Of a stretch of DNA of 64,000 nucleotides, positions 1 to 64,000 are shown in pieces; position 1 is the stretch's first letter, and each line of letters opens with the position of its first letter. The stretch comes from Verrucomicrobiia bacterium (GTDB lineage: Bacteria > Verrucomicrobiota > Verrucomicrobiia > Opitutales > Cerasicoccaceae), in NCBI GenBank assembly GCA_030432235.1, contig JAUIHT010000001.1, positions 930,001 to 994,000 on the forward strand, written 5' to 3'. Under the pieces are notes generated by a model. It was not told the DNA's origin and did not search any database. It worked only from the letters and a program-made list of their open reading frames with translations. Made by a program: the position numbers and the translations under genes.

Positions 1-291
1 GATGGCCAAATCGACTTTTGCGATACGGCTAAAGGACCAGTTGAGCGCATGGTTCTGAATGACCTGGTCGACCTCGGCGAGGTTGTTGACGCAGCCCCAG
101 ACGAGCTCCTCGCCGAAGGCGTAATACTCGCGCGGTTTGTCCTGGTTTTCAAAAAAGAGCCGTACCGCCGTCTTCATATCATTGGGCGGATTCATCTCCA
201 TCGAGTAGAGAAATTGCATGGCCGCGATGCGGTTCTGGCGCCGCTTGCTGGGCGCTTTCTCCTCGGCGGGCGTGGTGTCTTCGTCAGTCAT
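1..291 (-). CDS. nusB: NusB transcription antitermination factor (partial, 3' end outside window)
   Basis: Reading leftwards from the ATG at 291, 97 codons are visible before the window ends. After a short charged leader (TPAEEKAPSKRRQ) comes the NusB opening RIAAMQFLYSMEMNP and then FGEELVWGCVNN, an RNA-binding helical-domain pattern. NusB joins NusE (S10) on boxA RNA to suppress termination in rRNA operons. It starts 7 nt after the ribH stop, the common ribH-nusB arrangement, so the two are probably co-transcribed. The C-terminal part is not visible, so integrity cannot be judged. Confidence 0.9.
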   Translation of the reverse strand, partial: MTDEDTTPAEEKAPSKRRQNRIAAMQFLYSMEMNPPNDMKTAVRLFFENQDKPREYYAFGEELVWGCVNNLAEVDQVIQNHALNWSFSRIAKVDLAI

Positions 292-298
292 GGGGAAA

Positions 299-862
299 TT
301 AGTTTTTGCGGAAAAGATTCTCGAAGTCGTCATCGTCGTCTTCTTCCTCGCCGAGTTCGTCTTCGATTTCGTCGAGGGTTTCAACCAGGCGCAGCTTGTG
401 CCAGGCCATTTCCAGAGCGGCGTGGGCGAACTCCGCCCCGCGGTCATGCTCGCCCATGCAGCGTACTTCGGCCTGCTCGCGGCTGTTGACGGTGATGATG
501 CCGTTGATGATTGGGACTTCGGTCTGCGCGCCGATGCCGTGGAAGGCCTGCGCGGTGCCGAAAGCGATGACGTCGTGGTGGCTGGTGTCCCCGGCGATCA
601 CCACACCGAGGGCGATGACGCAGTCGTACTGGCGCGAGAGGGCCTGCATGTAGACGGCGTAGGGCAACTCGTTGGAGCCCGGCACACGCATAACGGTGAT
701 GTTGCCTTCGCGCACCCGGGAGGCCCGCAGCGTGGCCACCGCGCGCTCGACGAGGGCATCGACGAACTCGGCGTTGTAGCGTGCCGCCACAATGCAGAAG
801 TAAAGGTCGCTGCCGTCGACCTCGGGAATATCGGGCCTGTCCTGGCTCATACCGTTAGCCAC
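299..862 (-). CDS. ribH: 6,7-dimethyl-8-ribityllumazine synthase
   Basis: Lumazine synthase condenses 5-amino-6-ribitylaminouracil with dihydroxybutanone phosphate in the penultimate step of riboflavin synthesis. Family landmarks are in order: FCIVAARYNAEFVDAL, VPGSNELPYA, VIAGDTSHHDVIA with the catalytic His region, and PIINGIITVNSREQA. The protein is 187 aa against about 155 for typical family members. The excess is a C-terminal tail ending in a run of Glu/Asp (EEEDDDDDFENLFRKN), which lies outside the core fold and is of unknown use. A second in-frame ATG four codons in (850) is also possible. nusB follows 7 nt downstream. Confidence 0.95.
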   Translation of the reverse strand: MANGMSQDRPDIPEVDGSDLYFCIVAARYNAEFVDALVERAVATLRASRVREGNITVMRVPGSNELPYAVYMQALSRQYDCVIALGVVIAGDTSHHDVIAFGTAQAFHGIGAQTEVPIINGIITVNSREQAEVRCMGEHDRGAEFAHAALEMAWHKLRLVETLDEIEDELGEEEDDDDDFENLFRKN

Positions 863-898
863 AAGCCAGACGCGTCCGCTCGCAAGCTAAAACTGCGA

Positions 899-2881
899 TT
901 ATGAACGCTTACGTTTGGGACGTTTGGTGTCGCGGGTGTCCAGGTAGGTCTTTTCCTTCAACTGGTCGGTGTACAGGTTGAGCAGGCGCACGCCTTCGCG
1001 GGGCTTGACCTCGTCGTTCTTGATGGCGGCGTCGATCTGCGCCTTCATACGGCGGATGAGGTCGGACTCCTTGTACTGGATGAGGTCGAGGATTTCGTTG
1101 GTGCGGAAACCGTCGATGGTTTCCTCGATGTAAAAACCGTCCTCTTCGTCGTCTTCAAGGAAGACGTGGACCTCGTTGACGCGACCGAAGAGATTGTGCA
1201 GGTCGCCCATGATGTCCTGATAGGCCCCGACGAGAAAAACGCCCAGGTAGTAGGGCTGGCCGGGAGTAAAGTCGTGCAGGCGCAGGGTGGGGCGGACGTC
1301 CTCGAGGTCGGTGAACTTGGCGATCTTGCCGTCACTGTCGCAGGTGATGTCGACCAGGGTGGCCTCGGTGCCGGGCTCTTCACGGAGGCGGTGCAGAGGT
1401 GCGACGGGAAAGAGCTGCCCCAGGGCCCAGTGGTCCAGCAGGCTCTGAAAGACGGAGAAGTTGCACACGTACTGCTCGGCCAGGAGGGTGTCGAGGTCTT
1501 CCAGTTCCTCGGGGATGTAGCCGTCCCGGCGCAGGTTGTTGCGGATGTCGTCGCAGATGCGCCAGTAAAGGTTTTCGGCTTTGGCCGTCGTTTCCAGGTC
1601 CATGTAGCCGAGGGAAAACAGGCTGGCGGCCTCTTCGCGCTTTTGCTGGGCGTCGTGGAAGCGCTCGAGCTGGCTGTAGTTGGCCCCTTCCTCCAGCGTG
1701 TGAAGCATGTCCTTGATGACGGTGTTGCGCTTCTTGCCGGGTCTCGGCACCTTGCCCTCGGGGATTTTTGCGATGCGGTCGACGACCTCCAGCACCAGTA
1801 CCGAGTGCGGGGCGACCAGCGCCCGGCCACTTTCGGAAAGAATATCGGGCTCGTCCTCGCCGGCGTCGTCGCAGACTTTCTTGATGTTGTAGACGACGTC
1901 GCGGGCGTACTCCGGCAGGGAGTAGTTCATGGAGCTTTCAAAGTTCGAGCGGGAGCCGTCGTAGTCGATACCGAGGCCGCCGCCGACATCGAGGTAGCGC
2001 ACGGGGTGGCCGAGCTTGCGCAGCTCGCAGTAGTAGCGCGCGCCCTCGGTCACGGCCCGCTTGATGGCAAGGATATCCGTGACCTGCGACCCGATATGGA
2101 AGTGCACCAGCTTGAGGGATTCGGACAGGCCGGCCTTGTTGAGCTTCTTCACCGTGTCCATGACCTCGCGGATGGAGAGGCCGAACTTGGCCTCGTCGCC
2201 GCTGCTGTTGCGCCATTTGCCTTCACCGTGGGAGTGTAGTTTCAGGCGGATGCCGACGTTCGGCGTGATGCCCATCTCCTGGCTGAGGCGGATGATGGAG
2301 TCGGCCTCGGAGGGTTGCTCGATGACGAGGATGACTTCCCGGCCCAGGCGGGTGCCCAGCAGGGCCAGGCGAATGTAGGCCTCGTCCTTGTAGCCGTTAC
2401 AGATGAGTAGCTTACCGGACTGCTCGGAGAGTGCCAGGGCGATGAGCAGTTCGGGCTTGCTGCCGGCCTCAAGCCCGAAGTTGAAGGGCTTGCCCGCGTC
2501 GATGATTTCCTCCACCACCTCGCGGAGCTGGTTGACCTTGATGGGAAAGACGCCGCGGTAGGTTCCGGAGTACTTCTCGTCTTTGATGGCCTGGGTGAAG
2601 GCGCCGGCCAGGAGCTCCACGCGGTGCCGCAACAGGTCCTGGATGCGGATGGTCAACGGGGGGTGCAGCCCGGCTTCGGCAGCCTCCTCGATGACGTCCA
2701 TCAGGCGGATGCGGCGGTGGTCGCCGGCGGGGTGGGCGCAGACGCAGCCTTCTTCATCCACGGAGAAATGGCCGCCGCCCCAGCGTTTGAGGCCGTAGTA
2801 TTCTTCCGCCTGGGCGGTGCTCCAAGGTTCAGATTTCGAGGTCAAGGGGTCGTAGTGTGCTAGTGCTTGGCCGAAAATCAA
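899..2881 (-). CDS. speA: Biosynthetic arginine decarboxylase
   Basis: SpeA is a PLP enzyme converting arginine to agmatine for polyamine synthesis. The 660-aa length fits the family. GVFPIKVNQ carries the PLP-binding lysine (about K115). Further landmarks are the barrel motif FHIGSQVTD, DVGGGLGIDYDG, and near the C-terminus the CDSDGKI substrate/PLP motif, then LGVFLVGAYQDIMGDLHNLFG. The first codon used here is TTG; another TTG at 2845 would remove 12 residues and start just before the conserved WSTAQAEEYYG block, so the exact start is unsettled. The gene lies 54 nt downstream of the Fur-family regulator on the same strand; no operator is obvious in that gap. Confidence 0.95.
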   Translation of the reverse strand: MIFGQALAHYDPLTSKSEPWSTAQAEEYYGLKRWGGGHFSVDEEGCVCAHPAGDHRRIRLMDVIEEAAEAGLHPPLTIRIQDLLRHRVELLAGAFTQAIKDEKYSGTYRGVFPIKVNQLREVVEEIIDAGKPFNFGLEAGSKPELLIALALSEQSGKLLICNGYKDEAYIRLALLGTRLGREVILVIEQPSEADSIIRLSQEMGITPNVGIRLKLHSHGEGKWRNSSGDEAKFGLSIREVMDTVKKLNKAGLSESLKLVHFHIGSQVTDILAIKRAVTEGARYYCELRKLGHPVRYLDVGGGLGIDYDGSRSNFESSMNYSLPEYARDVVYNIKKVCDDAGEDEPDILSESGRALVAPHSVLVLEVVDRIAKIPEGKVPRPGKKRNTVIKDMLHTLEEGANYSQLERFHDAQQKREEAASLFSLGYMDLETTAKAENLYWRICDDIRNNLRRDGYIPEELEDLDTLLAEQYVCNFSVFQSLLDHWALGQLFPVAPLHRLREEPGTEATLVDITCDSDGKIAKFTDLEDVRPTLRLHDFTPGQPYYLGVFLVGAYQDIMGDLHNLFGRVNEVHVFLEDDEEDGFYIEETIDGFRTNEILDLIQYKESDLIRRMKAQIDAAIKNDEVKPREGVRLLNLYTDQLKEKTYLDTRDTKRPKRKRS

Positions 2882-2935
2882 GAAAAGCTAAGAGCAAAAA
2901 CTCAAAATGCGCGTGGCCCCGGCGAAATTTAACGC

Positions 2936-3370
2936 TCAGTTTCTCCCGCAGGCCGGGCAGACACCGTAAAAAACCAGCTCGTGGTAGAGGTTGGTGTAGC
3001 CGGAGTCCTCGGCGACGTGCTCTTCCAGATGTCCGATGGTGCAGTGATGGTCGAGCGGCTCGACCTTACCGCAGCGCGTGCAGCAGACGAAGTGGCGGTG
3101 ACGCAGGGCGTCGGCCAGCACGTAATGCGCGGCGCGCTCATGCAGGCCGATGCGCCGGACGATGCCGACGCCCTCCAGGCGCTCAAAGAGACGGTAGAGC
3201 GTCACGGTGTCGGCGGCGGCCAGCTCCGTGCTTTGCTCGGCGCACTGCTGGATGCTCAGAGGCGCGTCGTTCTCACAAAGTAAATCGAGGATGGCGCGCA
3301 GGCTCTTGGTGGCGCGGAGGCCGTTTTCCCGGCAGGTGCTGATCAGGGCATCGGGCGTACGCACGCTCAT
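2936..3370 (-). CDS. Fur-family metal-responsive regulator (Zur-like)
   Basis: A 144-aa protein with the Fur architecture: N-terminal winged helix (TKSLRAILDLL, then DTVTLYRLFERLEGVGIV as recognition region) and a C-terminal dimerisation domain with metal ligands. Two CxxC pairs (CTRC and CPAC) would form the structural zinc site, and RHRHFVCC plus LDHHC supply further His/Cys ligands. Spacing and the compact C-terminus look more like Zur than iron Fur, but metal specificity cannot be read safely from sequence. It sits between a prepilin-like gene and speA, neither an obvious target. Confidence 0.85.
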   Translation of the reverse strand: MSVRTPDALISTCRENGLRATKSLRAILDLLCENDAPLSIQQCAEQSTELAAADTVTLYRLFERLEGVGIVRRIGLHERAAHYVLADALRHRHFVCCTRCGKVEPLDHHCTIGHLEEHVAEDSGYTNLYHELVFYGVCPACGRN

Positions 3371-3418
3371 GCCTTGAGGATATCGGCATCAGCGTTGGCG
3401 GAGTCAAGCCCAGGGATT

Positions 3419-4108
3419 TTAGCCAGGCGGGATAGCCGGATTGACTCCGCTGTCAATGAGCCGCTTCATGTCCCCCGCGTCGATGGTTTCCACATGCCCG
3501 TCGGCGTAAAGGTAGTTGCTGGAGCCAGTGGTACGTTCCTTTGATCGTTCACCCGTGCGGTGGCGATCCGGTTCGATGTCGCTCAGCATGGAGTACCAAC
3601 TGATCCACTCGTCTCCATGGATGTGGTCGCGGGTGAGGCTGGGCGTACGGTCCTCGCTAAGTACGCACAGCAGCAAGGTCCGTGAGGGGTTCGGTAATTT
3701 AAACAGGTTATGGTGTTCGAGTCGGTCAAAGACCAGATCGTTCAGGATATAGCTGGTTGCGTTGCGCCGGAGAATGTCTTCCTGCCGCTCAGCGGGATCG
3801 GCGGGGCAGACACGTACCTCATCCACGTTTTCCAAATAGGATTCCAAGCCATATATCCAGGCCTTTTCCTTCCGGATGGAGTGGGACGATTGGGGAAACT
3901 CGCCGTCGTGCTCGGTCGCGTAGAGCTGTAGCGCGGTGCCGATTTGCCGTTGGTTCGAAGCACAGACACTGCGGTTGGCCACCATCATGCCACTGGAGAC
4001 GACCGGGATCAGAATCAGGGCCAGCAGGGCGATGATGGCGATAGCCACGAGCGCTTCCACCAGGGTGAAGCCTGGATATTTCAAGGTGTGGATGTTCTTG
4101 GGTGTCAC
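3419..4108 (-). CDS. Prepilin-like secreted protein with C-terminal H-x-DG type motif
   Basis: From the GTG at 4108 the protein begins with a 13-residue leader ending KYPG, followed by FTLVEALVAIAIIALLAL, the prepilin-peptidase site with conserved Glu5 and hydrophobic helix. The frame stays open to a TTG at 4165, but the shorter start gives a standard leader. Behind the helix are N-R-x-C-x-SNQRQIGTALQLYA and a late NYLYADGHVETID, as in the pseudopilin-like (DUF1559/H-X9-DG type) proteins abundant in Planctomycetes and Verrucomicrobia. About 229 aa. It is a lone copy away from the T2SS operon. Likely assembled or anchored through the inner membrane; its job is unknown. Confidence 0.8.
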   Translation of the reverse strand: MTPKNIHTLKYPGFTLVEALVAIAIIALLALILIPVVSSGMMVANRSVCASNQRQIGTALQLYATEHDGEFPQSSHSIRKEKAWIYGLESYLENVDEVRVCPADPAERQEDILRRNATSYILNDLVFDRLEHHNLFKLPNPSRTLLLCVLSEDRTPSLTRDHIHGDEWISWYSMLSDIEPDRHRTGERSKERTTGSSNYLYADGHVETIDAGDMKRLIDSGVNPAIPPG

Positions 4109-4180
4109 GATCTGCGGTTGAAAATGCCAAAGCCGGAGTCCGCTGGCAGACTCCGGGCCCGGCAATGGTTGAAGGTGAAA

Positions 4181-4906
4181 TCAGGCTTTCCGGGAGCGCC
4201 GCAGGGCCACCAGCCCGAGAGTCAGAACGGAGAGCAACAGGGCCGTGGTCGCAGGTTCCGGTACGGCTTGTACGGAGAAGAACGCAGAGGCTGTCTTAAA
4301 GCCGTCCAGGACGTTTGTGCCCTCCCAAGTGAACTCGAAGTCGTACTGCCCCGGGGTGGTCAGCCCCCATTGGAAATGCACGTGATCGCCCGGTGTCAGT
4401 GAGAGGGTGTTGTTGTCGTAGGTGGCGCCGACGTTGAAAGTGGAAAAGGCCACATCCACCACGGTGGTGTCGGCGAGATTGGTCGTATACAGCGCAAACT
4501 CGGCGCCGTCCGGAATGGACCAGTCCGTCAACGTCAATGAGATGTCGCCCGTCCAGTCGTCAAAATCAAGCTCTTCGACGGCAAAGCCCAGGTTCGGCAG
4601 GTAGCTCGACGAGCCCATTGCGAAAATCTCAGTGCCGTCGGCCACACCGATGGCGCTGCTGAGACCGGAGGGAGACGAGCGTGTGGCGGTAGTGCGGGCG
4701 ATGATAGCGTCGGGGCCGTATTCTTCTTCGGTTACCAATGGACTGCCATCGACCACGGCGCCGGCCCCCAGATGCCAGTGAGGCTCGAATTCACTGTCTT
4801 CGTAGGCAAGGCCGATATCGCCATGGCCGGAAGTGTAAGTGGACTGCGCCTGGAGAGGCAGAATGGCAGCCGCGAAAATAAGAGTGAGGAATGAAGTATT
4901 GTGCAT
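4181..4906 (-). CDS. PEP-CTERM sorting-domain protein
   Basis: A 241-aa secreted protein. Residues 1-20 form a signal peptide ending LPLQAQS. The C-terminus carries the PEP-CTERM tripartite tag: VPEPATTA, a hydrophobic segment LLLSVLTLGLVAL, and a basic end RRSRKA. In this family exosortase removes the tail and the protein is delivered to the cell surface. The middle is acidic, threonine-rich and predicted beta-rich (for example SLTLTDWSIPDGAEF), without recognisable catalytic residues. The leader region contains an inverted repeat (4926-4968). No exosortase gene is in this window. Confidence 0.85.
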   Translation of the reverse strand: MHNTSFLTLIFAAAILPLQAQSTYTSGHGDIGLAYEDSEFEPHWHLGAGAVVDGSPLVTEEEYGPDAIIARTTATRSSPSGLSSAIGVADGTEIFAMGSSSYLPNLGFAVEELDFDDWTGDISLTLTDWSIPDGAEFALYTTNLADTTVVDVAFSTFNVGATYDNNTLSLTPGDHVHFQWGLTTPGQYDFEFTWEGTNVLDGFKTASAFFSVQAVPEPATTALLLSVLTLGLVALRRSRKA

Positions 4907-4925
4907 AAGCCTTCACTAATCAATT

Positions 4926-4968
4926 AACGCAACTTGTTTGCAATATAAAAATGCAATAAAGTTGCGTT
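4926..4968. repeat. Nested inverted repeat in the leader between the PEP-CTERM gene and yajC
   Basis: AACGCAACTT at 4926-4935 is exactly complementary to AAGTTGCGTT at 4959-4968. Inside it TTGCA (4938-4942) pairs with TGCAA (4952-4956). On the plus strand it is followed by a T run. It lies in the 200-nt divergent spacer, about 20-60 nt upstream of the PEP-CTERM start on the minus strand, so it would fold in that gene's 5' leader. It may be an operator or an RNA hairpin; function unknown. Confidence 0.6.
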
Positions 4969-5106
4969 TTTATCTGCGGAGCATGCTTTTTTCTCCATAG
5001 GAGACGGCTTGACGGGCCTTGCTTTTCCCGAAAATCCTTCCTCCCGAAAGCCCTTGCTTTTTGGTGACGGACGCGTTTTGCTGCCCGTTTTTCTTTTTAA
5101 CATTCC

Positions 5107-5493
5107 ATGACCATTGAAACCCTTACTTCCCTTCTTACGCCTATAATGGCGCAAACCGAAGGCGCGCCCGGCGGTGGCGGCTCCATGATGCTGCTGATTT
5201 ACGGCCTGCTTTTTGCCGGGCTGTGGTTCCTCGTTATCGCGCCGCAACGCAAGAAGCAGAAGGACCTCGAAGCCACCATCAAGAGCATCAAGCAGGGTGA
5301 CGAGATCGTGACCACCGGCGGCATCTACGGCACCGTCGCCAGCATCCGCAGTGACCGCTTCATCATCCGCGTGGCGGAGAACACCCGCATGGAATTCAGC
5401 AAGAACGCCGTCGCCGCCGTCGTCAAAAAGAAGGGCGAGAAAGACGACAAGGACGTCAAGAACCTTGAGGATTCCGCCGAGGACAAGAAATAG
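5107..5493 (+). CDS. yajC: Preprotein translocase accessory subunit YajC
   Basis: A 128-aa single-span membrane protein. After a short periplasmic stretch it has one transmembrane helix (MLLIYGLLFAGLWFLVIAPQ), then the YajC signature PQRKKQKDLE and IKQGDEIVTTGGIYGTV, and a lysine/aspartate-rich tail. YajC associates with SecDF in the SecYEG holotranslocon. secDF follows 42 nt downstream on the same strand, the classical order, supporting an operon. A GGC/GPGGGG-like glycine stretch precedes the helix, which is common in the family. Confidence 0.95.
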   Translation: MTIETLTSLLTPIMAQTEGAPGGGGSMMLLIYGLLFAGLWFLVIAPQRKKQKDLEATIKSIKQGDEIVTTGGIYGTVASIRSDRFIIRVAENTRMEFSKNAVAAVVKKKGEKDDKDVKNLEDSAEDKK

Positions 5494-5535
5494 CCGGCCC
5501 TCTCTTTTTTTATAACCCCATCATTATTATAAGCC

Positions 5536-8208
5536 ATGAAAGGCTCTATTGTCTGGAAACTTATCTTTGCGGCCGTCGTAGTCGGCTGGGCCGCGCTTAG
5601 TCTTGTGCCTGTGCAGGACACGCCCTTTGAGGAATTCATCGAGGTACGTCCCACCGACAACGTCGAGGAATTCGGTCTCCTGCTGGAGCGTGCCAAAGCC
5701 CGCGTGGACGACGGCACCGACTCCACGCTCTATCTGGCGATCAAGAACATCGCGCAGGAAGAAGACATCGACCTGTACGGCCAGTACTTCCCCGATATCG
5801 ACCTGATCGACGTGAAGAATCTGGAAAAGCGCAATGACATCCTCATGCATGTGCTCCTGCAGGAATCACAGGGCAAGCTCAAGAAGGGCCTGGACCTGCA
5901 GGGCGGCGTCGCCTTCACCCTGCGCATCGACGAGGATGCCGAAAGTGAGTTCGAGGCGCAGAGCCGTCTGGAGGACGCTATCGACATCATGTCCGAGCGC
6001 GTGAACAGCCTCGGTGTGGCCGAGCCTGTCATCCGGGCTGTGCCGCCCAACGGCATCGAGATTCAACTGCCGGGCGTGAACCTGAAGGACAACCCCGACG
6101 CCAAGGATATCTTCGTCAAGCCCGCCCGCCTGGAGTTCCGCCGTGTGCACAACTTTGAGACACCCATGCCGGACGTAAAGCCTGGCACCATCAAGTCGTT
6201 CAAGGTCAACCCGCGCGATCCGAACAGCCCCACCGCCGCCTACGAGGCCATGATTCTCGAACGTGAGGACAAGGATACCGGCGAGATTACCGAGGAACGT
6301 TATTGGGTGAAAAAGATTCCCGAAGCCACCGGTAACATCATCGACAGTGCCTCGCCCTATATTCAGGCCAACGGCGTCTACTCCATCTCCGTCGATATGA
6401 CCAGCGAGGGCGGCGAGGCCTTCGCCAACATCACCACGCAGATGGATGATGAGGACAAGCAGTTGCGCTCGATGGGCAAACGCGCCCTGTTGGCCTCCGT
6501 CCTCGACGGCAAGCTCTACTCCGCTGTCGGCCTCAACGACGGACCGATTCTCGGCGGGCGCGCACAAATCACCGGTGATTTTTCCCAGCGCGAAGCCCTT
6601 GAGCTTTCCAACGTCTTGAATAACCCGCTCGAATTCGAACTCGTGCTCGAGGAAATGTACGAAGTGGGTCCGAGCCTGGCAGCCGATGCCCGTGAGGCTT
6701 CCATCAACGCCGCCATGTGGGGCGCTGGTGCGGTTGTCATCTTCATGCTCCTTTACTACGGGCTCTCCGGTATCGTTGCGGTGATTTCCGTCGTTCTCAA
6801 TTTGATCATCGTCCTTGGTGTGCTGGCCAGCGTGGGTGCGACTCTGACCCTCCCGGGTGTGGCCGCGCTCGTGCTCACCATCGGTATGGCGGTGGACGCC
6901 AACATTCTCATCTTCGAACGTATTCGCGAGGAGCTTACCGCTGGCAAGTCGGCCAAGAGCGCGCTGCAAGCGGGTTATGACAAGGCTCTCTCGACCATCG
7001 TCGACGCCAACGTGACCACGCTCATCACCGCGGTCATCCTCATCTGGCTGGGGCGCGAGGCGGTCAAGGGCTTCGGTGTGACGCTGGCCATCGGTATCGG
7101 TTCGTCCATGTTCGCCGCACTCATCATCAGCCGTGCGCTGCTGGAGATTGTCGTCAGCATGGGCGCGACGAAGCTGTTGCTGCTTTCTCTCTGGAAGGAA
7201 AAGGCGATCAACTTCATGGGCTTCCGTAAGCCCGCCTTCGCGGTGTCGTGGTGTGTTGTTATTCTTGGCGTTATCGCTATCGCCACGCATGGGCACACCA
7301 TCCTCGGTATCGACTTCAAAGGCGGCTCCGAGGTCGTGCTGGAATTTAACCAGGACGCCCGCGGCGACATTTCCGTGGCCAAGATTTACGATGTGGCCGA
7401 GCAGAACGACCTCGGCGAGGTCCAGGCCGTTTTCCAGAAGCCCATCGGCAATGCCAACGAACGCCTGTCCGTGCAGATGGACAGCGAGGAGGAGCGCCCC
7501 GACCAGGTCGTGCAAGTCCTGAAGGAAGCATTCCCGAATGCGGAGCTAACCGAGGTGTCGCGCAATGTCATTGGAGCCTCCGTTAGCTCGGCGGTGGTTC
7601 GCAACGCCATCGAATCGGTGGCCATCGCCCTGATCGGTATCCTGCTGTACGTGGCATTGCGCTTCGAAGTCGGTTTCGGCGTGGGCGCGGTCGTGGCTAC
7701 GGTGCACGACGTGCTGATGTCTATCGGCATTTACGTGATTCTCGGGCAGGTCTTCGGCATTGGCAGCGGGCAGTTCTCCGGTCCGATGGTGGCGGCGGTC
7801 CTCATGATCGTCGGTTACTCCATCAATGACACCATTGTTGTCTTTGACCGCATCCGCGAGGAGCTGGAGCTGAATCCGGACAAGAACCTGATGGCCATTA
7901 TCAATCTCGCGGTCAACCGCACCCTGTCCCGTACCGTCCTGACCAGTGTGACCACCCTGGTGGCGGCCGTGTCGCTGTGGATTTTCGGTGAAGGCATTGT
8001 GTCGGACTTCGCACTGGTCTTTGTCATCGGCATCCTCACCGGTACCTTCTCGTCCATCTTTATCGCCAGCCCGGTCTTCTACTGGTGGCATAAGGGCGAC
8101 CGCAAGCATGTGGTCGAGCGCGAGCTGACCCGCCCCGCCTACGAATGGGAATCCACCAGTTCCAGCAGCCGGCGCAAACCCGGTCCAACCGCCAAGGCAG
8201 AAAGCTAA
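5536..8208 (+). CDS. secDF: Protein translocase subunit SecDF (fused SecD and SecF)
   Basis: An 890-aa fusion of the two proton-driven Sec accessory proteins. The SecD half opens with a membrane helix, has the KKGLDLQGGVAFTLRID signature near residue 120, a periplasmic P1 region, and a six-helix domain containing VLTIGMAVDANILIFERIREEL. The SecF half begins near residue 560 with another helix, IDFKGGSEVVLEFN, and a second six-helix domain with MIVGYSINDTIVVFDRIREEL. Both halves keep the conserved Asp of the proton path. The two-in-one form is common in Verrucomicrobiota and some other phyla. recJ starts 6 nt after the stop. Confidence 0.97.
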   Translation: MKGSIVWKLIFAAVVVGWAALSLVPVQDTPFEEFIEVRPTDNVEEFGLLLERAKARVDDGTDSTLYLAIKNIAQEEDIDLYGQYFPDIDLIDVKNLEKRNDILMHVLLQESQGKLKKGLDLQGGVAFTLRIDEDAESEFEAQSRLEDAIDIMSERVNSLGVAEPVIRAVPPNGIEIQLPGVNLKDNPDAKDIFVKPARLEFRRVHNFETPMPDVKPGTIKSFKVNPRDPNSPTAAYEAMILEREDKDTGEITEERYWVKKIPEATGNIIDSASPYIQANGVYSISVDMTSEGGEAFANITTQMDDEDKQLRSMGKRALLASVLDGKLYSAVGLNDGPILGGRAQITGDFSQREALELSNVLNNPLEFELVLEEMYEVGPSLAADAREASINAAMWGAGAVVIFMLLYYGLSGIVAVISVVLNLIIVLGVLASVGATLTLPGVAALVLTIGMAVDANILIFERIREELTAGKSAKSALQAGYDKALSTIVDANVTTLITAVILIWLGREAVKGFGVTLAIGIGSSMFAALIISRALLEIVVSMGATKLLLLSLWKEKAINFMGFRKPAFAVSWCVVILGVIAIATHGHTILGIDFKGGSEVVLEFNQDARGDISVAKIYDVAEQNDLGEVQAVFQKPIGNANERLSVQMDSEEERPDQVVQVLKEAFPNAELTEVSRNVIGASVSSAVVRNAIESVAIALIGILLYVALRFEVGFGVGAVVATVHDVLMSIGIYVILGQVFGIGSGQFSGPMVAAVLMIVGYSINDTIVVFDRIREELELNPDKNLMAIINLAVNRTLSRTVLTSVTTLVAAVSLWIFGEGIVSDFALVFVIGILTGTFSSIFIASPVFYWWHKGDRKHVVERELTRPAYEWESTSSSSRRKPGPTAKAES

Positions 8209-8214
8209 GCCGGA

Positions 8215-9963
8215 GTGGCCGGAGCGGAGGGCAACGGCACACTGCGCTGGCGGCATGATGCAGCGCCTGTCGCAGCCCGCGACGTGCTGGTAACCGCGCT
8301 GGGGCTTTCCCCGGTCGTGGCTACCTTGCTCGCACGCGCGGGGTTTGAGGATGCGGAGGTCGCGCGGGAGTTCGTCTCCCCGCGTTTGGCCTACCTGCAG
8401 GACCCCTTTGCCATCACCAATCTGGAGGCCGCCACCGATCGCGTTCTTCGCGCCCTGCAAAACAACGAGCGGGTCGGCATCGTGGGCGACTACGACGTCG
8501 ATGGCGTTACCAGCACGGTGTTGCTGGTCGACTTCCTGCGCAAGTTCGGTTGCTTCCCCGACTACCTGGTGCCACGTCGTTTGGAGGAAGGCTATGGGCT
8601 CAGTACCGCGGCTATTGAGCGCCTCATTGGGGACCATCCACCCGAGGTACTCATCGCGCTGGACTGTGGCACCAATTCCGTCGCCGAAGTCGAGGCCCTG
8701 CGTGCGCGTGGCGTGGAGGTCATCATTGTCGACCATCACCAGTCCAAGGAAGCTACGCCCGGCGATTGCATTTTGGTCAACCCGCATGTCCATGACGCCG
8801 CGGAGGCTCCCTGGCGGGATCTATGCACGGTTGGCCTTACCTTCAAGCTCTGTCATGGCCTGGCCAAGAAACTGCGCGACCTTGGTGATACCACCGCGCT
8901 GGAGATGAAGCTCAAGGACAGTCTCGACCTGGTGGCCTTGGGAACCATCGCGGATTTGGTGCCGCTGCGTGATGAGAACCGAATTTTGACCCGTTTCGGC
9001 CTCAAGCGATTGCAGGAGACGCCGCGGGCCGGTATCCGTGCGCTGATGGACGTTGCCGGGCTGGAGCCCGAGCAGGAGCTGACTACGCCGGACGTTTCCT
9101 TCCGCCTCGGGCCGCGCATCAACGCTGGGGGCCGCATGGCCGATGCCGCTCTGCCGCTGGAACTTTTCCTCAGTGACGACTATTCCTCCTGCCTCGGCAT
9201 GGCCCGCGAGCTGGATGCTCACAACCGCGACCGGCAGGATACCGAGCGTGCTATTTTCAAGGAAGCTCTCGAACAGGCCGAGCAACAGCCGCAGGATGCC
9301 GCCGGCATCGTGGTCTTTGGGGAGGACTGGCACGCGGGCGTCCTCGGCATCGTGGCCGGGCGTCTGGCGCGGCAGTTCCACCGTCCCGCCATCGTACTGG
9401 GCGCGGAAGGTGGTGAGGCCAAGGGCAGTGGCCGCAGCATCCAGGGCTTGTGCCTGCAAACTATTTTAGCCCGCTGCAACGAGTTGCTGGGCGAGTGGGG
9501 CGGCCATTCCATGGCTGTCGGCCTCTCCCTAGACATGGCCGAGGTCGACCGCTTCCGGGCCGCCTTCGCCGAAGCCGTGGCGGATTTCCTTGGTAAGGAA
9601 GGCCTGCCGGACCGGGAGTTGGAGATCGCCGCCTGGGTCAGCGAAAACGAGCTGGGCGATGGGCTGCTCAACCAGTTGGAGTCGCTGCATCCCTTTGGCC
9701 AGGGCAACCCCGAGCCGATCTTCGGGCTGCGTCATGTGATTTTGCCCAGCGGGCCGGATACTTTTGGCAAAGGGCACTTACGCTTTTCCCTGCGCGGGGC
9801 GGGCGGACAACGGGTCCAGACGATTTACTGGAACGGCATGACCAACTGTCCCCCGGCTCGGGAGCCCCTGGACTTGGCTATCAAACTTTCCTGGAACTAC
9901 TGGCAGGGCCGGCGCAGCCCGCGCGCTGAGCTGGTTTCCTGGCGTTCGGCTGAGTCCGTTTGA
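8215..9963 (+). CDS. recJ: Single-stranded-DNA-specific exonuclease RecJ
   Basis: RecJ degrades single-stranded DNA 5' to 3' in recombination and mismatch repair. This 582-aa protein shows the DHH phosphoesterase motifs: VGDYDVDGVTS (metal-binding aspartates D92, D94, D96), ALDCGTNS, VDHHQSKE (D173, H174, H175), and the later DHHA1 region with GPRINAGGRMADA and GGHSMAVGLS. The start is a GTG only 6 nt behind the secDF stop; no ATG lies upstream in frame before the conserved region, so translational coupling is likely. No terminator is visible in the 117 nt after the gene. Confidence 0.95.
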   Translation: MAGAEGNGTLRWRHDAAPVAARDVLVTALGLSPVVATLLARAGFEDAEVAREFVSPRLAYLQDPFAITNLEAATDRVLRALQNNERVGIVGDYDVDGVTSTVLLVDFLRKFGCFPDYLVPRRLEEGYGLSTAAIERLIGDHPPEVLIALDCGTNSVAEVEALRARGVEVIIVDHHQSKEATPGDCILVNPHVHDAAEAPWRDLCTVGLTFKLCHGLAKKLRDLGDTTALEMKLKDSLDLVALGTIADLVPLRDENRILTRFGLKRLQETPRAGIRALMDVAGLEPEQELTTPDVSFRLGPRINAGGRMADAALPLELFLSDDYSSCLGMARELDAHNRDRQDTERAIFKEALEQAEQQPQDAAGIVVFGEDWHAGVLGIVAGRLARQFHRPAIVLGAEGGEAKGSGRSIQGLCLQTILARCNELLGEWGGHSMAVGLSLDMAEVDRFRAAFAEAVADFLGKEGLPDRELEIAAWVSENELGDGLLNQLESLHPFGQGNPEPIFGLRHVILPSGPDTFGKGHLRFSLRGAGGQRVQTIYWNGMTNCPPAREPLDLAIKLSWNYWQGRRSPRAELVSWRSAESV

Positions 9964-10080
9964 TGCAATTTACAACGCCCCGGAAAATAGCTAATGCCGT
10001 TCGACGCTTGCGACTTAGCTTGATGTCCATTATGTTGTGCTTTCAAATAATAACCTGATTCATCTCAACCAGACATTGCC

Positions 10081-10419
10081 ATGCCTAGCAAAGCACAAGA
10101 AAACACTAACGATTCCAGTAAGCTGGCCGAAGATCGCGCCAAGCTGATCTCTGACCTCAAGGTCTTGATCGACGACGCCAAGGTTTTAACCTCGGACGCC
10201 AGCGCTAGTTCGCAGGAATTCGTTCAGGAGCGCGCCGAAGCGGTCAAAGCCCAATTGAACGAGGGTATCGACAAGCTGAAGGTACACTATGGCGCTGCCA
10301 AAGACAAGACCGTCGAGGCCACGGACGACCTCGAAAAGCTTATCAAGAAGCACCCTTGGCGTGCCGTAGGTGTCGGGCTCCTGGTTGGTATCGTCATTGA
10401 TCGCATCCTGCGCGACTAA
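10081..10419 (+). CDS. DUF883-family (YqjD/ElaB-like) membrane-anchored protein
   Basis: A 112-aa protein with a long amphipathic, probably coiled-coil region rich in Lys, Glu and Ala, ending in the family's C-terminal helix IKKHPWRAVGVGLLVGIVID and a basic tail. In E. coli the relatives YqjD and ElaB are stationary-phase inner-membrane proteins that bind ribosomes through their N-terminal part. It heads a three-gene run (with 10428-10814 and 10772-11077) matching the yqjD-yqjE-yqjK order. The 117-nt upstream spacer is AT-rich and could hold a separate promoter. Confidence 0.85.
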   Translation: MPSKAQENTNDSSKLAEDRAKLISDLKVLIDDAKVLTSDASASSQEFVQERAEAVKAQLNEGIDKLKVHYGAAKDKTVEATDDLEKLIKKHPWRAVGVGLLVGIVIDRILRD

Positions 10420-10427
10420 TTCTGTTC

Positions 10428-10814
10428 ATGAAAGTCCTGGAAAACGCCGGCGCGCTGGCGGAAACGCTTCTGCGTATGGTGGGGAGTCGGCTTGAGTTGT
10501 TCGGGCTGGAACTCCGCCAGGAACGCACGCACGCTGTCTGGGCCATCGGGCTGATTTGTTTGGCCAGCGGGAGCTTTTTGTTGGCCGGGGTGGGGGTCTT
10601 TGTATTACTGGCCATCACGCTCCCTCCCGATGATCGCGCAGCCGTTATGGTGGCGTGCATCTCCGTGCTCGCCCTGGTTTGCGTTGTCAGCTCAGTATTT
10701 TTTGCCAGGTTGTTGCTTGCATCCAAGATGCCGTTTCGGGAAACCCGTGAAGTATTAAATAAGGACGCCCAATGTTTGACCTCGGCTCTGAAAAAGAAGA
10801 AATCGCAGCGCTGA
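10428..10814 (+). CDS. YqjE-like / phage-holin-family small membrane protein
   Basis: A 128-aa protein with an N-terminal helix containing LELFGLELRQER, then two transmembrane segments (AIGLICLASGSFLLAGVGVFVLLAI and VMVACISVLALVCVVSSVFFA) and a lysine-rich end. This matches the YqjE family (phage holin superfamily III in domain databases), which is normally next to YqjD. It begins 8 nt after the DUF883 gene. Function in this family is not established; a role in envelope stress or ribosome hibernation is only suggested by gene order. Confidence 0.8.
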   Translation: MKVLENAGALAETLLRMVGSRLELFGLELRQERTHAVWAIGLICLASGSFLLAGVGVFVLLAITLPPDDRAAVMVACISVLALVCVVSSVFFARLLLASKMPFRETREVLNKDAQCLTSALKKKKSQR

Positions 10815-11077
10815 AGCAGCGAATTGCTTTCGAGCGATCCGAACTTGGCGAGAGGAGCCGGGCGCTTCTGCCGGGTTCCCGTGCCCGGATCGCAGCCGGG
10901 GCCGGGCGCAAGGCTCTTCATTTAATGAAGCCTTTAGCCATCGTCTTACTGCGTAGGGCTCTGACCGGCTTGTTGCTGAAAAAATCGGTGTTAAAGGCGG
11001 CCGGTGTGGCAGCGCTCGCATTCGGCGCCTGGAAGATGTTTGGCGACGACGACACAGGAGCGCTGCCGGAAGATTGA
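10772..11077 (+). CDS. YqjK-like small membrane protein
   Basis: A 101-aa protein overlapping the end of the YqjE-like gene by 43 nt in another frame. It has a charged N-terminal helix (KEEIAALKQRIAFERSEL), a basic middle, and a C-terminal hydrophobic helix (LKAAGVAALAFGAWKMF) followed by an acidic end. Its position as third gene after YqjD- and YqjE-like proteins suggests the YqjK role, but the sequence is too short and plain to prove homology by eye. It converges with the M50 protease gene, stops 4 nt apart. Confidence 0.65.
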   Translation: MFDLGSEKEEIAALKQRIAFERSELGERSRALLPGSRARIAAGAGRKALHLMKPLAIVLLRRALTGLLLKKSVLKAAGVAALAFGAWKMFGDDDTGALPED

Positions 11078-11081
11078 TTAC

Positions 11082-12026
11082 TCAGGCTTTCTTCTCTTGC
11101 CGCCGCCGGCGATTTGCCACGACCAGGGCGGCGTCCAGCCGCGCGGTATCGACGACGCCCACGAAGGCGCCCTCGTGATAGACCGGATAGAGCTCGGGTG
11201 GGGAATTCTCGAATTTCCGCGCGAATACCTCCAGCTCCCACTCGGCATTCAGTGCCGGACGCCCCTCCAGGGCGGGGTCCATCTCGCCGCCTAGCCAGGC
11301 CACGGTGATGTCCCCGACGGTCAGGTCACGGTACATTTCGGTGAGGCGAACTTCCTGGTATTCGGCTTCGCCACCCAGCCAGATGAAGGCAAAGAGCGCG
11401 GCCAGCAGGTAATTTTCCTGGCTGAAGAGCGCGAAGCCGATGCCCACCACAATGATGGCCTTGGCCGTGTAGGTGGCGATGCGGGTAGCGTCCAGATAGC
11501 TCATGCGCATGGCCAGTAAGGCCCGAAAGATGCGCCCGCCATCCATGGGGAAAACCGGAATCAGGTTAAACAACCCCATGAAGATATTGTAGTAAATCAG
11601 TGCGTAGGCGAAGCCATGCCAGGTAAAGGTGAAAAAGGCGTCCAGCCAGCCACCACGGGGGCTGCCTACCCAGGCGTAGAGCACTCCGGCGATGACGAAA
11701 TTGACCAGGGGACCGGCCACGGTGATGGCCAGCTCGGCACTGGGACGGCGGGGGATACGGTTCATCATAGCCATGCCGCCGATGGGCAGCAGCAGGATGC
11801 GCGGCGTGTGAATGCCGTACTCCATGGCCGTCAGGCAGTGCCCGAACTCGTGCAGCAGGACCGAGGTGAAGACCAGCATCAGGCCCACAAAGGCGGCGAA
11901 CATACCCGTATATCCCGCCGCCAGATAGCCCTGCCAGCAGAAGAACGCCAGCAGCAGCAGGAAGGTAGCATGAACCTCGACCTTGATGCCGAATACGGTG
12001 AAAAGCCTGGCTGACCAGTGTTTCAT
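11082..12026 (-). CDS. Site-2-type zinc metalloprotease (peptidase M50 family)
   Basis: A polytopic membrane protease of about 314 aa. The zinc motif HEFGH is at residues 59-63 inside a hydrophobic helix, and the second metal motif appears as NLIPVFPMDGGRI. The hydrophobic segments fit the SpoIVFB/S2P core, and the C-terminal 90 residues look like a soluble, possibly degenerate CBS-like domain ending in a basic tail. The frame is open to 12161, but the ATG at 12026 places the first membrane helix naturally and leaves a 77-nt divergent spacer to the response regulator. Substrate unknown. Confidence 0.88.
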   Translation of the reverse strand: MKHWSARLFTVFGIKVEVHATFLLLLAFFCWQGYLAAGYTGMFAAFVGLMLVFTSVLLHEFGHCLTAMEYGIHTPRILLLPIGGMAMMNRIPRRPSAELAITVAGPLVNFVIAGVLYAWVGSPRGGWLDAFFTFTWHGFAYALIYYNIFMGLFNLIPVFPMDGGRIFRALLAMRMSYLDATRIATYTAKAIIVVGIGFALFSQENYLLAALFAFIWLGGEAEYQEVRLTEMYRDLTVGDITVAWLGGEMDPALEGRPALNAEWELEVFARKFENSPPELYPVYHEGAFVGVVDTARLDAALVVANRRRRQEKKA

Positions 12027-12103
12027 TTTCCTGGGTGACAGCTGTGTGCCGCAGATGCGGGCTTGCACATATGCCGTATTTTGTACGCTAATCTTAGGCA
12101 AAG

Positions 12104-13624
<1,521 letters not shown>

Positions 13625-13731
13625 TATTTCTTCGGTCGGAATCTGTAACCTTGGCCCACCGACGGGGTTGACTTGCTCGTGGACGCACAATCGTCACTCG
13701 CCATTTCTTCTCTCCCAACTGATTGATTAAC

Positions 13732-14190
13732 ATGCATAACCACCTCCGTTCCCTATCCCGGCGGCAAGCCGGCGGCTTTACGCAGAAAGTGCGCCGCGGC
13801 TTCACCCTTCTGGAAATCATTATCGTAATCGGGCTCATCGCGGCTCTGGCTGGCATGGCCATTGTTGGCCTGGATAAGATATTCGGCGGCGGCCAGGAAG
13901 AGGTCGCGAAGATTTTCGTTAACCAGACCGTCAACGCGCCGTTGATGGCCTATCGCCTCAATGTGGGCAGTTACCCGTCGACTCAGGAAGGTCTGGCGGC
14001 TCTGATGACCTCTCCGGCGGGTGTCAGCGCCAAATGGAAGGGGCCTTATCTTGAAAAAGAAGCCGTCGACCCCTGGCAGAACCCATATCAGTATCGTTTC
14101 CCCGGCACGAAAAACCCCGCCAAGTACGATGTCTGGTCCTACGGCCCGGACGGCGTCGAAAGTGCCGACGACATCGGTAACTGGGAGTAG
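13732..14190 (+). CDS. gspG: Type II secretion major pseudopilin GspG
   Basis: GspG builds the T2SS pseudopilus. The 152-aa protein from the ATG at 13732 has a leader ending KVRRG, then FTLLEIIIVIGLIAALAGMA, and the GspG-specific YPSTQEGLAALM, GPYLEKEAVDPWQNPYQY and a calcium-loop-like YDVWSYGPDG. An upstream TTG at 13723 is less likely. It heads the operon, 107 nt after the response regulator. Its 3' flank enters the first inverted-repeat module (14207-14313). Confidence 0.93.
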   Translation: MHNHLRSLSRRQAGGFTQKVRRGFTLLEIIIVIGLIAALAGMAIVGLDKIFGGGQEEVAKIFVNQTVNAPLMAYRLNVGSYPSTQEGLAALMTSPAGVSAKWKGPYLEKEAVDPWQNPYQYRFPGTKNPAKYDVWSYGPDGVESADDIGNWE

Positions 14191-14206
14191 GCGTGGAATA
14201 ACGCTA

Positions 14207-14313
14207 AACGCTGAACGCTTAGTGCTGCCAGCAATCAGTATGAGCGTCATTCCCACCCATGAAGGCACGAAACCCGATACACAGTCCCGCATCAGCGCTT
14301 AGCGTTCAGCGTT
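14207..14313. repeat. Inverted-repeat module at the gspG-gspH junction
   Basis: Bases 14207-14227 pair with 14293-14313: 21 positions with one mismatch and one G-T wobble, around a 65-nt loop. The gspH start codon (14259) lies in the loop and the right arm codes for the gspH prepilin leader. Each arm is built from near-tandem words of the type ACGCTGA / GCGTTCA. A second structure of the same style occurs at the next junction. Confidence 0.75.
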
Positions 14314-14855
14314 CAGCGTTTACTTTGTTCGAGGTACTGGTCGTCATCGCCTTCCTGGCGGTGATTGCGGGCATCGTGACCATCAACTTTGACCGGATTA
14401 TCCCTGCTGTGCAGGAGAAACCGATGGATCGGGTCTTCGTCGAATCGCTCCAGGAAGCCCGCCTCCTGGCCTCCACCAGTGGAAATGAGGTCTACTTCAG
14501 CTTCGACCCGGAGGCGGAGGCTTTCAAGCTGGAGGAGCGCGCCCGGAGCATGCCCGTCACAGAGGAGGAAGAGGACTACGACGATTTGGATACCACGGTC
14601 GAACCGTCTTACCAGAGCTACAGCTTCGACAAGGCGGACCGCACCGAGGTGCTCTTCTACAAACGCCTGTCTCGTTCGAGTGGCTTTGGCGCCAGCCGCG
14701 ACGAATATTCCGCCGAACCGATCAAGCACCTGGTCTTTCACCCCAGTGGCGCGGCTACGCCTGCCCGTGCGGTTATTCGCCAACCGGGCCTGGAAGACAT
14801 CGAGGTCGAGCTGGACGCCTTCAGCTCGGGACCGCTTGTAAACGATGAAAGATAA
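14259..14855 (+). CDS. gspH: GspH-like minor pseudopilin
   Basis: A 198-aa prepilin-type protein: leader MKARNPIHSP...QRSA, then FTLFEVLVVIAFLAVIAGIV with Glu5. The following region (PMDRVFVESLQEARLLASTSG, VYFSFDPEAEAFKLE) matches the GspH pattern in which an early helix leads into a beta-sandwich. Position after gspG agrees. It is acidic in the centre (EEEEDYDDLD). The leader is encoded by the loop and right arm of the 14207-14313 inverted repeat. The last codons overlap the gspI start by 11 nt and lie inside the next inverted repeat. Confidence 0.85.
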   Translation: MKARNPIHSPASALSVQRSAFTLFEVLVVIAFLAVIAGIVTINFDRIIPAVQEKPMDRVFVESLQEARLLASTSGNEVYFSFDPEAEAFKLEERARSMPVTEEEEDYDDLDTTVEPSYQSYSFDKADRTEVLFYKRLSRSSGFGASRDEYSAEPIKHLVFHPSGAATPARAVIRQPGLEDIEVELDAFSSGPLVNDER

Positions 14856-14980
14856 AAGCAGAAAGATAAATTTGATGTGGGAACGTAGACCAGTCAGTAC
14901 CTTTCTTTTGCGCGGAAAAAGGGCAAAGTCCTGTGTGTTTTTTCAGAATTCATCTTCCTGCTTTTATCTTTCATCGTTTA
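14839..14980. repeat. Inverted-repeat module at the gspH-gspI junction
   Basis: Bases 14839-14861 are an exact 23-nt reverse complement of 14958-14980. With one mismatch the pairing extends to 14867 and 14952 (28 of 29). The loop is 84 nt. The left arm contains the gspH stop and the proposed gspI ATG; the right arm lies within the gspI leader reading frame. Arms show purine-rich near-repeats (AAAGATAAAAGC / AGAAAGATAAA). Such a perfect long stem inside a coding junction is unusual. Confidence 0.85.
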
Positions 14981-15441
14981 TTTCTCGGCGTTCAGCGTTT
15001 AGTCTCATCGAGGTCCTAGTGGCCCTGGCTATTTTCGCCCTGGCGGTGGCGGTCCTGGCGCAGTCGGTCACCAATGCCATCTACGGCCTTGAGGTGGTCA
15101 AGAGCGACTCGCACAAGGCGCAGTTGTACCGCTTTGCCCTGCGCCAGATTCTCCGTATCGAAGACCGTGAGGAGGTCGAGGACGGTGGCTCCTTTGAAAC
15201 GCCGGAAGATGGTCCCATCGACTGGTCCGTGGAAATCGAGGATACGGAGATTCTCGACCTGTTTCAGCTCACCGTCGAGCTGTCCCTGGCCGATGAGGGA
15301 GGCTCGGCCTTTGAGCGTGAAACCGGCCACATGGAGAGCCTTTATGTTTACCGGCCCAAATGGTCCGATTCCATTGATCGGGAATCCCTGCTGACGGATA
15401 AGCGTGATGCGCTCTCCAACGAAAGGCTTAGCCCGCGATGA
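14845..15441 (+). CDS. gspI: GspI-like minor pseudopilin
   Basis: The mature part begins at ISRRSA|FSLIEVLVALAIFALAV, a standard type IV prepilin site with Glu5, and continues with NAIYGLEVVKS and a short acidic domain, in line with GspI. From the ATG at 14845 the leader would be more than 50 residues; a second ATG at 14875 still gives about 43. Ordinary leaders are 6-30. The extra leader is exactly the segment covered by the 14839-14980 inverted repeat, which suggests it was added by that module. gspJ overlaps the 3' end by 4 nt. Confidence 0.82.
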   Translation: MKDKSRKINLMWERRPVSTFLLRGKRAKSCVFFQNSSSCFYLSSFISRRSAFSLIEVLVALAIFALAVAVLAQSVTNAIYGLEVVKSDSHKAQLYRFALRQILRIEDREEVEDGGSFETPEDGPIDWSVEIEDTEILDLFQLTVELSLADEGGSAFERETGHMESLYVYRPKWSDSIDRESLLTDKRDALSNERLSPR

Positions 15442-16181
15442 AGTTGCCTGCACAGAGAAATCGTTCGGGTTTCACCCTCGTCGAGGTGCTCATGGCGGTT
15501 GTCCTGGGCGGGTTGATCCTGACGGCGGCGGCGAGCTTCGTCTTCGGGGTTTTTAACATCACTCTCATGGCGGAAAAGGAGCCGATGTTCGAGGAGCACG
15601 TAGACTCCACCTCGCGCTTTATCGAGTACACCTTCAATGCGGCCATCCCCTCGGAGGACAGCGACAACAGCAGTGACACCCAAAGCGGACAGTCGAACTC
15701 ACGCCGCCGCACGACCACCGAGGACGAGGGCTCCAGCGGCAGCAGCCAGAACGGCGCGGTTAGCTGGCAACGCATTCCCGGTGAGACTGGCCTTAACCCC
15801 GAAGCGTTGTCTTTCCGTCTGCCGGGGGACCTGCCCATTTTGGTGGATGAGGAGCAGGCTTTTCTGCCCGAAGTGCAATGCTGGCTGGTATTCAAAGAGG
15901 ACGAAGGCCTGCTCTTGCGTTGGCGCACCGACGAAATGGCGGACGAGGACGACGATGCGACTTTTACCAGTGTGATTTCCCCCTACGTGACCAGCATGAC
16001 TTACTGGTATTACGATAGCGAAGACGACAAGTGGGAAGACTCCGACGAGGTCGAGGAGGCGGATGAGGGCGGTAAGCGCATGCCCGAGTTCATCGCCCTG
16101 ACTTACGAACATCCCGATGGCCGTGAGGCCAAGCGACAACTCATTTTGCCCGCAAGTGACAGCGACTACCCATTGCCCTGA
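15438..16181 (+). CDS. gspJ: GspJ-like minor pseudopilin
   Basis: A 247-aa pseudopilin with a compact leader (MKLPAQRNRSG) and FTLVEVLMAVVLGGLILTAA. The remainder fits GspJ: a long helix, then FRLPGDLPILVDEEQAFLPEVQCWLV and ISPYVTSMTYWYYDS. A Ser/Asp/Arg-rich low-complexity loop occupies about residues 72-110. In model systems GspJ joins GspI and GspK at the pseudopilus tip. It overlaps gspI by 4 nt and gspK by up to 65 nt. Confidence 0.85.
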   Translation: MKLPAQRNRSGFTLVEVLMAVVLGGLILTAAASFVFGVFNITLMAEKEPMFEEHVDSTSRFIEYTFNAAIPSEDSDNSSDTQSGQSNSRRRTTTEDEGSSGSSQNGAVSWQRIPGETGLNPEALSFRLPGDLPILVDEEQAFLPEVQCWLVFKEDEGLLLRWRTDEMADEDDDATFTSVISPYVTSMTYWYYDSEDDKWEDSDEVEEADEGGKRMPEFIALTYEHPDGREAKRQLILPASDSDYPLP

Positions 16182-17262
16182 TATCCGGGGATGCCGGAGA
16201 CGACGCTACGGGGTCATTCTCGTGGCGGTGTTGGGCTTTATCTTTTTATTGGCGGTGTTCGTCACGCAGTTCCTCGATATCGCCACCCGCCAAATGCGCA
16301 TGCGGGCTGTTGAGATGGGGCGCACCGACCTGCGCACCACCGCCTACTCGGCATTGGAGGTGACCATGGCGGTCCTGGCGGAGTTTCAGGAGATCGACGA
16401 GGGCCTGAACCGCCCCTCGCAAGGGTGGGGCGACCCCATCGGCTATTCCCAACTGGTCTGGCCCGAAGGCGTCGAGGTGAAGGTCACCATTGAGGACGAG
16501 ACCGGCCGCATCCCGCTCAATCCCATGCCCGAGGAGGACATCAAGGCGCTGCTCGATTACATGGAAATCGATTTCACCGACATCGACATCATGGTGGATA
16601 GTCTGGCCGACTGGACCGACGAAAACGACATGCACCGGCTCAACGGCGCCGAGGAAGATTATTACCAGCGCGAAGACCCGCCTTACTCCCCCGCGAATGG
16701 CCCGCTGAATTCCTTCGACCGCCTTTCGAAGATTCGCGGTTTCAAGGAGGAGTTTTTCGACGAAGACGGTGTCCCCAACGAGTTGTACTACCGTTTCATT
16801 TCCGCCGTTTCGCTGCACAACACCAACAAGGTCAACATCAACACCGCGTCCATGGACGTGCTCGCCGCCTATGCGGGCCAGAACAGTTTCGACGAAAATC
16901 TGTTCGAGGACTACATGTCCGGCCAGGATCGCGTCCCCGGCACCTCGGACGACGAAATCATCACCAGCGCGGAAGACCTGCGCCTGGCCGGCTTCAGCGG
17001 GGACACCGATGCAGTCGGGTTCAGCGTCGCCGTCGTCCGCATCAAGGTGGAGGTCAGCGCCGGTGAAAAGCGGTTCAGTCTCGTGGCCCTGGTCGATACC
17101 GGAGGCGGGGAGTCCGCTGAAAGCGATGGGGATTCCAATAATGGTTCATCCGGAGAGGGTAACGACCGATCCAATACGGGCTCCGGTGATGATTCTTCTG
17201 GCAATTCCGGCAGCTCTTCCTTCACCCTTCTCCGTTTGGTGGAGAACGCCAATTTCGATTAA
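16117..17262 (+). CDS. gspK: GspK-like pseudopilus tip protein
   Basis: A 381-aa protein with a basic leader RRRRYG followed by VILVAVLGFIFLLAVFVTQF. Like other GspK proteins it lacks the Glu5 of major pilins. The large globular part contains the family patterns GRIPLNPMPEEDIKALL, DSLADWTDENDMHRLNGAE, SFDRLSKIRGF and NTNKVNINTASMDVLAAY (helix-hairpin-helix-like). GspK caps the pseudopilus. The ATG at 16117 gives a 65-nt overlap with gspJ; the in-frame GTG at 16156 would give a shorter leader and overlap. The C-terminal 50 residues are Ser/Gly/Asn-rich linker-like sequence. Confidence 0.88.
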   Translation: MAVRPSDNSFCPQVTATTHCPDIRGCRRRRYGVILVAVLGFIFLLAVFVTQFLDIATRQMRMRAVEMGRTDLRTTAYSALEVTMAVLAEFQEIDEGLNRPSQGWGDPIGYSQLVWPEGVEVKVTIEDETGRIPLNPMPEEDIKALLDYMEIDFTDIDIMVDSLADWTDENDMHRLNGAEEDYYQREDPPYSPANGPLNSFDRLSKIRGFKEEFFDEDGVPNELYYRFISAVSLHNTNKVNINTASMDVLAAYAGQNSFDENLFEDYMSGQDRVPGTSDDEIITSAEDLRLAGFSGDTDAVGFSVAVVRIKVEVSAGEKRFSLVALVDTGGGESAESDGDSNNGSSGEGNDRSNTGSGDDSSGNSGSSSFTLLRLVENANFD

Positions 17263-17267
17263 GCCCT

Positions 17268-18539
17268 GTGAAAATTCCACAACTATTCAAGATGGACGAA
17301 GAGGCGGACGTAGCGTTCCGCTTCCTGCCGGGGCATTACTTTTTCTGTCGCACGCTGGCGCTACCCGAAGAGGTAAATGGCGGTGAGGAATTGTTTTCCT
17401 TCGCGGAGTTGTCTCTGGAGTCCCTGTCGCCATTCCCTCTTGAGCAACTTGCCTGGGGCTATCTGGTGGACGAGGCTGCCCGGCTGGTCTTCCTCTTCGC
17501 CGCCTGTCGCCCGCGCTTGCCCGCCGAGGCGCTTGAAGGCTGGGAAGAGGCCCAGCACGTTTTTCCTTCTTTCCTGCCTTTGTTGCTTCGGTCGCCTGCC
17601 GAGCCGGGTATCGTTGCCATTGAGGACGAGACGACGCTTTCGCTGTTGAACTTTGAGGGCCAAAGCCGCTTCCCCAAGCAAGTCCTCAGCGCGCCTTTAC
17701 CCGAGGAAGCGACCCTGGAAGATATGGAGGCCCTGCGTCGACGTCTGCTCGTCCGCTTGAAGCCCTCCGCACAGGAATCGGAGCTGGTTGTTTTTAAGCC
17801 CCGTAAAGTTTCCGGAGACAGCGAGGCACTGACTTTTGAGCTGGCGAAGGAAGGCCGCGAGGAGTTCGAGGAGGTGCGCCTGGAAGGCGAAGAGACGGTC
17901 TGGGCAGCCGATGTACGCGAGCCTGAGTTCATCGTGGCCGAGCGCCGTCGCCGCAAGGCATCCCAACGCGTGGGTATCGCGCTGGCCGCCGCCGGTGGCG
18001 CGGCAGGGTTACTCGTCCTGCTGGTGCTGTTGACCTGGCTTGGTGGCTGGCTGGTTTCCCGTCGCGAAGCCCTGGTGATGGAGCAGGATCCAATGGTGTA
18101 CGGTATTCAGCAGAGCAGTGACTTCCTCCTGCAACTGGAGCAGTTTTCCGGTGCTCCTTTCCGCCCCTTTACCATCCTGGCTGCCGCCAACAAGGTGCTG
18201 CAGGAGCGCCAGCCACGCCACATTGAATTCACCTCGGCTGCTCTATCCAATAACAACGAGGTCTCCATCCGGGGTGAGGCGGACAATGTCGAGGAGGTCA
18301 ACCGCTACTCGGAAAGCCTGCGCCAGAGCAACTATTTCACGGAGGTCATTCTCGACGATGTGCGGACCCGGGGAGGAAAAGTTAACTTTTCCCTGAATCT
18401 GCGGTTTAACCCTGATAGCCTGGAGGAACTCCTGGCCCAACCAGAGCCGGAGCCGGAAGCGGTTGCGGCCAACGACACCGAAACCACCACCGACGAAACC
18501 ATCGAGCCCGAAACCGCCACCCCGGAGGAATCTCCCTGA
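17268..18539 (+). CDS. gspL: GspL/PilN-like T2SS inner-membrane platform protein
   Basis: A 423-aa bitopic protein starting with GTG 5 nt after gspK. Residues 1 to about 225 are a cytoplasmic, acidic domain that could correspond to the GspL actin-like part, although the sequence is divergent. A basic stretch (AERRRRKASQR) precedes one transmembrane helix (LLVLLVLLTWLGGWLV). The periplasmic part contains a coiled region and a ferredoxin-like segment (HIEFTSAALSNNNEVSIRGEA). The tail is Glu/Thr/Pro-rich. Position between gspK and gspM and the topology support GspL; sequence alone is weak. Confidence 0.7.
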   Translation: MKIPQLFKMDEEADVAFRFLPGHYFFCRTLALPEEVNGGEELFSFAELSLESLSPFPLEQLAWGYLVDEAARLVFLFAACRPRLPAEALEGWEEAQHVFPSFLPLLLRSPAEPGIVAIEDETTLSLLNFEGQSRFPKQVLSAPLPEEATLEDMEALRRRLLVRLKPSAQESELVVFKPRKVSGDSEALTFELAKEGREEFEEVRLEGEETVWAADVREPEFIVAERRRRKASQRVGIALAAAGGAAGLLVLLVLLTWLGGWLVSRREALVMEQDPMVYGIQQSSDFLLQLEQFSGAPFRPFTILAAANKVLQERQPRHIEFTSAALSNNNEVSIRGEADNVEEVNRYSESLRQSNYFTEVILDDVRTRGGKVNFSLNLRFNPDSLEELLAQPEPEPEAVAANDTETTTDETIEPETATPEESP

Positions 18540-19075
18540 TGAAACCGATCCAGCAACTGTACCGGCGCATGAGCCTGCGCGAAAAAGTGCTGTTGACGGC
18601 ATTCCTCTGGGTGTTGGTCTGCATCGGCTTCATTCTGGCCTTCGACGGGGTGGGGAAGACCTGGACGGAGTGGCAGACCTGGAGCCGCAACCTGAAGGAG
18701 CAGCGTGATTGGCTCGCCCTCGGCCCGACGGTGGATACGCAACTGCAGGAAAGCCTGCAGCGGTTCAACCCCGAGAGTACTTTCAACAGCGCGGCACTGG
18801 TTGGTCGCATCGACGGCTTGGCCCGCCAGACCAGCGTCAACCACGACATTTCCACCCCGCGCACACAGCAGGGCGAGAAGTTCGAGTTTCACACCATGCG
18901 CGTTTCCATCCGCAATACCCCGATGGAGAAGTGGCTGGCTTTCGCCGGAAAGCTCGAAGCGGAGTCGCCTTACATTAACCTCGAAAGCGTCCGCCTCAAC
19001 GCTGACAATCGCAACCCCGAGCTCCTTGACGGGCAACTCATTCTCAAATCCTTCGAACTGAAAGACGGCGGCTGA
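18539..19075 (+). CDS. gspM: GspM-like T2SS assembly protein
   Basis: A 178-aa protein with a short basic cytoplasmic start (YRRMSLREKV), one membrane helix (LLTAFLWVLVCIGFILAF), a coiled-coil stretch with several Trp, and a small periplasmic domain near residues 110-175 (FHTMRVSIRNTPMEKWLAFAGKL). This is the GspM/PilO plan, and the start overlaps the gspL stop by one base (TGATG), implying coupled translation. GspL and GspM form the inner-membrane link between the ATPase and the pseudopilus. Sequence similarity is low, so the call rests mostly on topology and context. Confidence 0.7.
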   Translation: MKPIQQLYRRMSLREKVLLTAFLWVLVCIGFILAFDGVGKTWTEWQTWSRNLKEQRDWLALGPTVDTQLQESLQRFNPESTFNSAALVGRIDGLARQTSVNHDISTPRTQQGEKFEFHTMRVSIRNTPMEKWLAFAGKLEAESPYINLESVRLNADNRNPELLDGQLILKSFELKDGG

Positions 19076-19138
19076 GCTCATCAACTTCTGTCGCAGCCAG
19101 CAAAACACAAGACGTCCGCCAAGACCAACACTCTCCCG

Positions 19139-21652
19139 ATGATTCCCAAACGATATCTCATATCCTTGCCCGTTCTGGTTTTCCTGATCGCGTTCGCTCC
19201 ACTTCGCGCGCAGGAGGAAAGTGCTGATGACAACGGCGCGACCACCGCGATGCCGGCTCCGCCGAAGCTGCCGCCCAATCTGAAGCCGCCCTCGACCCGG
19301 CCTCCCGGGCCTCCGCCTGAGCTGCCGGAGTTCCTGAAAAACCGACGCTCGGCCACCGCGCGCCCGGCTACCCCCGTGGAAGAGGCCGCAGGCCAGCAGC
19401 CCGGTGAGACCGCCGTGGTTGAAGAAGCGGCCGCTGTCAGTGTCGATGGGGATGCTGAAACAATCGACTTTCAATTGAAGGATGAATCGGTAGAGAGCAC
19501 TCTGGAGTTGCTGGAGCAGTTGACGAACCGCTCGGTCCTGCGCCCCCAGAACCTGCCCGAGGCCAAGCTTAACTTCAACAGCCGTGGGCCAATTCCCAAG
19601 ACGGACGCGGTCGCGGCCCTTAAGAGCCTGCTCAGCCTCAATGGAATCAATATCGCCGAAAGCGGGCGCTTCCTACAGGCCAGCGCCTCGGAATCGGAGC
19701 CCGCTGTGTCGGTACCGCCACCTCAGCCGGAGGAAATCGTTGGGCAGATTAATCTGAAGGACGAAACTGCCCTGCAAGTCATCGACCTGATTGAGCAGAT
19801 GACCGGCAAGCCGGTGCTGCGCATGCAGAGCATCCCCGCGGTAAAGCTCAATTTCGACAGCCAGGGCCCCATGACCAAGAAGGAGGCGCTCATCGCGCTG
19901 GAGAGCTTGCTCAGCATCAACGGCATTGCGTTGACTGAGCTGGGTGACAAGTTCCTCAAAGCCGTGCCTATTGCCAATACACCGCAGCAGGTGCCGATGT
20001 TTCTCAGTGGTTCGGCCCTGGCCCTGCCGCCGAGCCAGGCTTATTACACGAAGCTCTACAACCTCGATTACCTCTCAACCACGGAGGCGCAGCCGGTCAT
20101 CCAGCCGCTCATGTCGGTCAACACCGGCGGTTCCCTGGTTCCTTTTCCGAAGCACAACTCCCTGTTGATCACGGACGCCCTCGTCAACCTGCAGCGCATC
20201 GAGCAGGTCTTGTCCGAAGCGGATCAACCCCAGGAAAACCCGGTGGACATCCGCTTCTTCCAACTGGAAAACGTCAAGGCCCGCGACCTGCAGGCGCGCA
20301 TGCAGGCGCTGATTAATAATCAGGCCAGCGCCCTCTACAAATACACCATCAATAACACCATCATTGAGGCCGACGAACGCTCCAACCAACTCATTCTAAT
20401 GACGCACCCGAGCAACATTGAAATGCTCAGCAACATCATCGAGAAGCTGGATATCAACGTCGCGCCGACCACCAACAGCCGCGTGTACTATATCAAGCAT
20501 GCCAAGGCGGTGGATATCGATGCCCTGCTCGAGGAAATCATCACCGGCCAGCAGCAAGTGGCCGAAGAGGAGGGCAGCAACACCCGCCGTGCCCGCCCGG
20601 TCAACCAGCAGCAGCCCAACCAGCAGGCACAGGTAGTCACCACCGGTATCGATACCAGCGGCTTGCGCTTCTCCGAGTACATCACCATCGTGGCGGATGA
20701 GCGTTCCAACGCCATCGTGGCCTACGGTACCAAACAGGACCTCGACCAGATCGCCAAGATTATCGAGGAAATCGACGTGCTCCTGGCCCAAGTCCATATC
20801 CAGGTCATCATTGCCGAAGTGTCCCTTAGCGATGATGAGATGAGTGGTATCTCCGCTCTAAGTTTGGAATACAATCCATTGGAGGGGCCTGCCGGTTTTA
20901 GCGTCGGTGCCGAAGGCCCGGCATTTGATTTCTTCGGTGCTGTCAATACCGACACCCTTGAGCTATCCTTGCAGAATGCAGTGCAAAACCGCAAAGCAAG
21001 CATCCTTTCAGCCCCAATTATCGTCACAACACATAACCAGGAAGCGACGGTGGACGTGGTGCAAAGCCGCCCATTTATCACGGGAAGTGTAACCAGTGGG
21101 GACGGCCTAGGCGGTGTTACACAGTCCGTTGATTATCGTGATGTTGGTATCCAACTTACAGTCACGCCGCTAATAGGCAGTAACGGGATTGTCCAAATGG
21201 AAATAAACCAGAAAGTGGAAAACTTCACTACGGGTTTTGTGATAGTAAACGGTGTTCAACAGCCATTTATAGATAAAAGAGAAGCTACCTCTTTTGTCAG
21301 CGTGACGGACAAGCAAACCATTGTGTTGGCGGGATTGCAGCAAAGCGACATCAGCGGCACAGACAGCGGCATATGGCTTCTCAAGGACATTCCCATTATC
21401 GGAGACCTTTTTACCAGCAATACCAGTACGGATAACCGCCGTGAGTTAATGATGTTTATCACACCAAACGTCATTTATAGCCAATCAGATGCAACCAAAG
21501 GAGTCGATAGTGCGCTTGAGACTTTAGATAATGGAGAAGATACACGTTTCTTCATGGAAACACAGAACATGAGTGCGGTCTATGAAAGAGGTGAAGAAGC
21601 ACAAGAAAAAGAAGACACATGGCCTGTGCCTCGTCGCGGTCCACGTAACTGA
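19139..21652 (+). CDS. gspD: Type II secretion outer-membrane secretin GspD
   Basis: The 837-aa secretin has a signal peptide (to about residue 25), a Pro-rich linker, and two similar N0/STN-like units at about residues 108-180 and 202-276 (both contain LNF(N/D)S(R/Q)GP and SLLS(L/I)NGI). N1-N3 ring domains follow (FFQLENVKARDLQ, VYYIKHAKAVDIDALLEEI, ADERSNAIVAYG), then the beta-barrel with VDYRDVGIQLTVTPLI and LLKDIPIIGDLF. From about 20.83 kb (residue 564) to the stop, the DNA becomes visibly AT-richer with different codon choice, as if the barrel-coding part was exchanged. The frame is intact. No GspC gene is seen in the operon. Confidence 0.95.
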   Translation: MIPKRYLISLPVLVFLIAFAPLRAQEESADDNGATTAMPAPPKLPPNLKPPSTRPPGPPPELPEFLKNRRSATARPATPVEEAAGQQPGETAVVEEAAAVSVDGDAETIDFQLKDESVESTLELLEQLTNRSVLRPQNLPEAKLNFNSRGPIPKTDAVAALKSLLSLNGINIAESGRFLQASASESEPAVSVPPPQPEEIVGQINLKDETALQVIDLIEQMTGKPVLRMQSIPAVKLNFDSQGPMTKKEALIALESLLSINGIALTELGDKFLKAVPIANTPQQVPMFLSGSALALPPSQAYYTKLYNLDYLSTTEAQPVIQPLMSVNTGGSLVPFPKHNSLLITDALVNLQRIEQVLSEADQPQENPVDIRFFQLENVKARDLQARMQALINNQASALYKYTINNTIIEADERSNQLILMTHPSNIEMLSNIIEKLDINVAPTTNSRVYYIKHAKAVDIDALLEEIITGQQQVAEEEGSNTRRARPVNQQQPNQQAQVVTTGIDTSGLRFSEYITIVADERSNAIVAYGTKQDLDQIAKIIEEIDVLLAQVHIQVIIAEVSLSDDEMSGISALSLEYNPLEGPAGFSVGAEGPAFDFFGAVNTDTLELSLQNAVQNRKASILSAPIIVTTHNQEATVDVVQSRPFITGSVTSGDGLGGVTQSVDYRDVGIQLTVTPLIGSNGIVQMEINQKVENFTTGFVIVNGVQQPFIDKREATSFVSVTDKQTIVLAGLQQSDISGTDSGIWLLKDIPIIGDLFTSNTSTDNRRELMMFITPNVIYSQSDATKGVDSALETLDNGEDTRFFMETQNMSAVYERGEEAQEKEDTWPVPRRGPRN

Positions 21653-21670
21653 TCTACCTTTGTAATACAG

Positions 21671-21832
21671 ATGACCGATACTCTTGAAACCGCTATCCCC
21701 GCCTTTGTTCTGGAAGGCCTGGACGAGGAGCAGCGCGTCTTTATCGATGATATCAAGGACGAAGAGAACACTAACAGGCCAGTGCCGCAAAAGAGAAGAA
21801 GGCAAATAAAAAACTGGCTATCAGGTGCCTGA
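21671..21832 (+). pseudogene. Truncated second gspE start (53 codons)
   Basis: A short frame begins 18 nt after the gspD stop and reads [15 protein letters not shown] near its start. The real gspE begins [15 protein letters not shown] from codon 11. After about 25 matching codons the copy loses similarity and stops inside the terminator of the neighbouring minus-strand gene. It is best read as the remnant of a gspE 5' end brought in with, or left behind by, a recombination event. It could still be translated, but no function is suggested. Confidence 0.75.
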
Positions 21833-21841
21833 TAGCCAGTT
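21804..21841 (-). terminator. Rho-independent terminator of the small secreted-protein gene
   Basis: Bases 21812-21825 and 21828-21841 form a perfect 14-bp stem with a 2-nt centre. On the minus strand it is followed by a T-rich tract (complement of 21804-21813). It lies 20 nt past the stop of the minus-strand gene at 21861. Read in the plus direction it also sits between gspD and gspE, where it has an A-rich, not T-rich, 5' flank. Confidence 0.85.
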
Positions 21842-21860
21842 GAGAGATAGAAATTAATAA

Positions 21861-22304
21861 TCAACCATTTGGATCGGTATAATATGAATAAGCTGCTCTT
21901 GGTGGATCATTTGAAATTGAACTCCAGGCATTAACTATTTCACTACCAACTAGAGGCCCAAATGAACCATTTGTTACCGTAACTATTTTGAAAATATAGG
22001 TAATTGGATATGCATTTTCATCAGTATAATACCAACCTTCATCACGATAAGCGGTTGTGTAAAAGCCGGAAGACGATGTGAAGAAAATGGTACCAAAATC
22101 TGCATAGTAAGTTATGCCCCCACCATCTATTTGCCAATTGAACCATACGTCCATATCATCTGAATAGGCCCAATTGTCTTCACCAAAATTGACCCAGCCC
22201 ATGAATGTATATTTCCAGCCAGCACCATTGCCATACCATGTGAAGGCATGGGAGGCTTGTGAGCCGATTAGCGTTAAAAATGCGATTAACAGGATTTTTT
22301 TCAT
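21861..22304 (-). CDS. Small secreted aromatic-rich protein of unknown function
   Basis: A 147-aa protein with a clear signal peptide (MKKILLIAFLTLIGSQASHA) and a mature part rich in Trp, Tyr, Phe and Gly (GAGWKYTFMGWVNFGEDNW, YADFGTIFFTSSSGF), with no cysteines and no known motif. The DNA is much AT-richer than the surrounding operon. The gene runs against the T2SS operon, between gspD and gspE, with its own promoter-like sequence and a strong terminator, so it looks like an acquired, independently expressed unit. A secreted substrate of the adjacent T2SS is an attractive guess only. Confidence 0.75.
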   Translation of the reverse strand: MKKILLIAFLTLIGSQASHAFTWYGNGAGWKYTFMGWVNFGEDNWAYSDDMDVWFNWQIDGGGITYYADFGTIFFTSSSGFYTTAYRDEGWYYTDENAYPITYIFKIVTVTNGSFGPLVGSEIVNAWSSISNDPPRAAYSYYTDPNG

Positions 22305-22323
22305 GATTTTTGATACAGTTTTA

Positions 22324-22353
22324 TCATTAGTAAACGTCTCCGATATGGGACAA
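22324..22353 (-). promoter_or_regulatory. Candidate promoter of the small secreted-protein gene
   Basis: On the minus strand TTGTCC (22348-22353) and TAATGA (22324-22329) are 18 nt apart, and the start codon at 22304 follows within about 20 nt. The match to the sigma-70 consensus is moderate; this is a by-eye proposal. Confidence 0.3.
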
Positions 22354-22370
22354 TCACAAAAGGATTACTA

Positions 22371-24113
22371 ATGCTTGAGGATGTCAACAGCATATTGAGC
22401 GCCATCCCCGCCTTTGTCCTGGAGCGCCTGGACGAGGAGCAGCGCGCCGAGTTTTTCGAGCTGGCGCGGGAGGAGCGTGTCAAGTGGCTCTCCGACCTGT
22501 GGGAGGAGCCTGAGGCGGATATCCTTAGCCAGTTGGCCGAGCACGCCGGGCTGCCGGTGTTGCAGCATCTGAATCTGCCGGACGATCCTCGCGCGGGCGT
22601 GCCCCTGCGTATCCTCAATGAATACCGGTGCCTGCCGGTGGCGCCGCCGCCGGGTGCGCCTGAGGACGATCTGCATCTGGTTACCGTCTGGCCCCCGGAT
22701 GGTGTCATGGACGACTGGATTCTGGCCGCCTGCGGCAGGTCTCCGGTCTGGTATCTCGGGCCGCCGCAGAAGGTGTCCGAGACCATCACGCAGGTCTTCG
22801 GGGTCGGTTCCAGCAGCCTGGAAGACCAGGACATGGAGGGCTTTGCCGACTCCGAAAGCCAGGAGGAGGAAGACGAGGACGCCGCGCTCATCCGTTTCGT
22901 CAACGAGGTCATCACCAAGGCAGTGGCCGACCGCGCGACGGACATCCACTTCGAGCCACAACGCGAGGCCCTGCAAATCCGCTACCGCATCGACGGTGAG
23001 CTGGTGCCTGTGCGCGTGCCGGAAAACCTGGTGCAATTCCAGCGGGCCATCATCTCGCGCCTGAAGATCATGGCGAAGCTCAACATCTCCGAGCGGCGTC
23101 GCCCGCAGGACGGCCGCATCGCCTTCAAGCTGCCCGGAGAAGAGTTGGACATCCGTATCTCCTCGCTGCCCACGCTCTATGGCGAGAGTGTTTCCTTGCG
23201 TCTGCTGAGCAACAAAAGCCAGCCGGTCACCGTACAGGACTTGGGTTTTCTCAATAAGGACATCGCGGTCATCGACCGCATTCTGGCACGCCCACACGGC
23301 ATCATCCTGGCCACCGGTCCTACCGGCGCGGGTAAGTCCACCACGCTGAGCGCCTTTCTGCGTCAGGTGCGCGATCCGCGTCGTCGCATCATCACGATTG
23401 AGGACCCGGTCGAATACGAGATCGAGGGCGTCAACCAGGTGCAGGTCCACCACGACATCGGGCTGTCCTTTGCCGCCACCCTGCGCAGTACCTTGCGCCA
23501 GGACCCGGACGTCATCATGGTGGGGGAAATCCGCGACCGCGAGACGGCCGAAATCGCCATTCGCGCCTCGCTGACGGGTCACTTGGTGCTTTCCACGCTT
23601 CACACCAACGATGCGCCGGGGGCGTTGACGCGCCTCATCGACATGGACATCGAGCCGTTCCTCATCGCTTCGTCCGTGGAGATGATCATTGCGCAGCGGT
23701 TGGTTCGCCGTTTGTGCCCGCAGTGCAAGCAGCCCGCCGATCACGAGCTGGCTCACCTGGGTTCCTGCCTGGTCGCCCTGCATGTGGACCCGAAGGAAGT
23801 CCAGAACGGCTATATGCTGCAAAAGCCCGTCGGCTGCGATTTCTGCCGCGGGCTCGGTTATCGCGGTCGCGTGGGGCTGTTTGAGATACTGCGAGTCAGC
23901 GAAGAGATTCACGAAATGATCATCCACCGCAACTCATCCCGGGAAATCCGCGAAGTGGCTGAACGCAACGGTATGAGCACCTTGCAGGGAAGCGGTTGGG
24001 CCCAGGCCAAGCGCGGCATCACCTCCCTCGACGAAATCATGCGCTACGCCGACATCGTGACCGAGGACGAAATGCCGCCGGAGTCGCCGGACGCCACGGA
24101 GCCGAGCAAGTAA
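22371..24113 (+). CDS. gspE: Type II secretion ATPase GspE
   Basis: A 580-aa hexameric ATPase that powers pseudopilus assembly. The N-terminal part resembles the GspE/MshE N-domain. The motor domain has Walker [10 protein letters not shown] (about residues 316-324), the Asp box [20 protein letters not shown], Walker [16 protein letters not shown] and the His box [18 protein letters not shown]. Two CxxC pairs (CPQC and CDFC) form the zinc site, separated by about 42 residues. The gene starts in the AT-rich patch, and its first 30 codons are duplicated upstream (21671). The stop codon abuts the GxxExxY element. Confidence 0.97.
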
Positions 24114-24547
24114 TTTAGCCACAAAGAGGCACAAAAAACACAAGCTCATGAGAGACAGCGATGTTATGGCGAAGTGCGATCTTATTCGAGAGACTGCATT
24201 ACAAGTGCATAACTATCTTAGAAATGGTTTCCTGGAGAAAATTTATGAAAATGCCTTGTCCAATCGACTTCGTAAGCAAGGGATGGGTATTGTTCAGCAG
24301 TATCCACTGAAAGTTTGGGATGAAGACGAAAGTTTATTAGGGGAGTACTTTGCGGATATGTTTGTAGATGGTGTGCTCCTCGTTGAATTAAAGGCAGCAA
24401 AAGGGTTGTCTGACGAGCATACTGCCCAGTTGCTTGGCTATATGCGTGCTTGTCGGCTCAGGCACGGTCTATTAATCAATTTCGGAGCAAAAACGCTTCA
24501 AATTAAGAAACTTGTCTTGTGAATCTTGTGCTTCTTTGTGGCTAAAT
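24113..24547. mobile_element. Putative GxxExxY element with 32-nt terminal inverted repeats
   Basis: Bases 24113-24144 and 24516-24547 are inverted repeats matching at 28 of 32 positions; the outer 22 nt differ at only one. They enclose one small gene (24148-24522) and begin exactly at the gspE stop. The arms are built from near-repeated words such as CCACAAAGAG, GCACAAAA and ACACAAG. GxxExxY genes with flanks of this style recur across many phyla, in my recollection, which suggests a discrete insertion unit; no transposase or target duplication is evident. Confidence 0.6.
24148..24522 (+). CDS. GxxExxY protein (predicted PD-(D/E)xK-fold nuclease-like)
   Basis: A 124-aa protein with the family's name-giving motif as GFLEKIYENAL (about residues 27-37), then VWDEDESLLGEYFADMFVDG, VELKAAKGLSDEHTAQLLGYM and the typical ending GLLINFGAKTLQIKKLVL. 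The D...ELK spacing resembles the active site of PD-(D/E)xK nucleases, but activity has not been shown that I know of. The DNA is AT-richer than gspE and gspF on either side. It sits within terminal inverted repeats and separates gspE from gspF without breaking either. The ATG at 24166 is an alternative start. Confidence 0.88.
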   Translation: MRDSDVMAKCDLIRETALQVHNYLRNGFLEKIYENALSNRLRKQGMGIVQQYPLKVWDEDESLLGEYFADMFVDGVLLVELKAAKGLSDEHTAQLLGYMRACRLRHGLLINFGAKTLQIKKLVL

Positions 24548-24555
24548 AGAATCTT

Positions 24556-25845
24556 ATGCCCACATTTTCCTACAAAGGTGTTCAGAGCGGCGGTGGCAGT
24601 GTCACCGGCGAGTTGGAGGCGGCGGATCGCCGTCAGGCCACGCAACGCCTGCGTGCCCAGCGCATCCAGCCGGTATCCCTGAAGCAGGTCGAGTCGAGTG
24701 GGGGAAAGAAAAACCGGCGTGAACTGAGAGCGGCGGCGGAAGAGGAAGATGCGGATATCAACATCCAGGCTGGACCAAAGGGAGGCGGTTTGCGCTCTCG
24801 TTTTGGAGGCCGCAAGCATCTGGCGCTGCCTTTCTTCACCAAGCTCTTGCAGCTTCACGCCAGTGGTATGCCGGCGGGGGATGCGGTCAGCCTGATGAGC
24901 CAGCGCATGACCGACCCCAATCTCAAGCAGCTATGCAGCGATATTTACAAGGACCTCAGCGAGGGCCGGACCCTGGCCGCCTCCCTGCGTACCATGCCGG
25001 AGACTTTCGACGCCACCATGACTCACCTGCTGGAGGCCGGCGAGGCCACGGGTAACGTGGTGCCCATTCTCCAGAACCTCATATCCTCGCTGGAGCAGCG
25101 CCGCGAACTGACCCGCAAGGTGCGCTCATCCATGGCTTACCCGATGGTTATCTGCGTGGTGGCTCTCGGGGTGGTGGCCCTCTTCCTGTTCTTTCTGCTG
25201 CCGCGCATTGAATCCATGCTGGCTTCCCTTGGCGGTGAGCTGAACCTGGCCGCGCGCCTGATGATCGGGGCTTCGGACTTCGCGCTGACTCAGGGGCCTT
25301 TCATCTTGGCGGGGCTGATTGTCATCGGATTGAGCCTTTACCAGTGGCGCAGGACCGATACCGGTCGTGAGAAGACCGACCGCTGGCTCTTACGCCTGCC
25401 GCTGCTCAGGCAGGTTTTTTATAACAGTGACTTGTGTCGCGTGACCAACGTCATCTCAATCCTGCTGGGTAACGGCATCAACACAACCGAAGCCCTGCGC
25501 CTGGCCGAGAACACGGTGCAGAACCGCGTGCTGTTGCGCCGCTTTCAGGGGGCGCGGCAACTGATCAACGACGGTGCGCCATTCTCCGCGGCGTTCCGCA
25601 AGCACGGTTTTCTACCGGATATGGACCTCGATATCCTCGCCATCGGGGAGAACACCGGCAGTCTCGTTGGAAGCTTCGAGGAGATTTACCGCACCCACGC
25701 CCAGGAGTTGACCGACCGGCTGAAATTTCTCACTTCGCTGGTGGCGGGCCTGGCCCTGACTTTTGCCTTCGTCATGGTCTTTGTCCTCACCGTTGGCATC
25801 GTGATGTCCATCCTCAACATGAGCCAGAGCCTGCTGGGCAGCTAG
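24556..25845 (+). CDS. gspF: Type II secretion inner-membrane platform protein GspF
   Basis: A 429-aa polytopic protein with the N-terminal FSYKGVQSGGGSVTGELEA opening, two repeated GspF domains (LALPFFTKLLQLHASGMPAGDA and LCRVTNVISILLGNGINTTEAL), and membrane helices after each (VICVVALGVVALFLFFLLP; ILAGLIVIGLSLY; LVAGLALTFAFVMVFVLTV). A Lys/Arg-rich insert of about 40 residues follows the first 60 residues. The stop codon shares the palindrome CTAG with the stop of the converging PilX-like gene. Confidence 0.95.
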   Translation: MPTFSYKGVQSGGGSVTGELEAADRRQATQRLRAQRIQPVSLKQVESSGGKKNRRELRAAAEEEDADINIQAGPKGGGLRSRFGGRKHLALPFFTKLLQLHASGMPAGDAVSLMSQRMTDPNLKQLCSDIYKDLSEGRTLAASLRTMPETFDATMTHLLEAGEATGNVVPILQNLISSLEQRRELTRKVRSSMAYPMVICVVALGVVALFLFFLLPRIESMLASLGGELNLAARLMIGASDFALTQGPFILAGLIVIGLSLYQWRRTDTGREKTDRWLLRLPLLRQVFYNSDLCRVTNVISILLGNGINTTEALRLAENTVQNRVLLRRFQGARQLINDGAPFSAAFRKHGFLPDMDLDILAIGENTGSLVGSFEEIYRTHAQELTDRLKFLTSLVAGLALTFAFVMVFVLTVGIVMSILNMSQSLLGS

Positions 25846-27281
25846 AACAGAGCGTAAATGACGTCCTTGGCCTTGGTGGGCGGGATTTCGGCCCAGCGTT
25901 CAAGGCTGAGGTCACCGACTGTTTCGCCGCCGTTGCCGTTGTCATCGTCATCGTCGTCAGCGTTGCCGAGCCTGGTGTCGTAGTAGAACTCGAAACCGTT
26001 GGTGACTTCGATATTCTTGGCGATGACGGAGCCACGATATTGATTGCGCACACCGCCACCATTGTTTCCGTGCAACTGCACCGTGGAATAGGGGGAGTTG
26101 ATAATGCCGGTAAATATCTTGCTTTGGATATTCACGTTGGGCGCGCCCCATTGGTTCCATTTTGCTATAAGATGAAACTGAGAGGGATGCTGCTGCTCGC
26201 TGTTCCCGGTTACATGGATGTTCTCACCAGCCATGATGGTCAGTGTGGCGCCGGGCTCGATGACGATGTTGGCATGGAGGTTCAGGTTACGTTGCACATT
26301 GAGAACGACATCGCCGCGGATTCTCGTGGTGCCGTTATTTTTCGTCGTGATGCGCTCCGTGTTGATCCAGGTGGAGCTGTTGTTGGAACCCAGAGTTATA
26401 TTTGAGGTGTTCTGCCAATAGTTTTGATCGCCGTAATAAAGGACCGTATAGCCATCCGGCGTGGGCAATTCGGGATCGGAAATTTCGGCATCGAAGTCCG
26501 TGGACATTCGGTTTGGGTCTACTCCCCAAGAGATGCCTGAGTCCGGCCCGATGACGGTGGCGTTTTGGTCCTGTTGGTTCGGGTTATTGTAACCGCTGTT
26601 GTAGCCGATGGTGCCGCCGCCGCTTCGGACCGTGCCGTGAATGTTCGCATTGTTGATATTGATGGCCCAGCCATAAGGTGAGGGGGTGGCTACCACGGCG
26701 TCATAACCGGTGTTGACGCCAAACTCGGGCACGCCGTTGTTGTTGTTGCTGTTATAACTGGCAATGTTCATGCCGGGGTTGGAGTGATTGAGCTTAATGC
26801 CGTCCTTGGCCACCATCCCGTAGCCAAAGATACCCGAGCCGGTGTTGTTTTCCTGTTCTTCGTCGCTATGAGCCTGCGCGACTTCGATCTCGACCGCGCT
26901 CTCGACCATTTCCCCGCTCATGTCGATGCCTGTCAGGGCGGTGATGGTGTAGTGATAATTTTCGTCCCGCTTGACTGCCACGTTTAGCAGTGCGGAGTAG
27001 TTTCCGTAGACGGGCTCAGAGGCGCTGTAGAGCCAGACGTCGGTGCCAGCCGACGGCCAGTCCCCCGATCCGAGCTGCTCCTCGACTATGGCATACATGG
27101 CCAGCTCCAGACCGGACTCCGACAGGTGGAACGCGGTTTGGTTGAGCCCGTAGCGGATGGTGCTCTTGTACTGCTGGATGATGCTTCGGGCCTGGCTGGT
27201 AATAATCAGAAGGGCTGCCGCGCTGAAGATAAGCGCAAGCAGGATGGCGGAACCTCGCCGACTCTTGGGAAAACCCTTCAT
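25842..27281 (-). CDS. Large PilX/GspK-like protein, cassette 1 (third gene)
   Basis: A 479-aa protein with a short basic start (KSRRGSA) and a pilin-like hydrophobic helix (ILLALIFSAAALLIITSQ) lacking Glu5, followed by the amphipathic HLSESGLELAMYAIVEE typical of PilX/GspK proteins. The rest is Asn/Gly-rich and repetitive, with a likely beta-helix region (GDVVLNVQRNLNLHANIVIE, then GATLTIMAGENIHVTG) and an acidic run (DDDDDDNGNGGE) near the end. It is a close paralogue of 28583-30016. Its start overlaps the preceding pseudopilin stop by 4 nt. Presumably an accessory tip or surface component of the T2SS pseudopilus. Confidence 0.75.
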   Translation of the reverse strand: MKGFPKSRRGSAILLALIFSAAALLIITSQARSIIQQYKSTIRYGLNQTAFHLSESGLELAMYAIVEEQLGSGDWPSAGTDVWLYSASEPVYGNYSALLNVAVKRDENYHYTITALTGIDMSGEMVESAVEIEVAQAHSDEEQENNTGSGIFGYGMVAKDGIKLNHSNPGMNIASYNSNNNNGVPEFGVNTGYDAVVATPSPYGWAININNANIHGTVRSGGGTIGYNSGYNNPNQQDQNATVIGPDSGISWGVDPNRMSTDFDAEISDPELPTPDGYTVLYYGDQNYWQNTSNITLGSNNSSTWINTERITTKNNGTTRIRGDVVLNVQRNLNLHANIVIEPGATLTIMAGENIHVTGNSEQQHPSQFHLIAKWNQWGAPNVNIQSKIFTGIINSPYSTVQLHGNNGGGVRNQYRGSVIAKNIEVTNGFEFYYDTRLGNADDDDDDNGNGGETVGDLSLERWAEIPPTKAKDVIYALF

Positions 27282-27853
27282 AGACTATGGTTGCGAAAAG
27301 TGATGATGGCCGTTTCCGTTTCGATGTCGCTGGTGCCGCCCATGGCTTCGCGCTCCGAGACGACTTCCAGCTTGGCCGCGTTCATGTCGACTTGCGTGTT
27401 GGTGGTGTTGCCGAAGCGATCGTAATAGGTGAACTGGACGGACTTTACCGCGTCGAGCAGTACGCGTTCGTGATCGCCGTTGGAGATGGACCGCTCAATC
27501 AGGCATTGAATCTGGGGATAATAGTAGATGCGTATGCGCTCCTTGTTGCCGTCCATATTGGTGGTGGTGAATTCGAACGTCTGGCTGCTCGTCTGATGTA
27601 CATCGCTGACCGCGCGTATGGCCTTGTGGATGGACTCGAAGGCGAACTGGGTGCGCGTGGTGTGATCCATGTGCTCGAGCGACACCTTGGCTCCCTTGCT
27701 GAAGGAGAAAAAGGCTGAGTAGGCACCCGTCAGAACGAGCGCGAGTATGGTCAGCGCAATCATCAACTCCGGCAGGGTGAAGCCCCTGGCCGTATCGCGC
27801 GAGCGACCCTGACGCTTAATTGGTCGGAGCAAACTTTTTGTCGGAAAGTCCAT
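27278..27853 (-). CDS. GspJ/PilW-like pseudopilin, cassette 1 (second gene)
   Basis: From the ATG at 27853 this is 191 aa with leader MDFPTKSLLRPIK...ARG and FTLPELMIALTILALVLTGAY. Pro4 and Glu5 after the cleavage site are typical. The body (FAFESIHKAIRAVSDVHQ, RIRIYYYPQIQCLIE, KSVQFTYYDRFG) resembles GspJ/PilW minor pilins and is clearly paralogous to 30013-30534. The open frame extends to 28087 but that part is antiparallel in style to the previous gene and lacks a leader. It overlaps the first cassette gene by 38 nt. Confidence 0.8.
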   Translation of the reverse strand: MDFPTKSLLRPIKRQGRSRDTARGFTLPELMIALTILALVLTGAYSAFFSFSKGAKVSLEHMDHTTRTQFAFESIHKAIRAVSDVHQTSSQTFEFTTTNMDGNKERIRIYYYPQIQCLIERSISNGDHERVLLDAVKSVQFTYYDRFGNTTNTQVDMNAAKLEVVSEREAMGGTSDIETETAIITFRNHSL

Positions 27854-28286
27854 CGTTCGTGAAAATAGCTTTGCCGGTGATTTCTTGATCGCGGCCTGAG
27901 AAGGTCCATGCGACAACCACAGCGGTTTCGATGATCTTCCCGCTGGCATCCATGAATTCGTGGTAGGTATCCACGGTATAGGTGAAATTATTCTGCGTGA
28001 CCGATTTGGAGGTGTGGTGAATGTCGCCGGTGGCGTCCTCGATGTCCTGGGCCATCTGCTCGAAAGTCCGGGTACGCTGGCTTTCAATTTCGGCGTTGAG
28101 CTGAGCGAAGGCGAACCGCATGCCGTCCGAGCGGTAGGTTAGTGCGCGCATCTCGGGTAGGGCGATGAGGCAGGACAAGAGCACCATGCCCAGAATGGAC
28201 ATCCCGATTAGGACCTCGATCAACGAGAAAGCTGCCCGTCTGGTTTGGGCGGGCCTGCCCGTTGGTGACTGATGAGGAATATACAC
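27816..28286 (-). CDS. GspI/PilV-like pseudopilin, cassette 1 (first gene)
   Basis: A 156-aa prepilin beginning with GTG. Leader ends TRRAA and the mature part starts FSLIEVLIGMSILGMVLLSC, then LTYRSDGMRFAFAQLNAEIESQR. The C-terminal IFTNDGLSDKKFAPTN is almost identical in its paralogue at 30548-31081, which ends VFTEDGLSDKKFNTAN. Together these mark the cassette as a duplication. A sigma-70-like promoter lies just upstream (28313-28342). Confidence 0.8.
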   Translation of the reverse strand: MYIPHQSPTGRPAQTRRAAFSLIEVLIGMSILGMVLLSCLIALPEMRALTYRSDGMRFAFAQLNAEIESQRTRTFEQMAQDIEDATGDIHHTSKSVTQNNFTYTVDTYHEFMDASGKIIETAVVVAWTFSGRDQEITGKAIFTNDGLSDKKFAPTN

Positions 28287-28582
28287 GGCTATATGCCTTG
28301 ATTTTTCCTAGTAAGATAGAGGCTAAGGGCTCATTAAATCAAGAGGCTGATAGGGCATAAAGTCCCTTTTTAAATATATTTTACATATCCTGCCCGTCCT
28401 CCAGGCCGGAACTCGACCTCATCGGAACCTCTGAGGACAGCATTCAGGAACTCAGCTGCCAAACAGCCTCGGCCATCCGCTGAGTCACACGGCTCGTTAA
28501 CACTGAGCATCAGCAAATGCTCTGCAGGCTTTCCAAACTGGAAACCCTACTGTGAGCGGTAATGGCTCGGGGAGCCAGGCGG
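28287..28582. other. Intergenic spacer between cassettes 1 and 2
   Basis: A 296-nt spacer. Its left third is AT-rich and holds the cassette 1 promoter and the 12-mer TAGGGCATAAAG (28351-28362), which recurs in reverse orientation upstream of cassette 2. The right two-thirds are GC-richer with short hairpins (for example GGCTC/GAGCC near 28575). A plus-strand frame there is interrupted by stops and may be a decayed coding remnant, but nothing recognisable remains. Confidence 0.5.
28313..28342 (-). promoter_or_regulatory. Candidate promoter of cassette 1
   Basis: On the minus strand TTGATT (28337-28342) and TATCTT (28313-28318) are separated by 18 nt, and the GTG start is at 28286. The -35 box is the same as that proposed for cassette 3. 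By-eye proposal. Confidence 0.35.
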
Positions 28583-30016
28583 CTACAGATTGTAAAGGGA
28601 CTCCCGTGCCTGCTTGGGCGGGATTTCTGCCCAGTGGAGCAGGGTGAGGTCACCGATTCCTTCCTCATCGCCATCGTCGTCGTCATCTTCGTCACCGGGG
28701 TTGCCCAGGTTGACGTCATAGTAGAATTCAGCGCCGTTGGTCACCTCGATGTATTTGGCGACGATGGCGCCCCGGAATTGGGATTTAGGAGTGCCCCCGA
28801 CACCGGCCAGGCGGACATTGGAATTGGGCGCATTGATGATACCGCTGAAGACGTCAAAGTTGTTCAGAACCACGTCCGGAGCACCGCCCCACTGATTGGC
28901 TTTCGCTATGATCTGGAACTGTGCCGGATGCTGTTGATCGATTTCGTTCGCCGTCACGTGAATGTTCTCGCCGGCGATTATAGTCAGGGTCGCGCCGGGC
29001 TGGATTTCGATGTCACCGGCGAGGTTCAGATTACGCTTCACGTTCATGACCACATCCCCGGAGATCGTAATTTTGTCCTGCTGCCGGGTATCAATGCGCT
29101 CGGTCTCAATCCAGGTTGGCTGATTCCATGAGCCGATGCTGAGCGTGTCTTTCCAGTAATTTTGATTGGGAATGTTTTGCACCGTATAGCCGTCGGAGAC
29201 GGGCAGGGTGGGGTCGGTCACTTCGCCGTCGAAGTCACTCGACATACGGTTCTGGTCGACTCCCCAGGACATGCCGGAGTCCTCGCCGATGACGGTGGCG
29301 TTCTGTCCTTGTTGGTTGGGGTTGTTGTAGCCGCTGTTGAAGCCGATGGAGCCGCCGCCGCTGCGGACGGCTCCGTGGATGAAAGCATTGTTGATATTGA
29401 TGGCCCCGTTATTGGCGGAAGGAGTGGCAACCGTAGCGGCGTAGCCGGTGTTTTCCCCGAAGATGGGCACGCCATAGTTGACATCGCTGTTGTAGCTGGC
29501 GATGCGCATGCCGGGGTTGTTGTGGTTCAGCTTGATGCTGTCTTTCGCCACCAGGCCATAGCCGAAGACGCCACTGCCGGTGTTATCCTCCTCTTCGGAG
29601 TCGCTCCGGTTCTGTTTGACCTTTATCTCTACGGCGCTCTCCACCTGCTCTCCGCTGACATCGATGCCGGTGAGAGCCGTGATGGTGTAGATGTCGTCGT
29701 CGCCTTTATAGACGTAGACTTCGGTAGCCGCGTCATAGCCCTTGAAGACAGGTTGGGAGAATTTCTTTTTCCATAGATTGGGAGCTTCAGGCGCCCAGCC
29801 GTCGGTGCCCATTTCCTCCTCGGTGATGGCATGCATGGCCAGTTCGAGCCCGGATTCGGAAAGGTGGAACGCGCTTTGCCCGAGGCCGTAGCGTAGCGTC
29901 GTTTCATATTGCTGAGTGATGCTCAGCGTCTGGCTGACAATAACAATCATGGCCGCCGCCGCAAAAATGAGCGCCAGGATGATGGCGGAGCCACGTCGAT
30001 CTGAAAACTTTTTCAT
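28583..30016 (-). CDS. Large PilX/GspK-like protein, cassette 2 (third gene)
   Basis: A 477-aa paralogue of 25842-27281, sharing long stretches such as FGYGLVAKDSIKLNHNNPG, INNAFIHGAVRSGGGSIG, NSGYNNPNQQGQNATVIG and a C-terminal LLHWAEIPPKQA. Basic start (KKFSDRRGSA), pilin-like helix without Glu5 (LALIFAAAAMIVIVSQTL), then HLSESGLELAMHAI. An Asp/Glu run (DEDDDDDGDEEG) lies near the end and could bind calcium. It overlaps the preceding gene by 4 nt, as in cassette 1. The beta-helix-like centre (VKRNLNLAGDIEIQPGAT) suggests an extracellular structural role. Confidence 0.75.
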   Translation of the reverse strand: MKKFSDRRGSAIILALIFAAAAMIVIVSQTLSITQQYETTLRYGLGQSAFHLSESGLELAMHAITEEEMGTDGWAPEAPNLWKKKFSQPVFKGYDAATEVYVYKGDDDIYTITALTGIDVSGEQVESAVEIKVKQNRSDSEEEDNTGSGVFGYGLVAKDSIKLNHNNPGMRIASYNSDVNYGVPIFGENTGYAATVATPSANNGAININNAFIHGAVRSGGGSIGFNSGYNNPNQQGQNATVIGEDSGMSWGVDQNRMSSDFDGEVTDPTLPVSDGYTVQNIPNQNYWKDTLSIGSWNQPTWIETERIDTRQQDKITISGDVVMNVKRNLNLAGDIEIQPGATLTIIAGENIHVTANEIDQQHPAQFQIIAKANQWGGAPDVVLNNFDVFSGIINAPNSNVRLAGVGGTPKSQFRGAIVAKYIEVTNGAEFYYDVNLGNPGDEDDDDDGDEEGIGDLTLLHWAEIPPKQARESLYNL

Positions 30017-30534
30017 AAGGTGCGATTGCGAAAGGTTATCAGGGCGGTTTCAGTATCCACGGATAGATCACCACCGATGCCTTCGCGCTCGGAAGTGACT
30101 TCCAGTTTGGCCGCGTTTATGTCGATCTGCGTGCCGGTCTCTTTGCCGAAGCGGTCATAGTAGGTGAACTTGGCCCCGCTAACACCTTTGAGCAGCTCCC
30201 TTTCCGTGCCGTTCGTGATGGATTTTCGATAGAATAAATCTTTGTTCGGATCGTAGCGGTACTGAATTCTTTCGGTGCTGCCATCCAGCTTGGTAGTGGT
30301 GAACTCGAAGGTGTTCGCCGTGGTCTGGTGTACCTGGCTGATGCCGCGAATGGACTTGTGCATCGACTCGAAGGCGTACTGGAGCTCCATGGATTGATCC
30401 AGGTGGTTCAGTGAGGCCTTGATGCTTTTGCTGAACGAATAGAAGGTGGAATACGCCCCGGCCAGCACCAGCGACAAAATCGTGATGGCGATCAACAGTT
30501 CGGTCAGGGTAAACCCATGTCTCTTTCTGTTCAT
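30013..30534 (-). CDS. GspJ/PilW-like pseudopilin, cassette 2 (second gene)
   Basis: A 173-aa prepilin with a very short leader (MNRKRHG) followed by FTLTELLIAITILSLVLAGAY. The body (YAFESMHKSIRGISQVHQT, TFEFTTTKLDGS, GAKFTYYDRFGKETGTQID, TETALITFRNRTL) aligns with the cassette 1 counterpart over its whole length. It starts 13 nt after the first cassette gene and overlaps the third by 4 nt, so the trio is likely translated as a unit. Confidence 0.82.
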   Translation of the reverse strand: MNRKRHGFTLTELLIAITILSLVLAGAYSTFYSFSKSIKASLNHLDQSMELQYAFESMHKSIRGISQVHQTTANTFEFTTTKLDGSTERIQYRYDPNKDLFYRKSITNGTERELLKGVSGAKFTYYDRFGKETGTQIDINAAKLEVTSEREGIGGDLSVDTETALITFRNRTL

Positions 30535-30547
30535 TGCTGGAACCTGG

Positions 30548-31081
30548 CTAGTTGGCGGTGTTGAATTTTTTGTCCGAGAGCCCGTCTTCGGTAAAAACGG
30601 CGCTGCTGCTGATGCTTTGCGATTCCCCCATGGAGGTCCATGAGATGACGACGATGGCCTGAATCACCTGATCGTCTCCGTCGAGGTAATGCAGGTAGGT
30701 GTCGGTAGTGTAAGTGATGTTATTCTGTTTGACCTTGGAGTAGGTGTGGCTGATGGCCTCATTGCCAATATCGTCGCTGTAGTCCTTCAGTTGGCTTTCG
30801 TACTGCTGGTTTTGTCCGGAGCTGTCGGTGGCATCCAGGACGTCCGCCATCTGGGAAAAGGTCTGCGTGCGCAAGCCCTCGATGGCGGTGTTCAGGTGCG
30901 TGAATCCCAGGCGCATGGCATCCGAGCGATAGGAAATCTTTCTGATTTCGGGGACGGCTGCCAAGGCTGCCAGGAGTACAATCCCGAGCAGGAATAGCCC
31001 CACCATGACCTCGATTAGCGAAAAGCCCAAGGTGGTTTTCCCCTTTCCAGAGGTGGTTATAAGCCTAGTTTTACCGATCAA
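30548..31081 (-). CDS. GspI/PilV-like pseudopilin, cassette 2 (first gene)
   Basis: A 177-aa prepilin beginning with TTG. Leader ends GKTTLG and the mature part starts FSLIEVMVGLFLLGIVLLAAL, then ISYRSDAMRLGFTHLNTAIEG. Compared with cassette 1 it carries about 20 extra residues in the middle (DATDSSGQNQQYESQLKDYS). The last residues are nearly the same as in cassette 1. AT-rich promoter-like sequence precedes it. Confidence 0.8.
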   Translation of the reverse strand: MIGKTRLITTSGKGKTTLGFSLIEVMVGLFLLGIVLLAALAAVPEIRKISYRSDAMRLGFTHLNTAIEGLRTQTFSQMADVLDATDSSGQNQQYESQLKDYSDDIGNEAISHTYSKVKQNNITYTTDTYLHYLDGDDQVIQAIVVISWTSMGESQSISSSAVFTEDGLSDKKFNTAN

Positions 31082-31102
31082 TTCAGCCTCCCCATATTCA
31101 GG

Positions 31103-31145
31103 ATTATATCGGCAGTATTTTGGCCTAGGTAAATTAATTCGTCAA
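31103..31145 (-). promoter_or_regulatory. Candidate promoter region of cassette 2
   Basis: On the minus strand TTGACG (31140-31145) lies 17 nt upstream of CAAAAT (31117-31122), and a perfect TATAAT is present at 31103-31108. The string TTTACCTA between them also occurs upstream of cassette 3, again just after a TTGACG. The remainder of the 167-nt spacer holds CTTTATGCCCTA (31212-31223). Confidence 0.35.
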
Positions 31146-31248
31146 TGGCTAGCTAAGGTCCGGAATGTAAATGCCCTATTAAATTGAGGCATTATTGCCG
31201 CCCAATAGAGTCTTTATGCCCTAGTAGATCAACGATTTAGCCGAGTTG

Positions 31249-32037
31249 CTACTCGCCGCTCTGTTGAGTGGAGGCTGCCACATAGAGAGAGGCCAGGTAC
31301 TCTCTAAGCAGATCGTACCGCGCTTCGAACCTTTCCGAAGTGGTCTCGAAATTGACGCAGAAGATGCCCTCGGTCAGGTAGACGAAAATGGCGGAGCCGC
31401 TGACCGGTTTCTTGCTCTGTACATAGCTATAGCGAAGCTCATAAAAGGGCTGTCCAAGGATCAGAGGGATGTCCCCTTGCGGCTTCTCCTGATTCGGATC
31501 GTAGAAAATGCTGCGCTTGTTCACGATGAGATCGGGATGAACTTTGATTCCCCCCTCCTCGTTTTTCTCAAAAACGACCTTAGAACCCTTCCTGCTCTTT
31601 GCGTCTTTGGCTATTTTTTCGGCAAAGGCTTCAAACTCGCCGCCGATATTGGACGGGATGTAGATGCCTGGTGGGTAAAGGTAGACCGAGCAATGCATCT
31701 CGGTGCTGTAGCGCAGACGCAGGCGCAGGGACTCGTCGCGGCCGGTCTCGGCGATCCATTGGCCGGAGGCGGGGCCACCGATGAGTAATTTACTGCTTTT
31801 CCAGAGCTCCGATAGGGCGATGTGGCCGTCGACGGGTGACTCTTCAATCTCCACTTTAAGGGGAACGAATCCTTCGCCCCACGGAAACTCCCAGCCTTTC
31901 TGTGGATTTTGGGCCCACAGAAAGGCTGGCAGGGCGAGGAAGGATACAGTGAGGAGAAGAAAGTTTTTAGAGTGATTCACGCGCAGTCGATTCAGCAGTC
32001 GCCATCGCTTAATCCAGGCTGGCGATGGCGCTTTCAT
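31249..32037 (-). CDS. Secreted protein of unknown function downstream of cassette 3
   Basis: A 262-aa exported protein with a hydrophobic signal (FLLLTVSFLALPAFLWAQ) ending in a likely AQ/N cleavage site. The ATG at 32037 overlaps the preceding gene by 29 nt; a GTG at 31980 would give a cleaner signal peptide without overlap. The mature domain (HIALSELWKSSKLLIGGP, RLRLRYSTEMHCSVYLYPPG) is not recognised. Co-direction with cassette 3 suggests a linked envelope role. A perfect 15-bp hairpin is embedded in its signal-peptide coding region. Confidence 0.7.
   Translation of the reverse strand: MKAPSPAWIKRWRLLNRLRVNHSKNFLLLTVSFLALPAFLWAQNPQKGWEFPWGEGFVPLKVEIEESPVDGHIALSELWKSSKLLIGGPASGQWIAETGRDESLRLRLRYSTEMHCSVYLYPPGIYIPSNIGGEFEAFAEKIAKDAKSRKGSKVVFEKNEEGGIKVHPDLIVNKRSIFYDPNQEKPQGDIPLILGQPFYELRYSYVQSKKPVSGSAIFVYLTEGIFCVNFETTSERFEARYDLLREYLASLYVAASTQQSGE
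31891..31929. repeat. Perfect 15-bp inverted repeat inside a coding sequence
   Basis: Bases 31891-31905 and 31915-31929 are exact reverse complements around a 9-nt loop, within the 31249-32037 gene near its signal-peptide cleavage site (residues about 37-49). There is no T run, so it is not a standard terminator. Confidence 0.85.
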
Positions 32038-34294
32038 AAGAGTCCTTGTCGATTTCTTCGTACATCAGCCTGCGATAGGTGCGTATGAGCGGCGTACCCG
32101 GAGGGTAGCTGCCACTGGCGAAGAGTTCGTTGAAGCCCCAGTCACGGATGGGCGGCAGATAGAAATCGTTGAAGTTGGATGGTGCGCCGCGGGGACGCAG
32201 CTCGCTCTCATAGAGCGAGACCAGTGAGCCACGAATGGTCAGTGTCCGGCTGGTCCAACTTTCCAGAAAGCGGGGAAGGTTGACGACGCCGAGGCTCAGT
32301 GGCCGGGAGCCGTCACCGTAGGGTGCGCCATTGGGGACGGTATTGGGGGTTCCCGAGACAATGGCTGCGGAAATCTCCACGTAACTGTTGGCCTCGCGAT
32401 AGCTCTGGACGTTCGAGCGGCCGTCCAGATGGCTGTTGATGCGGTTGTTTTTCCAGTTGTCGGAGAGGACCGTCAGCGTGTCGGCCATAAGCGCGGCGGG
32501 CTTTTCGTTGGCGTCGTCCACTTTGATGGCGTCGTAGGAATGCGCCGAGCCATTGGCGTTAAAGGAACCGACGGTGTACATGGGCGCGTTGGTCGCCAAG
32601 GTGAAGCCCGGGTCCTTCATGCCGGCCGGGTCCGGGATTTCACGCGCATCCATGACCATGAGGGCCAGGGTTTCGTCTGTACCGGGGACGATGCCGTAGC
32701 TGTTTTGCCCGGAAGAGGCGCCGTACTTGAAGCTGCCATCGCCGTTGGTCGAGGTATCGGTGGGGAACTCGACGTAGACGATGCCGTTCCAGTCCTTGGT
32801 GACGTCGTAGGTGCCGTCAAAGCCGGAGCTGCTGTTGTCGTTGGCGTCGACGTGGTCCTTGAGGCTGCCGACATCCAGGGCGAAGGTGTTGATCCCGTAG
32901 TCCTCGCGATGGTCATAGAGGCCGCCGTGGACACCGGTTTCGGTGGTGGTATTGCTGCGCAGACGGCCACGGCGATCATAGTAGTAAGTGGTCGTCGTTT
33001 GGGTGGAGAGGTCGTACTTCTCGATGGTGGTGTCTTCGACGTCCTGGAAGTTGTTATCCGGGTTACCGATGAGGTCCGCGGGCAGCGTGACTGCTACCAG
33101 GACGGGATCGCCATCGGAGTCGAGGACGGGATCGCTCAACGGATCATCGGGATTGGCACGCTGGTACTTGTAGCCTTTGACGCGCAGGTAGTCGTCATCG
33201 GAGGGAGATTTGCCCGGGGTGGACTCGACTCGCAACAGCAGGCCTGCCTTGTAGGCCATCTTCTGTAGGCGCATATCATTGGCCTTGCGATCGGGGTGAC
33301 CGTGTGGGAGCAGGGGCTCAATCAGGGCATAACCGGAGTTTTCTGTTTCGTTGGCGTAGGTGTAGGGGTTGTCCGCCTCGTAATCGTCGAAGGCGATAAC
33401 GTTCTGTTTGCCCACGCCCATATCACCGTTTTGCACGAAGCCGTTCCAGCGTTCCGAGGCATCCTCCACCCAGCTTGAATCGTTGGAGTCGAGGATGTTG
33501 CCGCCTGTCCGCATTCCGCGTAGGTTTTCGGGATTCAGTCGACTGGGAAACTGCACGTTGCTGCCATCGCCGATGTGAACGGGGTTGATTTCCCCGTGAA
33601 TAAAGCCTTCGTGCGCGGTGACCTTATTGTGAAAGCTTAGGGTCGCTGTGGATTTCGCTCCAACGTACAACGTGCCGTTCGTATGGACAGGCCCGTAGAC
33701 GTCCATGTCGACACCCGGGTTGATTTCCAGGTCGGAGTTGTAGAAGATGGCATTGGCGAAGAGAGGGGCGTCCCGCACCTGGAAGCGCTCCGTGGCGTAG
33801 GCCGTGATGCCGTCACCCCGGTAGGTATTCGCGGTGCCTTTGCCGTACAGCTCTATCTCCCGAACGAAGACGCGGCGCCCGCGCATGGGGTCGAATTCAT
33901 TGGCCGGATCGTTGGGGTCGAAATACATCCATTCACCCGGTGGGATGATACCGCCGTAGATGGCCATTTTTTCGTAATCAATGTCGCCGCTGCGGAGGAA
34001 CTCTTCGATGGTCGCGGGCAAAGACAACGGGTCGTTGCCTTGTTTCAGGTCGTTCGTCCCGAGTGAGGTTTGATTTTCGAAACGATAGGCCAGCTCGGAG
34101 GCGCCGTATTCGATGGCGGACTCCGCCGCGGCCTTGGCCTTGATGCGCGCGACGTAGCGATCATTGACCTTCATTTCCGTGACGGTTCCCGAGATGACGG
34201 ACGCGATAATGATGGCGATTACCGCGGACAGAATCAGAACAATAGCGAGTGCGGAGCCAGGGGATGCGTTCGGTGAGGTATGACGAATTCTCAT
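32009..34294 (-). CDS. Large PilX-like pseudopilus-associated protein, cassette 3 (third gene)
   Basis: A 761-aa protein with leader NASPGSA, a pilin-like helix (IVLILSAVIAIIIASVISG) and the PilX-style AKAAAESAIEYGASELAYRF. The long remainder is acidic and Asn/Asp/Gly-rich, with possible beta-helix stretches (NSDLEINPGVDMDVYGPVHT, then NGTLYVGAKSTATLSF) and no recognised enzyme motif. It occupies the same third position as the 477/479-aa proteins of cassettes 1 and 2 but is larger and not a close paralogue outside the N-terminus. It starts 14 nt after the second gene. Confidence 0.72.
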   Translation of the reverse strand: MRIRHTSPNASPGSALAIVLILSAVIAIIIASVISGTVTEMKVNDRYVARIKAKAAAESAIEYGASELAYRFENQTSLGTNDLKQGNDPLSLPATIEEFLRSGDIDYEKMAIYGGIIPPGEWMYFDPNDPANEFDPMRGRRVFVREIELYGKGTANTYRGDGITAYATERFQVRDAPLFANAIFYNSDLEINPGVDMDVYGPVHTNGTLYVGAKSTATLSFHNKVTAHEGFIHGEINPVHIGDGSNVQFPSRLNPENLRGMRTGGNILDSNDSSWVEDASERWNGFVQNGDMGVGKQNVIAFDDYEADNPYTYANETENSGYALIEPLLPHGHPDRKANDMRLQKMAYKAGLLLRVESTPGKSPSDDDYLRVKGYKYQRANPDDPLSDPVLDSDGDPVLVAVTLPADLIGNPDNNFQDVEDTTIEKYDLSTQTTTTYYYDRRGRLRSNTTTETGVHGGLYDHREDYGINTFALDVGSLKDHVDANDNSSSGFDGTYDVTKDWNGIVYVEFPTDTSTNGDGSFKYGASSGQNSYGIVPGTDETLALMVMDAREIPDPAGMKDPGFTLATNAPMYTVGSFNANGSAHSYDAIKVDDANEKPAALMADTLTVLSDNWKNNRINSHLDGRSNVQSYREANSYVEISAAIVSGTPNTVPNGAPYGDGSRPLSLGVVNLPRFLESWTSRTLTIRGSLVSLYESELRPRGAPSNFNDFYLPPIRDWGFNELFASGSYPPGTPLIRTYRRLMYEEIDKDSYESAIASLD

Positions 34295-34308
34295 GATGAC
34301 TCCTTGTT

Positions 34309-35022
34309 TTATCCCCGTGGGGACACGGTGAAATTGTAGGTGCCGGTTACACGCTTGGCGTCGTTGCCGTGGATGATCTTCCCGTTGACCAGCACGCTGC
34401 GGTCTTCGATGTTATAAAAGAGGTCTCCGTTGGCCAAGCCGGTTACCAAATTGATGACGGTGGGGTAGGTTTCGGCGTAATCGGTATCGGGGATAAGCGA
34501 CTCGAGCGGGTCGTCCTGCTGGGCTAAGGCAATGGCGATATCAAAGCGGCGGACGGGAGCCTCGTCCTTGTCACTCACTCCACCGTCGCGGAAGTAGCCG
34601 ACCAGGCGTTCGATGGGGGCGGGAGTGTCATCGGCGGGATTGTTATCGACGCCCGTATAGACGAAGAGGACAAAGTCGCCGGAGTTGCCTTTGCGCTGGC
34701 GGTAGTCTTCCGGTGTGTAGTCTTCCGGTGGGTCGCGGAAGTCGCCCGGGGGATCGCCGGCTTGCTGCGGGTAAAAGCTGCTGTAGAGGGTGAAGTAGTT
34801 GGCCTCGCGCGCCTCGTCGGCGAGCGTGTTGGTGACGTCGCGGATGTCGCCGTTGATTTCCAGCTTCTGTTCGGTCACGAACGTGGTGCGAACACTGTCC
34901 ACCAGAAAGGCCATGACGCCGGCCATGAGCAGGCCGAAAATACCCACGACCATCATGATTTCAACCAAGGTAAAGCCGCGCGGACCGCGGTTAGCTGGTG
35001 ATTGCTCGCGAAAGAGATTCAT
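34309..35022 (-). CDS. GspJ/PilW-like pseudopilin, cassette 3 (second gene)
   Basis: From the ATG at 35022 this is 237 aa with leader MNLFREQSPANRGPRG followed by FTLVEIMMVVGIFGLLMAGV. The body (TLADEAREANYFTLYSSFYP, GDFVLFVYTG, NGDLFYNIEDRSVLVNG) fits the GspJ/PilW group. The frame is open to 35082 but the internal ATG gives a standard leader and avoids overlap with the first gene. Confidence 0.8.
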   Translation of the reverse strand: MNLFREQSPANRGPRGFTLVEIMMVVGIFGLLMAGVMAFLVDSVRTTFVTEQKLEINGDIRDVTNTLADEAREANYFTLYSSFYPQQAGDPPGDFRDPPEDYTPEDYRQRKGNSGDFVLFVYTGVDNNPADDTPAPIERLVGYFRDGGVSDKDEAPVRRFDIAIALAQQDDPLESLIPDTDYAETYPTVINLVTGLANGDLFYNIEDRSVLVNGKIIHGNDAKRVTGTYNFTVSPRG

Positions 35023-35041
35023 CGTTGGTTCAGGGAGTAGT

Positions 35042-35608
35042 TCAGTATACCGGCACGGCGGATTTGACGAAACGGATGTCATCCTGCACCCATTCGTCGT
35101 TGCGCCGTGCGGGCGTTTTGTAGGAGTAGCTCAAGGTAACCTCGATAGCTTCACGTGGATCGGCGCCGGAATTCAGGTAGTTGCCGTCAATGCGGAACCG
35201 CATGGGCATTTCGATGGCTTTCTCCGTGGAGCCTTCCTGGCGGATGTCGACGACGATGTCCTTTTCCGTCCAGGCGCCGAAATATAGCAGGTCTTCCACC
35301 TCGACGCTAGAGGACTTGGTGGAAGGGGAGAGGGCCCGCATTTCCAGGGCTACATCCGGGTCGTTGTAACAGGTCATGACGTCCCCGAAGTCCATGGCCA
35401 TCAGCTGCTCGGCATAGCCGAAGGCCACGCCGTGGGCAGTTGTCATGTAGATGGAGCCCTCGGCCATTTTACGCGACTGGAAGACGGTTTTCGTCAAGCC
35501 CAGTGCGGCAATCGAGAACACGACCATCGCCACGATTAACTCCACCAGACTGAAAGCCCTTTTCGGGTGCCTGGAGCCGGTAAGAAGGGTTTTCCTTGAA
35601 TGTGCCAT
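35042..35608 (-). CDS. GspI/PilV-like pseudopilin, cassette 3 (first gene)
   Basis: A 188-aa prepilin with leader ending RHPKRA and FSLVELIVAMVVFSIAALGL. A C-terminal part with VEDLLYFGAW, IEMPMRFRIDGNYLN and VTLSYSYK follows. It opens the third trio. The -35/-10 pair at 35640-35667 lies 30 nt upstream, and the gene is co-directional with the TPR/AAA pair further up. Confidence 0.82.
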   Translation of the reverse strand: MAHSRKTLLTGSRHPKRAFSLVELIVAMVVFSIAALGLTKTVFQSRKMAEGSIYMTTAHGVAFGYAEQLMAMDFGDVMTCYNDPDVALEMRALSPSTKSSSVEVEDLLYFGAWTEKDIVVDIRQEGSTEKAIEMPMRFRIDGNYLNSGADPREAIEVTLSYSYKTPARRNDEWVQDDIRFVKSAVPVY

Positions 35609-35639
35609 GGCTAACTGACCTCTTGCTCAGATTAATTTA

Positions 35640-35667
35640 ATCTTAATATTTAAGGCGAACGAATCAA
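35640..35667 (-). promoter_or_regulatory. Candidate promoter of cassette 3
   Basis: On the minus strand TTGATT (35662-35667) and TAAGAT (35640-35645) are 16 nt apart, leaving a leader of about 25 nt to the ATG at 35608. Upstream of it TTGACG, GACTTTTTACCTATTC and TAGGCT occur, partly shared with the cassette 2 upstream region. Confidence 0.4.
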
Positions 35668-35801
35668 GGAAAATAGCCTAGTGAATAGGTAAAAAGTCCG
35701 TCAAATGGTAGGGCGTAACGACCTTATTGACGTGTATGGGTGGACCTGACGGAGATCGTCCGGGAGCAAGAGCGAGTAAGGCGCCCCTCAGAGTGCCATC
35801 T

Positions 35802-37037
35802 CTAGGCTTCTCTCTGCAGTACGGCGTTTGCGATCCAGGTCGATAACCCAGATCCGAGCATGCCGATGTAGAGTATGCCGGCACCCGCCTCCTCATGCAG
35901 CAGCTCCAGTAAAAATCCTCCCACGACCAGGCAGCACATCACTGCGAATATGGGGTAAAGGATGACCTTTGTACGCTTCATCTCTGCCCGGATGGCGGCC
36001 GAATAAGGATAGATCAGCAATATCAGGGCAAAGCCAAACACGCCCAGGATCACCTTTCCGAAGACAAAGGCCATGATTACGAATGCCAGGGCGGAAAGAA
36101 GAATGCCGATCAGGCCGATAGTGCTCAGTTTTTCCTTTACGGTCAGGGCATGCCGACCAAGGGGATGAAAAAAGAGCAGCAGATTGAAGAACTCACCCGC
36201 GCACCAGGTGAAGAGCGTGAAACCGACGTAAGTCGCAACTAAAGCCAAGACAGCAATACCATCAGCGGCCCGGACTACGACCCGGAACAGGATGAAAATC
36301 CCGATGATGATCGCCCATCGCTTTCCCTCCGACATGCGTGACAAGGCGAATTGATAATTGAGGAACTGCTGGAAGATGAAATTACGTGCCTTGATGGAGT
36401 TGATCAGGCCTGACCGCGCGGACTCGTTGCCGGGTGCCAGCCGCAGTGACTCCAGAAAGTGTTCCTCCGCCTGGGCCCGGTTGCCGCGCTCGAGGTGATT
36501 CCAGCCCGCAGTGGCGTGAACATAGGGATCGTCGGGGTTGAGTTGCAGGTTCGACTCGACGCTCCAGCCGGCCTCTTCCTTGCGGCCCATCTTGATTAAT
36601 GCCTGTGAGCGGATGTTGTTGCAGAGCGGGTCGTCCGACTCGATGCGCAGCCCGCTTTCCGCATATTCAAGCGCCTGGCTGAAACGGCTTTCCCGGAATT
36701 CCAATGCGCTCATCATGCCCAGAGTTTCCACTGAGTCAGGGTCGAGCTCCAGGCTGCGCTCCAAGTTTTCCCGGCTGCGTTTTCGGTTGCCTAGACTATA
36801 GTGGACCGCGCCCACCAGATAGTAGTTGACCGGATTGTCCGGGTCCAAGCGTCGTGCTTCCCGGGCGCAATTTAGGGCCTCCTCATTCTTATTCTGCTGG
36901 TTCAGGCAGATAGCCAGGAACCCATAGGCTTGGGCGTCGTTGGGGTCGATGCCCAGGGCTTCGCGCGCTTCTTTCTCGGCGAGCGGGAAGTTTGCCTGCT
37001 GGATGAGCAGGTGAGCCCTGAGCGTATGGTTGTTCAT
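35802..37037 (-). CDS. TPR-repeat membrane protein paired with the AAA ATPase
   Basis: A 411-aa protein whose first 230 residues are six or so TPR units (for example EKEAREALGIDPNDAQAYGF, LNCAREARRLDPDNPVNYYL, RENLERSLELDPDSVETLGM). About six membrane helices follow (IIIGIFILFRVVVRAADG, LLALVATYVGFTLFTW-like, LSTIGLIGILLSALAFVIM, VFGFALILLIYPYSA, FAVMCCLVVGGFLLELL). The ATG at 37037 overlaps the stop of the upstream ATPase gene by 4 nt, so the two are translationally coupled and probably form one membrane-bound complex. Cargo unknown. Confidence 0.8.
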   Translation of the reverse strand: MNNHTLRAHLLIQQANFPLAEKEAREALGIDPNDAQAYGFLAICLNQQNKNEEALNCAREARRLDPDNPVNYYLVGAVHYSLGNRKRSRENLERSLELDPDSVETLGMMSALEFRESRFSQALEYAESGLRIESDDPLCNNIRSQALIKMGRKEEAGWSVESNLQLNPDDPYVHATAGWNHLERGNRAQAEEHFLESLRLAPGNESARSGLINSIKARNFIFQQFLNYQFALSRMSEGKRWAIIIGIFILFRVVVRAADGIAVLALVATYVGFTLFTWCAGEFFNLLLFFHPLGRHALTVKEKLSTIGLIGILLSALAFVIMAFVFGKVILGVFGFALILLIYPYSAAIRAEMKRTKVILYPIFAVMCCLVVGGFLLELLHEEAGAGILYIGMLGSGLSTWIANAVLQREA

Positions 37038-38383
37038 CGACGGATTTTCAGGAATTCCAGTATTTCGTCGTAGATGCCGCTTTGGTTGGCGTAGAGGGCA
37101 TGATTCTTCGCCGTGGCGAACCACTCCTTCGTGCTCGGTTTGACCTTCTTGAGATTGCCGGTCAGATCTTTTGTTGTAATGGGCACCATATCTCCGCTGG
37201 CCATGGCCTGCTGGAGCTTATCTTCCACGGCCTGGTCGACCAACGCTTTGAGGTCGGCGCCGGAAAAGCCTTCCACTTTCTTGGCGATGACGTCGTAGTC
37301 GATGTCCTTCACCGGCTTCTGGTTAAGCATGATTTTCAGGATGGCGCGCCGTGCCTCGTGGTCCGGTGGCGGAACGAAGATCATGCGGTCGAAACGGCCG
37401 GGGCGGCGGAAGGCTGTGTCGACATGCCAAGGCGCATTGGTGGCGGCCAGGATGAGGACGCCGTCGTTGCTGGCCTCGATGCCATCGAGCTCGGAGAGGA
37501 ACTGGTTGATGGTGTGCCGTCCGGCGGAGTTGCGCATGTCGCTACGATTTGACCCGAGCGCGTCGACTTCGTCGAAGAAAAGTACGCAGGGGGCGGAGTC
37601 GCGGGCCTGCTCGAAGATATCGTGCAAATTCTTCTCACTTTGGCCGATCCACATGTCCAGTACGTCGTGCAGGCCGACGGAGATAAACCTGGCCTTGACC
37701 TCACCGGCGGTGGCGCGGGCCAGGTGGGTTTTGCCGCAGCCGGGCGGACCGTAGAGCAGAATGCCGCCCCCGATTTTCTTGCCGTAGGCTTGGTAGAGCT
37801 TGGCGTTCCCCAGCGGATGGATGATTTTCAGCCGAATCTGCTCCTTGACCGCCTCCATGCCGCCCACCTCGCTAAAATCGATTTGCTCGCGGGTGACTTC
37901 AGCCTCGTATTTCCCGGGCTGATTCCCCGCCAGCAGACGTCGCGGGTCATTCGGGTCATTATCCGCGAATTCGAGCAGAAACGGACTCAGCGCTTCCTCG
38001 ATTTCCTCGTCGTGAGTGTCGGGGAATTCCGCCTTCAACTCTTTATATATCTGGGCGGCCCGAACCAGCTCAGTTGTGCGCGACAGGAGGCGCACATAGA
38101 GTAGTTTGCCGGAGAGGGAGAGAGTTCCCGCCTGATGCAGTGACTCCATGATGACAAAGGCCTCGGAGAGCTTTTCCTGCTGGGCATAGGCGTCAGCCAG
38201 AGCGGCGGCGAGGTCTGAGTTTTTTGGATCGGCCTTCAGGGCGACTTGATATTCCACCTCTGCTTCCCGGAAGCGGCCGTACTTCATGAGGGTGTCGGCC
38301 AAGTGCTTGCGGAGCGCGGTGTTGTCTTCCGAAAAGGAAAGCGCGGTTCTCAGGGCGGTGATTTCCTCCGGCTCGTCGCTCAT
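37034..38383 (-). CDS. TPR-AAA ATPase (VPS4/spastin/FtsH-like AAA core)
   Basis: A 449-aa protein: residues 1-150 are TPR-like helices (FREAEVEYQVALKADPKNSD), and the rest is one classical AAA module with Walker A GPPGCGKT (residues 212-219), WIGQSEKNLHDIF pore-loop region, Walker B CVLFFDEVDALG, sensor AATN, and the arginine-finger segment FRRPGRFDR. A short C-terminal helix (TKEWFATAKNHALYANQSG) resembles that of microtubule-severing/VPS4-type AAA proteins. No protease motif is present, so it is an unfoldase or remodeller. Its partner is the TPR membrane protein next door. Confidence 0.85.
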   Translation of the reverse strand: MSDEPEEITALRTALSFSEDNTALRKHLADTLMKYGRFREAEVEYQVALKADPKNSDLAAALADAYAQQEKLSEAFVIMESLHQAGTLSLSGKLLYVRLLSRTTELVRAAQIYKELKAEFPDTHDEEIEEALSPFLLEFADNDPNDPRRLLAGNQPGKYEAEVTREQIDFSEVGGMEAVKEQIRLKIIHPLGNAKLYQAYGKKIGGGILLYGPPGCGKTHLARATAGEVKARFISVGLHDVLDMWIGQSEKNLHDIFEQARDSAPCVLFFDEVDALGSNRSDMRNSAGRHTINQFLSELDGIEASNDGVLILAATNAPWHVDTAFRRPGRFDRMIFVPPPDHEARRAILKIMLNQKPVKDIDYDVIAKKVEGFSGADLKALVDQAVEDKLQQAMASGDMVPITTKDLTGNLKKVKPSTKEWFATAKNHALYANQSGIYDEILEFLKIRR

Positions 38384-38507
38384 GGGAGGAAAGCAAGAAT
38401 GACCGCCAAGCCAAGTCAACCGCCGAATACCGCCTTTGAGGTGGATGCGCTTTGTCCTTCACAAGAGGCCCGGAGCGTGGCAAGCTTCGCGGTTTTTCCA
38501 GAGAACC

Positions 38508-41315
38508 ATGACCAGCGCCGAGCTACGCCAGAGCTTTCTCGATTTCTTCAAGGGCAAGGAGCACGCCATTGTGCCTTCCGCTCCGTTGATGCCGTCGAGC
38601 CCGAACCTCCTTTTCACGAACGCGGGGATGAACCAGTTCGTGCCTTACTTCCTGGGCGAGCGCAAGGCGCCCTACAAGCGTGCGGCGGACACCCAGAAAT
38701 GCATCCGTGCCGGTGGCAAGCACAACGACCTCGAGGACGTGGGTTTCGACACCTACCACCACACCTTCTTTGAGATGCTGGGCAACTGGTCCTTCGGCGA
38801 CTACTTCAAGAAGGAGGCCATTCAGTGGGGCTGGGAGCTCCTCACCGAGGTCTGGGGCCTGCCCAAGGAGCGCCTCTACGCCACAGTCTATAAGCCCGGT
38901 GAGGGCGACCCGGCGGAGTTCGACCAGGAAGCCTACGATTTTTGGAAGGCTATCTTCGAGAAGGAAGGCCTCGACCCGGCTAAGCACATCATCAACGGCA
39001 ACAAGAAGGACAACTTCTGGATGATGGGCGACACCGGCCCCTGTGGCCCTTGCTCGGAAGTCCACATCGACCTCACTCCCGAGGGCGACACCAAGGGCAG
39101 CCTGGTCAACGCGGACAGCCCGCGCTGCATCGAAATCTGGAACCTCGTCTTCATCCAGTTCAACGCCGAGGCCGACGGCTCCTTCAAGCCGCTCAGCGCC
39201 AAGCACGTCGATACCGGCATGGGCTTCGAGCGCGTGGCCGGCATCATGGCCACGACGAGCAACTTTACTGACTTCTCCAAGCCGCCCAGTAACTACGACA
39301 GCGACCTCTTTGGGGATCTCTTCAAGCACATTTCCAACATGTCGGGCCGCACCTATCGCGGCTCCGTGCCGGAAAGCCGTGACGACCTCTCTGGTGAGGA
39401 GATGAACGATGTCATCTTCCGCGTACTGGCCGACCACATCCGTACGCTGTCCTTTTCCATCGCCGATGGCATCCTGCCCGGCAGTGAGGGCCGCAACTAC
39501 GTGCTGCGCCGCATCCTGCGCCGTGCCGTCATGTTCGGCAAGCGTCTCGACCTTAAGCCCGGCTTCTTCGCCGAGCTCGTCGGGCCGCTGGTGGAGAAGA
39601 TGGGGCCTTTCTTCCCCGAGCTCAAGGAGCAGCGGGATGTCGTCTATAAAGTCATCCGTAGCGAGGAGCAGGCCTTCGACCGCACGCTCGACCGCGGGTT
39701 GAAGCTCCTCGACCGCATCACGCTTCGTGCAAATCTTCGTTCAGTTGGAGGGGTCGGTAGTGTAGATGACCCCTCAATAGTAAGTCAGGAAGAGTTGGAT
39801 ATATCCAACGAACTGGAATATGGCCATATTGATTTCGATGACCTAAGGAAAGCCGGTGGTGTTGGTGATTCCTCAGGTATTATCACCGGCGCGGAGGCCT
39901 TCGAGCTTTACGATACCTACGGCTTCCCCCTCGACCTGACCCAGCTCATCGCGCGCGAGCGTAGCCTGAGCGTGGACCTGGCGGGCTTCGAGGCCGAGAT
40001 GGAGAAGCAGCGCGAAAAGGCCCGTGCGGCCCACAAGAGCGATGTCATCAGTGTCGTCGATGAAGCCGAGGATGTTCACCGCACGCAGTTTGTTGGCTAC
40101 AATTGCCGGGAAATCGTCGAGGTCGAGACGGAGCTCGCAGGCGTCATCGAAGGCGAGGATGCCGACTATCTGATATTCAAGCAGAGTCCTTTTTACGCCG
40201 AAATGGGTGGCCAGGTGGGTGACACCGGCACCGTTGATTTGGGCGGCGATGTCTATGAAATTCTGGACACCTTGAAGGACGCCGCCGGCCACTACCTGCA
40301 CAAGGTGGCAAAGGACGCCAGTTACGGCGGCTGGGTTGGCAAGGAAGCCTTCCTGACGGTTGATTGCACGCGCCGCCGCGCCATCCAGCGCCATCACAGC
40401 GCCACGCACTTGCTCAATTACGCCCTGCGCGAAGTCTTGGGCAACCACATCCGGCAGGCTGGTTCGTTGGTCGCGCCCGGGCACCTGCGTTTTGACTTCA
40501 GCCACTACGAGGCGCTTACACTCGAGCAGCTCGAGAAGGTCGAGAGCATCGTCAACGAGGCCATCCTGGCCAACGACGCCGCGCAGTGGTACGAGATTCC
40601 CTTCGAGGACAAGCCCGAGGACGTCGTGGCGGTCTTCGGTGAAAAGTACGGTTCGGTTGTGCGCGTGGTCGATATCGGAGGCTACTCCAAAGAGCTCTGC
40701 GGCGGTACCCACGTTCACTCCACCGGCGAGTTGGGCTTTTTCAAAATCATCCACGAGTCGGCCATTTCCGCCGGCACCCGCCGTATCGAGGCTGTCACCG
40801 GTGAGGCCGCCTATGACCTGGCCCGTAGCGACTTCGCGCGTCTGCACCACATGGCCAACCGCCTCTCCTGCAAGCCAGCCGAGCTGGAGGAACGCCTCAC
40901 TGCGCTCCTGGACCAGCGCCACGACCTGGAAAAGAAGCTTCGCGCTCTCGAGCAAAAGAGCGCTGCGGAGTCCGGCAAGGGGCTGCTCGATGCAGCTGTC
41001 GAAAAAGACGGTTTAAAGCTGCTTTCCGGAAAAGTCAGCGTGGCCAACCCCGGCGACCTGCGCGGGCTGGCCGTGGACCTCGGCAAGAAGCTCGGGCCGA
41101 GTGTCGTCGTGCTCGGCGCCGCCATCGAGGACAAGGTTAGCCTCGTCGCTCTCTGCTCGGACGAAGCACAGGCCAAGGGCTTCAAGGCCGGCGATCTCAT
41201 CCGCGAACTCGCCCCGAAGGTCGGCGGCAAGGGCGGTGGCAAGCCGGACTTCGCCATGGGTGGCGGCAAGGACGCCTCCGCGCTCGACAGCGCGTTGGCC
41301 GGGGTGTTTGCTTAG
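38508..41315 (+). CDS. alaS: Alanine-tRNA ligase with an AT-rich internal insert
   Basis: A 935-aa class II synthetase. Conserved parts include LRQSFLDFFKGKEHAIVPSA, LLFTNAGMNQFVPYFLG, the YDTYGFPLDLT linker, the editing-domain zinc ligands HHSATH and CGGTH, and the C-terminal DHHA1-like domain. The ATG at 38508 begins exactly at the family start; the frame is open to 38436. At about 39714-39888 (residues 403-460) a segment roughly 40 residues longer than usual replaces the short loop between the catalytic domain and YDTYGF. It is AT-richer and acidic, and contains GGVG twice. The frame and all catalytic motifs remain intact. Confidence 0.97.
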   Translation: MTSAELRQSFLDFFKGKEHAIVPSAPLMPSSPNLLFTNAGMNQFVPYFLGERKAPYKRAADTQKCIRAGGKHNDLEDVGFDTYHHTFFEMLGNWSFGDYFKKEAIQWGWELLTEVWGLPKERLYATVYKPGEGDPAEFDQEAYDFWKAIFEKEGLDPAKHIINGNKKDNFWMMGDTGPCGPCSEVHIDLTPEGDTKGSLVNADSPRCIEIWNLVFIQFNAEADGSFKPLSAKHVDTGMGFERVAGIMATTSNFTDFSKPPSNYDSDLFGDLFKHISNMSGRTYRGSVPESRDDLSGEEMNDVIFRVLADHIRTLSFSIADGILPGSEGRNYVLRRILRRAVMFGKRLDLKPGFFAELVGPLVEKMGPFFPELKEQRDVVYKVIRSEEQAFDRTLDRGLKLLDRITLRANLRSVGGVGSVDDPSIVSQEELDISNELEYGHIDFDDLRKAGGVGDSSGIITGAEAFELYDTYGFPLDLTQLIARERSLSVDLAGFEAEMEKQREKARAAHKSDVISVVDEAEDVHRTQFVGYNCREIVEVETELAGVIEGEDADYLIFKQSPFYAEMGGQVGDTGTVDLGGDVYEILDTLKDAAGHYLHKVAKDASYGGWVGKEAFLTVDCTRRRAIQRHHSATHLLNYALREVLGNHIRQAGSLVAPGHLRFDFSHYEALTLEQLEKVESIVNEAILANDAAQWYEIPFEDKPEDVVAVFGEKYGSVVRVVDIGGYSKELCGGTHVHSTGELGFFKIIHESAISAGTRRIEAVTGEAAYDLARSDFARLHHMANRLSCKPAELEERLTALLDQRHDLEKKLRALEQKSAAESGKGLLDAAVEKDGLKLLSGKVSVANPGDLRGLAVDLGKKLGPSVVVLGAAIEDKVSLVALCSDEAQAKGFKAGDLIRELAPKVGGKGGGKPDFAMGGGKDASALDSALAGVFA

Positions 41316-41590
41316 TCTTTTAGTTGCGGACAGGCATGACCAAGAAAAGTTGCTGGGCCAAATGGCTTCCAACTGGACTCGTGACGTGCTGGGTTGGAGG
41401 CAGCATCTGTGTGCGCATTCAGTAATAAATTTGGCGAGTAACGTGTTCTTTGCCGGTGATTTATCGAAATTGTCACCGATAAGATACCATTAAGAAGCTA
41501 ATTTGTCACAATATTGGAATAGTCTCTGCTCTGGTACGGACATGGGAAAATTTTACCACGTCCAAAGTAACAACCTAGATTCCAAGAATT
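41316..41590. other. Intergenic spacer with hairpins before a PEP-CTERM gene
   Basis: A 275-nt AT-rich spacer without a convincing gene. It contains short inverted repeats: CGGTGA (near 41453) with TCACCG (near 41474), and GGACATGG (near 41538) with CCACGTCC (near 41557). It presumably holds the promoter and leader of the PEP-CTERM gene at 41591; no clear -35/-10 pair stands out. Confidence 0.5.
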
Positions 41591-42307
41591 ATGACTAAAC
41601 TTACTGCAAAACTCGCGTTTGGGGCTGCAATGCTTTTCACAGCCAGCGTTAGCCAGGCTGCCGTTACCATCGATTACAGCTGGGAAAATGGCGGTACCAT
41701 TCTGGGCTCCTTCGGCAATTTAGCAGATCCGCAGAATGTTTCGGTGGGCTCGGACCCCGGTGCAGGCTCAACGATAAACTATGACCCTGCACTTACGGTC
41801 ACCCCGCGCACTGGAAGTGGTATGCTCCAGGTGACGGAATCTCCTAATGGAGGCACTCCTCAGGCCTATGTTGCCTACATTGAGGGTCTGGCCGAGGGAG
41901 ATGAAGTTACCGCTAGCTTTTATGCCTGGGACTCCACCCCGGACGAAAACCCTTCCGTACGTATTTGGGGCCACTATGCACTAAACGGTGATGTAGATAG
42001 CTATGATGGTTCTGCCAGCGGGAACTCTACATATACGGTTGGCGTATTGGATGGAGGTTGGGAACAGGTCACCTACACTTGGACTATTCCGGCCGACAAG
42101 CAGGCACTGGTCGTTGAGTACCGTCTGTATTCTCCAACAACTACCGATGCTATCTCATATTGGGCTGACGATCTTTCGGTTACCGCTCCAGACGGGGCCA
42201 CGATTAATGTGCCCAGCGCCGTTCCTGAGCCGAGCACCTATGCTGCGATGGCTGGTTTGCTGTGCCTGGGAGTGGTGGCCCTGCGCCGCCGCAAAATGCG
42301 GGCTTAA
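41591..42307 (+). CDS. PEP-CTERM sorting-domain protein
   Basis: A 238-aa exported protein. Signal peptide of about 24 residues (LAFGAAMLFTASVSQAA), a beta-rich middle with aromatic and Thr/Ser repeats (SYWADDLSVTAPDGATI, resembling carbohydrate-binding or jelly-roll domains), and a textbook C-terminal tag VPEPSTYAAMAGLLCLGVVA followed by LRRRKMRA. No enzyme motif. It is followed at once by a strong terminator, so it is probably a single-gene unit. Confidence 0.9.
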   Translation: MTKLTAKLAFGAAMLFTASVSQAAVTIDYSWENGGTILGSFGNLADPQNVSVGSDPGAGSTINYDPALTVTPRTGSGMLQVTESPNGGTPQAYVAYIEGLAEGDEVTASFYAWDSTPDENPSVRIWGHYALNGDVDSYDGSASGNSTYTVGVLDGGWEQVTYTWTIPADKQALVVEYRLYSPTTTDAISYWADDLSVTAPDGATINVPSAVPEPSTYAAMAGLLCLGVVALRRRKMRA

Positions 42308-42332
42308 TCCATTATTGGAATCGTTTTTTTAG

Positions 42333-42368
42333 AAAGCGCGGGCTTCTTCGGGAGTCCGCGCTTTTTTT
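42333..42368. terminator. Strong terminator with UUCG tetraloop
   Basis: A stem of about 14 bp (two G-T wobbles) from 42333-42346 with 42351-42364 closes on the tetraloop TTCG, followed on the plus strand by seven T. It ends the PEP-CTERM transcript and, with a weaker U tract on the other strand, may also serve the converging DUF2237 gene. Confidence 0.92.
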
Positions 42369-42370
42369 GA

Positions 42371-42757
42371 TCACACCGCAGCATATCTCTTCAAATCTTC
42401 CAGGTCGACGAACTCCAGCGCAGCGATGTGGCTGGCCTCGAGTCGGACGGGTGGGGCGACGCCCGCGTCGAAGGCTTCCTTCCAGCGCAGGACACACAGA
42501 CACCAGCCGTCACCGGGCTTGAGTCCCGGGAAGTGCCACTCCGGTACAGGCGTTGAGAGGTCGTTGCCCTGCTCGGCGCTGAATTCCAGGAACTCTTCCG
42601 TCATGACCGCGCAGACAGTGTGCTGGCCGTGGTCGCCGGGGCCGGTCTGGCAATACCCGTTGCGGTAGAAGCCTGTCATCGGTTCCATGCAGCAAGGCAG
42701 CAGCGGCTGACCGAGTACGTTGGACTGGCGAATCTTGTCCGGCATGGGAAAAGACAT
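42371..42757 (-). CDS. DUF2237 family protein
   Basis: A 128-aa small protein with the family's near-invariant features: NVLGQPLLPCCMEPMTGFYR, TGPGDHGQHTVCAVMTEEFL, PEWHFPGLKPGDGWCLC and RWKEAFDAGVAPPVRLEASH. The family is widespread and of unknown biochemical function; the conserved Cys residues suggest metal or redox chemistry. Length is typical. It lies 69 nt after the sugar porter gene on the same strand. Confidence 0.92.
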   Translation of the reverse strand: MSFPMPDKIRQSNVLGQPLLPCCMEPMTGFYRNGYCQTGPGDHGQHTVCAVMTEEFLEFSAEQGNDLSTPVPEWHFPGLKPGDGWCLCVLRWKEAFDAGVAPPVRLEASHIAALEFVDLEDLKRYAAV

Positions 42758-42826
42758 GCACAGAGCGCGTCGTCTTACGAGCGTAATACGCCGTCCGTTC
42801 GGTGAAAAGCGCCGCCAGCACGGCTG

Positions 42827-44215
42827 CTAGAGCCCGGTATCCATCTCCTCCAGAGTGCGGCCTTTGGTTTCCCGGATGAACTTCAGCGCAAAGAAGATGG
42901 AGAGCACGGCGAAGGCGGCGTAGAGACCGTAGGCTCCGCCCAGGCCAATACCCGCCAGCAACAACGGGAAGGTGATAGTGACGAGGAAGTTCGCGCCCCA
43001 TTGCGACAGGCCCGCCAGCGAGAGCGAGGCCCCGCGAATCTGGTTGGGGAACATCTCGCCCAGCAGCACCCACATCACCGGGCCCCAGGATATGGCGAAA
43101 AAGACGATGTAGATGTTGGCCGCGACGAGCGCGGCGATCCCCGCGGTGCTGCCAAGGACCAAGTTGCCGTTGGCGTCCACATCGGCTTGGGCAAAGACCA
43201 CCGCCAGCACGGCGAGGAACACAGCCATGCCGATGGAGCCGATGATGAGCAACGCCCGGCGGCCGATTTTGTCGACCAGGGCCATGGCTACGAAGGTACT
43301 GCCGATATTGATGGCGCCGCCGATGACGTTGATGAGCAGCGCATCGTCCTCCGAGAACCCGGCGGACTTCCACAGGACGGCCCCGTAGTAGAAGATGACG
43401 TTGATGCCGATGAGCTGCTGGAAGGCGGCCAGGATAATGCCGACCCAGACAATCGGGTAGAGCTTTTTACCGCCCGGCTGGAAGATGTCCCCGAGGCTCG
43501 GGCGCTGGTCCTGCCGCAGGGTCGCGGCGATGTCCTTGACCTTGTCGTGGGCGTTGTCGTGGTGGCCGACCTTGGTCAGCACGTTGGCGGCGTGGTCGTG
43601 CTTGCCGTTGGCCACGAGATAGCGTGGCGACTCGGGAATGAGAAAGAGTCCGACAAAGAAAAGTGCGGTCGGGATAAGCTCCATCCAGAACATCCATTGC
43701 CAGGTCTCGAAGCCCCACCACAGTTCGTTGGAGGCGCCGCCGCTGGCACGGGCCAGGAGGTAGTTGCTCAAAAAGGCGGCAAAAAGCCCCAGGACGATGG
43801 CGAGCTGCTGGAGGGAGGCCAGGCGGCCGCGGATGTGTGCCGGGGCAATCTCGCTGATGTAAGCCGGGCTGATGATGCTGGCCGCGCCGACCGCCAGCCC
43901 GCCGCATATACGGTAGATGACGAACTCCACCGAGCCGTCCGCGATGCCCGAGCCCCATGCGCTCACGGCGAAGAGCACCGCTGCGATGAACAAGGCGGCC
44001 TTGCGGCCCAGCCAGTCAGCCACTCTCCCGGCGAAAAAAGCCCCCGCCGCGCAGCCCAGCAGCATTGAGGCGACGTTGAAGCCTGTTCCCACGCTGTCGG
44101 AGTTAAACGCCTTCTGGAGCGCGTCCACGGTGCCGTTGATGACGCCGCTGTCGAAGCCAAACAAAAAGCCGCCCAAGGCGGCCACACAGGAAAGGAGGAT
44201 GATGTAGAGGTTCAT
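42827..44215 (-). CDS. Sugar porter family MFS transporter
   Basis: A 462-aa, twelve-helix permease. Sugar porter signatures are present: GFLFGFDSGVING in helix 1, ADWLGRKAAL after helix 2, LVANGKH after PESPRY in the central loop, QQLIGINVIFYYG in helix 7, DKIGRRALL after helix 8, and a final RETKGRTLEEMD. These match the proton-coupled hexose/xylose transporters (XylE/GalP type). The ATG at 44215 begins just before helix 1; the open frame extends to a TTG at 44230. Substrate cannot be told from sequence. No sugar catabolic genes are adjacent. Confidence 0.93.
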   Translation of the reverse strand: MNLYIILLSCVAALGGFLFGFDSGVINGTVDALQKAFNSDSVGTGFNVASMLLGCAAGAFFAGRVADWLGRKAALFIAAVLFAVSAWGSGIADGSVEFVIYRICGGLAVGAASIISPAYISEIAPAHIRGRLASLQQLAIVLGLFAAFLSNYLLARASGGASNELWWGFETWQWMFWMELIPTALFFVGLFLIPESPRYLVANGKHDHAANVLTKVGHHDNAHDKVKDIAATLRQDQRPSLGDIFQPGGKKLYPIVWVGIILAAFQQLIGINVIFYYGAVLWKSAGFSEDDALLINVIGGAINIGSTFVAMALVDKIGRRALLIIGSIGMAVFLAVLAVVFAQADVDANGNLVLGSTAGIAALVAANIYIVFFAISWGPVMWVLLGEMFPNQIRGASLSLAGLSQWGANFLVTITFPLLLAGIGLGGAYGLYAAFAVLSIFFALKFIRETKGRTLEEMDTGL

Positions 44216-44395
44216 GGGATGATCGAGCAACGTGGGGTGGGGGCGAAAACCTTTTGAGGGTGGTTTTTACCGATTGAGGTACGGAAAATATAAGCGTGAA
44301 AGCAGCTTCATGGCAAGCCACTTACACAAAATACAGTTAACCTCCTGCCACCTGATCTTAGGCGAATCGAAGGCGGGCAGGTGCACGTAGGTAGC

Positions 44396-44956
44396 TCAAC
44401 TGCGGATGGCCTTGATGAGCTTGATGCCTTCCATGGCCATGACGCGCACGCCGCTTTCCAGGTACCCAATTGCGTTACCGGCGAGGAAGGACAGCTTACC
44501 CTTGCCCTGGATTTTACTCACGGTGAGCTCGAAGCAGAACTTGGACCCGTTGTCGGGGCGCACTTCGTCGAAAAAGGTAGTTCGCCCGACCTCACGAGCT
44601 CGCCCGACGCCGGGGATTCCCGCCCAGGCCAGGTACAGACCGGCAAGCTGAAGGACTGCCTCGATTTGGAGCGTACCGGGCATGACGGGGTCGCCGTGGA
44701 AGTGATTGCCGAAAAACCAGGTACTGGGCGAATAATCGAATTCGGCCCGGGCGAAGCCATAGGTTTTGTCTTCATTCTGACCGAACTTCTGGAGTACAGC
44801 GCGGCTGATCAGTAGAAAGCGACCGTTGGGGAGCTTGCCATACTCGGGTCCAAAGTAATTGCCCGTTTCGCAGTCGCGTATTTTGGCTTCTTCGAGGAAT
44901 TCTTCGTTTTCGATTGCGTAATCCTGTGGGACTGCTGGATTAGAAAGATTAATCAT
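44396..44956 (-). CDS. FabA-like 3-hydroxyacyl-ACP dehydratase
   Basis: A 186-aa hot-dog-fold protein. LPNGRFLLISRAVLQKFG and FFGNHFHGDPVMPGTLQIEAV contain the FabA-type active-site His and the helix that carries the catalytic acid; FFDEVRPDNGSKFCFEL follows. It resembles single-domain FabA and the dehydratase domains of polyunsaturated-fatty-acid synthases. The ATG (44954-44956) shares the palindrome CATG with the ATG of the divergent ketosynthase, so the pair has no spacer. The family core starts after residue 30, so a shorter unseen start is conceivable. Likely makes or processes a specialised acyl chain with the ketosynthase. Confidence 0.85.
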   Translation of the reverse strand: MINLSNPAVPQDYAIENEEFLEEAKIRDCETGNYFGPEYGKLPNGRFLLISRAVLQKFGQNEDKTYGFARAEFDYSPSTWFFGNHFHGDPVMPGTLQIEAVLQLAGLYLAWAGIPGVGRAREVGRTTFFDEVRPDNGSKFCFELTVSKIQGKGKLSFLAGNAIGYLESGVRVMAMEGIKLIKAIRS

Positions 44957-46241
44957 GGAATCAATTGTTATTACCGGAATGGGAGGTGTCTCCCCGATTG
45001 GTGTTGGAAACGCAGCTATGAACGAAAGTTTACGGCAATGCAATCATGGATATAAGAATATCTCAACTCTTGCACGTAGTGAAAAATATCCGCTTATAAG
45101 CGGCGCGTCCATCACCGACTTCAATCCAGACGACTATCTGAGCTTTCCGTCCGATGCCAAGTACCGCGGAGCGGTGCGCCCCAAGCGCCTGGATCGCATG
45201 TCGCAATACGCGTTGATCGCGGCCAAGCTTGCCGCAGAGCAGGCCGGGCTGCTGGGAGACGAGGACCGGCTGGGCAGCCCGGACTTTGCCCAGAGCGCGG
45301 TCATCATGGGTATCGCGCTCAACGGAGTGGAGAGCTACGATCGGCTTCAGCAGGACTATCTGGACGGCAAGAAGGTGTCCCCCTTCGCCGTTCCGCTCTA
45401 CATGACCAGCGCCTCCGCTTCCGTCATCAGCACCTACTTCAACTTTCAGGGGACTCCGTTTACGGTCAACACCGCCTGTGCGTCGTCCCTCACATCCATC
45501 ATCCGGGCCTGTGACCTGCTCCAACTGAATCGCCCCGGTGGCCCGAAGTTCGTCCTGGCGGGCGGGACGGAGGCCGCGTTGACGGGGTTTGTCTCCGCCA
45601 GCTTTCTGGCCGCGCACGCGCTGAGCCCGGAGGGGATTTCCCGACCCTTCGATATCAACCGCAACGGCTTCGGTCCGGCTGAAGGGGCCGGCGTGCTCGT
45701 GCTTGAGCGCAAGAGCGACGCCCTTAAGCGCGGGGCCACGCCGCTAGCCGAGATCATCGGCTTCGACGAGCGGCATGACCATTTCGACCCCGACAGCGCG
45801 CCGGGCGTCAACTTTACCTCGCCGGATACCAGTGGCGGTCAACTGGCCCTGTCACTGCGGGCGGCGCTGGAGCAGGGGCAATGTCCGCTGTCATCGGTGG
45901 ATGTCTACAACGCCCACGGCACCGGAACGAAGTTCAACGACCTGACGGAGGCGCGTGCGCTCCAGCAGGTATTCGGGGACAAGCTGCCCGCGGTGATGGC
46001 GCTGAAGGGCTTCCTGGGCCACTCCGGAGGCGCCAGCTCGGTGTTGGAAATCATCGGAGGTATCCTCAGCATGTGCGGGGACTACCTGCCGGGGAATCCG
46101 CAGCTCGAACAGGTGGATCCCGAAATCGATATCCCGCTGGAAAAGGAAACGAAAGCCCTTGCCCACAGCACCCAGTTGAAGACCGCCATGGGCTTCGGTG
46201 GCGCTCGTGCCGTGCTCGCCTACAAGAAGTACGCGGCTTAA
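44955..46241 (+). CDS. Beta-ketoacyl-ACP synthase (FabF-like)
   Basis: A 428-aa condensing enzyme. It begins with the family opening SIVITGMGGVSPIGVGN, and the catalytic triad is visible: C175 in VNTACASSLTS, H321 in YNAHGTGTKFND and H356 in GFLGHSGGASS. It acts by adding malonyl-ACP-derived units to an acyl chain. Its sequence is more divergent than a housekeeping FabF, and it is paired with a FabA-like dehydratase instead of an acpP/fabG cluster, which suggests a dedicated pathway. No ACP, reductase or acyltransferase is nearby. Its stop is 1 nt from the converging PEP-CTERM-like gene. Confidence 0.92.
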   Translation: MESIVITGMGGVSPIGVGNAAMNESLRQCNHGYKNISTLARSEKYPLISGASITDFNPDDYLSFPSDAKYRGAVRPKRLDRMSQYALIAAKLAAEQAGLLGDEDRLGSPDFAQSAVIMGIALNGVESYDRLQQDYLDGKKVSPFAVPLYMTSASASVISTYFNFQGTPFTVNTACASSLTSIIRACDLLQLNRPGGPKFVLAGGTEAALTGFVSASFLAAHALSPEGISRPFDINRNGFGPAEGAGVLVLERKSDALKRGATPLAEIIGFDERHDHFDPDSAPGVNFTSPDTSGGQLALSLRAALEQGQCPLSSVDVYNAHGTGTKFNDLTEARALQQVFGDKLPAVMALKGFLGHSGGASSVLEIIGGILSMCGDYLPGNPQLEQVDPEIDIPLEKETKALAHSTQLKTAMGFGGARAVLAYKKYAA

Positions 46242-46242
46242 C

Positions 46243-46923
46243 TTACGCGGCCTTGCGCTTGCGCCAGCTACGCAGCCCGGCTGCGCCGAGGGCCAACCCG
46301 GCAAGGCCGAGAGCGGCTGTTTCCGTCTCGGGCACGGTGATGGCTGTATCCACATCCGTTTCGTACCAGGCCTCGAGGATGGTAAAGCCCTGGCCGACAG
46401 GACTCCCGGTAAAGTCAATGATACCCCAGCCGTAATGCGTGCCACCGGCATTGGTAAATTTGAAGCCAAAATACCCCGAGGTGGGCAAGGGTGGGCTCCA
46501 GCTTTCGGTGGCGTCGCGTCCGAGAACGCCGCTACTGGTCAAGGTGTTGTATGATTGAGCCGAAGCGTGAAACTTGTATCCCGTCATGACCGGGCCCACG
46601 ACGAAGCCGGGATTGAGCTTGGCGATGCCGTCTTCGCTAACCGAGCTTTTCACCAGCAGGCGGCCACCGTTCTGGTCATCCAGCAAGGCATAGGTCAGGG
46701 TACTCGACGAGAGGGAGTCGTAGTAGGTGTGATGCCGCAAATGGAAGTCTACCGTTCCGTCGTTGTCGACATCCCAGGGGGTGAACCCGTCGGCTGCCGA
46801 GGGCATGATGCCGCCGCCGACAGTGGGAGAGAGAACCATAGCGGCCTGGGTCGCGCTTGCCGTCAGTACAGAGGCAAGGGAAGTATAGAGGATAGCATTC
46901 TTACCAGTAGTGTTTTTCGTCAT
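46243..46923 (-). CDS. Secreted protein with PEP-CTERM-like C-terminus
   Basis: A 226-aa exported protein with signal region KNAILYTSLASVLTASATQA and a C-terminal tag VPETETAALGLAGLALGAAG followed by SWRKRKAA. This is a PEP-CTERM tail with the motif PET for PEP. The middle has DVDNDGTVDFHLRH, a likely calcium-binding repeat, and FKFTNAGGTHYGWGIIDF, seen in other PEP-CTERM proteins of Verrucomicrobia. The ATG at 46923 is chosen because it directly precedes the signal peptide; the frame is open to 46971. Confidence 0.85.
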   Translation of the reverse strand: MTKNTTGKNAILYTSLASVLTASATQAAMVLSPTVGGGIMPSAADGFTPWDVDNDGTVDFHLRHHTYYDSLSSSTLTYALLDDQNGGRLLVKSSVSEDGIAKLNPGFVVGPVMTGYKFHASAQSYNTLTSSGVLGRDATESWSPPLPTSGYFGFKFTNAGGTHYGWGIIDFTGSPVGQGFTILEAWYETDVDTAITVPETETAALGLAGLALGAAGLRSWRKRKAA

Positions 46924-47023
46924 TGGTATTAGTATGCCAAAGTACGCTTCGTGGGCAAGGTCATTTGCCACTGGTTTGAAATGAACCTCGTTTTCAGCGG
47001 TTCCGGGGATACGCCTTTGTCTT

Positions 47024-48850
<1,827 letters not shown>

Positions 48851-48953
48851 AGGAGCCCCCGTGTAAAAGTGAACGGGCGAGCAAGACAGATTCCCGGCTG
48901 GCGTCAAGGACGGGTTTAGCTTCGCGCAAAGTCTACAAGACCGCGCAGGGCGC

Positions 48954-49421
48954 TCAATATTGGCCGCTGAACATCGTTTCGCGGACGTGGTCCGGGAGCT
49001 GACTCTCTACTTTTGGGTAGTAGTGAATGACCGCCGGTGAAAACGCCTGTTTATTGACGCTATCGACGACGACGCCATCCCTCAGAATGAACAGCCCAAT
49101 CTCATCCTCCTCGTCTTCCTGGGGCAGGTGGTATTTCCAGAGCTCATCGCCTTCCTGATAGTTTGCGATAAAAGCTTCGGCATCGGCAAAGCCGGCGTCC
49201 AGGCGCTCTTTTTGCAGTTCGTAGGTTTCGCGATGCCTGACGAGAAAATGCTCTTTCTTCGCTTCCAGCACCTGCTCCAATAAGAGGATATCCTCCGGGC
49301 TGGCGCGTTCCGTGCGGCTGAAATAAACCCGTTCGTCATGGGTGAACGGACTGCTCAGCGTCTCACAGCCTGCGATGAACCACACAGTAGCAGATACTAG
49401 AAGAAAACTGATGAATCTCAT
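48954..49421 (-). CDS. Small lipoprotein of unknown function
   Basis: A 155-aa protein with an N-terminal helix ending in a lipobox (FIAGC), so it is probably acylated at Cys19. The mature part is charged and helical (LLLEQVLEAKKEHFLVRHRE) and ends in a compact domain with GLFILRDGVVVDSVNK. Not recognised. It lies 104 nt upstream of typA on the same strand. Confidence 0.7.
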   Translation of the reverse strand: MRFISFLLVSATVWFIAGCETLSSPFTHDERVYFSRTERASPEDILLLEQVLEAKKEHFLVRHRETYELQKERLDAGFADAEAFIANYQEGDELWKYHLPQEDEEDEIGLFILRDGVVVDSVNKQAFSPAVIHYYPKVESQLPDHVRETMFSGQY

Positions 49422-49448
49422 ATCCGTCTCTAAATGTCTTTCTAAGAG

Positions 49449-49778
49449 CTATTCGTTTCCATCCCTCACCTCGCGAATCAAAAGGTGGCTTAGCACCCAA
49501 TCCGGGTCGCGGGCGGAGTGAAAGATGCCGGCGACAAGCCAGCAGTCAGGCATTTCGCTGTAGTAAAGAGAGTAGGTGCCTTGCCGAAAAAGCGCGACTC
49601 GCCATCGATGTTTACGCTCGGCGAACTGGCGTGGATTGTCCTGAAGTTTGGCAACGATGTCATCGTATTCGGTGACGATGCGTTGGGCTTTGTCCAGAGA
49701 CTTGGGTGCGTGATAGGCGACAATCGCGGGTAGGTCGACCTCGACAACCGCGGTCAGCACGCGAAGCGGCTTCATCAC
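49449..49778 (-). CDS. RelE/ParE-family toxin of a type II toxin-antitoxin module
   Basis: A 109-aa basic protein with the ParE/RelE pattern: an N-terminal segment VDLPAIVAYHAPKSLDKAQ, KLQDNPRQFAERKHRW, LFRQGTYSLYYSE and VAGIFHSARDPDWV. Family members inhibit gyrase (ParE) or cleave mRNA on ribosomes (RelE); which applies here is unclear. The start overlaps the antitoxin stop by 4 nt, the normal antitoxin-first operon. Confidence 0.82.
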   Translation of the reverse strand: MMKPLRVLTAVVEVDLPAIVAYHAPKSLDKAQRIVTEYDDIVAKLQDNPRQFAERKHRWRVALFRQGTYSLYYSEMPDCWLVAGIFHSARDPDWVLSHLLIREVRDGNE

Positions 49779-49996
49779 AGACCAGTGATTTTCCGTAGGC
49801 GTGCGCGGGCGCTGTCAGCGTCGAGAGCGCCGTTGGGATTCTCCGCATAGGCTTTGAGGCGCTTGTCCAGCTCGGCCAGATGGGAGTCGAGCGGGGCGAC
49901 CTCAGAGGGCGGGATGCTGGCCCACAGATCGTCGATCAGCTCAAGCTTGTCCGCCGTGCTGGCCTGCTGAATCTGCGGAATGGTACTCGCTTTCAT
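49775..49996 (-). CDS. Antitoxin of the RelE/ParE module (putative addiction module component)
   Basis: A 73-aa acidic protein with the addiction-module-component pattern ADKLELIDDLWASIP followed by LDSHLAELDKRLKAYAENP. It resembles the TIGR02574-type antitoxins found upstream of ParE-like toxins. It overlaps the toxin gene by 4 nt (ATGA). DNA-binding parts and an operator could not be seen. Confidence 0.8.
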   Translation of the reverse strand: MKASTIPQIQQASTADKLELIDDLWASIPPSEVAPLDSHLAELDKRLKAYAENPNGALDADSARARLRKITGL

Positions 49997-50053
49997 TCAG
50001 TGATAGTCTACCAATTCAGGGCTGAGATTCAAGCGGTTTCGCCTTCAACTCCC

Positions 50054-50299
50054 TTAGTACAGGTAGCCGCCGGGATCGGGGGCGGCGACGCCACCGGCGC
50101 CATCGGCTTCCTTCATCTGCTCTGCCTCATAGCTGTTGAGTTGGCCGTCGTCGGCAAACTCGTTGACCTGCTCATTCTGTTTTTCGCTCAGAGTGTTAAT
50201 CTTGGCGGAGTTATTGTCGGCTTCCAGATTTTGCTCAAAGGTGTTGCAGCCAGCGAGGCCGAGGGCGAGCAGGATGAAGAGTACTGAAGTGAATTTCAT
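50054..50299 (-). CDS. Small lipoprotein, entericidin-like leader
   Basis: An 81-aa protein with signal FILLALGLAGC (lipobox LAGC) and a short Asn/Glu-rich mature part (DNNSAKINTLSEKQNEQVNE). The ATG at 50299 gives the standard signal peptide. No domain is recognised; it is a probable outer- or inner-membrane lipoprotein. Confidence 0.65.
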   Translation of the reverse strand: MKFTSVLFILLALGLAGCNTFEQNLEADNNSAKINTLSEKQNEQVNEFADDGQLNSYEAEQMKEADGAGGVAAPDPGGYLY

Positions 50300-50407
50300 G
50301 GCGGCTAGCATGCTGGACAGTTTGCCGGGTACAACCCGAAAAACGCGCTAAATCGCTTTACCCGAATTCCTTCCGAGACTGGTATTTTTGGCGGGAGGCT
50401 TAGCCGC

Positions 50408-51202
50408 TTAATGGCTCTCGCCGTTGCCGTCGCACTCGAGGTGCTGGTCCATACCGAAGGCGGCGTCGTCCTTGTTCTTGCCGACGATCCTGGCGGGCAC
50501 GCCCGCGACCGTGGTATGCGGCGGCACATCCGTCAGCACGACACTGCCTGCGCCGACCTTCGCGCCGACGCCGACCTCGATATTGCCGAGGAGCTTGGCG
50601 CCCGCCCCGAGAAGCACTCCGTGGCGGATCTTTGGGTGGCGGTCGCCCTTTTCCTTGCCGGTCCCGCCGAGGGTGACCTCGTGCAGGATGGAGACGTTGT
50701 TCTCGACCACGGCGGTTTCCCCCGCGACGAAGCTGGTGGCGTGGTCCAGGAGGATGCCGCAGCCGATTTTGGCGGCGGGATGGATGTCCACCGAGAAGAT
50801 TTCGGAGATAAGCGACTGCAGGTAGTAGGCCAGCTCGTGGCGGCCCTGATTCCAGAGGTGGTGCGCGACGCGATAGCAGGTGATGGCCTGGAAGCCTTTG
50901 AAGTATAGCATCGGCGCAATGTAGCTGGGGCAGGCCGGGTCGCGTGTTTTTATCGCCACGATGTCGTGGCGGACGCGTTCACCCAGCTCGGGCTCGGTGG
51001 CGAAGGCCTCGTTAAAGACCTCCTTCAGGTAGCCTTCCGGCGTGGCGTGGTAGGCGAGCTTGCGGGACAGGCGCACGCTGAGGGCCTCCTCCAGCGAAGG
51101 CTGGTCGAGTATGACCTCTTTCATCAGGTCAGCCAGGGCAGGCTCGTCGATGGCGGCTTGTTTGGCTTCCTGATACAGTTTTTCCCAGACGGGATCGCTC
51201 AT
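50408..51202 (-). CDS. cysE: Serine O-acetyltransferase
   Basis: CysE makes O-acetylserine from serine and acetyl-CoA, the first step of cysteine synthesis. This 264-aa protein has the N-terminal helical domain (VWEKLYQEAKQAAIDEPALA) and a C-terminal left-handed beta-helix of hexapeptide repeats (IGCGILLDHATSFVAGETAV, then LGAGAKLLGNIEVGVGAKVG), with HEVTLGGTG and PHTTVAGVPARIVG. The ATG at 51202 is chosen over the open upstream frame (51244) because it matches family starts. A cysteine desulfurase gene lies elsewhere in the window (57482) but is not linked. Confidence 0.95.
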   Translation of the reverse strand: MSDPVWEKLYQEAKQAAIDEPALADLMKEVILDQPSLEEALSVRLSRKLAYHATPEGYLKEVFNEAFATEPELGERVRHDIVAIKTRDPACPSYIAPMLYFKGFQAITCYRVAHHLWNQGRHELAYYLQSLISEIFSVDIHPAAKIGCGILLDHATSFVAGETAVVENNVSILHEVTLGGTGKEKGDRHPKIRHGVLLGAGAKLLGNIEVGVGAKVGAGSVVLTDVPPHTTVAGVPARIVGKNKDDAAFGMDQHLECDGNGESH

Positions 51203-51310
51203 GGGGGAACAAAGATGCCCAGCTCCTGAATCGACGCAAGGCATTTGACGATTTTGGGAACTGTGCCAAAATAGCGGTGTTTAAAGGCATCGAACCCATT
51301 ATTATTCCTT

Positions 51311-51910
51311 ATGAAACCAGTCATCGCACTTCTCTCCGCACTTCTTCTAGCAACCGCCGCCCGGGCGGATTTCCAGCAGCCTGGTCAGGCCGCGCCGGAC
51401 TTCACCCTCAAGGACACCGCCGGGACCGAGCACAGCCTCTCCGACTTCAAGGGCAAGTGGGTCGTCCTCGAATGGGTCAACTACCAGTGCCCCTTCGTCA
51501 AAAAGCATTACAAGGAAGGCAACATGCAGGGCCTGCAGAAAAAGTACACCGGCAAGGATGTCGTCTGGCTGAGCATCTGCTCCTCCGCTCCCGGTAAGCA
51601 GGGCCACCTGAGCCCGGCCGATGCCGCCGAAGCGGTCAAGGAACACGAGGCCGCGCCCACGGCCTACCTCATCGACGAAGATGGCACGGTGGGCAAGCTC
51701 TACGACGCCAAGACCACCCCGCACATGATCGTTATCAATCCGGAGGGCACCATCGTTTACAACGGCGCCATCGATAGTATCAAGTCGACCAAGACCGATG
51801 ATGTCGCCAATGCCAAAAACTACGTTTCCTCCGCTCTCGACGAGGGGATGGCCGGTGACCCCGTGTCCGTGGCACAGAGCCAGCCCTACGGCTGCTCGGT
51901 GAAGTACTGA
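51311..51910 (+). CDS. Secreted thioredoxin-fold redoxin (AhpC/TSA type)
   Basis: A 199-aa protein with a signal peptide (LLSALLLATAARA) and a redoxin domain: APDFTLKDTAGTEHSLSDFK, EWVNYQCPFVKKHY with a single reactive Cys in CPFV, and APTAYLIDEDGTVGKLYDAK. A second Cys lies in ICSSAP and a third near the C-terminus (YGCSVKY). This matches the thioredoxin-family proteins of Planctomycetes/Verrucomicrobia annotated as redoxins. Likely a periplasmic thiol-disulfide or peroxide-handling protein. A strong terminator follows the stop. Confidence 0.88.
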   Translation: MKPVIALLSALLLATAARADFQQPGQAAPDFTLKDTAGTEHSLSDFKGKWVVLEWVNYQCPFVKKHYKEGNMQGLQKKYTGKDVVWLSICSSAPGKQGHLSPADAAEAVKEHEAAPTAYLIDEDGTVGKLYDAKTTPHMIVINPEGTIVYNGAIDSIKSTKTDDVANAKNYVSSALDEGMAGDPVSVAQSQPYGCSVKY

Positions 51911-51934
51911 TTTTTGAAATCTATATATCGCATT

Positions 51935-51965
51935 GGGCACGCATGCACTTGCGTGCCCTTTTTTT
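51935..51965 (+). terminator. Rho-independent terminator of the redoxin gene
   Basis: GGGCACGCA (51935-51943) pairs exactly with TGCGTGCCC (51950-51958) across a 6-nt loop and is followed by a run of seven T. It lies 24 nt after the stop and 18 nt before the next start. Confidence 0.93.
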
Positions 51966-51982
51966 ATCCCTATACCGGCATT

Positions 51983-53440
51983 ATGAATTCACGCGTCGCC
52001 ATGCCCTTGCCCGTTCGAGTCACCTCAGTATCTGCCGTTTTGCTGCTGGCCTGCGCGTCGCTTTGGGGCCAGAATGCCATCGGCAAAGGCAAGGTCACCG
52101 ACTTGTATAATAATAACTGTGCGAGCTGCCACGGCGCGGATTTGGAAGGCGGTCTGGGCGGGCCTCTGGTCGGGGACAACTGGGATTACGTCAAGGACTA
52201 CGACGGCATGGCCGCGTACATCGCCGAGGGGAACATTAAGATGGGCATGCCTCCCTTTGGTGAGACGCTTTCGCCGAAGGAAATCCGGTCCCTGGTGATC
52301 TTCATTCGCGAAAAGAATTCCCAACTCGAAAAGCAGCAGATGCAGGACGCGCTCAAGACAGAGGAGGAGGGCGTTTTTCAGGCCGGCGGTTACCGCTTTC
52401 GCGTCGAGGATGTTGTCACGGATTTGAAAACGCCCTGGTCGGTGGCCTTTCTGCCGGACGGGCGCATGCTCATCAACGAAAAGCGTGGCACCGTGCGCAT
52501 TGCGCAAAAAGACGGTACCCTCTCGCCCGCCATTGAGGGCACACCGAAGGTCTGGGACCACGGCCAGGGCGGTCTGCTCGAGGTGGCTTTGCATCCGGAC
52601 TACGCGGACAACGGCTGGGTCTACCTCGGTTACAACGAGTACAGTGGCAAGCACAACGGCGAGGACTGGGGCATGACCAAGGTCGTGCGCGGAAAAATCA
52701 AGGACGGCCAATGGGTCGACGAGGAAGTGATTTTCGAGGTGCCGCCGGAGTACCATAGCGGCTCGGGCGTCCACTTTGGCACGCGCTTCGTTTTCAAGGA
52801 TGGCTACCTGTTCTTCCCCATCGGCGAGCGGGGGCGACAGGACTTCGCCCAGGACTTGGACAAGCCCAACGGCAAGGTTTACCGCATCTACGACGACGGG
52901 CGCATCCCGGAGGACAATCCGTTCGCGGACAAGTCTGAGGCCTTTAAGGGCATCTGGAGCTACGGGCACCGAAACCCGCAGGGGCTGGACCTGCATCCGG
53001 TCACGGGCGACATCTGGGAGGCCGAACACGGCCCGCGCGGTGGTGACGAGGTCAACCTTATCGAGCGCGGTAAGAACTACGGCTGGCCGGTCATCACCTA
53101 CGGCATGAACTACAACGGTACGCCGATTACGGAGAAGACCTCTGCTCCCGGCATGGAACAGCCCAAGCACTACTGGGTGCCGTCCATTGCCGTCTGCGGT
53201 ATCGACTTCTACGAGGGCGACCTGTTTCCGGACTGGAAGAACAACCTCTTCGCCGGCGGACTAGCCTCGCAGGAGTTGCACCGGCTTGTCATCGAGGACG
53301 GCAAGGTGGTCAAGGACGAGATCATCGTCAAGGGTCTCGGACGGGTGCGCGACGTCGCCTCAGCTCCCGACGGCAGCCTCATGCTTGTGCTTAACGGCCC
53401 CGATAAAATAGTCCGCCTCGTGCCGGTGCGTGACCGGTAG
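51983..53440 (+). CDS. Cytochrome c-PQQ-dependent sugar dehydrogenase fusion
   Basis: A 485-aa exported protein. After the signal peptide (VSAVLLLACASLWGQ) comes a small cytochrome c domain with heme motif CASCH and an axial Met candidate in IKMGMPPFGETLS (residues about 30-115). The rest is a six-bladed beta-propeller of the soluble glucose dehydrogenase (YliI/Asd) family: LKTPWSVAFLPDGRMLINEK, the motif GQGGLLEVALHPDY, YGHRNPQGLDLHP, EHGPRGGDEVN, and WVPSIAVCGIDFY. These use PQQ and calcium to oxidise aldoses. The fusion would pass electrons straight to heme. The ATG at 51983 is used; the frame is open to 51914. Confidence 0.92.
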   Translation: MNSRVAMPLPVRVTSVSAVLLLACASLWGQNAIGKGKVTDLYNNNCASCHGADLEGGLGGPLVGDNWDYVKDYDGMAAYIAEGNIKMGMPPFGETLSPKEIRSLVIFIREKNSQLEKQQMQDALKTEEEGVFQAGGYRFRVEDVVTDLKTPWSVAFLPDGRMLINEKRGTVRIAQKDGTLSPAIEGTPKVWDHGQGGLLEVALHPDYADNGWVYLGYNEYSGKHNGEDWGMTKVVRGKIKDGQWVDEEVIFEVPPEYHSGSGVHFGTRFVFKDGYLFFPIGERGRQDFAQDLDKPNGKVYRIYDDGRIPEDNPFADKSEAFKGIWSYGHRNPQGLDLHPVTGDIWEAEHGPRGGDEVNLIERGKNYGWPVITYGMNYNGTPITEKTSAPGMEQPKHYWVPSIAVCGIDFYEGDLFPDWKNNLFAGGLASQELHRLVIEDGKVVKDEIIVKGLGRVRDVASAPDGSLMLVLNGPDKIVRLVPVRDR

Positions 53441-53457
53441 CCAGAGCAAACGTACGC

Positions 53458-53685
53458 CCTGGGGCTGCGCGCCCCAGACCCGCGGTGCGTGACCGCACAG
53501 GACATTGTTTTACGGCAAAGGGGATGTCGTTCCGCCATCGTTCCTTTGCCGCAAAATGACTAGAGTGGAGATGCAATCCTACGAGTTTGGAATCCACTAC
53601 CACAGGGCGTAGCCCTCTTTGTCCTGTGCGGCCACGCACATGGGGCACAGCCCCATCACAATGCGAAGCATTGAGGATGCAAGAC
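53458..53685. repeat. Multi-hairpin structured spacer between converging genes
   Basis: The 255 nt between the dehydrogenase and the protease genes hold at least six inverted repeats: CTGGGG/CCCCAG (53459-53464, 53472-53477); a 20-bp outer stem 53485-53504 with 53620-53639 (one mismatch); an inner stem 53508-53521 with 53543-53556 (one mismatch); AGGGC/GCCCT (53604-53616); ATGGGG/CCCCAT (53640-53656); CAATGC/GCATTG (53659-53673). It could be a repeat element, a structured RNA, or an elaborate two-way terminator. Confidence 0.75.
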
Positions 53686-53695
53686 CTTGCCTTGC

Positions 53696-56236
53696 CTAGC
53701 TCTGGCCGGGGTCGGAGGCGGCGCTGACGGTAGCGGCCTTGGGCTCGGCTTTGCTGTCGAGGAGCGCGATCCAGTCAGCCATGATGCGGAGGCCTTCACG
53801 GAGCTGGATATCGAAGACAGGCATGTCGTCTTCTTCCACTTCATCGACCTCCTCGACGGCCACAACTTCGGTTTCGGCTTCCTCGGTGGGCTGCGCCTCG
53901 GTTTCAGGCGCCTTCTTTTTGGCTTCGCGTTCGGCGAGGATGGCGTCATGTTCAGCCTTTTGTTCCTCGGCCACGGTCAGGAGAATTTCGCGCGAAGCAT
54001 AGTTGTTTTCCGAAAGGGCATCGAGGCGCTCTTCCATCAGGTCGCGGAAAGAAATATCCTGCTGACGCTTTTCCCGGCGCAACTCGAAGTTAAGCGAGAA
54101 TTCTTTTTGCTCCTGGCGTTCGCGGAACCAGTCGATGTTTTCCTTCAGGTAGGTGAACTCCTCAAGGCTGTCCTGGCGGCCCTCACTCATACCACGCAGG
54201 CTGTCCACCAACATGGGGTTGACGAGGAAGCTTTCCTGGTCCGCGTTCAAATCGTAATCCCACTTGAGCGAATTGATGCTGTCCCAGGCCAGGGCGTTGT
54301 GCAACTCGCCCTCACCAATGGGCAGGTACTCGTTGACGGACGGCAGCACGATGTCGGAATGGACGCCCTTGAGCTGGGTGGAGGTGCCGTCGGGCAGATA
54401 GTACTTCTGGATGGTGACCTTGGCCGCGCCGCTGCGGGGCTTGATCATGGAAAGGAAATTAGAGCGGGCCATTTCGAAGACAGCCTGCACGGTGCCCTTG
54501 CCGTGGGTTTCCTGGTCCCCGACGATGAGCGCGCGACCGTGGTTCTTGAGCGCGCCGGCGGCGATTTCAGAGGCGCTGGCGCTGTAGCGTGAAATGAGCA
54601 CCATGAGCGGGCCGTCCCAGGCCACCTTGGGGTCCTCGTCGAGGTACTCCTGGATGTGGCCGATGTAATCCTTAACCTGCACCACGGGGCCGACCGGGAT
54701 GAAGAGCCCGGTGAGGTTGATGGCCTCGGAGAGCAGGCCGCCGCCGTTGCCGCGCAGGTCCAGCACGATGCCTTCGACGTGCGCTTCCTTCAGCTTGTTG
54801 ATAAGCTCTTCGACGTCCTCGGTGGTGCTGGAATGGTTGTCGCTGGAGTCTCCCGAGCCATAAAAGGCGGGTAGCTCGATGACGCCGATGGGGATAGTGC
54901 GGTCGCCCGCGGGCACTTCAAAGATTTCCGCCCGCGCCAGCTTGGCCGTCAGTTGAATTTCGTCGCGGACCAGACGGACCTCCTTGCGCTCGGAGGGGTC
55001 GCCCTCGGCGGGCTTGATGAGCAGGCGCACGACGGTGCCCTTTTTGCCGCGGATCATTTTCACGACTTTGTTGAGCTTCATGCCGATGACGTCGACCATC
55101 TCCCCGTCCTCGCCCTGAGCTACGCCCACGATCTGGTCTTCGGGGTCGAGCTGGCGACAGCGCTCGGCGGGGCCACCGGGCAGGAGCTCGCGGATGGTGC
55201 AATAGCCGTCGATGTCGCCCAGCAGCGCGCCGATGCCGACGAGACTGTTGCGCATGGCGATGGCAAATTCCTCCAGCGTGTCGGCGGACATGTAGGTGCT
55301 GTGCGGGTCGTACTCGTGCGTCAGCGCGGTGAGAAAGACTTCCTGGACTTCGGTGGGCTCGATTTCGTCGACCCACTTGCCCAGGCGCTCGTAGCGCTCG
55401 ATGATTTCCGTCTTCGCGTCGGTCAGGGCCTGGTCGAAATTGAATTCCTCCGAGTCTTCGGCAACGACCGTGGCGCTGGCGGTTTCACCGTCAGTGGCCT
55501 TGGCTTCGATGGTCACGGTATCGGTGGAACCGTCGCCATTGGCGACTTCGATATCCGTCTGAAGCTCCCGCGGCAGGGTGGAGTTCTCAATGTTTTCGAT
55601 GTAGTCTTCATTGAGCTTTTCGTCGGGAGAGTAGTCGATGTCGACGATTTCGCCGGGCGTCTTGTCATCCTTGCCGTCGGGCAGCTCTCCGAGCATCTCG
55701 TTGACGATCTCAAATTTCAGGCGGCGGCTCCAGACTTCGTCAGCCTCTGCCGAGGTGGCCGGCCAGGACGCGTCCTTGCGGTCGGGCTTATAGGTGAATT
55801 CGCCGTCGAGCGTGAAGTCCTGCGAGAGGTATTCTTTGACCCATGTCACACGGTCGCGCACGCGGTCACGGAAGGTCAGAAACATCTTGAAGGCCGGGTC
55901 CAGGTGGCCGCTTTCAAGGAAATCGGGCATGGAGCCGCTGTAGCGCTCCTTGAATCCGTTGACATCGGATTGCAGCAGGTAGAGGCGGTTGACGTCGAAA
56001 TCGTGCAGGTAGTCCTCGATAAACGTGCCTTGGTCGATATCGGCCACCTTCTGCCCGAGCAGGTGCTGGCGCTCCAGGTAGGAGATGAGACGTTTCGTCT
56101 CAAAGCGCATGGTGCTGTCCGTGACAAAGTCGCTATCCGGAGTCGGCTCGGAAGCGTGAACAGGCAGCAGGAAAACCAACAGGGAAAGGCAGGCGAGGAG
56201 CCAGTATTTACGTGTGCCTGTATGCATAACAATCAT
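53696..56236 (-). CDS. prc: Tail-specific carboxy-terminal processing protease (Prc/CtpA type)
   Basis: An 846-aa periplasmic protease. It has a signal peptide (LLACLSLLVFLLPVHAS), a helical N-terminal region, a PDZ domain (VGIGALLGDIDGYCTIRELL, then GPAERCRQLDPEDQIVGV), and the S41 catalytic core with LDLRGNGGGLLSEAI, the nucleophile Ser in SRYSASASEIAAGAL and the base Lys in HGKGTVQAVF. A C-terminal DUF3340-like helical domain follows, with a Glu-rich tail (EEVDEVEEDDMP). Prc removes unfolded C-termini and processes envelope proteins. ATGs at 56236 and 56227 are both possible starts. Confidence 0.93.
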   Translation of the reverse strand: MIVMHTGTRKYWLLACLSLLVFLLPVHASEPTPDSDFVTDSTMRFETKRLISYLERQHLLGQKVADIDQGTFIEDYLHDFDVNRLYLLQSDVNGFKERYSGSMPDFLESGHLDPAFKMFLTFRDRVRDRVTWVKEYLSQDFTLDGEFTYKPDRKDASWPATSAEADEVWSRRLKFEIVNEMLGELPDGKDDKTPGEIVDIDYSPDEKLNEDYIENIENSTLPRELQTDIEVANGDGSTDTVTIEAKATDGETASATVVAEDSEEFNFDQALTDAKTEIIERYERLGKWVDEIEPTEVQEVFLTALTHEYDPHSTYMSADTLEEFAIAMRNSLVGIGALLGDIDGYCTIRELLPGGPAERCRQLDPEDQIVGVAQGEDGEMVDVIGMKLNKVVKMIRGKKGTVVRLLIKPAEGDPSERKEVRLVRDEIQLTAKLARAEIFEVPAGDRTIPIGVIELPAFYGSGDSSDNHSSTTEDVEELINKLKEAHVEGIVLDLRGNGGGLLSEAINLTGLFIPVGPVVQVKDYIGHIQEYLDEDPKVAWDGPLMVLISRYSASASEIAAGALKNHGRALIVGDQETHGKGTVQAVFEMARSNFLSMIKPRSGAAKVTIQKYYLPDGTSTQLKGVHSDIVLPSVNEYLPIGEGELHNALAWDSINSLKWDYDLNADQESFLVNPMLVDSLRGMSEGRQDSLEEFTYLKENIDWFRERQEQKEFSLNFELRREKRQQDISFRDLMEERLDALSENNYASREILLTVAEEQKAEHDAILAEREAKKKAPETEAQPTEEAETEVVAVEEVDEVEEDDMPVFDIQLREGLRIMADWIALLDSKAEPKAATVSAASDPGQS

Positions 56237-56384
56237 CGGAGCCGTGCGAGTCGGCTCATTTTCAATGGGTTGGAGGGATGATAGTAGATATTTTGGCGCT
56301 TATGTCCATGACAAAGCTGTTTCCGTTGAGACTGCCATAGGCGAAGCATGTTCCTTGCCGAGTAAGAGGTTCTGGCATCTAAAA

Positions 56385-57470
56385 TCATTCCCCGCTTCCG
56401 GTGAATGCGCCGGATTCCACCTGCCAAATGCGCCAGGAGCGGCCCGGGACCTCGGGAGGCGGGGCGGTTCCGCTGGCCAGGACCTGCAAATCCGGCCCGA
56501 TGGCCTGCCAGAATCCTCGCTCCCGGGCAGCGTCCAGCTCGCCCAGGACGTCGTCTGCCAGGATGATGGGCGCGCAGCCGGTGATTTCGCGCACCCGGGT
56601 GATTTGGGCCAGGCGCAGGGCGGTAACGAGCCCGCGTTGCTGCCCTTCGGAGCCGTAGCTCTGGGCGGGGCGGCCATCGAGCAGGAAGCCGAGGTCGTCC
56701 CGGTGGGGCCCGACACTGGTCGCGCCCTGCCGCAGGTCGCGATCGTGGCGCTCGCGGAGGATGGCGAGGAAGGCCTCGGCGGAGTCCGGCTCGTGGCGTG
56801 GCTGGTAGACCAGGGCGGCCTGCTCCTTGCCCTCCGAGATGGTGGCGTAGGCGGTTTGTAGATGCGCGTTGAGCAAGCGGACTTGCTCGGCGCGGCTGCG
56901 GTGCAGCTCCCAGGCGGGCGCGGCCAGGGTCTTGTCGAAAGAGTCGAGCTGGGCCCGTGCGCGTGATGGGTCTTTCAGCAGGCGATTGCGTTGCTGAAGG
57001 GCCTGTTGGTAGCGCATGAGGGCGCGGTAGTAGTCCGGGTCGACCGAGGCGATGGCGCCGTCGAGGAACTGCCGCCGCAGGGCCGGGCCGCCGCGCACCA
57101 TCTGGATGTCGTCGACGCAGAGCGTCACCGTAGGGAAGCGCCCGACGTAGTCCCCGAGCCGGCTGACACTCTCGCCGTCGACTTGCAGCCGCTTGCCCTT
57201 GGGGCTCAGGTAAAGGGTCACTTCGGACTCGTTCCCACGCTCGTGTTCGACCTGGTAGAAAAGTCCGGCGCGTTCGCAGTCGTGTTGGATGAGCGCGGAG
57301 GTTTCCCGGATGCGAAAGGAGCGCAGGGCGCTGATCAGGCCGGCGGCCTCGAGCAGGTTGGTCTTACCCTGGCCGTTGAGGCCGAGGAAGAAATGGCTCA
57401 TGCCCTCCAGATCGAGCGAGGCGCTGGTGACGTTGCGGAAATGCTCCAGATTCAGCCGGGTCAGGCGCAT
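56385..57470 (-). CDS. recF: DNA replication and repair ATPase RecF
   Basis: A 361-aa SMC-like ABC ATPase that helps load RecA at gapped DNA. Features include LNLEHFRNVTSASLDL at the start, Walker A FFLGLNGQGKTNLLEA, VGPHRDDLGFLLDGRPAQSY in place of the signature region, the ABC signature SEGQQRGLVTALRLAQ, and Walker B PIILADDVLGELDAAR. It is last in a run of four co-directional genes (pseudopilin, LysM lipoprotein, cysteine desulfurase, recF) with gaps of 11-53 nt. It is not next to dnaA/dnaN as in many bacteria. Confidence 0.93.
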   Translation of the reverse strand: MRLTRLNLEHFRNVTSASLDLEGMSHFFLGLNGQGKTNLLEAAGLISALRSFRIRETSALIQHDCERAGLFYQVEHERGNESEVTLYLSPKGKRLQVDGESVSRLGDYVGRFPTVTLCVDDIQMVRGGPALRRQFLDGAIASVDPDYYRALMRYQQALQQRNRLLKDPSRARAQLDSFDKTLAAPAWELHRSRAEQVRLLNAHLQTAYATISEGKEQAALVYQPRHEPDSAEAFLAILRERHDRDLRQGATSVGPHRDDLGFLLDGRPAQSYGSEGQQRGLVTALRLAQITRVREITGCAPIILADDVLGELDAARERGFWQAIGPDLQVLASGTAPPPEVPGRSWRIWQVESGAFTGSGE

Positions 57471-57481
57471 GGTGACCGTGG

Positions 57482-58633
57482 CTATATCTGGATGACGTGC
57501 GCGTTGCCGTCCGCTGCCGCTTCTTCACGGAAGGAGGCGGCAGTCTCGACGAGGAGCTCCGCCAGGCGACGCCAGTCCTCGGGGCTGGCATCCCAACAAG
57601 CGCTCACGCGCACGGAGCGCCGGACGTCCTCGGGGGAGAGGCCCATGGCGGTGAGCACGTGCGAGGCTCCCGTTTTACCGGAGGCGCAGGCGGAACCGGT
57701 GGAAAGGCAGACACCATGCTTGTCCATGCGGGCAACCCAACGGGCACCGCTTTCCTGTGGCATGAGCAGGCAACTGGTGTTGGCCAGACGCGGAGCTTTC
57801 TCCGCGAGGACTTTTACCCCCAGCTTGCTTTTGAGCGTTTCCTCGAAAATGCCGCGGTTGATGGTCCACTCCGAGGTGGTCTTTTCCACCGCATGTTCGC
57901 GGAACTTCAAGGCGGCGATCATGGCGGCGATGGCCGGATAATTCTCCGTGCCGGAGCGTCGGCCGAACTCCTGCCCGCCGCCGCTCTGGGCCTTGAAGCT
58001 ACCGTCTCCGGGAACCCGGAGGAAGCCGACGCCGCGCGGACCACCAAACTTATGGGCACAGCCGGTGAGGAAGTCGCATTCGCCGAGGCCCTTGGCTGGC
58101 TTTTTGCCGAGCCACTGGACGGCGTCGCAATGGTAGGGCACGCCGTACTTGCGGCAGAGCGCGAGGGCATCCTGCCAGGGTTGCAGGGCCCCGGTTTCGT
58201 TGTTGGCGGCCATGACGGACACCAGGTCGAGCCCCTCGCGAAGTGCCTTTTCCAGCCCCTGGAGGCAGATAACGCCCTCTGGCGTGACTGGCAGGAGGGT
58301 GAGGGTGTCCGGGAAATAACGGCGGGCGGATTCCAGCACGCAGGGGTGCTCGATGGCGGAGACGGCGACCTGAGCGCCGGGGTTGGTCTCTTTGAACCAG
58401 GAAAAAATACTGTGGTTGCCCTCGGTCGCGCCGGAGTTGAAGAGCAGGTTGACGGGGGAGCAGCCAAGGATGTGGGCCAGCTCTTCCCGCGAGTGGGAGA
58501 GCAGCAGGTGGGTGCGGGCGCCGGCGGCATACGGGCTGGAGGGGTTGTGCCAGTGGGCCTCCAGAGCTTCCCGGTAGACCTTGTCGGCCTCCGGATGCGG
58601 CGGTGCGGTGGCGTTGACGTCAAAATAGAGCAT
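57482..58633 (-). CDS. Cysteine desulfurase family protein (NifS/IscS-like)
   Basis: A 383-aa PLP-dependent class V aminotransferase-fold enzyme that removes sulfur from cysteine for Fe-S or thio-cofactor assembly. The PLP lysine is in LTGCAHKFGGPRGVGF, with AANNETGALQPW and VHCDAVQ-like (YHCDAVQWLG) upstream. The catalytic loop carries Cys in LSTGSACASGKTGASHVL. The start FDVNATAPPHPEADKVYREA is the family opening (YLDNNATTP type). No iscU or scaffold gene is adjacent. It is 11 nt upstream of recF, implying co-expression. Confidence 0.93.
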   Translation of the reverse strand: MLYFDVNATAPPHPEADKVYREALEAHWHNPSSPYAAGARTHLLLSHSREELAHILGCSPVNLLFNSGATEGNHSIFSWFKETNPGAQVAVSAIEHPCVLESARRYFPDTLTLLPVTPEGVICLQGLEKALREGLDLVSVMAANNETGALQPWQDALALCRKYGVPYHCDAVQWLGKKPAKGLGECDFLTGCAHKFGGPRGVGFLRVPGDGSFKAQSGGGQEFGRRSGTENYPAIAAMIAALKFREHAVEKTTSEWTINRGIFEETLKSKLGVKVLAEKAPRLANTSCLLMPQESGARWVARMDKHGVCLSTGSACASGKTGASHVLTAMGLSPEDVRRSVRVSACWDASPEDWRRLAELLVETAASFREEAAADGNAHVIQI

Positions 58634-58647
58634 GGGTACAGTATGGA

Positions 58648-59415
58648 TTATTCCGCGGGAATTTTCAATTGCTGACCGACCCGTAGGGAATCCGGGCTGG
58701 CCAAGGTATCGCGGTTCGCCTCGAAGATATCGAGGAAGTGGCGGGGATTACCGTAATATTTCGTGCTGATGCTGCTGAGCGTCTCGCCGGATTGCACCGT
58801 GTGCGTGCGTACCGGACCGCTGGCGGCGGCTGGTGCGGTCGTGCGGCTTTGCTGTGAGGATGGAGCCGCAATGCGGGCCTGTCCGCCGCTGATGGTCGGC
58901 GCGCTCACGCGTGTTGACTCGTACTGGGAGAGTCGGCGCTGTGTGGCGGCGAGCTGCTCTTTGAGCGCGGCGTTCTCGGCGCGTGCCTGTTCGAGCATTT
59001 CCAGCAGGTCGAGCCGGTCGATGTCATTGCGGAACGGCTGGCCGGGCAGTTGGCGGGCGAACTCCTTCGTCGCCGAGTCGATCATCTGGTTGACGCGATC
59101 GGCCTGCTCGGAGTCGGGCTTCAGCTCCAGGTACTTGCGGTAGTGATAGATGGCCGCGACGGGGTCGCCGATGTGCTTGGCATAAAGCTGCCCGGCCTCC
59201 AGGTTGGACTCGGCGGCGTCGTTGCGCTTTTCCACCACCTTGAGGAAGGCGTTCAGGGCCTCGTCTTCGCGACCCTCGCGCAGCAGGCGCTGGGCGCGCT
59301 GATAGTGCTTCTCCTCGGTCTCGGAGACGGCATCCAGGCTGGCGTCGCGGCTGCAGGCCGTCAACGCGATCAGGGCATAAAAGGCGAGGGCAATGCTGAG
59401 GCAAAATCGCATCAT
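58648..59415 (-). CDS. TPR and LysM-domain lipoprotein
   Basis: About 255 aa starting at one of two adjacent ATGs (59415 or 59412). It has a lipobox (LIALTAC), a TPR-like helical region (YQRAQRLLREGREDEALNAF), a coiled-coil stretch (EMLEQARAENAALKEQLAAT), a Ser/Ala linker, and a C-terminal LysM domain (HTVQSGETLSSISTKYYGNP, RVGQQLKIPAE) that binds peptidoglycan. It is likely an envelope anchor linking membrane to wall. It is 14 nt upstream of the cysteine desulfurase gene. Confidence 0.88.
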   Translation of the reverse strand: MMRFCLSIALAFYALIALTACSRDASLDAVSETEEKHYQRAQRLLREGREDEALNAFLKVVEKRNDAAESNLEAGQLYAKHIGDPVAAIYHYRKYLELKPDSEQADRVNQMIDSATKEFARQLPGQPFRNDIDRLDLLEMLEQARAENAALKEQLAATQRRLSQYESTRVSAPTISGGQARIAAPSSQQSRTTAPAAASGPVRTHTVQSGETLSSISTKYYGNPRHFLDIFEANRDTLASPDSLRVGQQLKIPAE

Positions 59416-59468
59416 CAATACTATCTCACGGCTTCCGCCCGCGTTCTGCAAGGAGAACCTGCGGGGAC

Positions 59469-59948
59469 TTACTCGGTAATGACGCGGTAATAGCCGTCGC
59501 CGATCTTGCGGAGTTGGCCCGTGGTGAGGCTGCCGTCGTCGTGCTGCCTGTCCATCAGTTCCAGTTGCTCATCCGACGCGTTGATGCCTGCGGCCCCGAC
59601 GGCGAAGGTGACGCCTGAGCTGTTGGACAAAATATTCCAACTGCCGCCGATGGGGGAGGTGATTTCGTAGTCGGTCCGTTTGATAATAGCCTCGAGCCCG
59701 GTGGGTAAGACGCCCGGGGTGCCGTTGGGCGGGAAATCGCCCACGGTGAGAATGTAGGTCTCACAGGCGCCGGTAAACATCCGCAGGTCGGAAATAAAGC
59801 GCGTGTTCTGGGAGTGCATGCGCACCCGGCGATATCCCGGCAGGGCAATGACCGCCAACATGCCGACAATCACGACAACGATCATCATTTCCACCAAGGT
59901 GAAACCGGGCCGCCTAAGCAGTTTCGAGGGGTAGATTTTTACACGCAT
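59469..59948 (-). CDS. Stand-alone GspG/PilE-like pseudopilin
   Basis: A 159-aa pilin-like protein: leader MRVKIYPSKLLRRPG, then FTLVEMMIVVVIVGMLAVIALPGYRR-type helix with Glu5. The globular part (FTGACETYILTVGDFPPNGT, LEAIIKRTDYEITSPIGGSW) is short and similar to the pseudopilins that Verrucomicrobia carry outside the T2SS operon. It begins the run that leads to recF. Whether it joins the T2SS pseudopilus or another filament is unknown. Confidence 0.85.
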   Translation of the reverse strand: MRVKIYPSKLLRRPGFTLVEMMIVVVIVGMLAVIALPGYRRVRMHSQNTRFISDLRMFTGACETYILTVGDFPPNGTPGVLPTGLEAIIKRTDYEITSPIGGSWNILSNSSGVTFAVGAAGINASDEQLELMDRQHDDGSLTTGQLRKIGDGYYRVITE

Positions 59949-60103
59949 GAGAAGGAACGGGGTGCTGCAGTGAAATACAATATACTATGACGTTTGCCGG
60001 AAATTGGAAGCATAACTCAGTCGCCGGAAGCGCTTTTCCAGCATTTTTACTCCAGGAATCGTTTTTGCTTCCTGCCCGATGGGTTCTTTTAAAGACTGGC
60101 CTC

Positions 60104-60892
60104 ATGGATCCGCCACTGCCGGAGCGCTATAACGTCCTTGGAGTGGGGATCAGCCGGTTGACGCTCAATGGGGCGGCGGACATCGTTTGCGCGTGGGCAT
60201 CGGCGGGTGGCGGGGGCTATGTCTGTTGCGCTCCGGTGCACCCCATTGCGCTGGGTATCAGTGACTTGGGCTTCAGGGAGATTCTCAACCGCTCCCTGCT
60301 GACGACGCCTGACGGCATGCCGGTGGTCTGGTTGGGCCGAAGGCGATTCGGGGAGTCCGTCAATCGCGTCTATGGGCCGGATTTGATGCAGGCTGTGTGC
60401 GCCGCCGGGCGTGAGAAGGGTCTGCGGCATTTCTTCTATGGTGGCGGCGAAGAGGTGGCGGAGAAGCTCGCGGCCCGGCTGTCGTCGGATTATCGCGGCC
60501 TTGGAGTCACGGGGATGGAGACGCCGCCTTTTCGGGATTTGACCGACGAGGAAGTCGAGCATTTGGCGGTGCGAATTCTGGAATCCGGCGCCCAGGTGCT
60601 CTGGGTCGGTCTGGGCGTGCCGAAGCAGGAGCGATTCATGGCCCGCATGCAGCCGCATCTGCCCGGTGTGGTGCAGGTCGGCGTTGGGGCAGCCTTCGAT
60701 TTCCTCTCCGGCACGAAACCCCAGGCGCCCCTCTGGATGCAGCGTGCCGGCCTGGAGTGGCTTTTTCGCATGGCCAGCGAGCCGCGTCGCCTGGCCGGGC
60801 GTTATTTGGTCGGCAACGCGCGCTTTCTCTTCCACCTGGCCCTGCAGACACTGAAAATCCGCAAGTATCCCATGACGGGTATCGAGGATTAG
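60104..60892 (+). CDS. WecG/TagA/CpsF-family glycosyltransferase
   Basis: A 262-aa GT26-type enzyme. Features are NVLGVGISRLTLNGAADIV, YVCCAPVHPIALGISD, TPDGMPVVWLGRR, RVYGPDLMQAVC, and VLWVGLGVPKQERFMARM with the family's G-x-P-KQE box; FDFLSGTKPQAPLWMQRAGL and EWLFRMASEPRRLAGRYL follow. These enzymes add N-acetylmannosamine or similar sugars to lipid-linked intermediates in wall polymer or O-antigen synthesis. The ATG at 60104 is chosen; the open frame to 59987 has no family similarity. No polymer cluster surrounds it. Confidence 0.92.
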   Translation: MDPPLPERYNVLGVGISRLTLNGAADIVCAWASAGGGGYVCCAPVHPIALGISDLGFREILNRSLLTTPDGMPVVWLGRRRFGESVNRVYGPDLMQAVCAAGREKGLRHFFYGGGEEVAEKLAARLSSDYRGLGVTGMETPPFRDLTDEEVEHLAVRILESGAQVLWVGLGVPKQERFMARMQPHLPGVVQVGVGAAFDFLSGTKPQAPLWMQRAGLEWLFRMASEPRRLAGRYLVGNARFLFHLALQTLKIRKYPMTGIED

Positions 60893-61003
60893 GCCGTTTA
60901 CTTGCGGGCAATCTCCATCTGGATTCCAACATAAAAAACCCTTGACGGAGGGCGGGTTCGTTATCACTTTCTCCACTTTTCCCTTAAACCACTTTTATCG
61001 ATT

Positions 61004-61204
61004 ATGCCAGTTGAAGTACGCATCCGCCGTGGTGAAACCATGGACAAGGCCCTGCGCCGCCTGAAGAAGAAGCTCGACCGCGAGGGCGTCATTCGTGATG
61101 TCCGCGCCAAGCGCTATTTCGAAAAGCCCTGCGAAGTGAAGCGCCGCAAGAAGAAGGTGGCCGCCTTCACCAGCATGCTGCGCCAGCGCTATCAGAACAT
61201 GTAG
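61004..61204 (+). CDS. rpsU: 30S ribosomal protein S21
   Basis: A 66-aa basic protein: VEVRIRRGETMDKALRRLKK, then VIRDVRAKRYFEKPCEVKRR and KVAAFTSMLRQRY, the complete S21 pattern. It helps 16S rRNA base-pair with mRNA leaders. A GC-rich hairpin with a T tract ends the transcript. Length is normal. Confidence 0.97.
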   Translation: MPVEVRIRRGETMDKALRRLKKKLDREGVIRDVRAKRYFEKPCEVKRRKKKVAAFTSMLRQRYQNM

Positions 61205-61227
61205 TTTGCGTCGCGCACGCTTTTGTC

Positions 61228-61252
61228 AGCCCGCCCACCGGCGGGCTTTTTT
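61228..61252 (+). terminator. Rho-independent terminator of rpsU
   Basis: An 8-bp stem from 61228-61235 with 61240-61247 and a CACC loop, followed by six T. It is 23 nt after the stop and lies between rpsU and the converging gene. Confidence 0.93.
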
Positions 61253-61286
61253 GTGCCCTAAAATCGTCTGCTGACTGCCAGAGCCG

Positions 61287-62597
61287 CTAATCCCTGCGCC
61301 AGCCACCGCCGCCACGGAAACCGCGCCAGGGCTGGGCATTGGTAAGCTGTGTTTTCTGCTCTTCGGTCAGCTCCGCCTCGCTGAGGTAAGTCTGGAAGGC
61401 ATCGGGGTCCTGCTGCTTCCATTCGCTGGCCACCCGCTCCATCAGGCGTTGGCGCATATCGTCGCGGGTGACGGACTCGGCCCAGCTCATCGCCGTGGCG
61501 GGGTCCTCCTGGGCGGAACGGAAGGTGTAAATGGCCACGGCGCGGTCGATTTCCGGCGTGGGCGGGATTTGGTTGAGCCATTCGGCGGAGGCGTCGAGGT
61601 CGTACTGGGTCCAGCGGCCCACCAAATCGGAAACGAGCTGCCCGGTTTCCTCGGTATCGGGCGGGAGCTTCGAGAGCCACTCAGCGGCGGCGACCGGGTC
61701 GTAATCCGCCCAGGAGCGTATGAGCTCGCGGCGGGCGTCGGAGGCGACCTCCGGTCCGAGCTGGTCGAGGTACTTGGAGGCGGCGACCGGGTCGTACTCG
61801 GCCCATTCGCCAATGAGTTCCCCGAAGACATCCTGCTGCTCGTTACTGTCGGTCAGGTTGGAGATAAGCGACATGGCGGTGTTGACCTGGTTGTGCTCCA
61901 CCAGCTGCTGGACGGACTCGCGCAGGGCTCTCTGGCGCAGACGGCGCTGCATGCTGGTATCCGTGGGGAGGCTGGTGGTGTAGTTGAAGGCGCCCTCGGG
62001 GTCGGCCTCGGCATAGCCCTCGATGACGGCGAGGATACGGTCGTTGAGAATGCGCTGGGGCAGGTCGGAGGAATTTTCGTTGAGCCAGCTCATGGCGGCG
62101 GAGGCGTCCGTCTTTCCCCAGGTTTCCAGAATATCCTCGGTGGCGCGGTCGCGCAGGCGCAGGGACTGGAGGTTGTCCACGTAGGCGAGGGCGTCGGTCG
62201 GGTTTTGCTGCGCCCAGAGCTCCAGCAGCTCGACCATCATGCGGTCGCGTTGCTGGCTTGGGGGAGCCTGCCGGAGCGCCTCGAGCGCCTGTTCAGCCTC
62301 CCAGGGGTGTAGCTGTTTCATCGCCTCTTCGGCCTCGGCGATGGCCTCGGGTGTCGACTTTGCGTTCAAGGACTCAAAGCTGGACAGTGGGTTGGCCACG
62401 TCCTCGGCGCCTGAGCTGGTCAGCGATTCGTAGCGGTTCGTCGCCGGGGCGCTGCCGGATTTTTTCGGCGTGATTCCGGGCAGTGTGGCCGAGGCAGACC
62501 CGGCAGATTCTTCCGATGAAAAAGCGCTGCCCAGCCAGTAGGCCGCGCCGACCGTTACCGCCCAGGAGGCGGCCAAGACAACGAGTTTGGTTTTCAA
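61287..62597 (-). CDS. Exported repeat protein with D-P-x-A-A-x-x-W/Y-L units
   Basis: A 436-aa protein with one N-terminal membrane or signal helix (LVVLAASWAVTVGAAYWLGS), a low-complexity Ser/Thr linker, and a domain of about ten helical repeats of 30-35 residues of the form W-x-x-x-D-P-x-A-A-x-x-(W/Y)-L (for example WAEYDPVAASKYLDQLG, WADYDPVAAAEWLSKLP, WTQYDLDASAEWLNQIP). Repeat proteins of this type are numerous in Verrucomicrobia and Planctomycetes and have no assigned role. The C-terminus is Gly/Arg/Trp-rich (GFRGGGGWRRD). Confidence 0.8.
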   Translation of the reverse strand: MKTKLVVLAASWAVTVGAAYWLGSAFSSEESAGSASATLPGITPKKSGSAPATNRYESLTSSGAEDVANPLSSFESLNAKSTPEAIAEAEEAMKQLHPWEAEQALEALRQAPPSQQRDRMMVELLELWAQQNPTDALAYVDNLQSLRLRDRATEDILETWGKTDASAAMSWLNENSSDLPQRILNDRILAVIEGYAEADPEGAFNYTTSLPTDTSMQRRLRQRALRESVQQLVEHNQVNTAMSLISNLTDSNEQQDVFGELIGEWAEYDPVAASKYLDQLGPEVASDARRELIRSWADYDPVAAAEWLSKLPPDTEETGQLVSDLVGRWTQYDLDASAEWLNQIPPTPEIDRAVAIYTFRSAQEDPATAMSWAESVTRDDMRQRLMERVASEWKQQDPDAFQTYLSEAELTEEQKTQLTNAQPWRGFRGGGGWRRD

Positions 62598-62643
62598 GTG
62601 CTAATTTGGTTCGTTAATATAACAGCACCAAGGGGGCGAAGTT

Positions 62644-62735
62644 GCAAGATGTTGGAAAAGAGAAACGGAGAATGGGAGAAACGGTGATCGGGAGACTCTT
62701 GGAACGAGTAATACAACTTTTCCCTTTATCTCCCC
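62644..62735. repeat. Purine/pyrimidine-rich imperfect inverted repeat in a spacer
   Basis: In the 157-nt gap before the DUF5069 gene, a purine-rich stretch (62653-62694, with GGGAGA twice) is followed by a pyrimidine-rich one (62717-62752, with CTCCC words), so the two can pair imperfectly; GGAAAAG (62654-62660) matches CTTTTCC (62717-62723). The style (word-repeat arms) resembles the T2SS modules but complementarity is much weaker. Confidence 0.4.
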
Positions 62736-62754
62736 TCTCCCTGTCTCCCTTACT

Positions 62755-63222
62755 CTACATTATCCGCCCTTCGTCGAAGTCGATCATGTCGGCGACGGAC
62801 TTGATTTCGTCCGCACGGTCGAGGCAGCCCATCTTTTCCAGTGACTCCCGCAGGAACTCTCGCCCGGCCTCGGTCATGCCTTTCTGAACCATCTCACGGT
62901 TCCACTTGGCCGCCTGGACGTCCTCCGGAAAGAGCTCCAGCAGGCGGCGGTCGAGCTCGGCGTCATCGGCGCTGGTCATGACGATTTCCTCGACGGCGGC
63001 GGGCTCGACACCCAGGTGCAGGCAGAGGAAGCGGTCGAAGCCGCGCTTGTAGTTTTTTCGGTAACTATTGGGCAGCTCTCCGTGCTCCTGCGTGTAGCGG
63101 ATTTTGGCGATGAACCGCGGCAGGTGCAGCAGCCCGGTAGCCGGGTGGGGCAGGTAGGGTGACGGCAGGCAGGTGAGTACCTCGCCGGTGGAGCCGGGAA
63201 TGGGTCGGGTTTTTTCAGCCAT
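62755..63222 (-). CDS. DUF5069 family protein
   Basis: A 155-aa cytoplasmic protein with the family's pattern GLLHLPRFIAKIRYTQEHGE, NYKRGFDRFLCLHLGVEP and EREF-like helical end (REFLRESLEKMGCLD). The domain is common in Verrucomicrobia, Planctomycetes and some Proteobacteria and has no known activity. The ATG at 63222 is chosen; the open frame starts at 63261. It is divergent from the ABC exporter gene, 64 nt apart. Confidence 0.82.
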   Translation of the reverse strand: MAEKTRPIPGSTGEVLTCLPSPYLPHPATGLLHLPRFIAKIRYTQEHGELPNSYRKNYKRGFDRFLCLHLGVEPAAVEEIVMTSADDAELDRRLLELFPEDVQAAKWNREMVQKGMTEAGREFLRESLEKMGCLDRADEIKSVADMIDFDEGRIM

Positions 63223-63286
63223 GATTTCGAATAGCGGAAAAAACTTTTCGCGTTTTGGCAAACCTTAGGCATGGTGACCCATTCTC

Positions 63287-64000
63287 ATGAATACCATCTG
63301 GCGCGTATCGAAGTACCTGTTCCGTTATAAGGGCCTGTTCTGGCTGAACATGTCGATGGCCGTCGGCATGACGGTTCTGGCGGCGTGGATTCCGCGCCAG
63401 ATTCAGAGTATCCTCGACGGCGTGCAGGCCAGTGCTTCGCTGAGCGCGTTAGGCGTCGGAGCAGGCATCATGGCCCTGTTGTACTTCGGTAGCGAGCTGT
63501 GCAACGGCTTTCGCATCATGATAAACAACACCCTTGAGCAGCGTGTGTTGATGGATATGCGCGCGGAAATCCACACCAAGCTCCTGCGCCTGCCCGTGTC
63601 GTTTTATGATCAGCGCAAGAGTGGCGAGGTCTCATCTCGCGTTATTGAGGACGTCTCTAACGTCGAGCGCGCTCTGCTGGACGGTACCGAGATCGGAACC
63701 AGCTCCATTCTGAAAATCGTCGTGGTCAGTGTTTTCCTCTTCATGGAAAACTCATTTTTGGCCTGGTTCGTCTTCTTGCCGGTGCCGTTGCTGTTGATCC
63801 TGGGTTATTTCTACGCCAAGCAGAGCCGCGTGGTCTGGAAGCGGGTGCGGGTGGCCTCAGGCGACCTCAACGCCTTGCTCATCGAGGATATCCAGGGCAA
63901 CCGGCTCATCCAAACCTTTGCCCTGCAGGACCGCGAAACGCGGCGCTTCCAGGAGCGTGCGGAGGACCTGAAGGAGAAGTGGCTGGCGGCCATGTATCGC
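63287..64000 (+). CDS. ABC exporter, N-terminal transmembrane part (partial)
   Basis: 238 codons from the ATG at 63287 to the window end. Hydrophobic segments and motifs fit a type I half-exporter of the MsbA/LmrA kind: WRVSKYLFRYKGLFWLNMSM, LEQRVLMDMRAEIHTKLLRL, LPVSFYDQRKSGEVSSRVIE and NALLIEDIQGNRLIQTFALQ, the intracellular coupling-helix areas. The ATP-binding domain lies beyond the window, so substrate class (lipid A, lipid, peptide or drug) is unknown. Confidence 0.88.
   Translation, partial: MNTIWRVSKYLFRYKGLFWLNMSMAVGMTVLAAWIPRQIQSILDGVQASASLSALGVGAGIMALLYFGSELCNGFRIMINNTLEQRVLMDMRAEIHTKLLRLPVSFYDQRKSGEVSSRVIEDVSNVERALLDGTEIGTSSILKIVVVSVFLFMENSFLAWFVFLPVPLLLILGYFYAKQSRVVWKRVRVASGDLNALLIEDIQGNRLIQTFALQDRETRRFQERAEDLKEKWLAAMYR

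Follow-up and report, generated by a model that had tools for sequence, protein, structure and literature searches.

A heptad-armed hairpin at the gspH-gspI junction is probably a gene-less relative of IVP-carrying insertions

In the window analysed here, that is the whole stretch of 64,000 nucleotides, a long inverted repeat straddles the gspH-gspI junction of a type II secretion operon, and a second, similar hairpin precedes gspH (Table 1). The focal element contains the best gspI start and supplies the gspH stop as well as most of the gspI leader, with the final gspH residues NDER encoded by its left arm. The original prediction, which had placed the stop of gspH and the proposed start of gspI within the stem, was right on this point.

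Table 1. Coordinates of the features discussed, numbered from the first letter of the window.
Feature	Position	Strand	Remarks
Second element (G-type), left arm	14200..14227	+	after gspG stop
gspH ORF	14259..14855	+	minor pseudopilin; TIGR01708 match weak, below cut-off
Second element (G-type), right arm	14293..14320	+	encodes gspH leader end ..QRSA/F
Focal element, left arm	14839..14872	+	heptads TAAACGA TGAAAGA TAAAAGC AGAAAGA TAAATT; gspH stop and likely gspI start within
gspI ORF	14845..15441	+	minor pseudopilin
Likely gspI start ATG	14845..14847	+	within left arm, overlaps gspH stop; putative start
gspH stop TAA	14853..14855	+	within left arm
Focal element, loop	14873..14946	+	74 nt, open in gspI frame
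Focal element, right arm	14947..14980	+	complementary to left arm, 32/34
Two extra G-type heptads, GCGTTCAGCGTTTA	14988..15001	+	directly 3' of element; prepilin cleavage context (RR)SA/F
GxxExxY element, left arm	24113..24144	+	same window, sister-type element
GxxExxY / PDDEXK_3 (PF13366) coding stretch	24178..24504	+	inside GxxExxY element
GxxExxY element, right arm	24516..24547	+	same window

The exact 23-nt pairing of 14839-14861 with 14958-14980 described earlier is correct in coordinates and count, as is its extension to 28 of 29 nt; the repeat goes on further, to 34 nt with 32 paired. By scoring the inverted repeats of the window, we found the focal one to be the highest (score 28), followed by the hairpin before gspH (score 19), and the best repeat outside the gsp operon reached 17. 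A triplet-shuffled control of 800 kb, scored slightly more laxly than the window (the focal repeat reaches 29 there), yielded five repeats with a best score of 15.5. The focal repeat is far beyond chance. The focal arm is also periodic: among lags 3-14, its self-match is highest at lag 14 (0.75) and next at lag 7 (0.59). RNA folding, one of the checks suggested beforehand, gave a stable hairpin for 14820-15000 (-58.7 kcal/mol, z = -4.3) that none of 200 shuffles equalled, and an Rfam search of the focal region returned sub-threshold matches at chance level, none of them at the gathering score.

Counted from ATG 14845, the gspI leader before F+1 has 51 residues, and 21 if counted from GTG 14935; TTG 14872, ATG 14875 and TTG 14908 are the other alternative in-frame starts. 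This leader is encoded by the element together with the heptads downstream of it, and its end (..RRSA/FSLIEV, the slash marking the cleavage site) comes from the G-type heptads GCGTTCAGCGTTTA. In gspH, the leader end ..QRSA/FTLFEV comes from the right arm of the gspH-side element, whose fold reaches -50.8 kcal/mol (z = -3.5). Conceivably, the right arm of the focal repeat could be an ordinary prepilin leader that is complementary to the gspH tail by accident: together with the next heptads it encodes (RR)SA/FSLIEV in frame, and Ala at -1 is not abnormal in this genome, where 7 of the 26 scorable prepilins have it. We give such coding convergence practically no chance and rejected it because the arms recur as dispersed copies at unrelated genes, many of which do not encode prepilins. 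Moreover, as the original prediction had argued for a perfect stem, 32 of 34 paired positions by coding chance are not credible next to a shuffled best score of 15.5.

The junction was then compared among relatives. In the nearest relative (G001), whose gspI is 72% identical, gspH and gspI overlap as ATGA (junction ..GACTATCGATGAGGAAAGCC..), the gspI leader counts 7 residues (MRKATAG/F) and no repeat is present. The g3-type relatives likewise have an ordinary short gspI leader, and four relatives carry a different, unrelated spacer of 70-100 nt without the focal repeat. The segment is absent from G001 and from the other relatives whose junctions were read; among the minus-strand loci, this reading covers G001. 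This comparison, a check set beforehand, supports the earlier suggestion of an insertion that became the gspI leader, and we infer that insertion was the direction of change. The nearest empty site, that of G001, is so diverged that the insertion boundaries are approximate; a target-site duplication was not identified there.

The focal segment has 17 matches in its own genome. Searches with two-heptad patterns gave 56 sites for GCGTTYAGCGTTYA compared to 5 for the backward control, and 60 sites for TCTTTYATCTTTYA compared to 7. By aligning the sites with their own neighbourhood, we found about 25 paired hairpins, with loops of 16-126 nt, in addition to single arms. One such single arm on another contig (G000:C4:62774-62805) is nearly identical to the focal right arm (31/32, 97%) and has the same heptad order. 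The hairpins share the plan AAT(RAAMGMT)4RAATT ... AATTY(AKCKTTY)4ATT, a consensus read by eye from their alignments, and fall into two subfamilies, a G-type with RAACGCT heptads and a T-type with RAAAGAT heptads and one AAAGCAG unit. Orientation is invariant, with the TRAACGC arm on the left and the GCGTTYA arm on the right. The host has 25 exact G-type heptad pairs, compared to 1 in G001 and to 0-1 in the remaining relatives sampled. At G000:C39:364339-364470 (L156), GATGAAA heptads and ACTTTGTT units occur together in the arms of one hairpin, which is possibly a hybrid of two arm types.

Similarity between loops was at the level of shuffled sequences (best 10 vs 9 shuffled), the focal loop showed no similarity to the other loops, to the intervening-sequence protein (IVP) described below or to Rfam, and comparing the loops with an IVP profile revealed no remnant of the gene.

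Heptamer repeats near start codons are known: TAACTGA sets occur there in Beggiatoaceae and sporadically in Cyanobacteria and Bacteroidetes (PMC4679880). The family could accordingly consist of ordinary simple repeats of this kind, or of the STRR kind, with an incidental inverted pairing. We regard this as very improbable, because the inverted order is constant throughout the two-armed clusters and their arms are alike in length, whereas the TAACTGA sets are reported as direct, with a single indirect one (PMC4679880). The arrays of the focal family are paired in inverted order and not in direct tandem only.

The copies are also placed in a particular way. Among 26 copies, 20 lie between co-directional genes, 3 between divergent and 2 between convergent ones, and 1 was scored inside a called gene; gene calls came from a simple codon-model script, start positions being approximate. 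Most arms begin or finish within about 15 nt of the adjacent genes and several supply the stop codon, while 6 of 2000 random 130-bp windows fitted a junction likewise. The focal copy follows the same plan: its inverted arms consist of 7-bp units, and it sits at a gene junction. When 0.8 Mb of contig C37 was searched without bias, most of the best inverted repeats were intergenic, and in many of them the arm sequence had a period of 7 to 10 bp. There (G000:C37:1-800000, L246-L285) the short-period arms are of the ACCACGAAA, ACACGGAA, ACGCAGAT, GCGCAAAG and ATTTCAG types, with loops of 17-153 nt. These repeats are apparently gene-less sisters of the elements of IVP and GxxExxY type that are described below.

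A regulatory RNA hairpin, selected to set the dosage of the minor pseudopilin GspI by hiding its start, was the other possibility raised in the original prediction. The fold is very stable, a comparable hairpin precedes gspH, and the gspH stop and the gspI ATG are both predicted to be paired (probability of being unpaired at most 0.003, and about 0.001 for ATG 14845). That the stem could hide gspI initiation is thus physically plausible, as a side effect. However, the same element lies before many unrelated genes, with loops that are not alike, relatives do without it, and no Rfam family corresponds to it. Furthermore, selection for pairing should have left the two arms of a copy better matched to one another than to the arms of other copies. 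For the T-type, the median fit was 19.0 within and 19.5 between copies (permutation p = 0.045, an effect of four near-perfect copies, among them the focal one), and for the G-type 16.0 within and 16.5 between (p = 0.33). The arms fit those of other copies as well as their own partner, and compensatory change was not seen. Complementarity of the arms appears to be inherited from the family consensus rather than to reflect covariation. A dosage switch is therefore improbable in our view. A recent birth of the palindrome did not show in this matching of arms within and between elements either.

Two sister hairpins (L289 and L290) enclose a gene. First, the T-type hairpin C4:91156-91582 contains an IVP gene at C4:91234-91533. 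Second, the G-type hairpin C4:94166-94631 contains an IVP gene at C4:94262-94570. Both arm types of the focal family thus flank IVP genes on C4. The enclosed genes encode the four-helix-bundle 23S rRNA intervening-sequence protein (IVP/S23), with matches to PF05635 and TIGR02436, and the real PDB match of an IVP is 2rld. PDB hits of an IVP to TAL-effector repeats were ignored, as their scores add up weak matches to repeats and no single stretch passes by itself.

Within the host genome, inverted repeats whose arms are periodic also surround most other IVP genes and 3 of 4 GxxExxY (PF13366) genes. In a phylum-wide sample drawn regardless of repeats, and with a threshold score of at least 14, flanking inverted repeats accompanied IVP genes at 22/35 loci and GxxExxY genes at 25/30, compared to 0/30 for prepilin genes, 1/400 for random places and 2/386 for swapped flanks. 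In nearer relatives the association was 14/24. About one third of the IVP genes lack a clear inverted repeat on their flanks. The arms around IVP genes share the period of the focal family, with a self-match of 0.665 at lag 7 and 0.636 at lag 14 and lag 7 being the best in 18 of 20, and the arm period around GxxExxY genes peaks at 8-10. One GxxExxY element lies in the window itself (24113-24547): it has the plan of the IVP elements, and its 32-bp inverted repeat, built of CACAAAG-like units, directly follows the stop codon of the preceding gene.

Similar heptad hairpins are scattered elsewhere, namely in several Chitinophagaceae, in Opitutaceae MAGs, in a Chlamydiae MAG and in Nitrospirae MAGs, a list of phyla that MAG binning could blur although it includes the named isolates Chitinophaga rupis and Niastella populi. 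Heptads differ genome by genome. No IVP genes were found near the heptad hairpins of other phyla, in loci of up to 8 kb. As separate observations, the loci L174-L228, a SZAS-41 Bacteroidetes MAG among them, hold many copies with arms of up to about 80 bp of NNAACGC heptads, and the relatives G005 and G007 (L361, L378) share an IVP element with identical 30-nt arms, AGATTAAAGTGAGCAAATTAAAAATTAAAG.

Arms that are specific to a genome, as well as unrelated loops, would also suit an origin in place, in which a heptamer array grew by polymerase slippage and was inverted by template switching across the nascent strand, with nothing mobile involved; according to work by Mrazek cited in PMC4679880, long simple repeats are in many bacteria most often heptamer arrays. 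Slippage does not predict the strong link with IVP and GxxExxY genes, though, nor does it sit well with the 31/32 copy of the focal right arm in the same heptad order on another contig, with the order and ends (AAT...RAATT) common to arms of different copies, or with the placement at gene junctions. We therefore consider an origin in place unlikely.

Since sister heptad hairpins carry IVP genes and the 7-bp period of the arms is shared, the focal repeat is best read as an IVP-type element minus its gene. It is in our view likely to be a lineage-specific, gene-less hairpin insertion of the IVS/IVP type, belonging to a dispersed intercistronic family built of 7-bp units. The loops count against this reading, since their lack of resemblance is odd if the whole unit moves. 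In addition, genome-specific heptads imply that the arms are not simply carried along with the IVP gene.

Under the insertion reading, a T-type copy would have entered the tight gspH-gspI junction in the host lineage, and a G-type copy the gspG-gspH junction. The left arm would have given gspH a stop at once, because the heptads read TRA... and 7 equals 1 modulo 3, so that stops come in different frames. The right arm, open in the forward direction, would then have turned into leader sequence. In type II secretion, prepilin peptidase removes the leader. The insertion would have been tolerated because this leader is cut off before F+1. Once transcribed, the 34-bp stem would pair the gspH stop with the gspI start, which may open when ribosomes finish gspH, a translational coupling that would replace the ancestral ATGA overlap. 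The stem is also likely to be cut by RNase III in the way that rRNA intervening sequences are. The element is presumably mobile, and a role of IVP in this mobility is a guess, given that Coxiella is presumed not to produce its S23 protein (PMC4990558).

More tentatively, and with rather less confidence than for the focal copy, these elements may belong to a large unnamed class of mobile elements that sit between operon genes as RNA or DNA hairpins with short-period arms. IVP (7-bp period) and GxxExxY (8-10-bp period) would be cargo or helper proteins, gene-less copies would ride along, and rRNA intervening sequences would be copies that landed in rRNA. The arms could be rebuilt from repeat units of the host, perhaps in an RNA-templated step involving the Avd-like barrel of IVP. 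The IVP fold, a four-helix bundle, is related to that of the Avd protein of diversity-generating retroelements.

IVP and GxxExxY are common orphan annotations, and their systematic link to inverted short-period arms placed exactly at gene junctions gives both an element. This link predicts where more elements lie and turns the question of IVS mobility into a comparative test. The focal copy also illustrates a way for a selfish hairpin to lodge in an operon and leave it intact: stop codons come with the arm, as does, in this case, a leader that is cut away. The origin and function of the rRNA intervening sequence and of S23/IVP have been called unclear (PMC4990558). Intervening sequences with S23 ORFs (PMC4990558) and heptamer repeats near starts (PMC4679880) are each known, and joining them is provisionally new: in the open-licence PMC literature, we found no description of the arm sequences, of heptanucleotide inverted repeats in Verrucomicrobia or of IVP together with inverted repeats. 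GxxExxY is named in this literature, in one paper without bearing on repeats.

Several known systems resemble the family in part. REP and REPIN sequences are dispersed extragenic hairpins too; as defined in PMC3733652, REPs are palindromes of 20-40 bp tagged with GTAG or CGTC, whereas the family has arms of 7-bp units and long loops, and its arms open with TAAACG/AATAAACG and carry neither tag. Like MITEs, the elements are short, gene-less, dispersed and lineage-specific with terminal inverted repeats. Unlike MITEs, whose interiors are normally alike, they have loops without a homologous interior, similarity being at the shuffled level. The TAACTGA sets (PMC4679880) and the cyanobacterial STRR share the 7-bp units, the intergenic position near start codons and the patchy occurrence across phyla, but are reported as direct arrays, whereas the family forms paired inverted arrays with a loop and is linked to IVP.

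The family is also close in plan to the intervening sequences of 23S rRNA. Full members carry the S23/IVP gene in the loop, as do the sisters L289 and L290 but not the 74-nt loop of the focal copy, and gene-less short members are known as well. In both cases the site is transcribed DNA and complementary ends form a stem, which measures 28 bp in Coxiella burnetii (PMC4990558) and is comparably long here, where the 34-bp arms pair at 32 positions (z = -4.3). rRNA intervening sequences are cut by RNase III (PMC4990558). The family differs in lying between protein genes in mRNA operons, the focal copy between gspH and gspI of type II secretion rather than in an rRNA gene, in its many copies per genome, and in arms that are made of 7-bp units.
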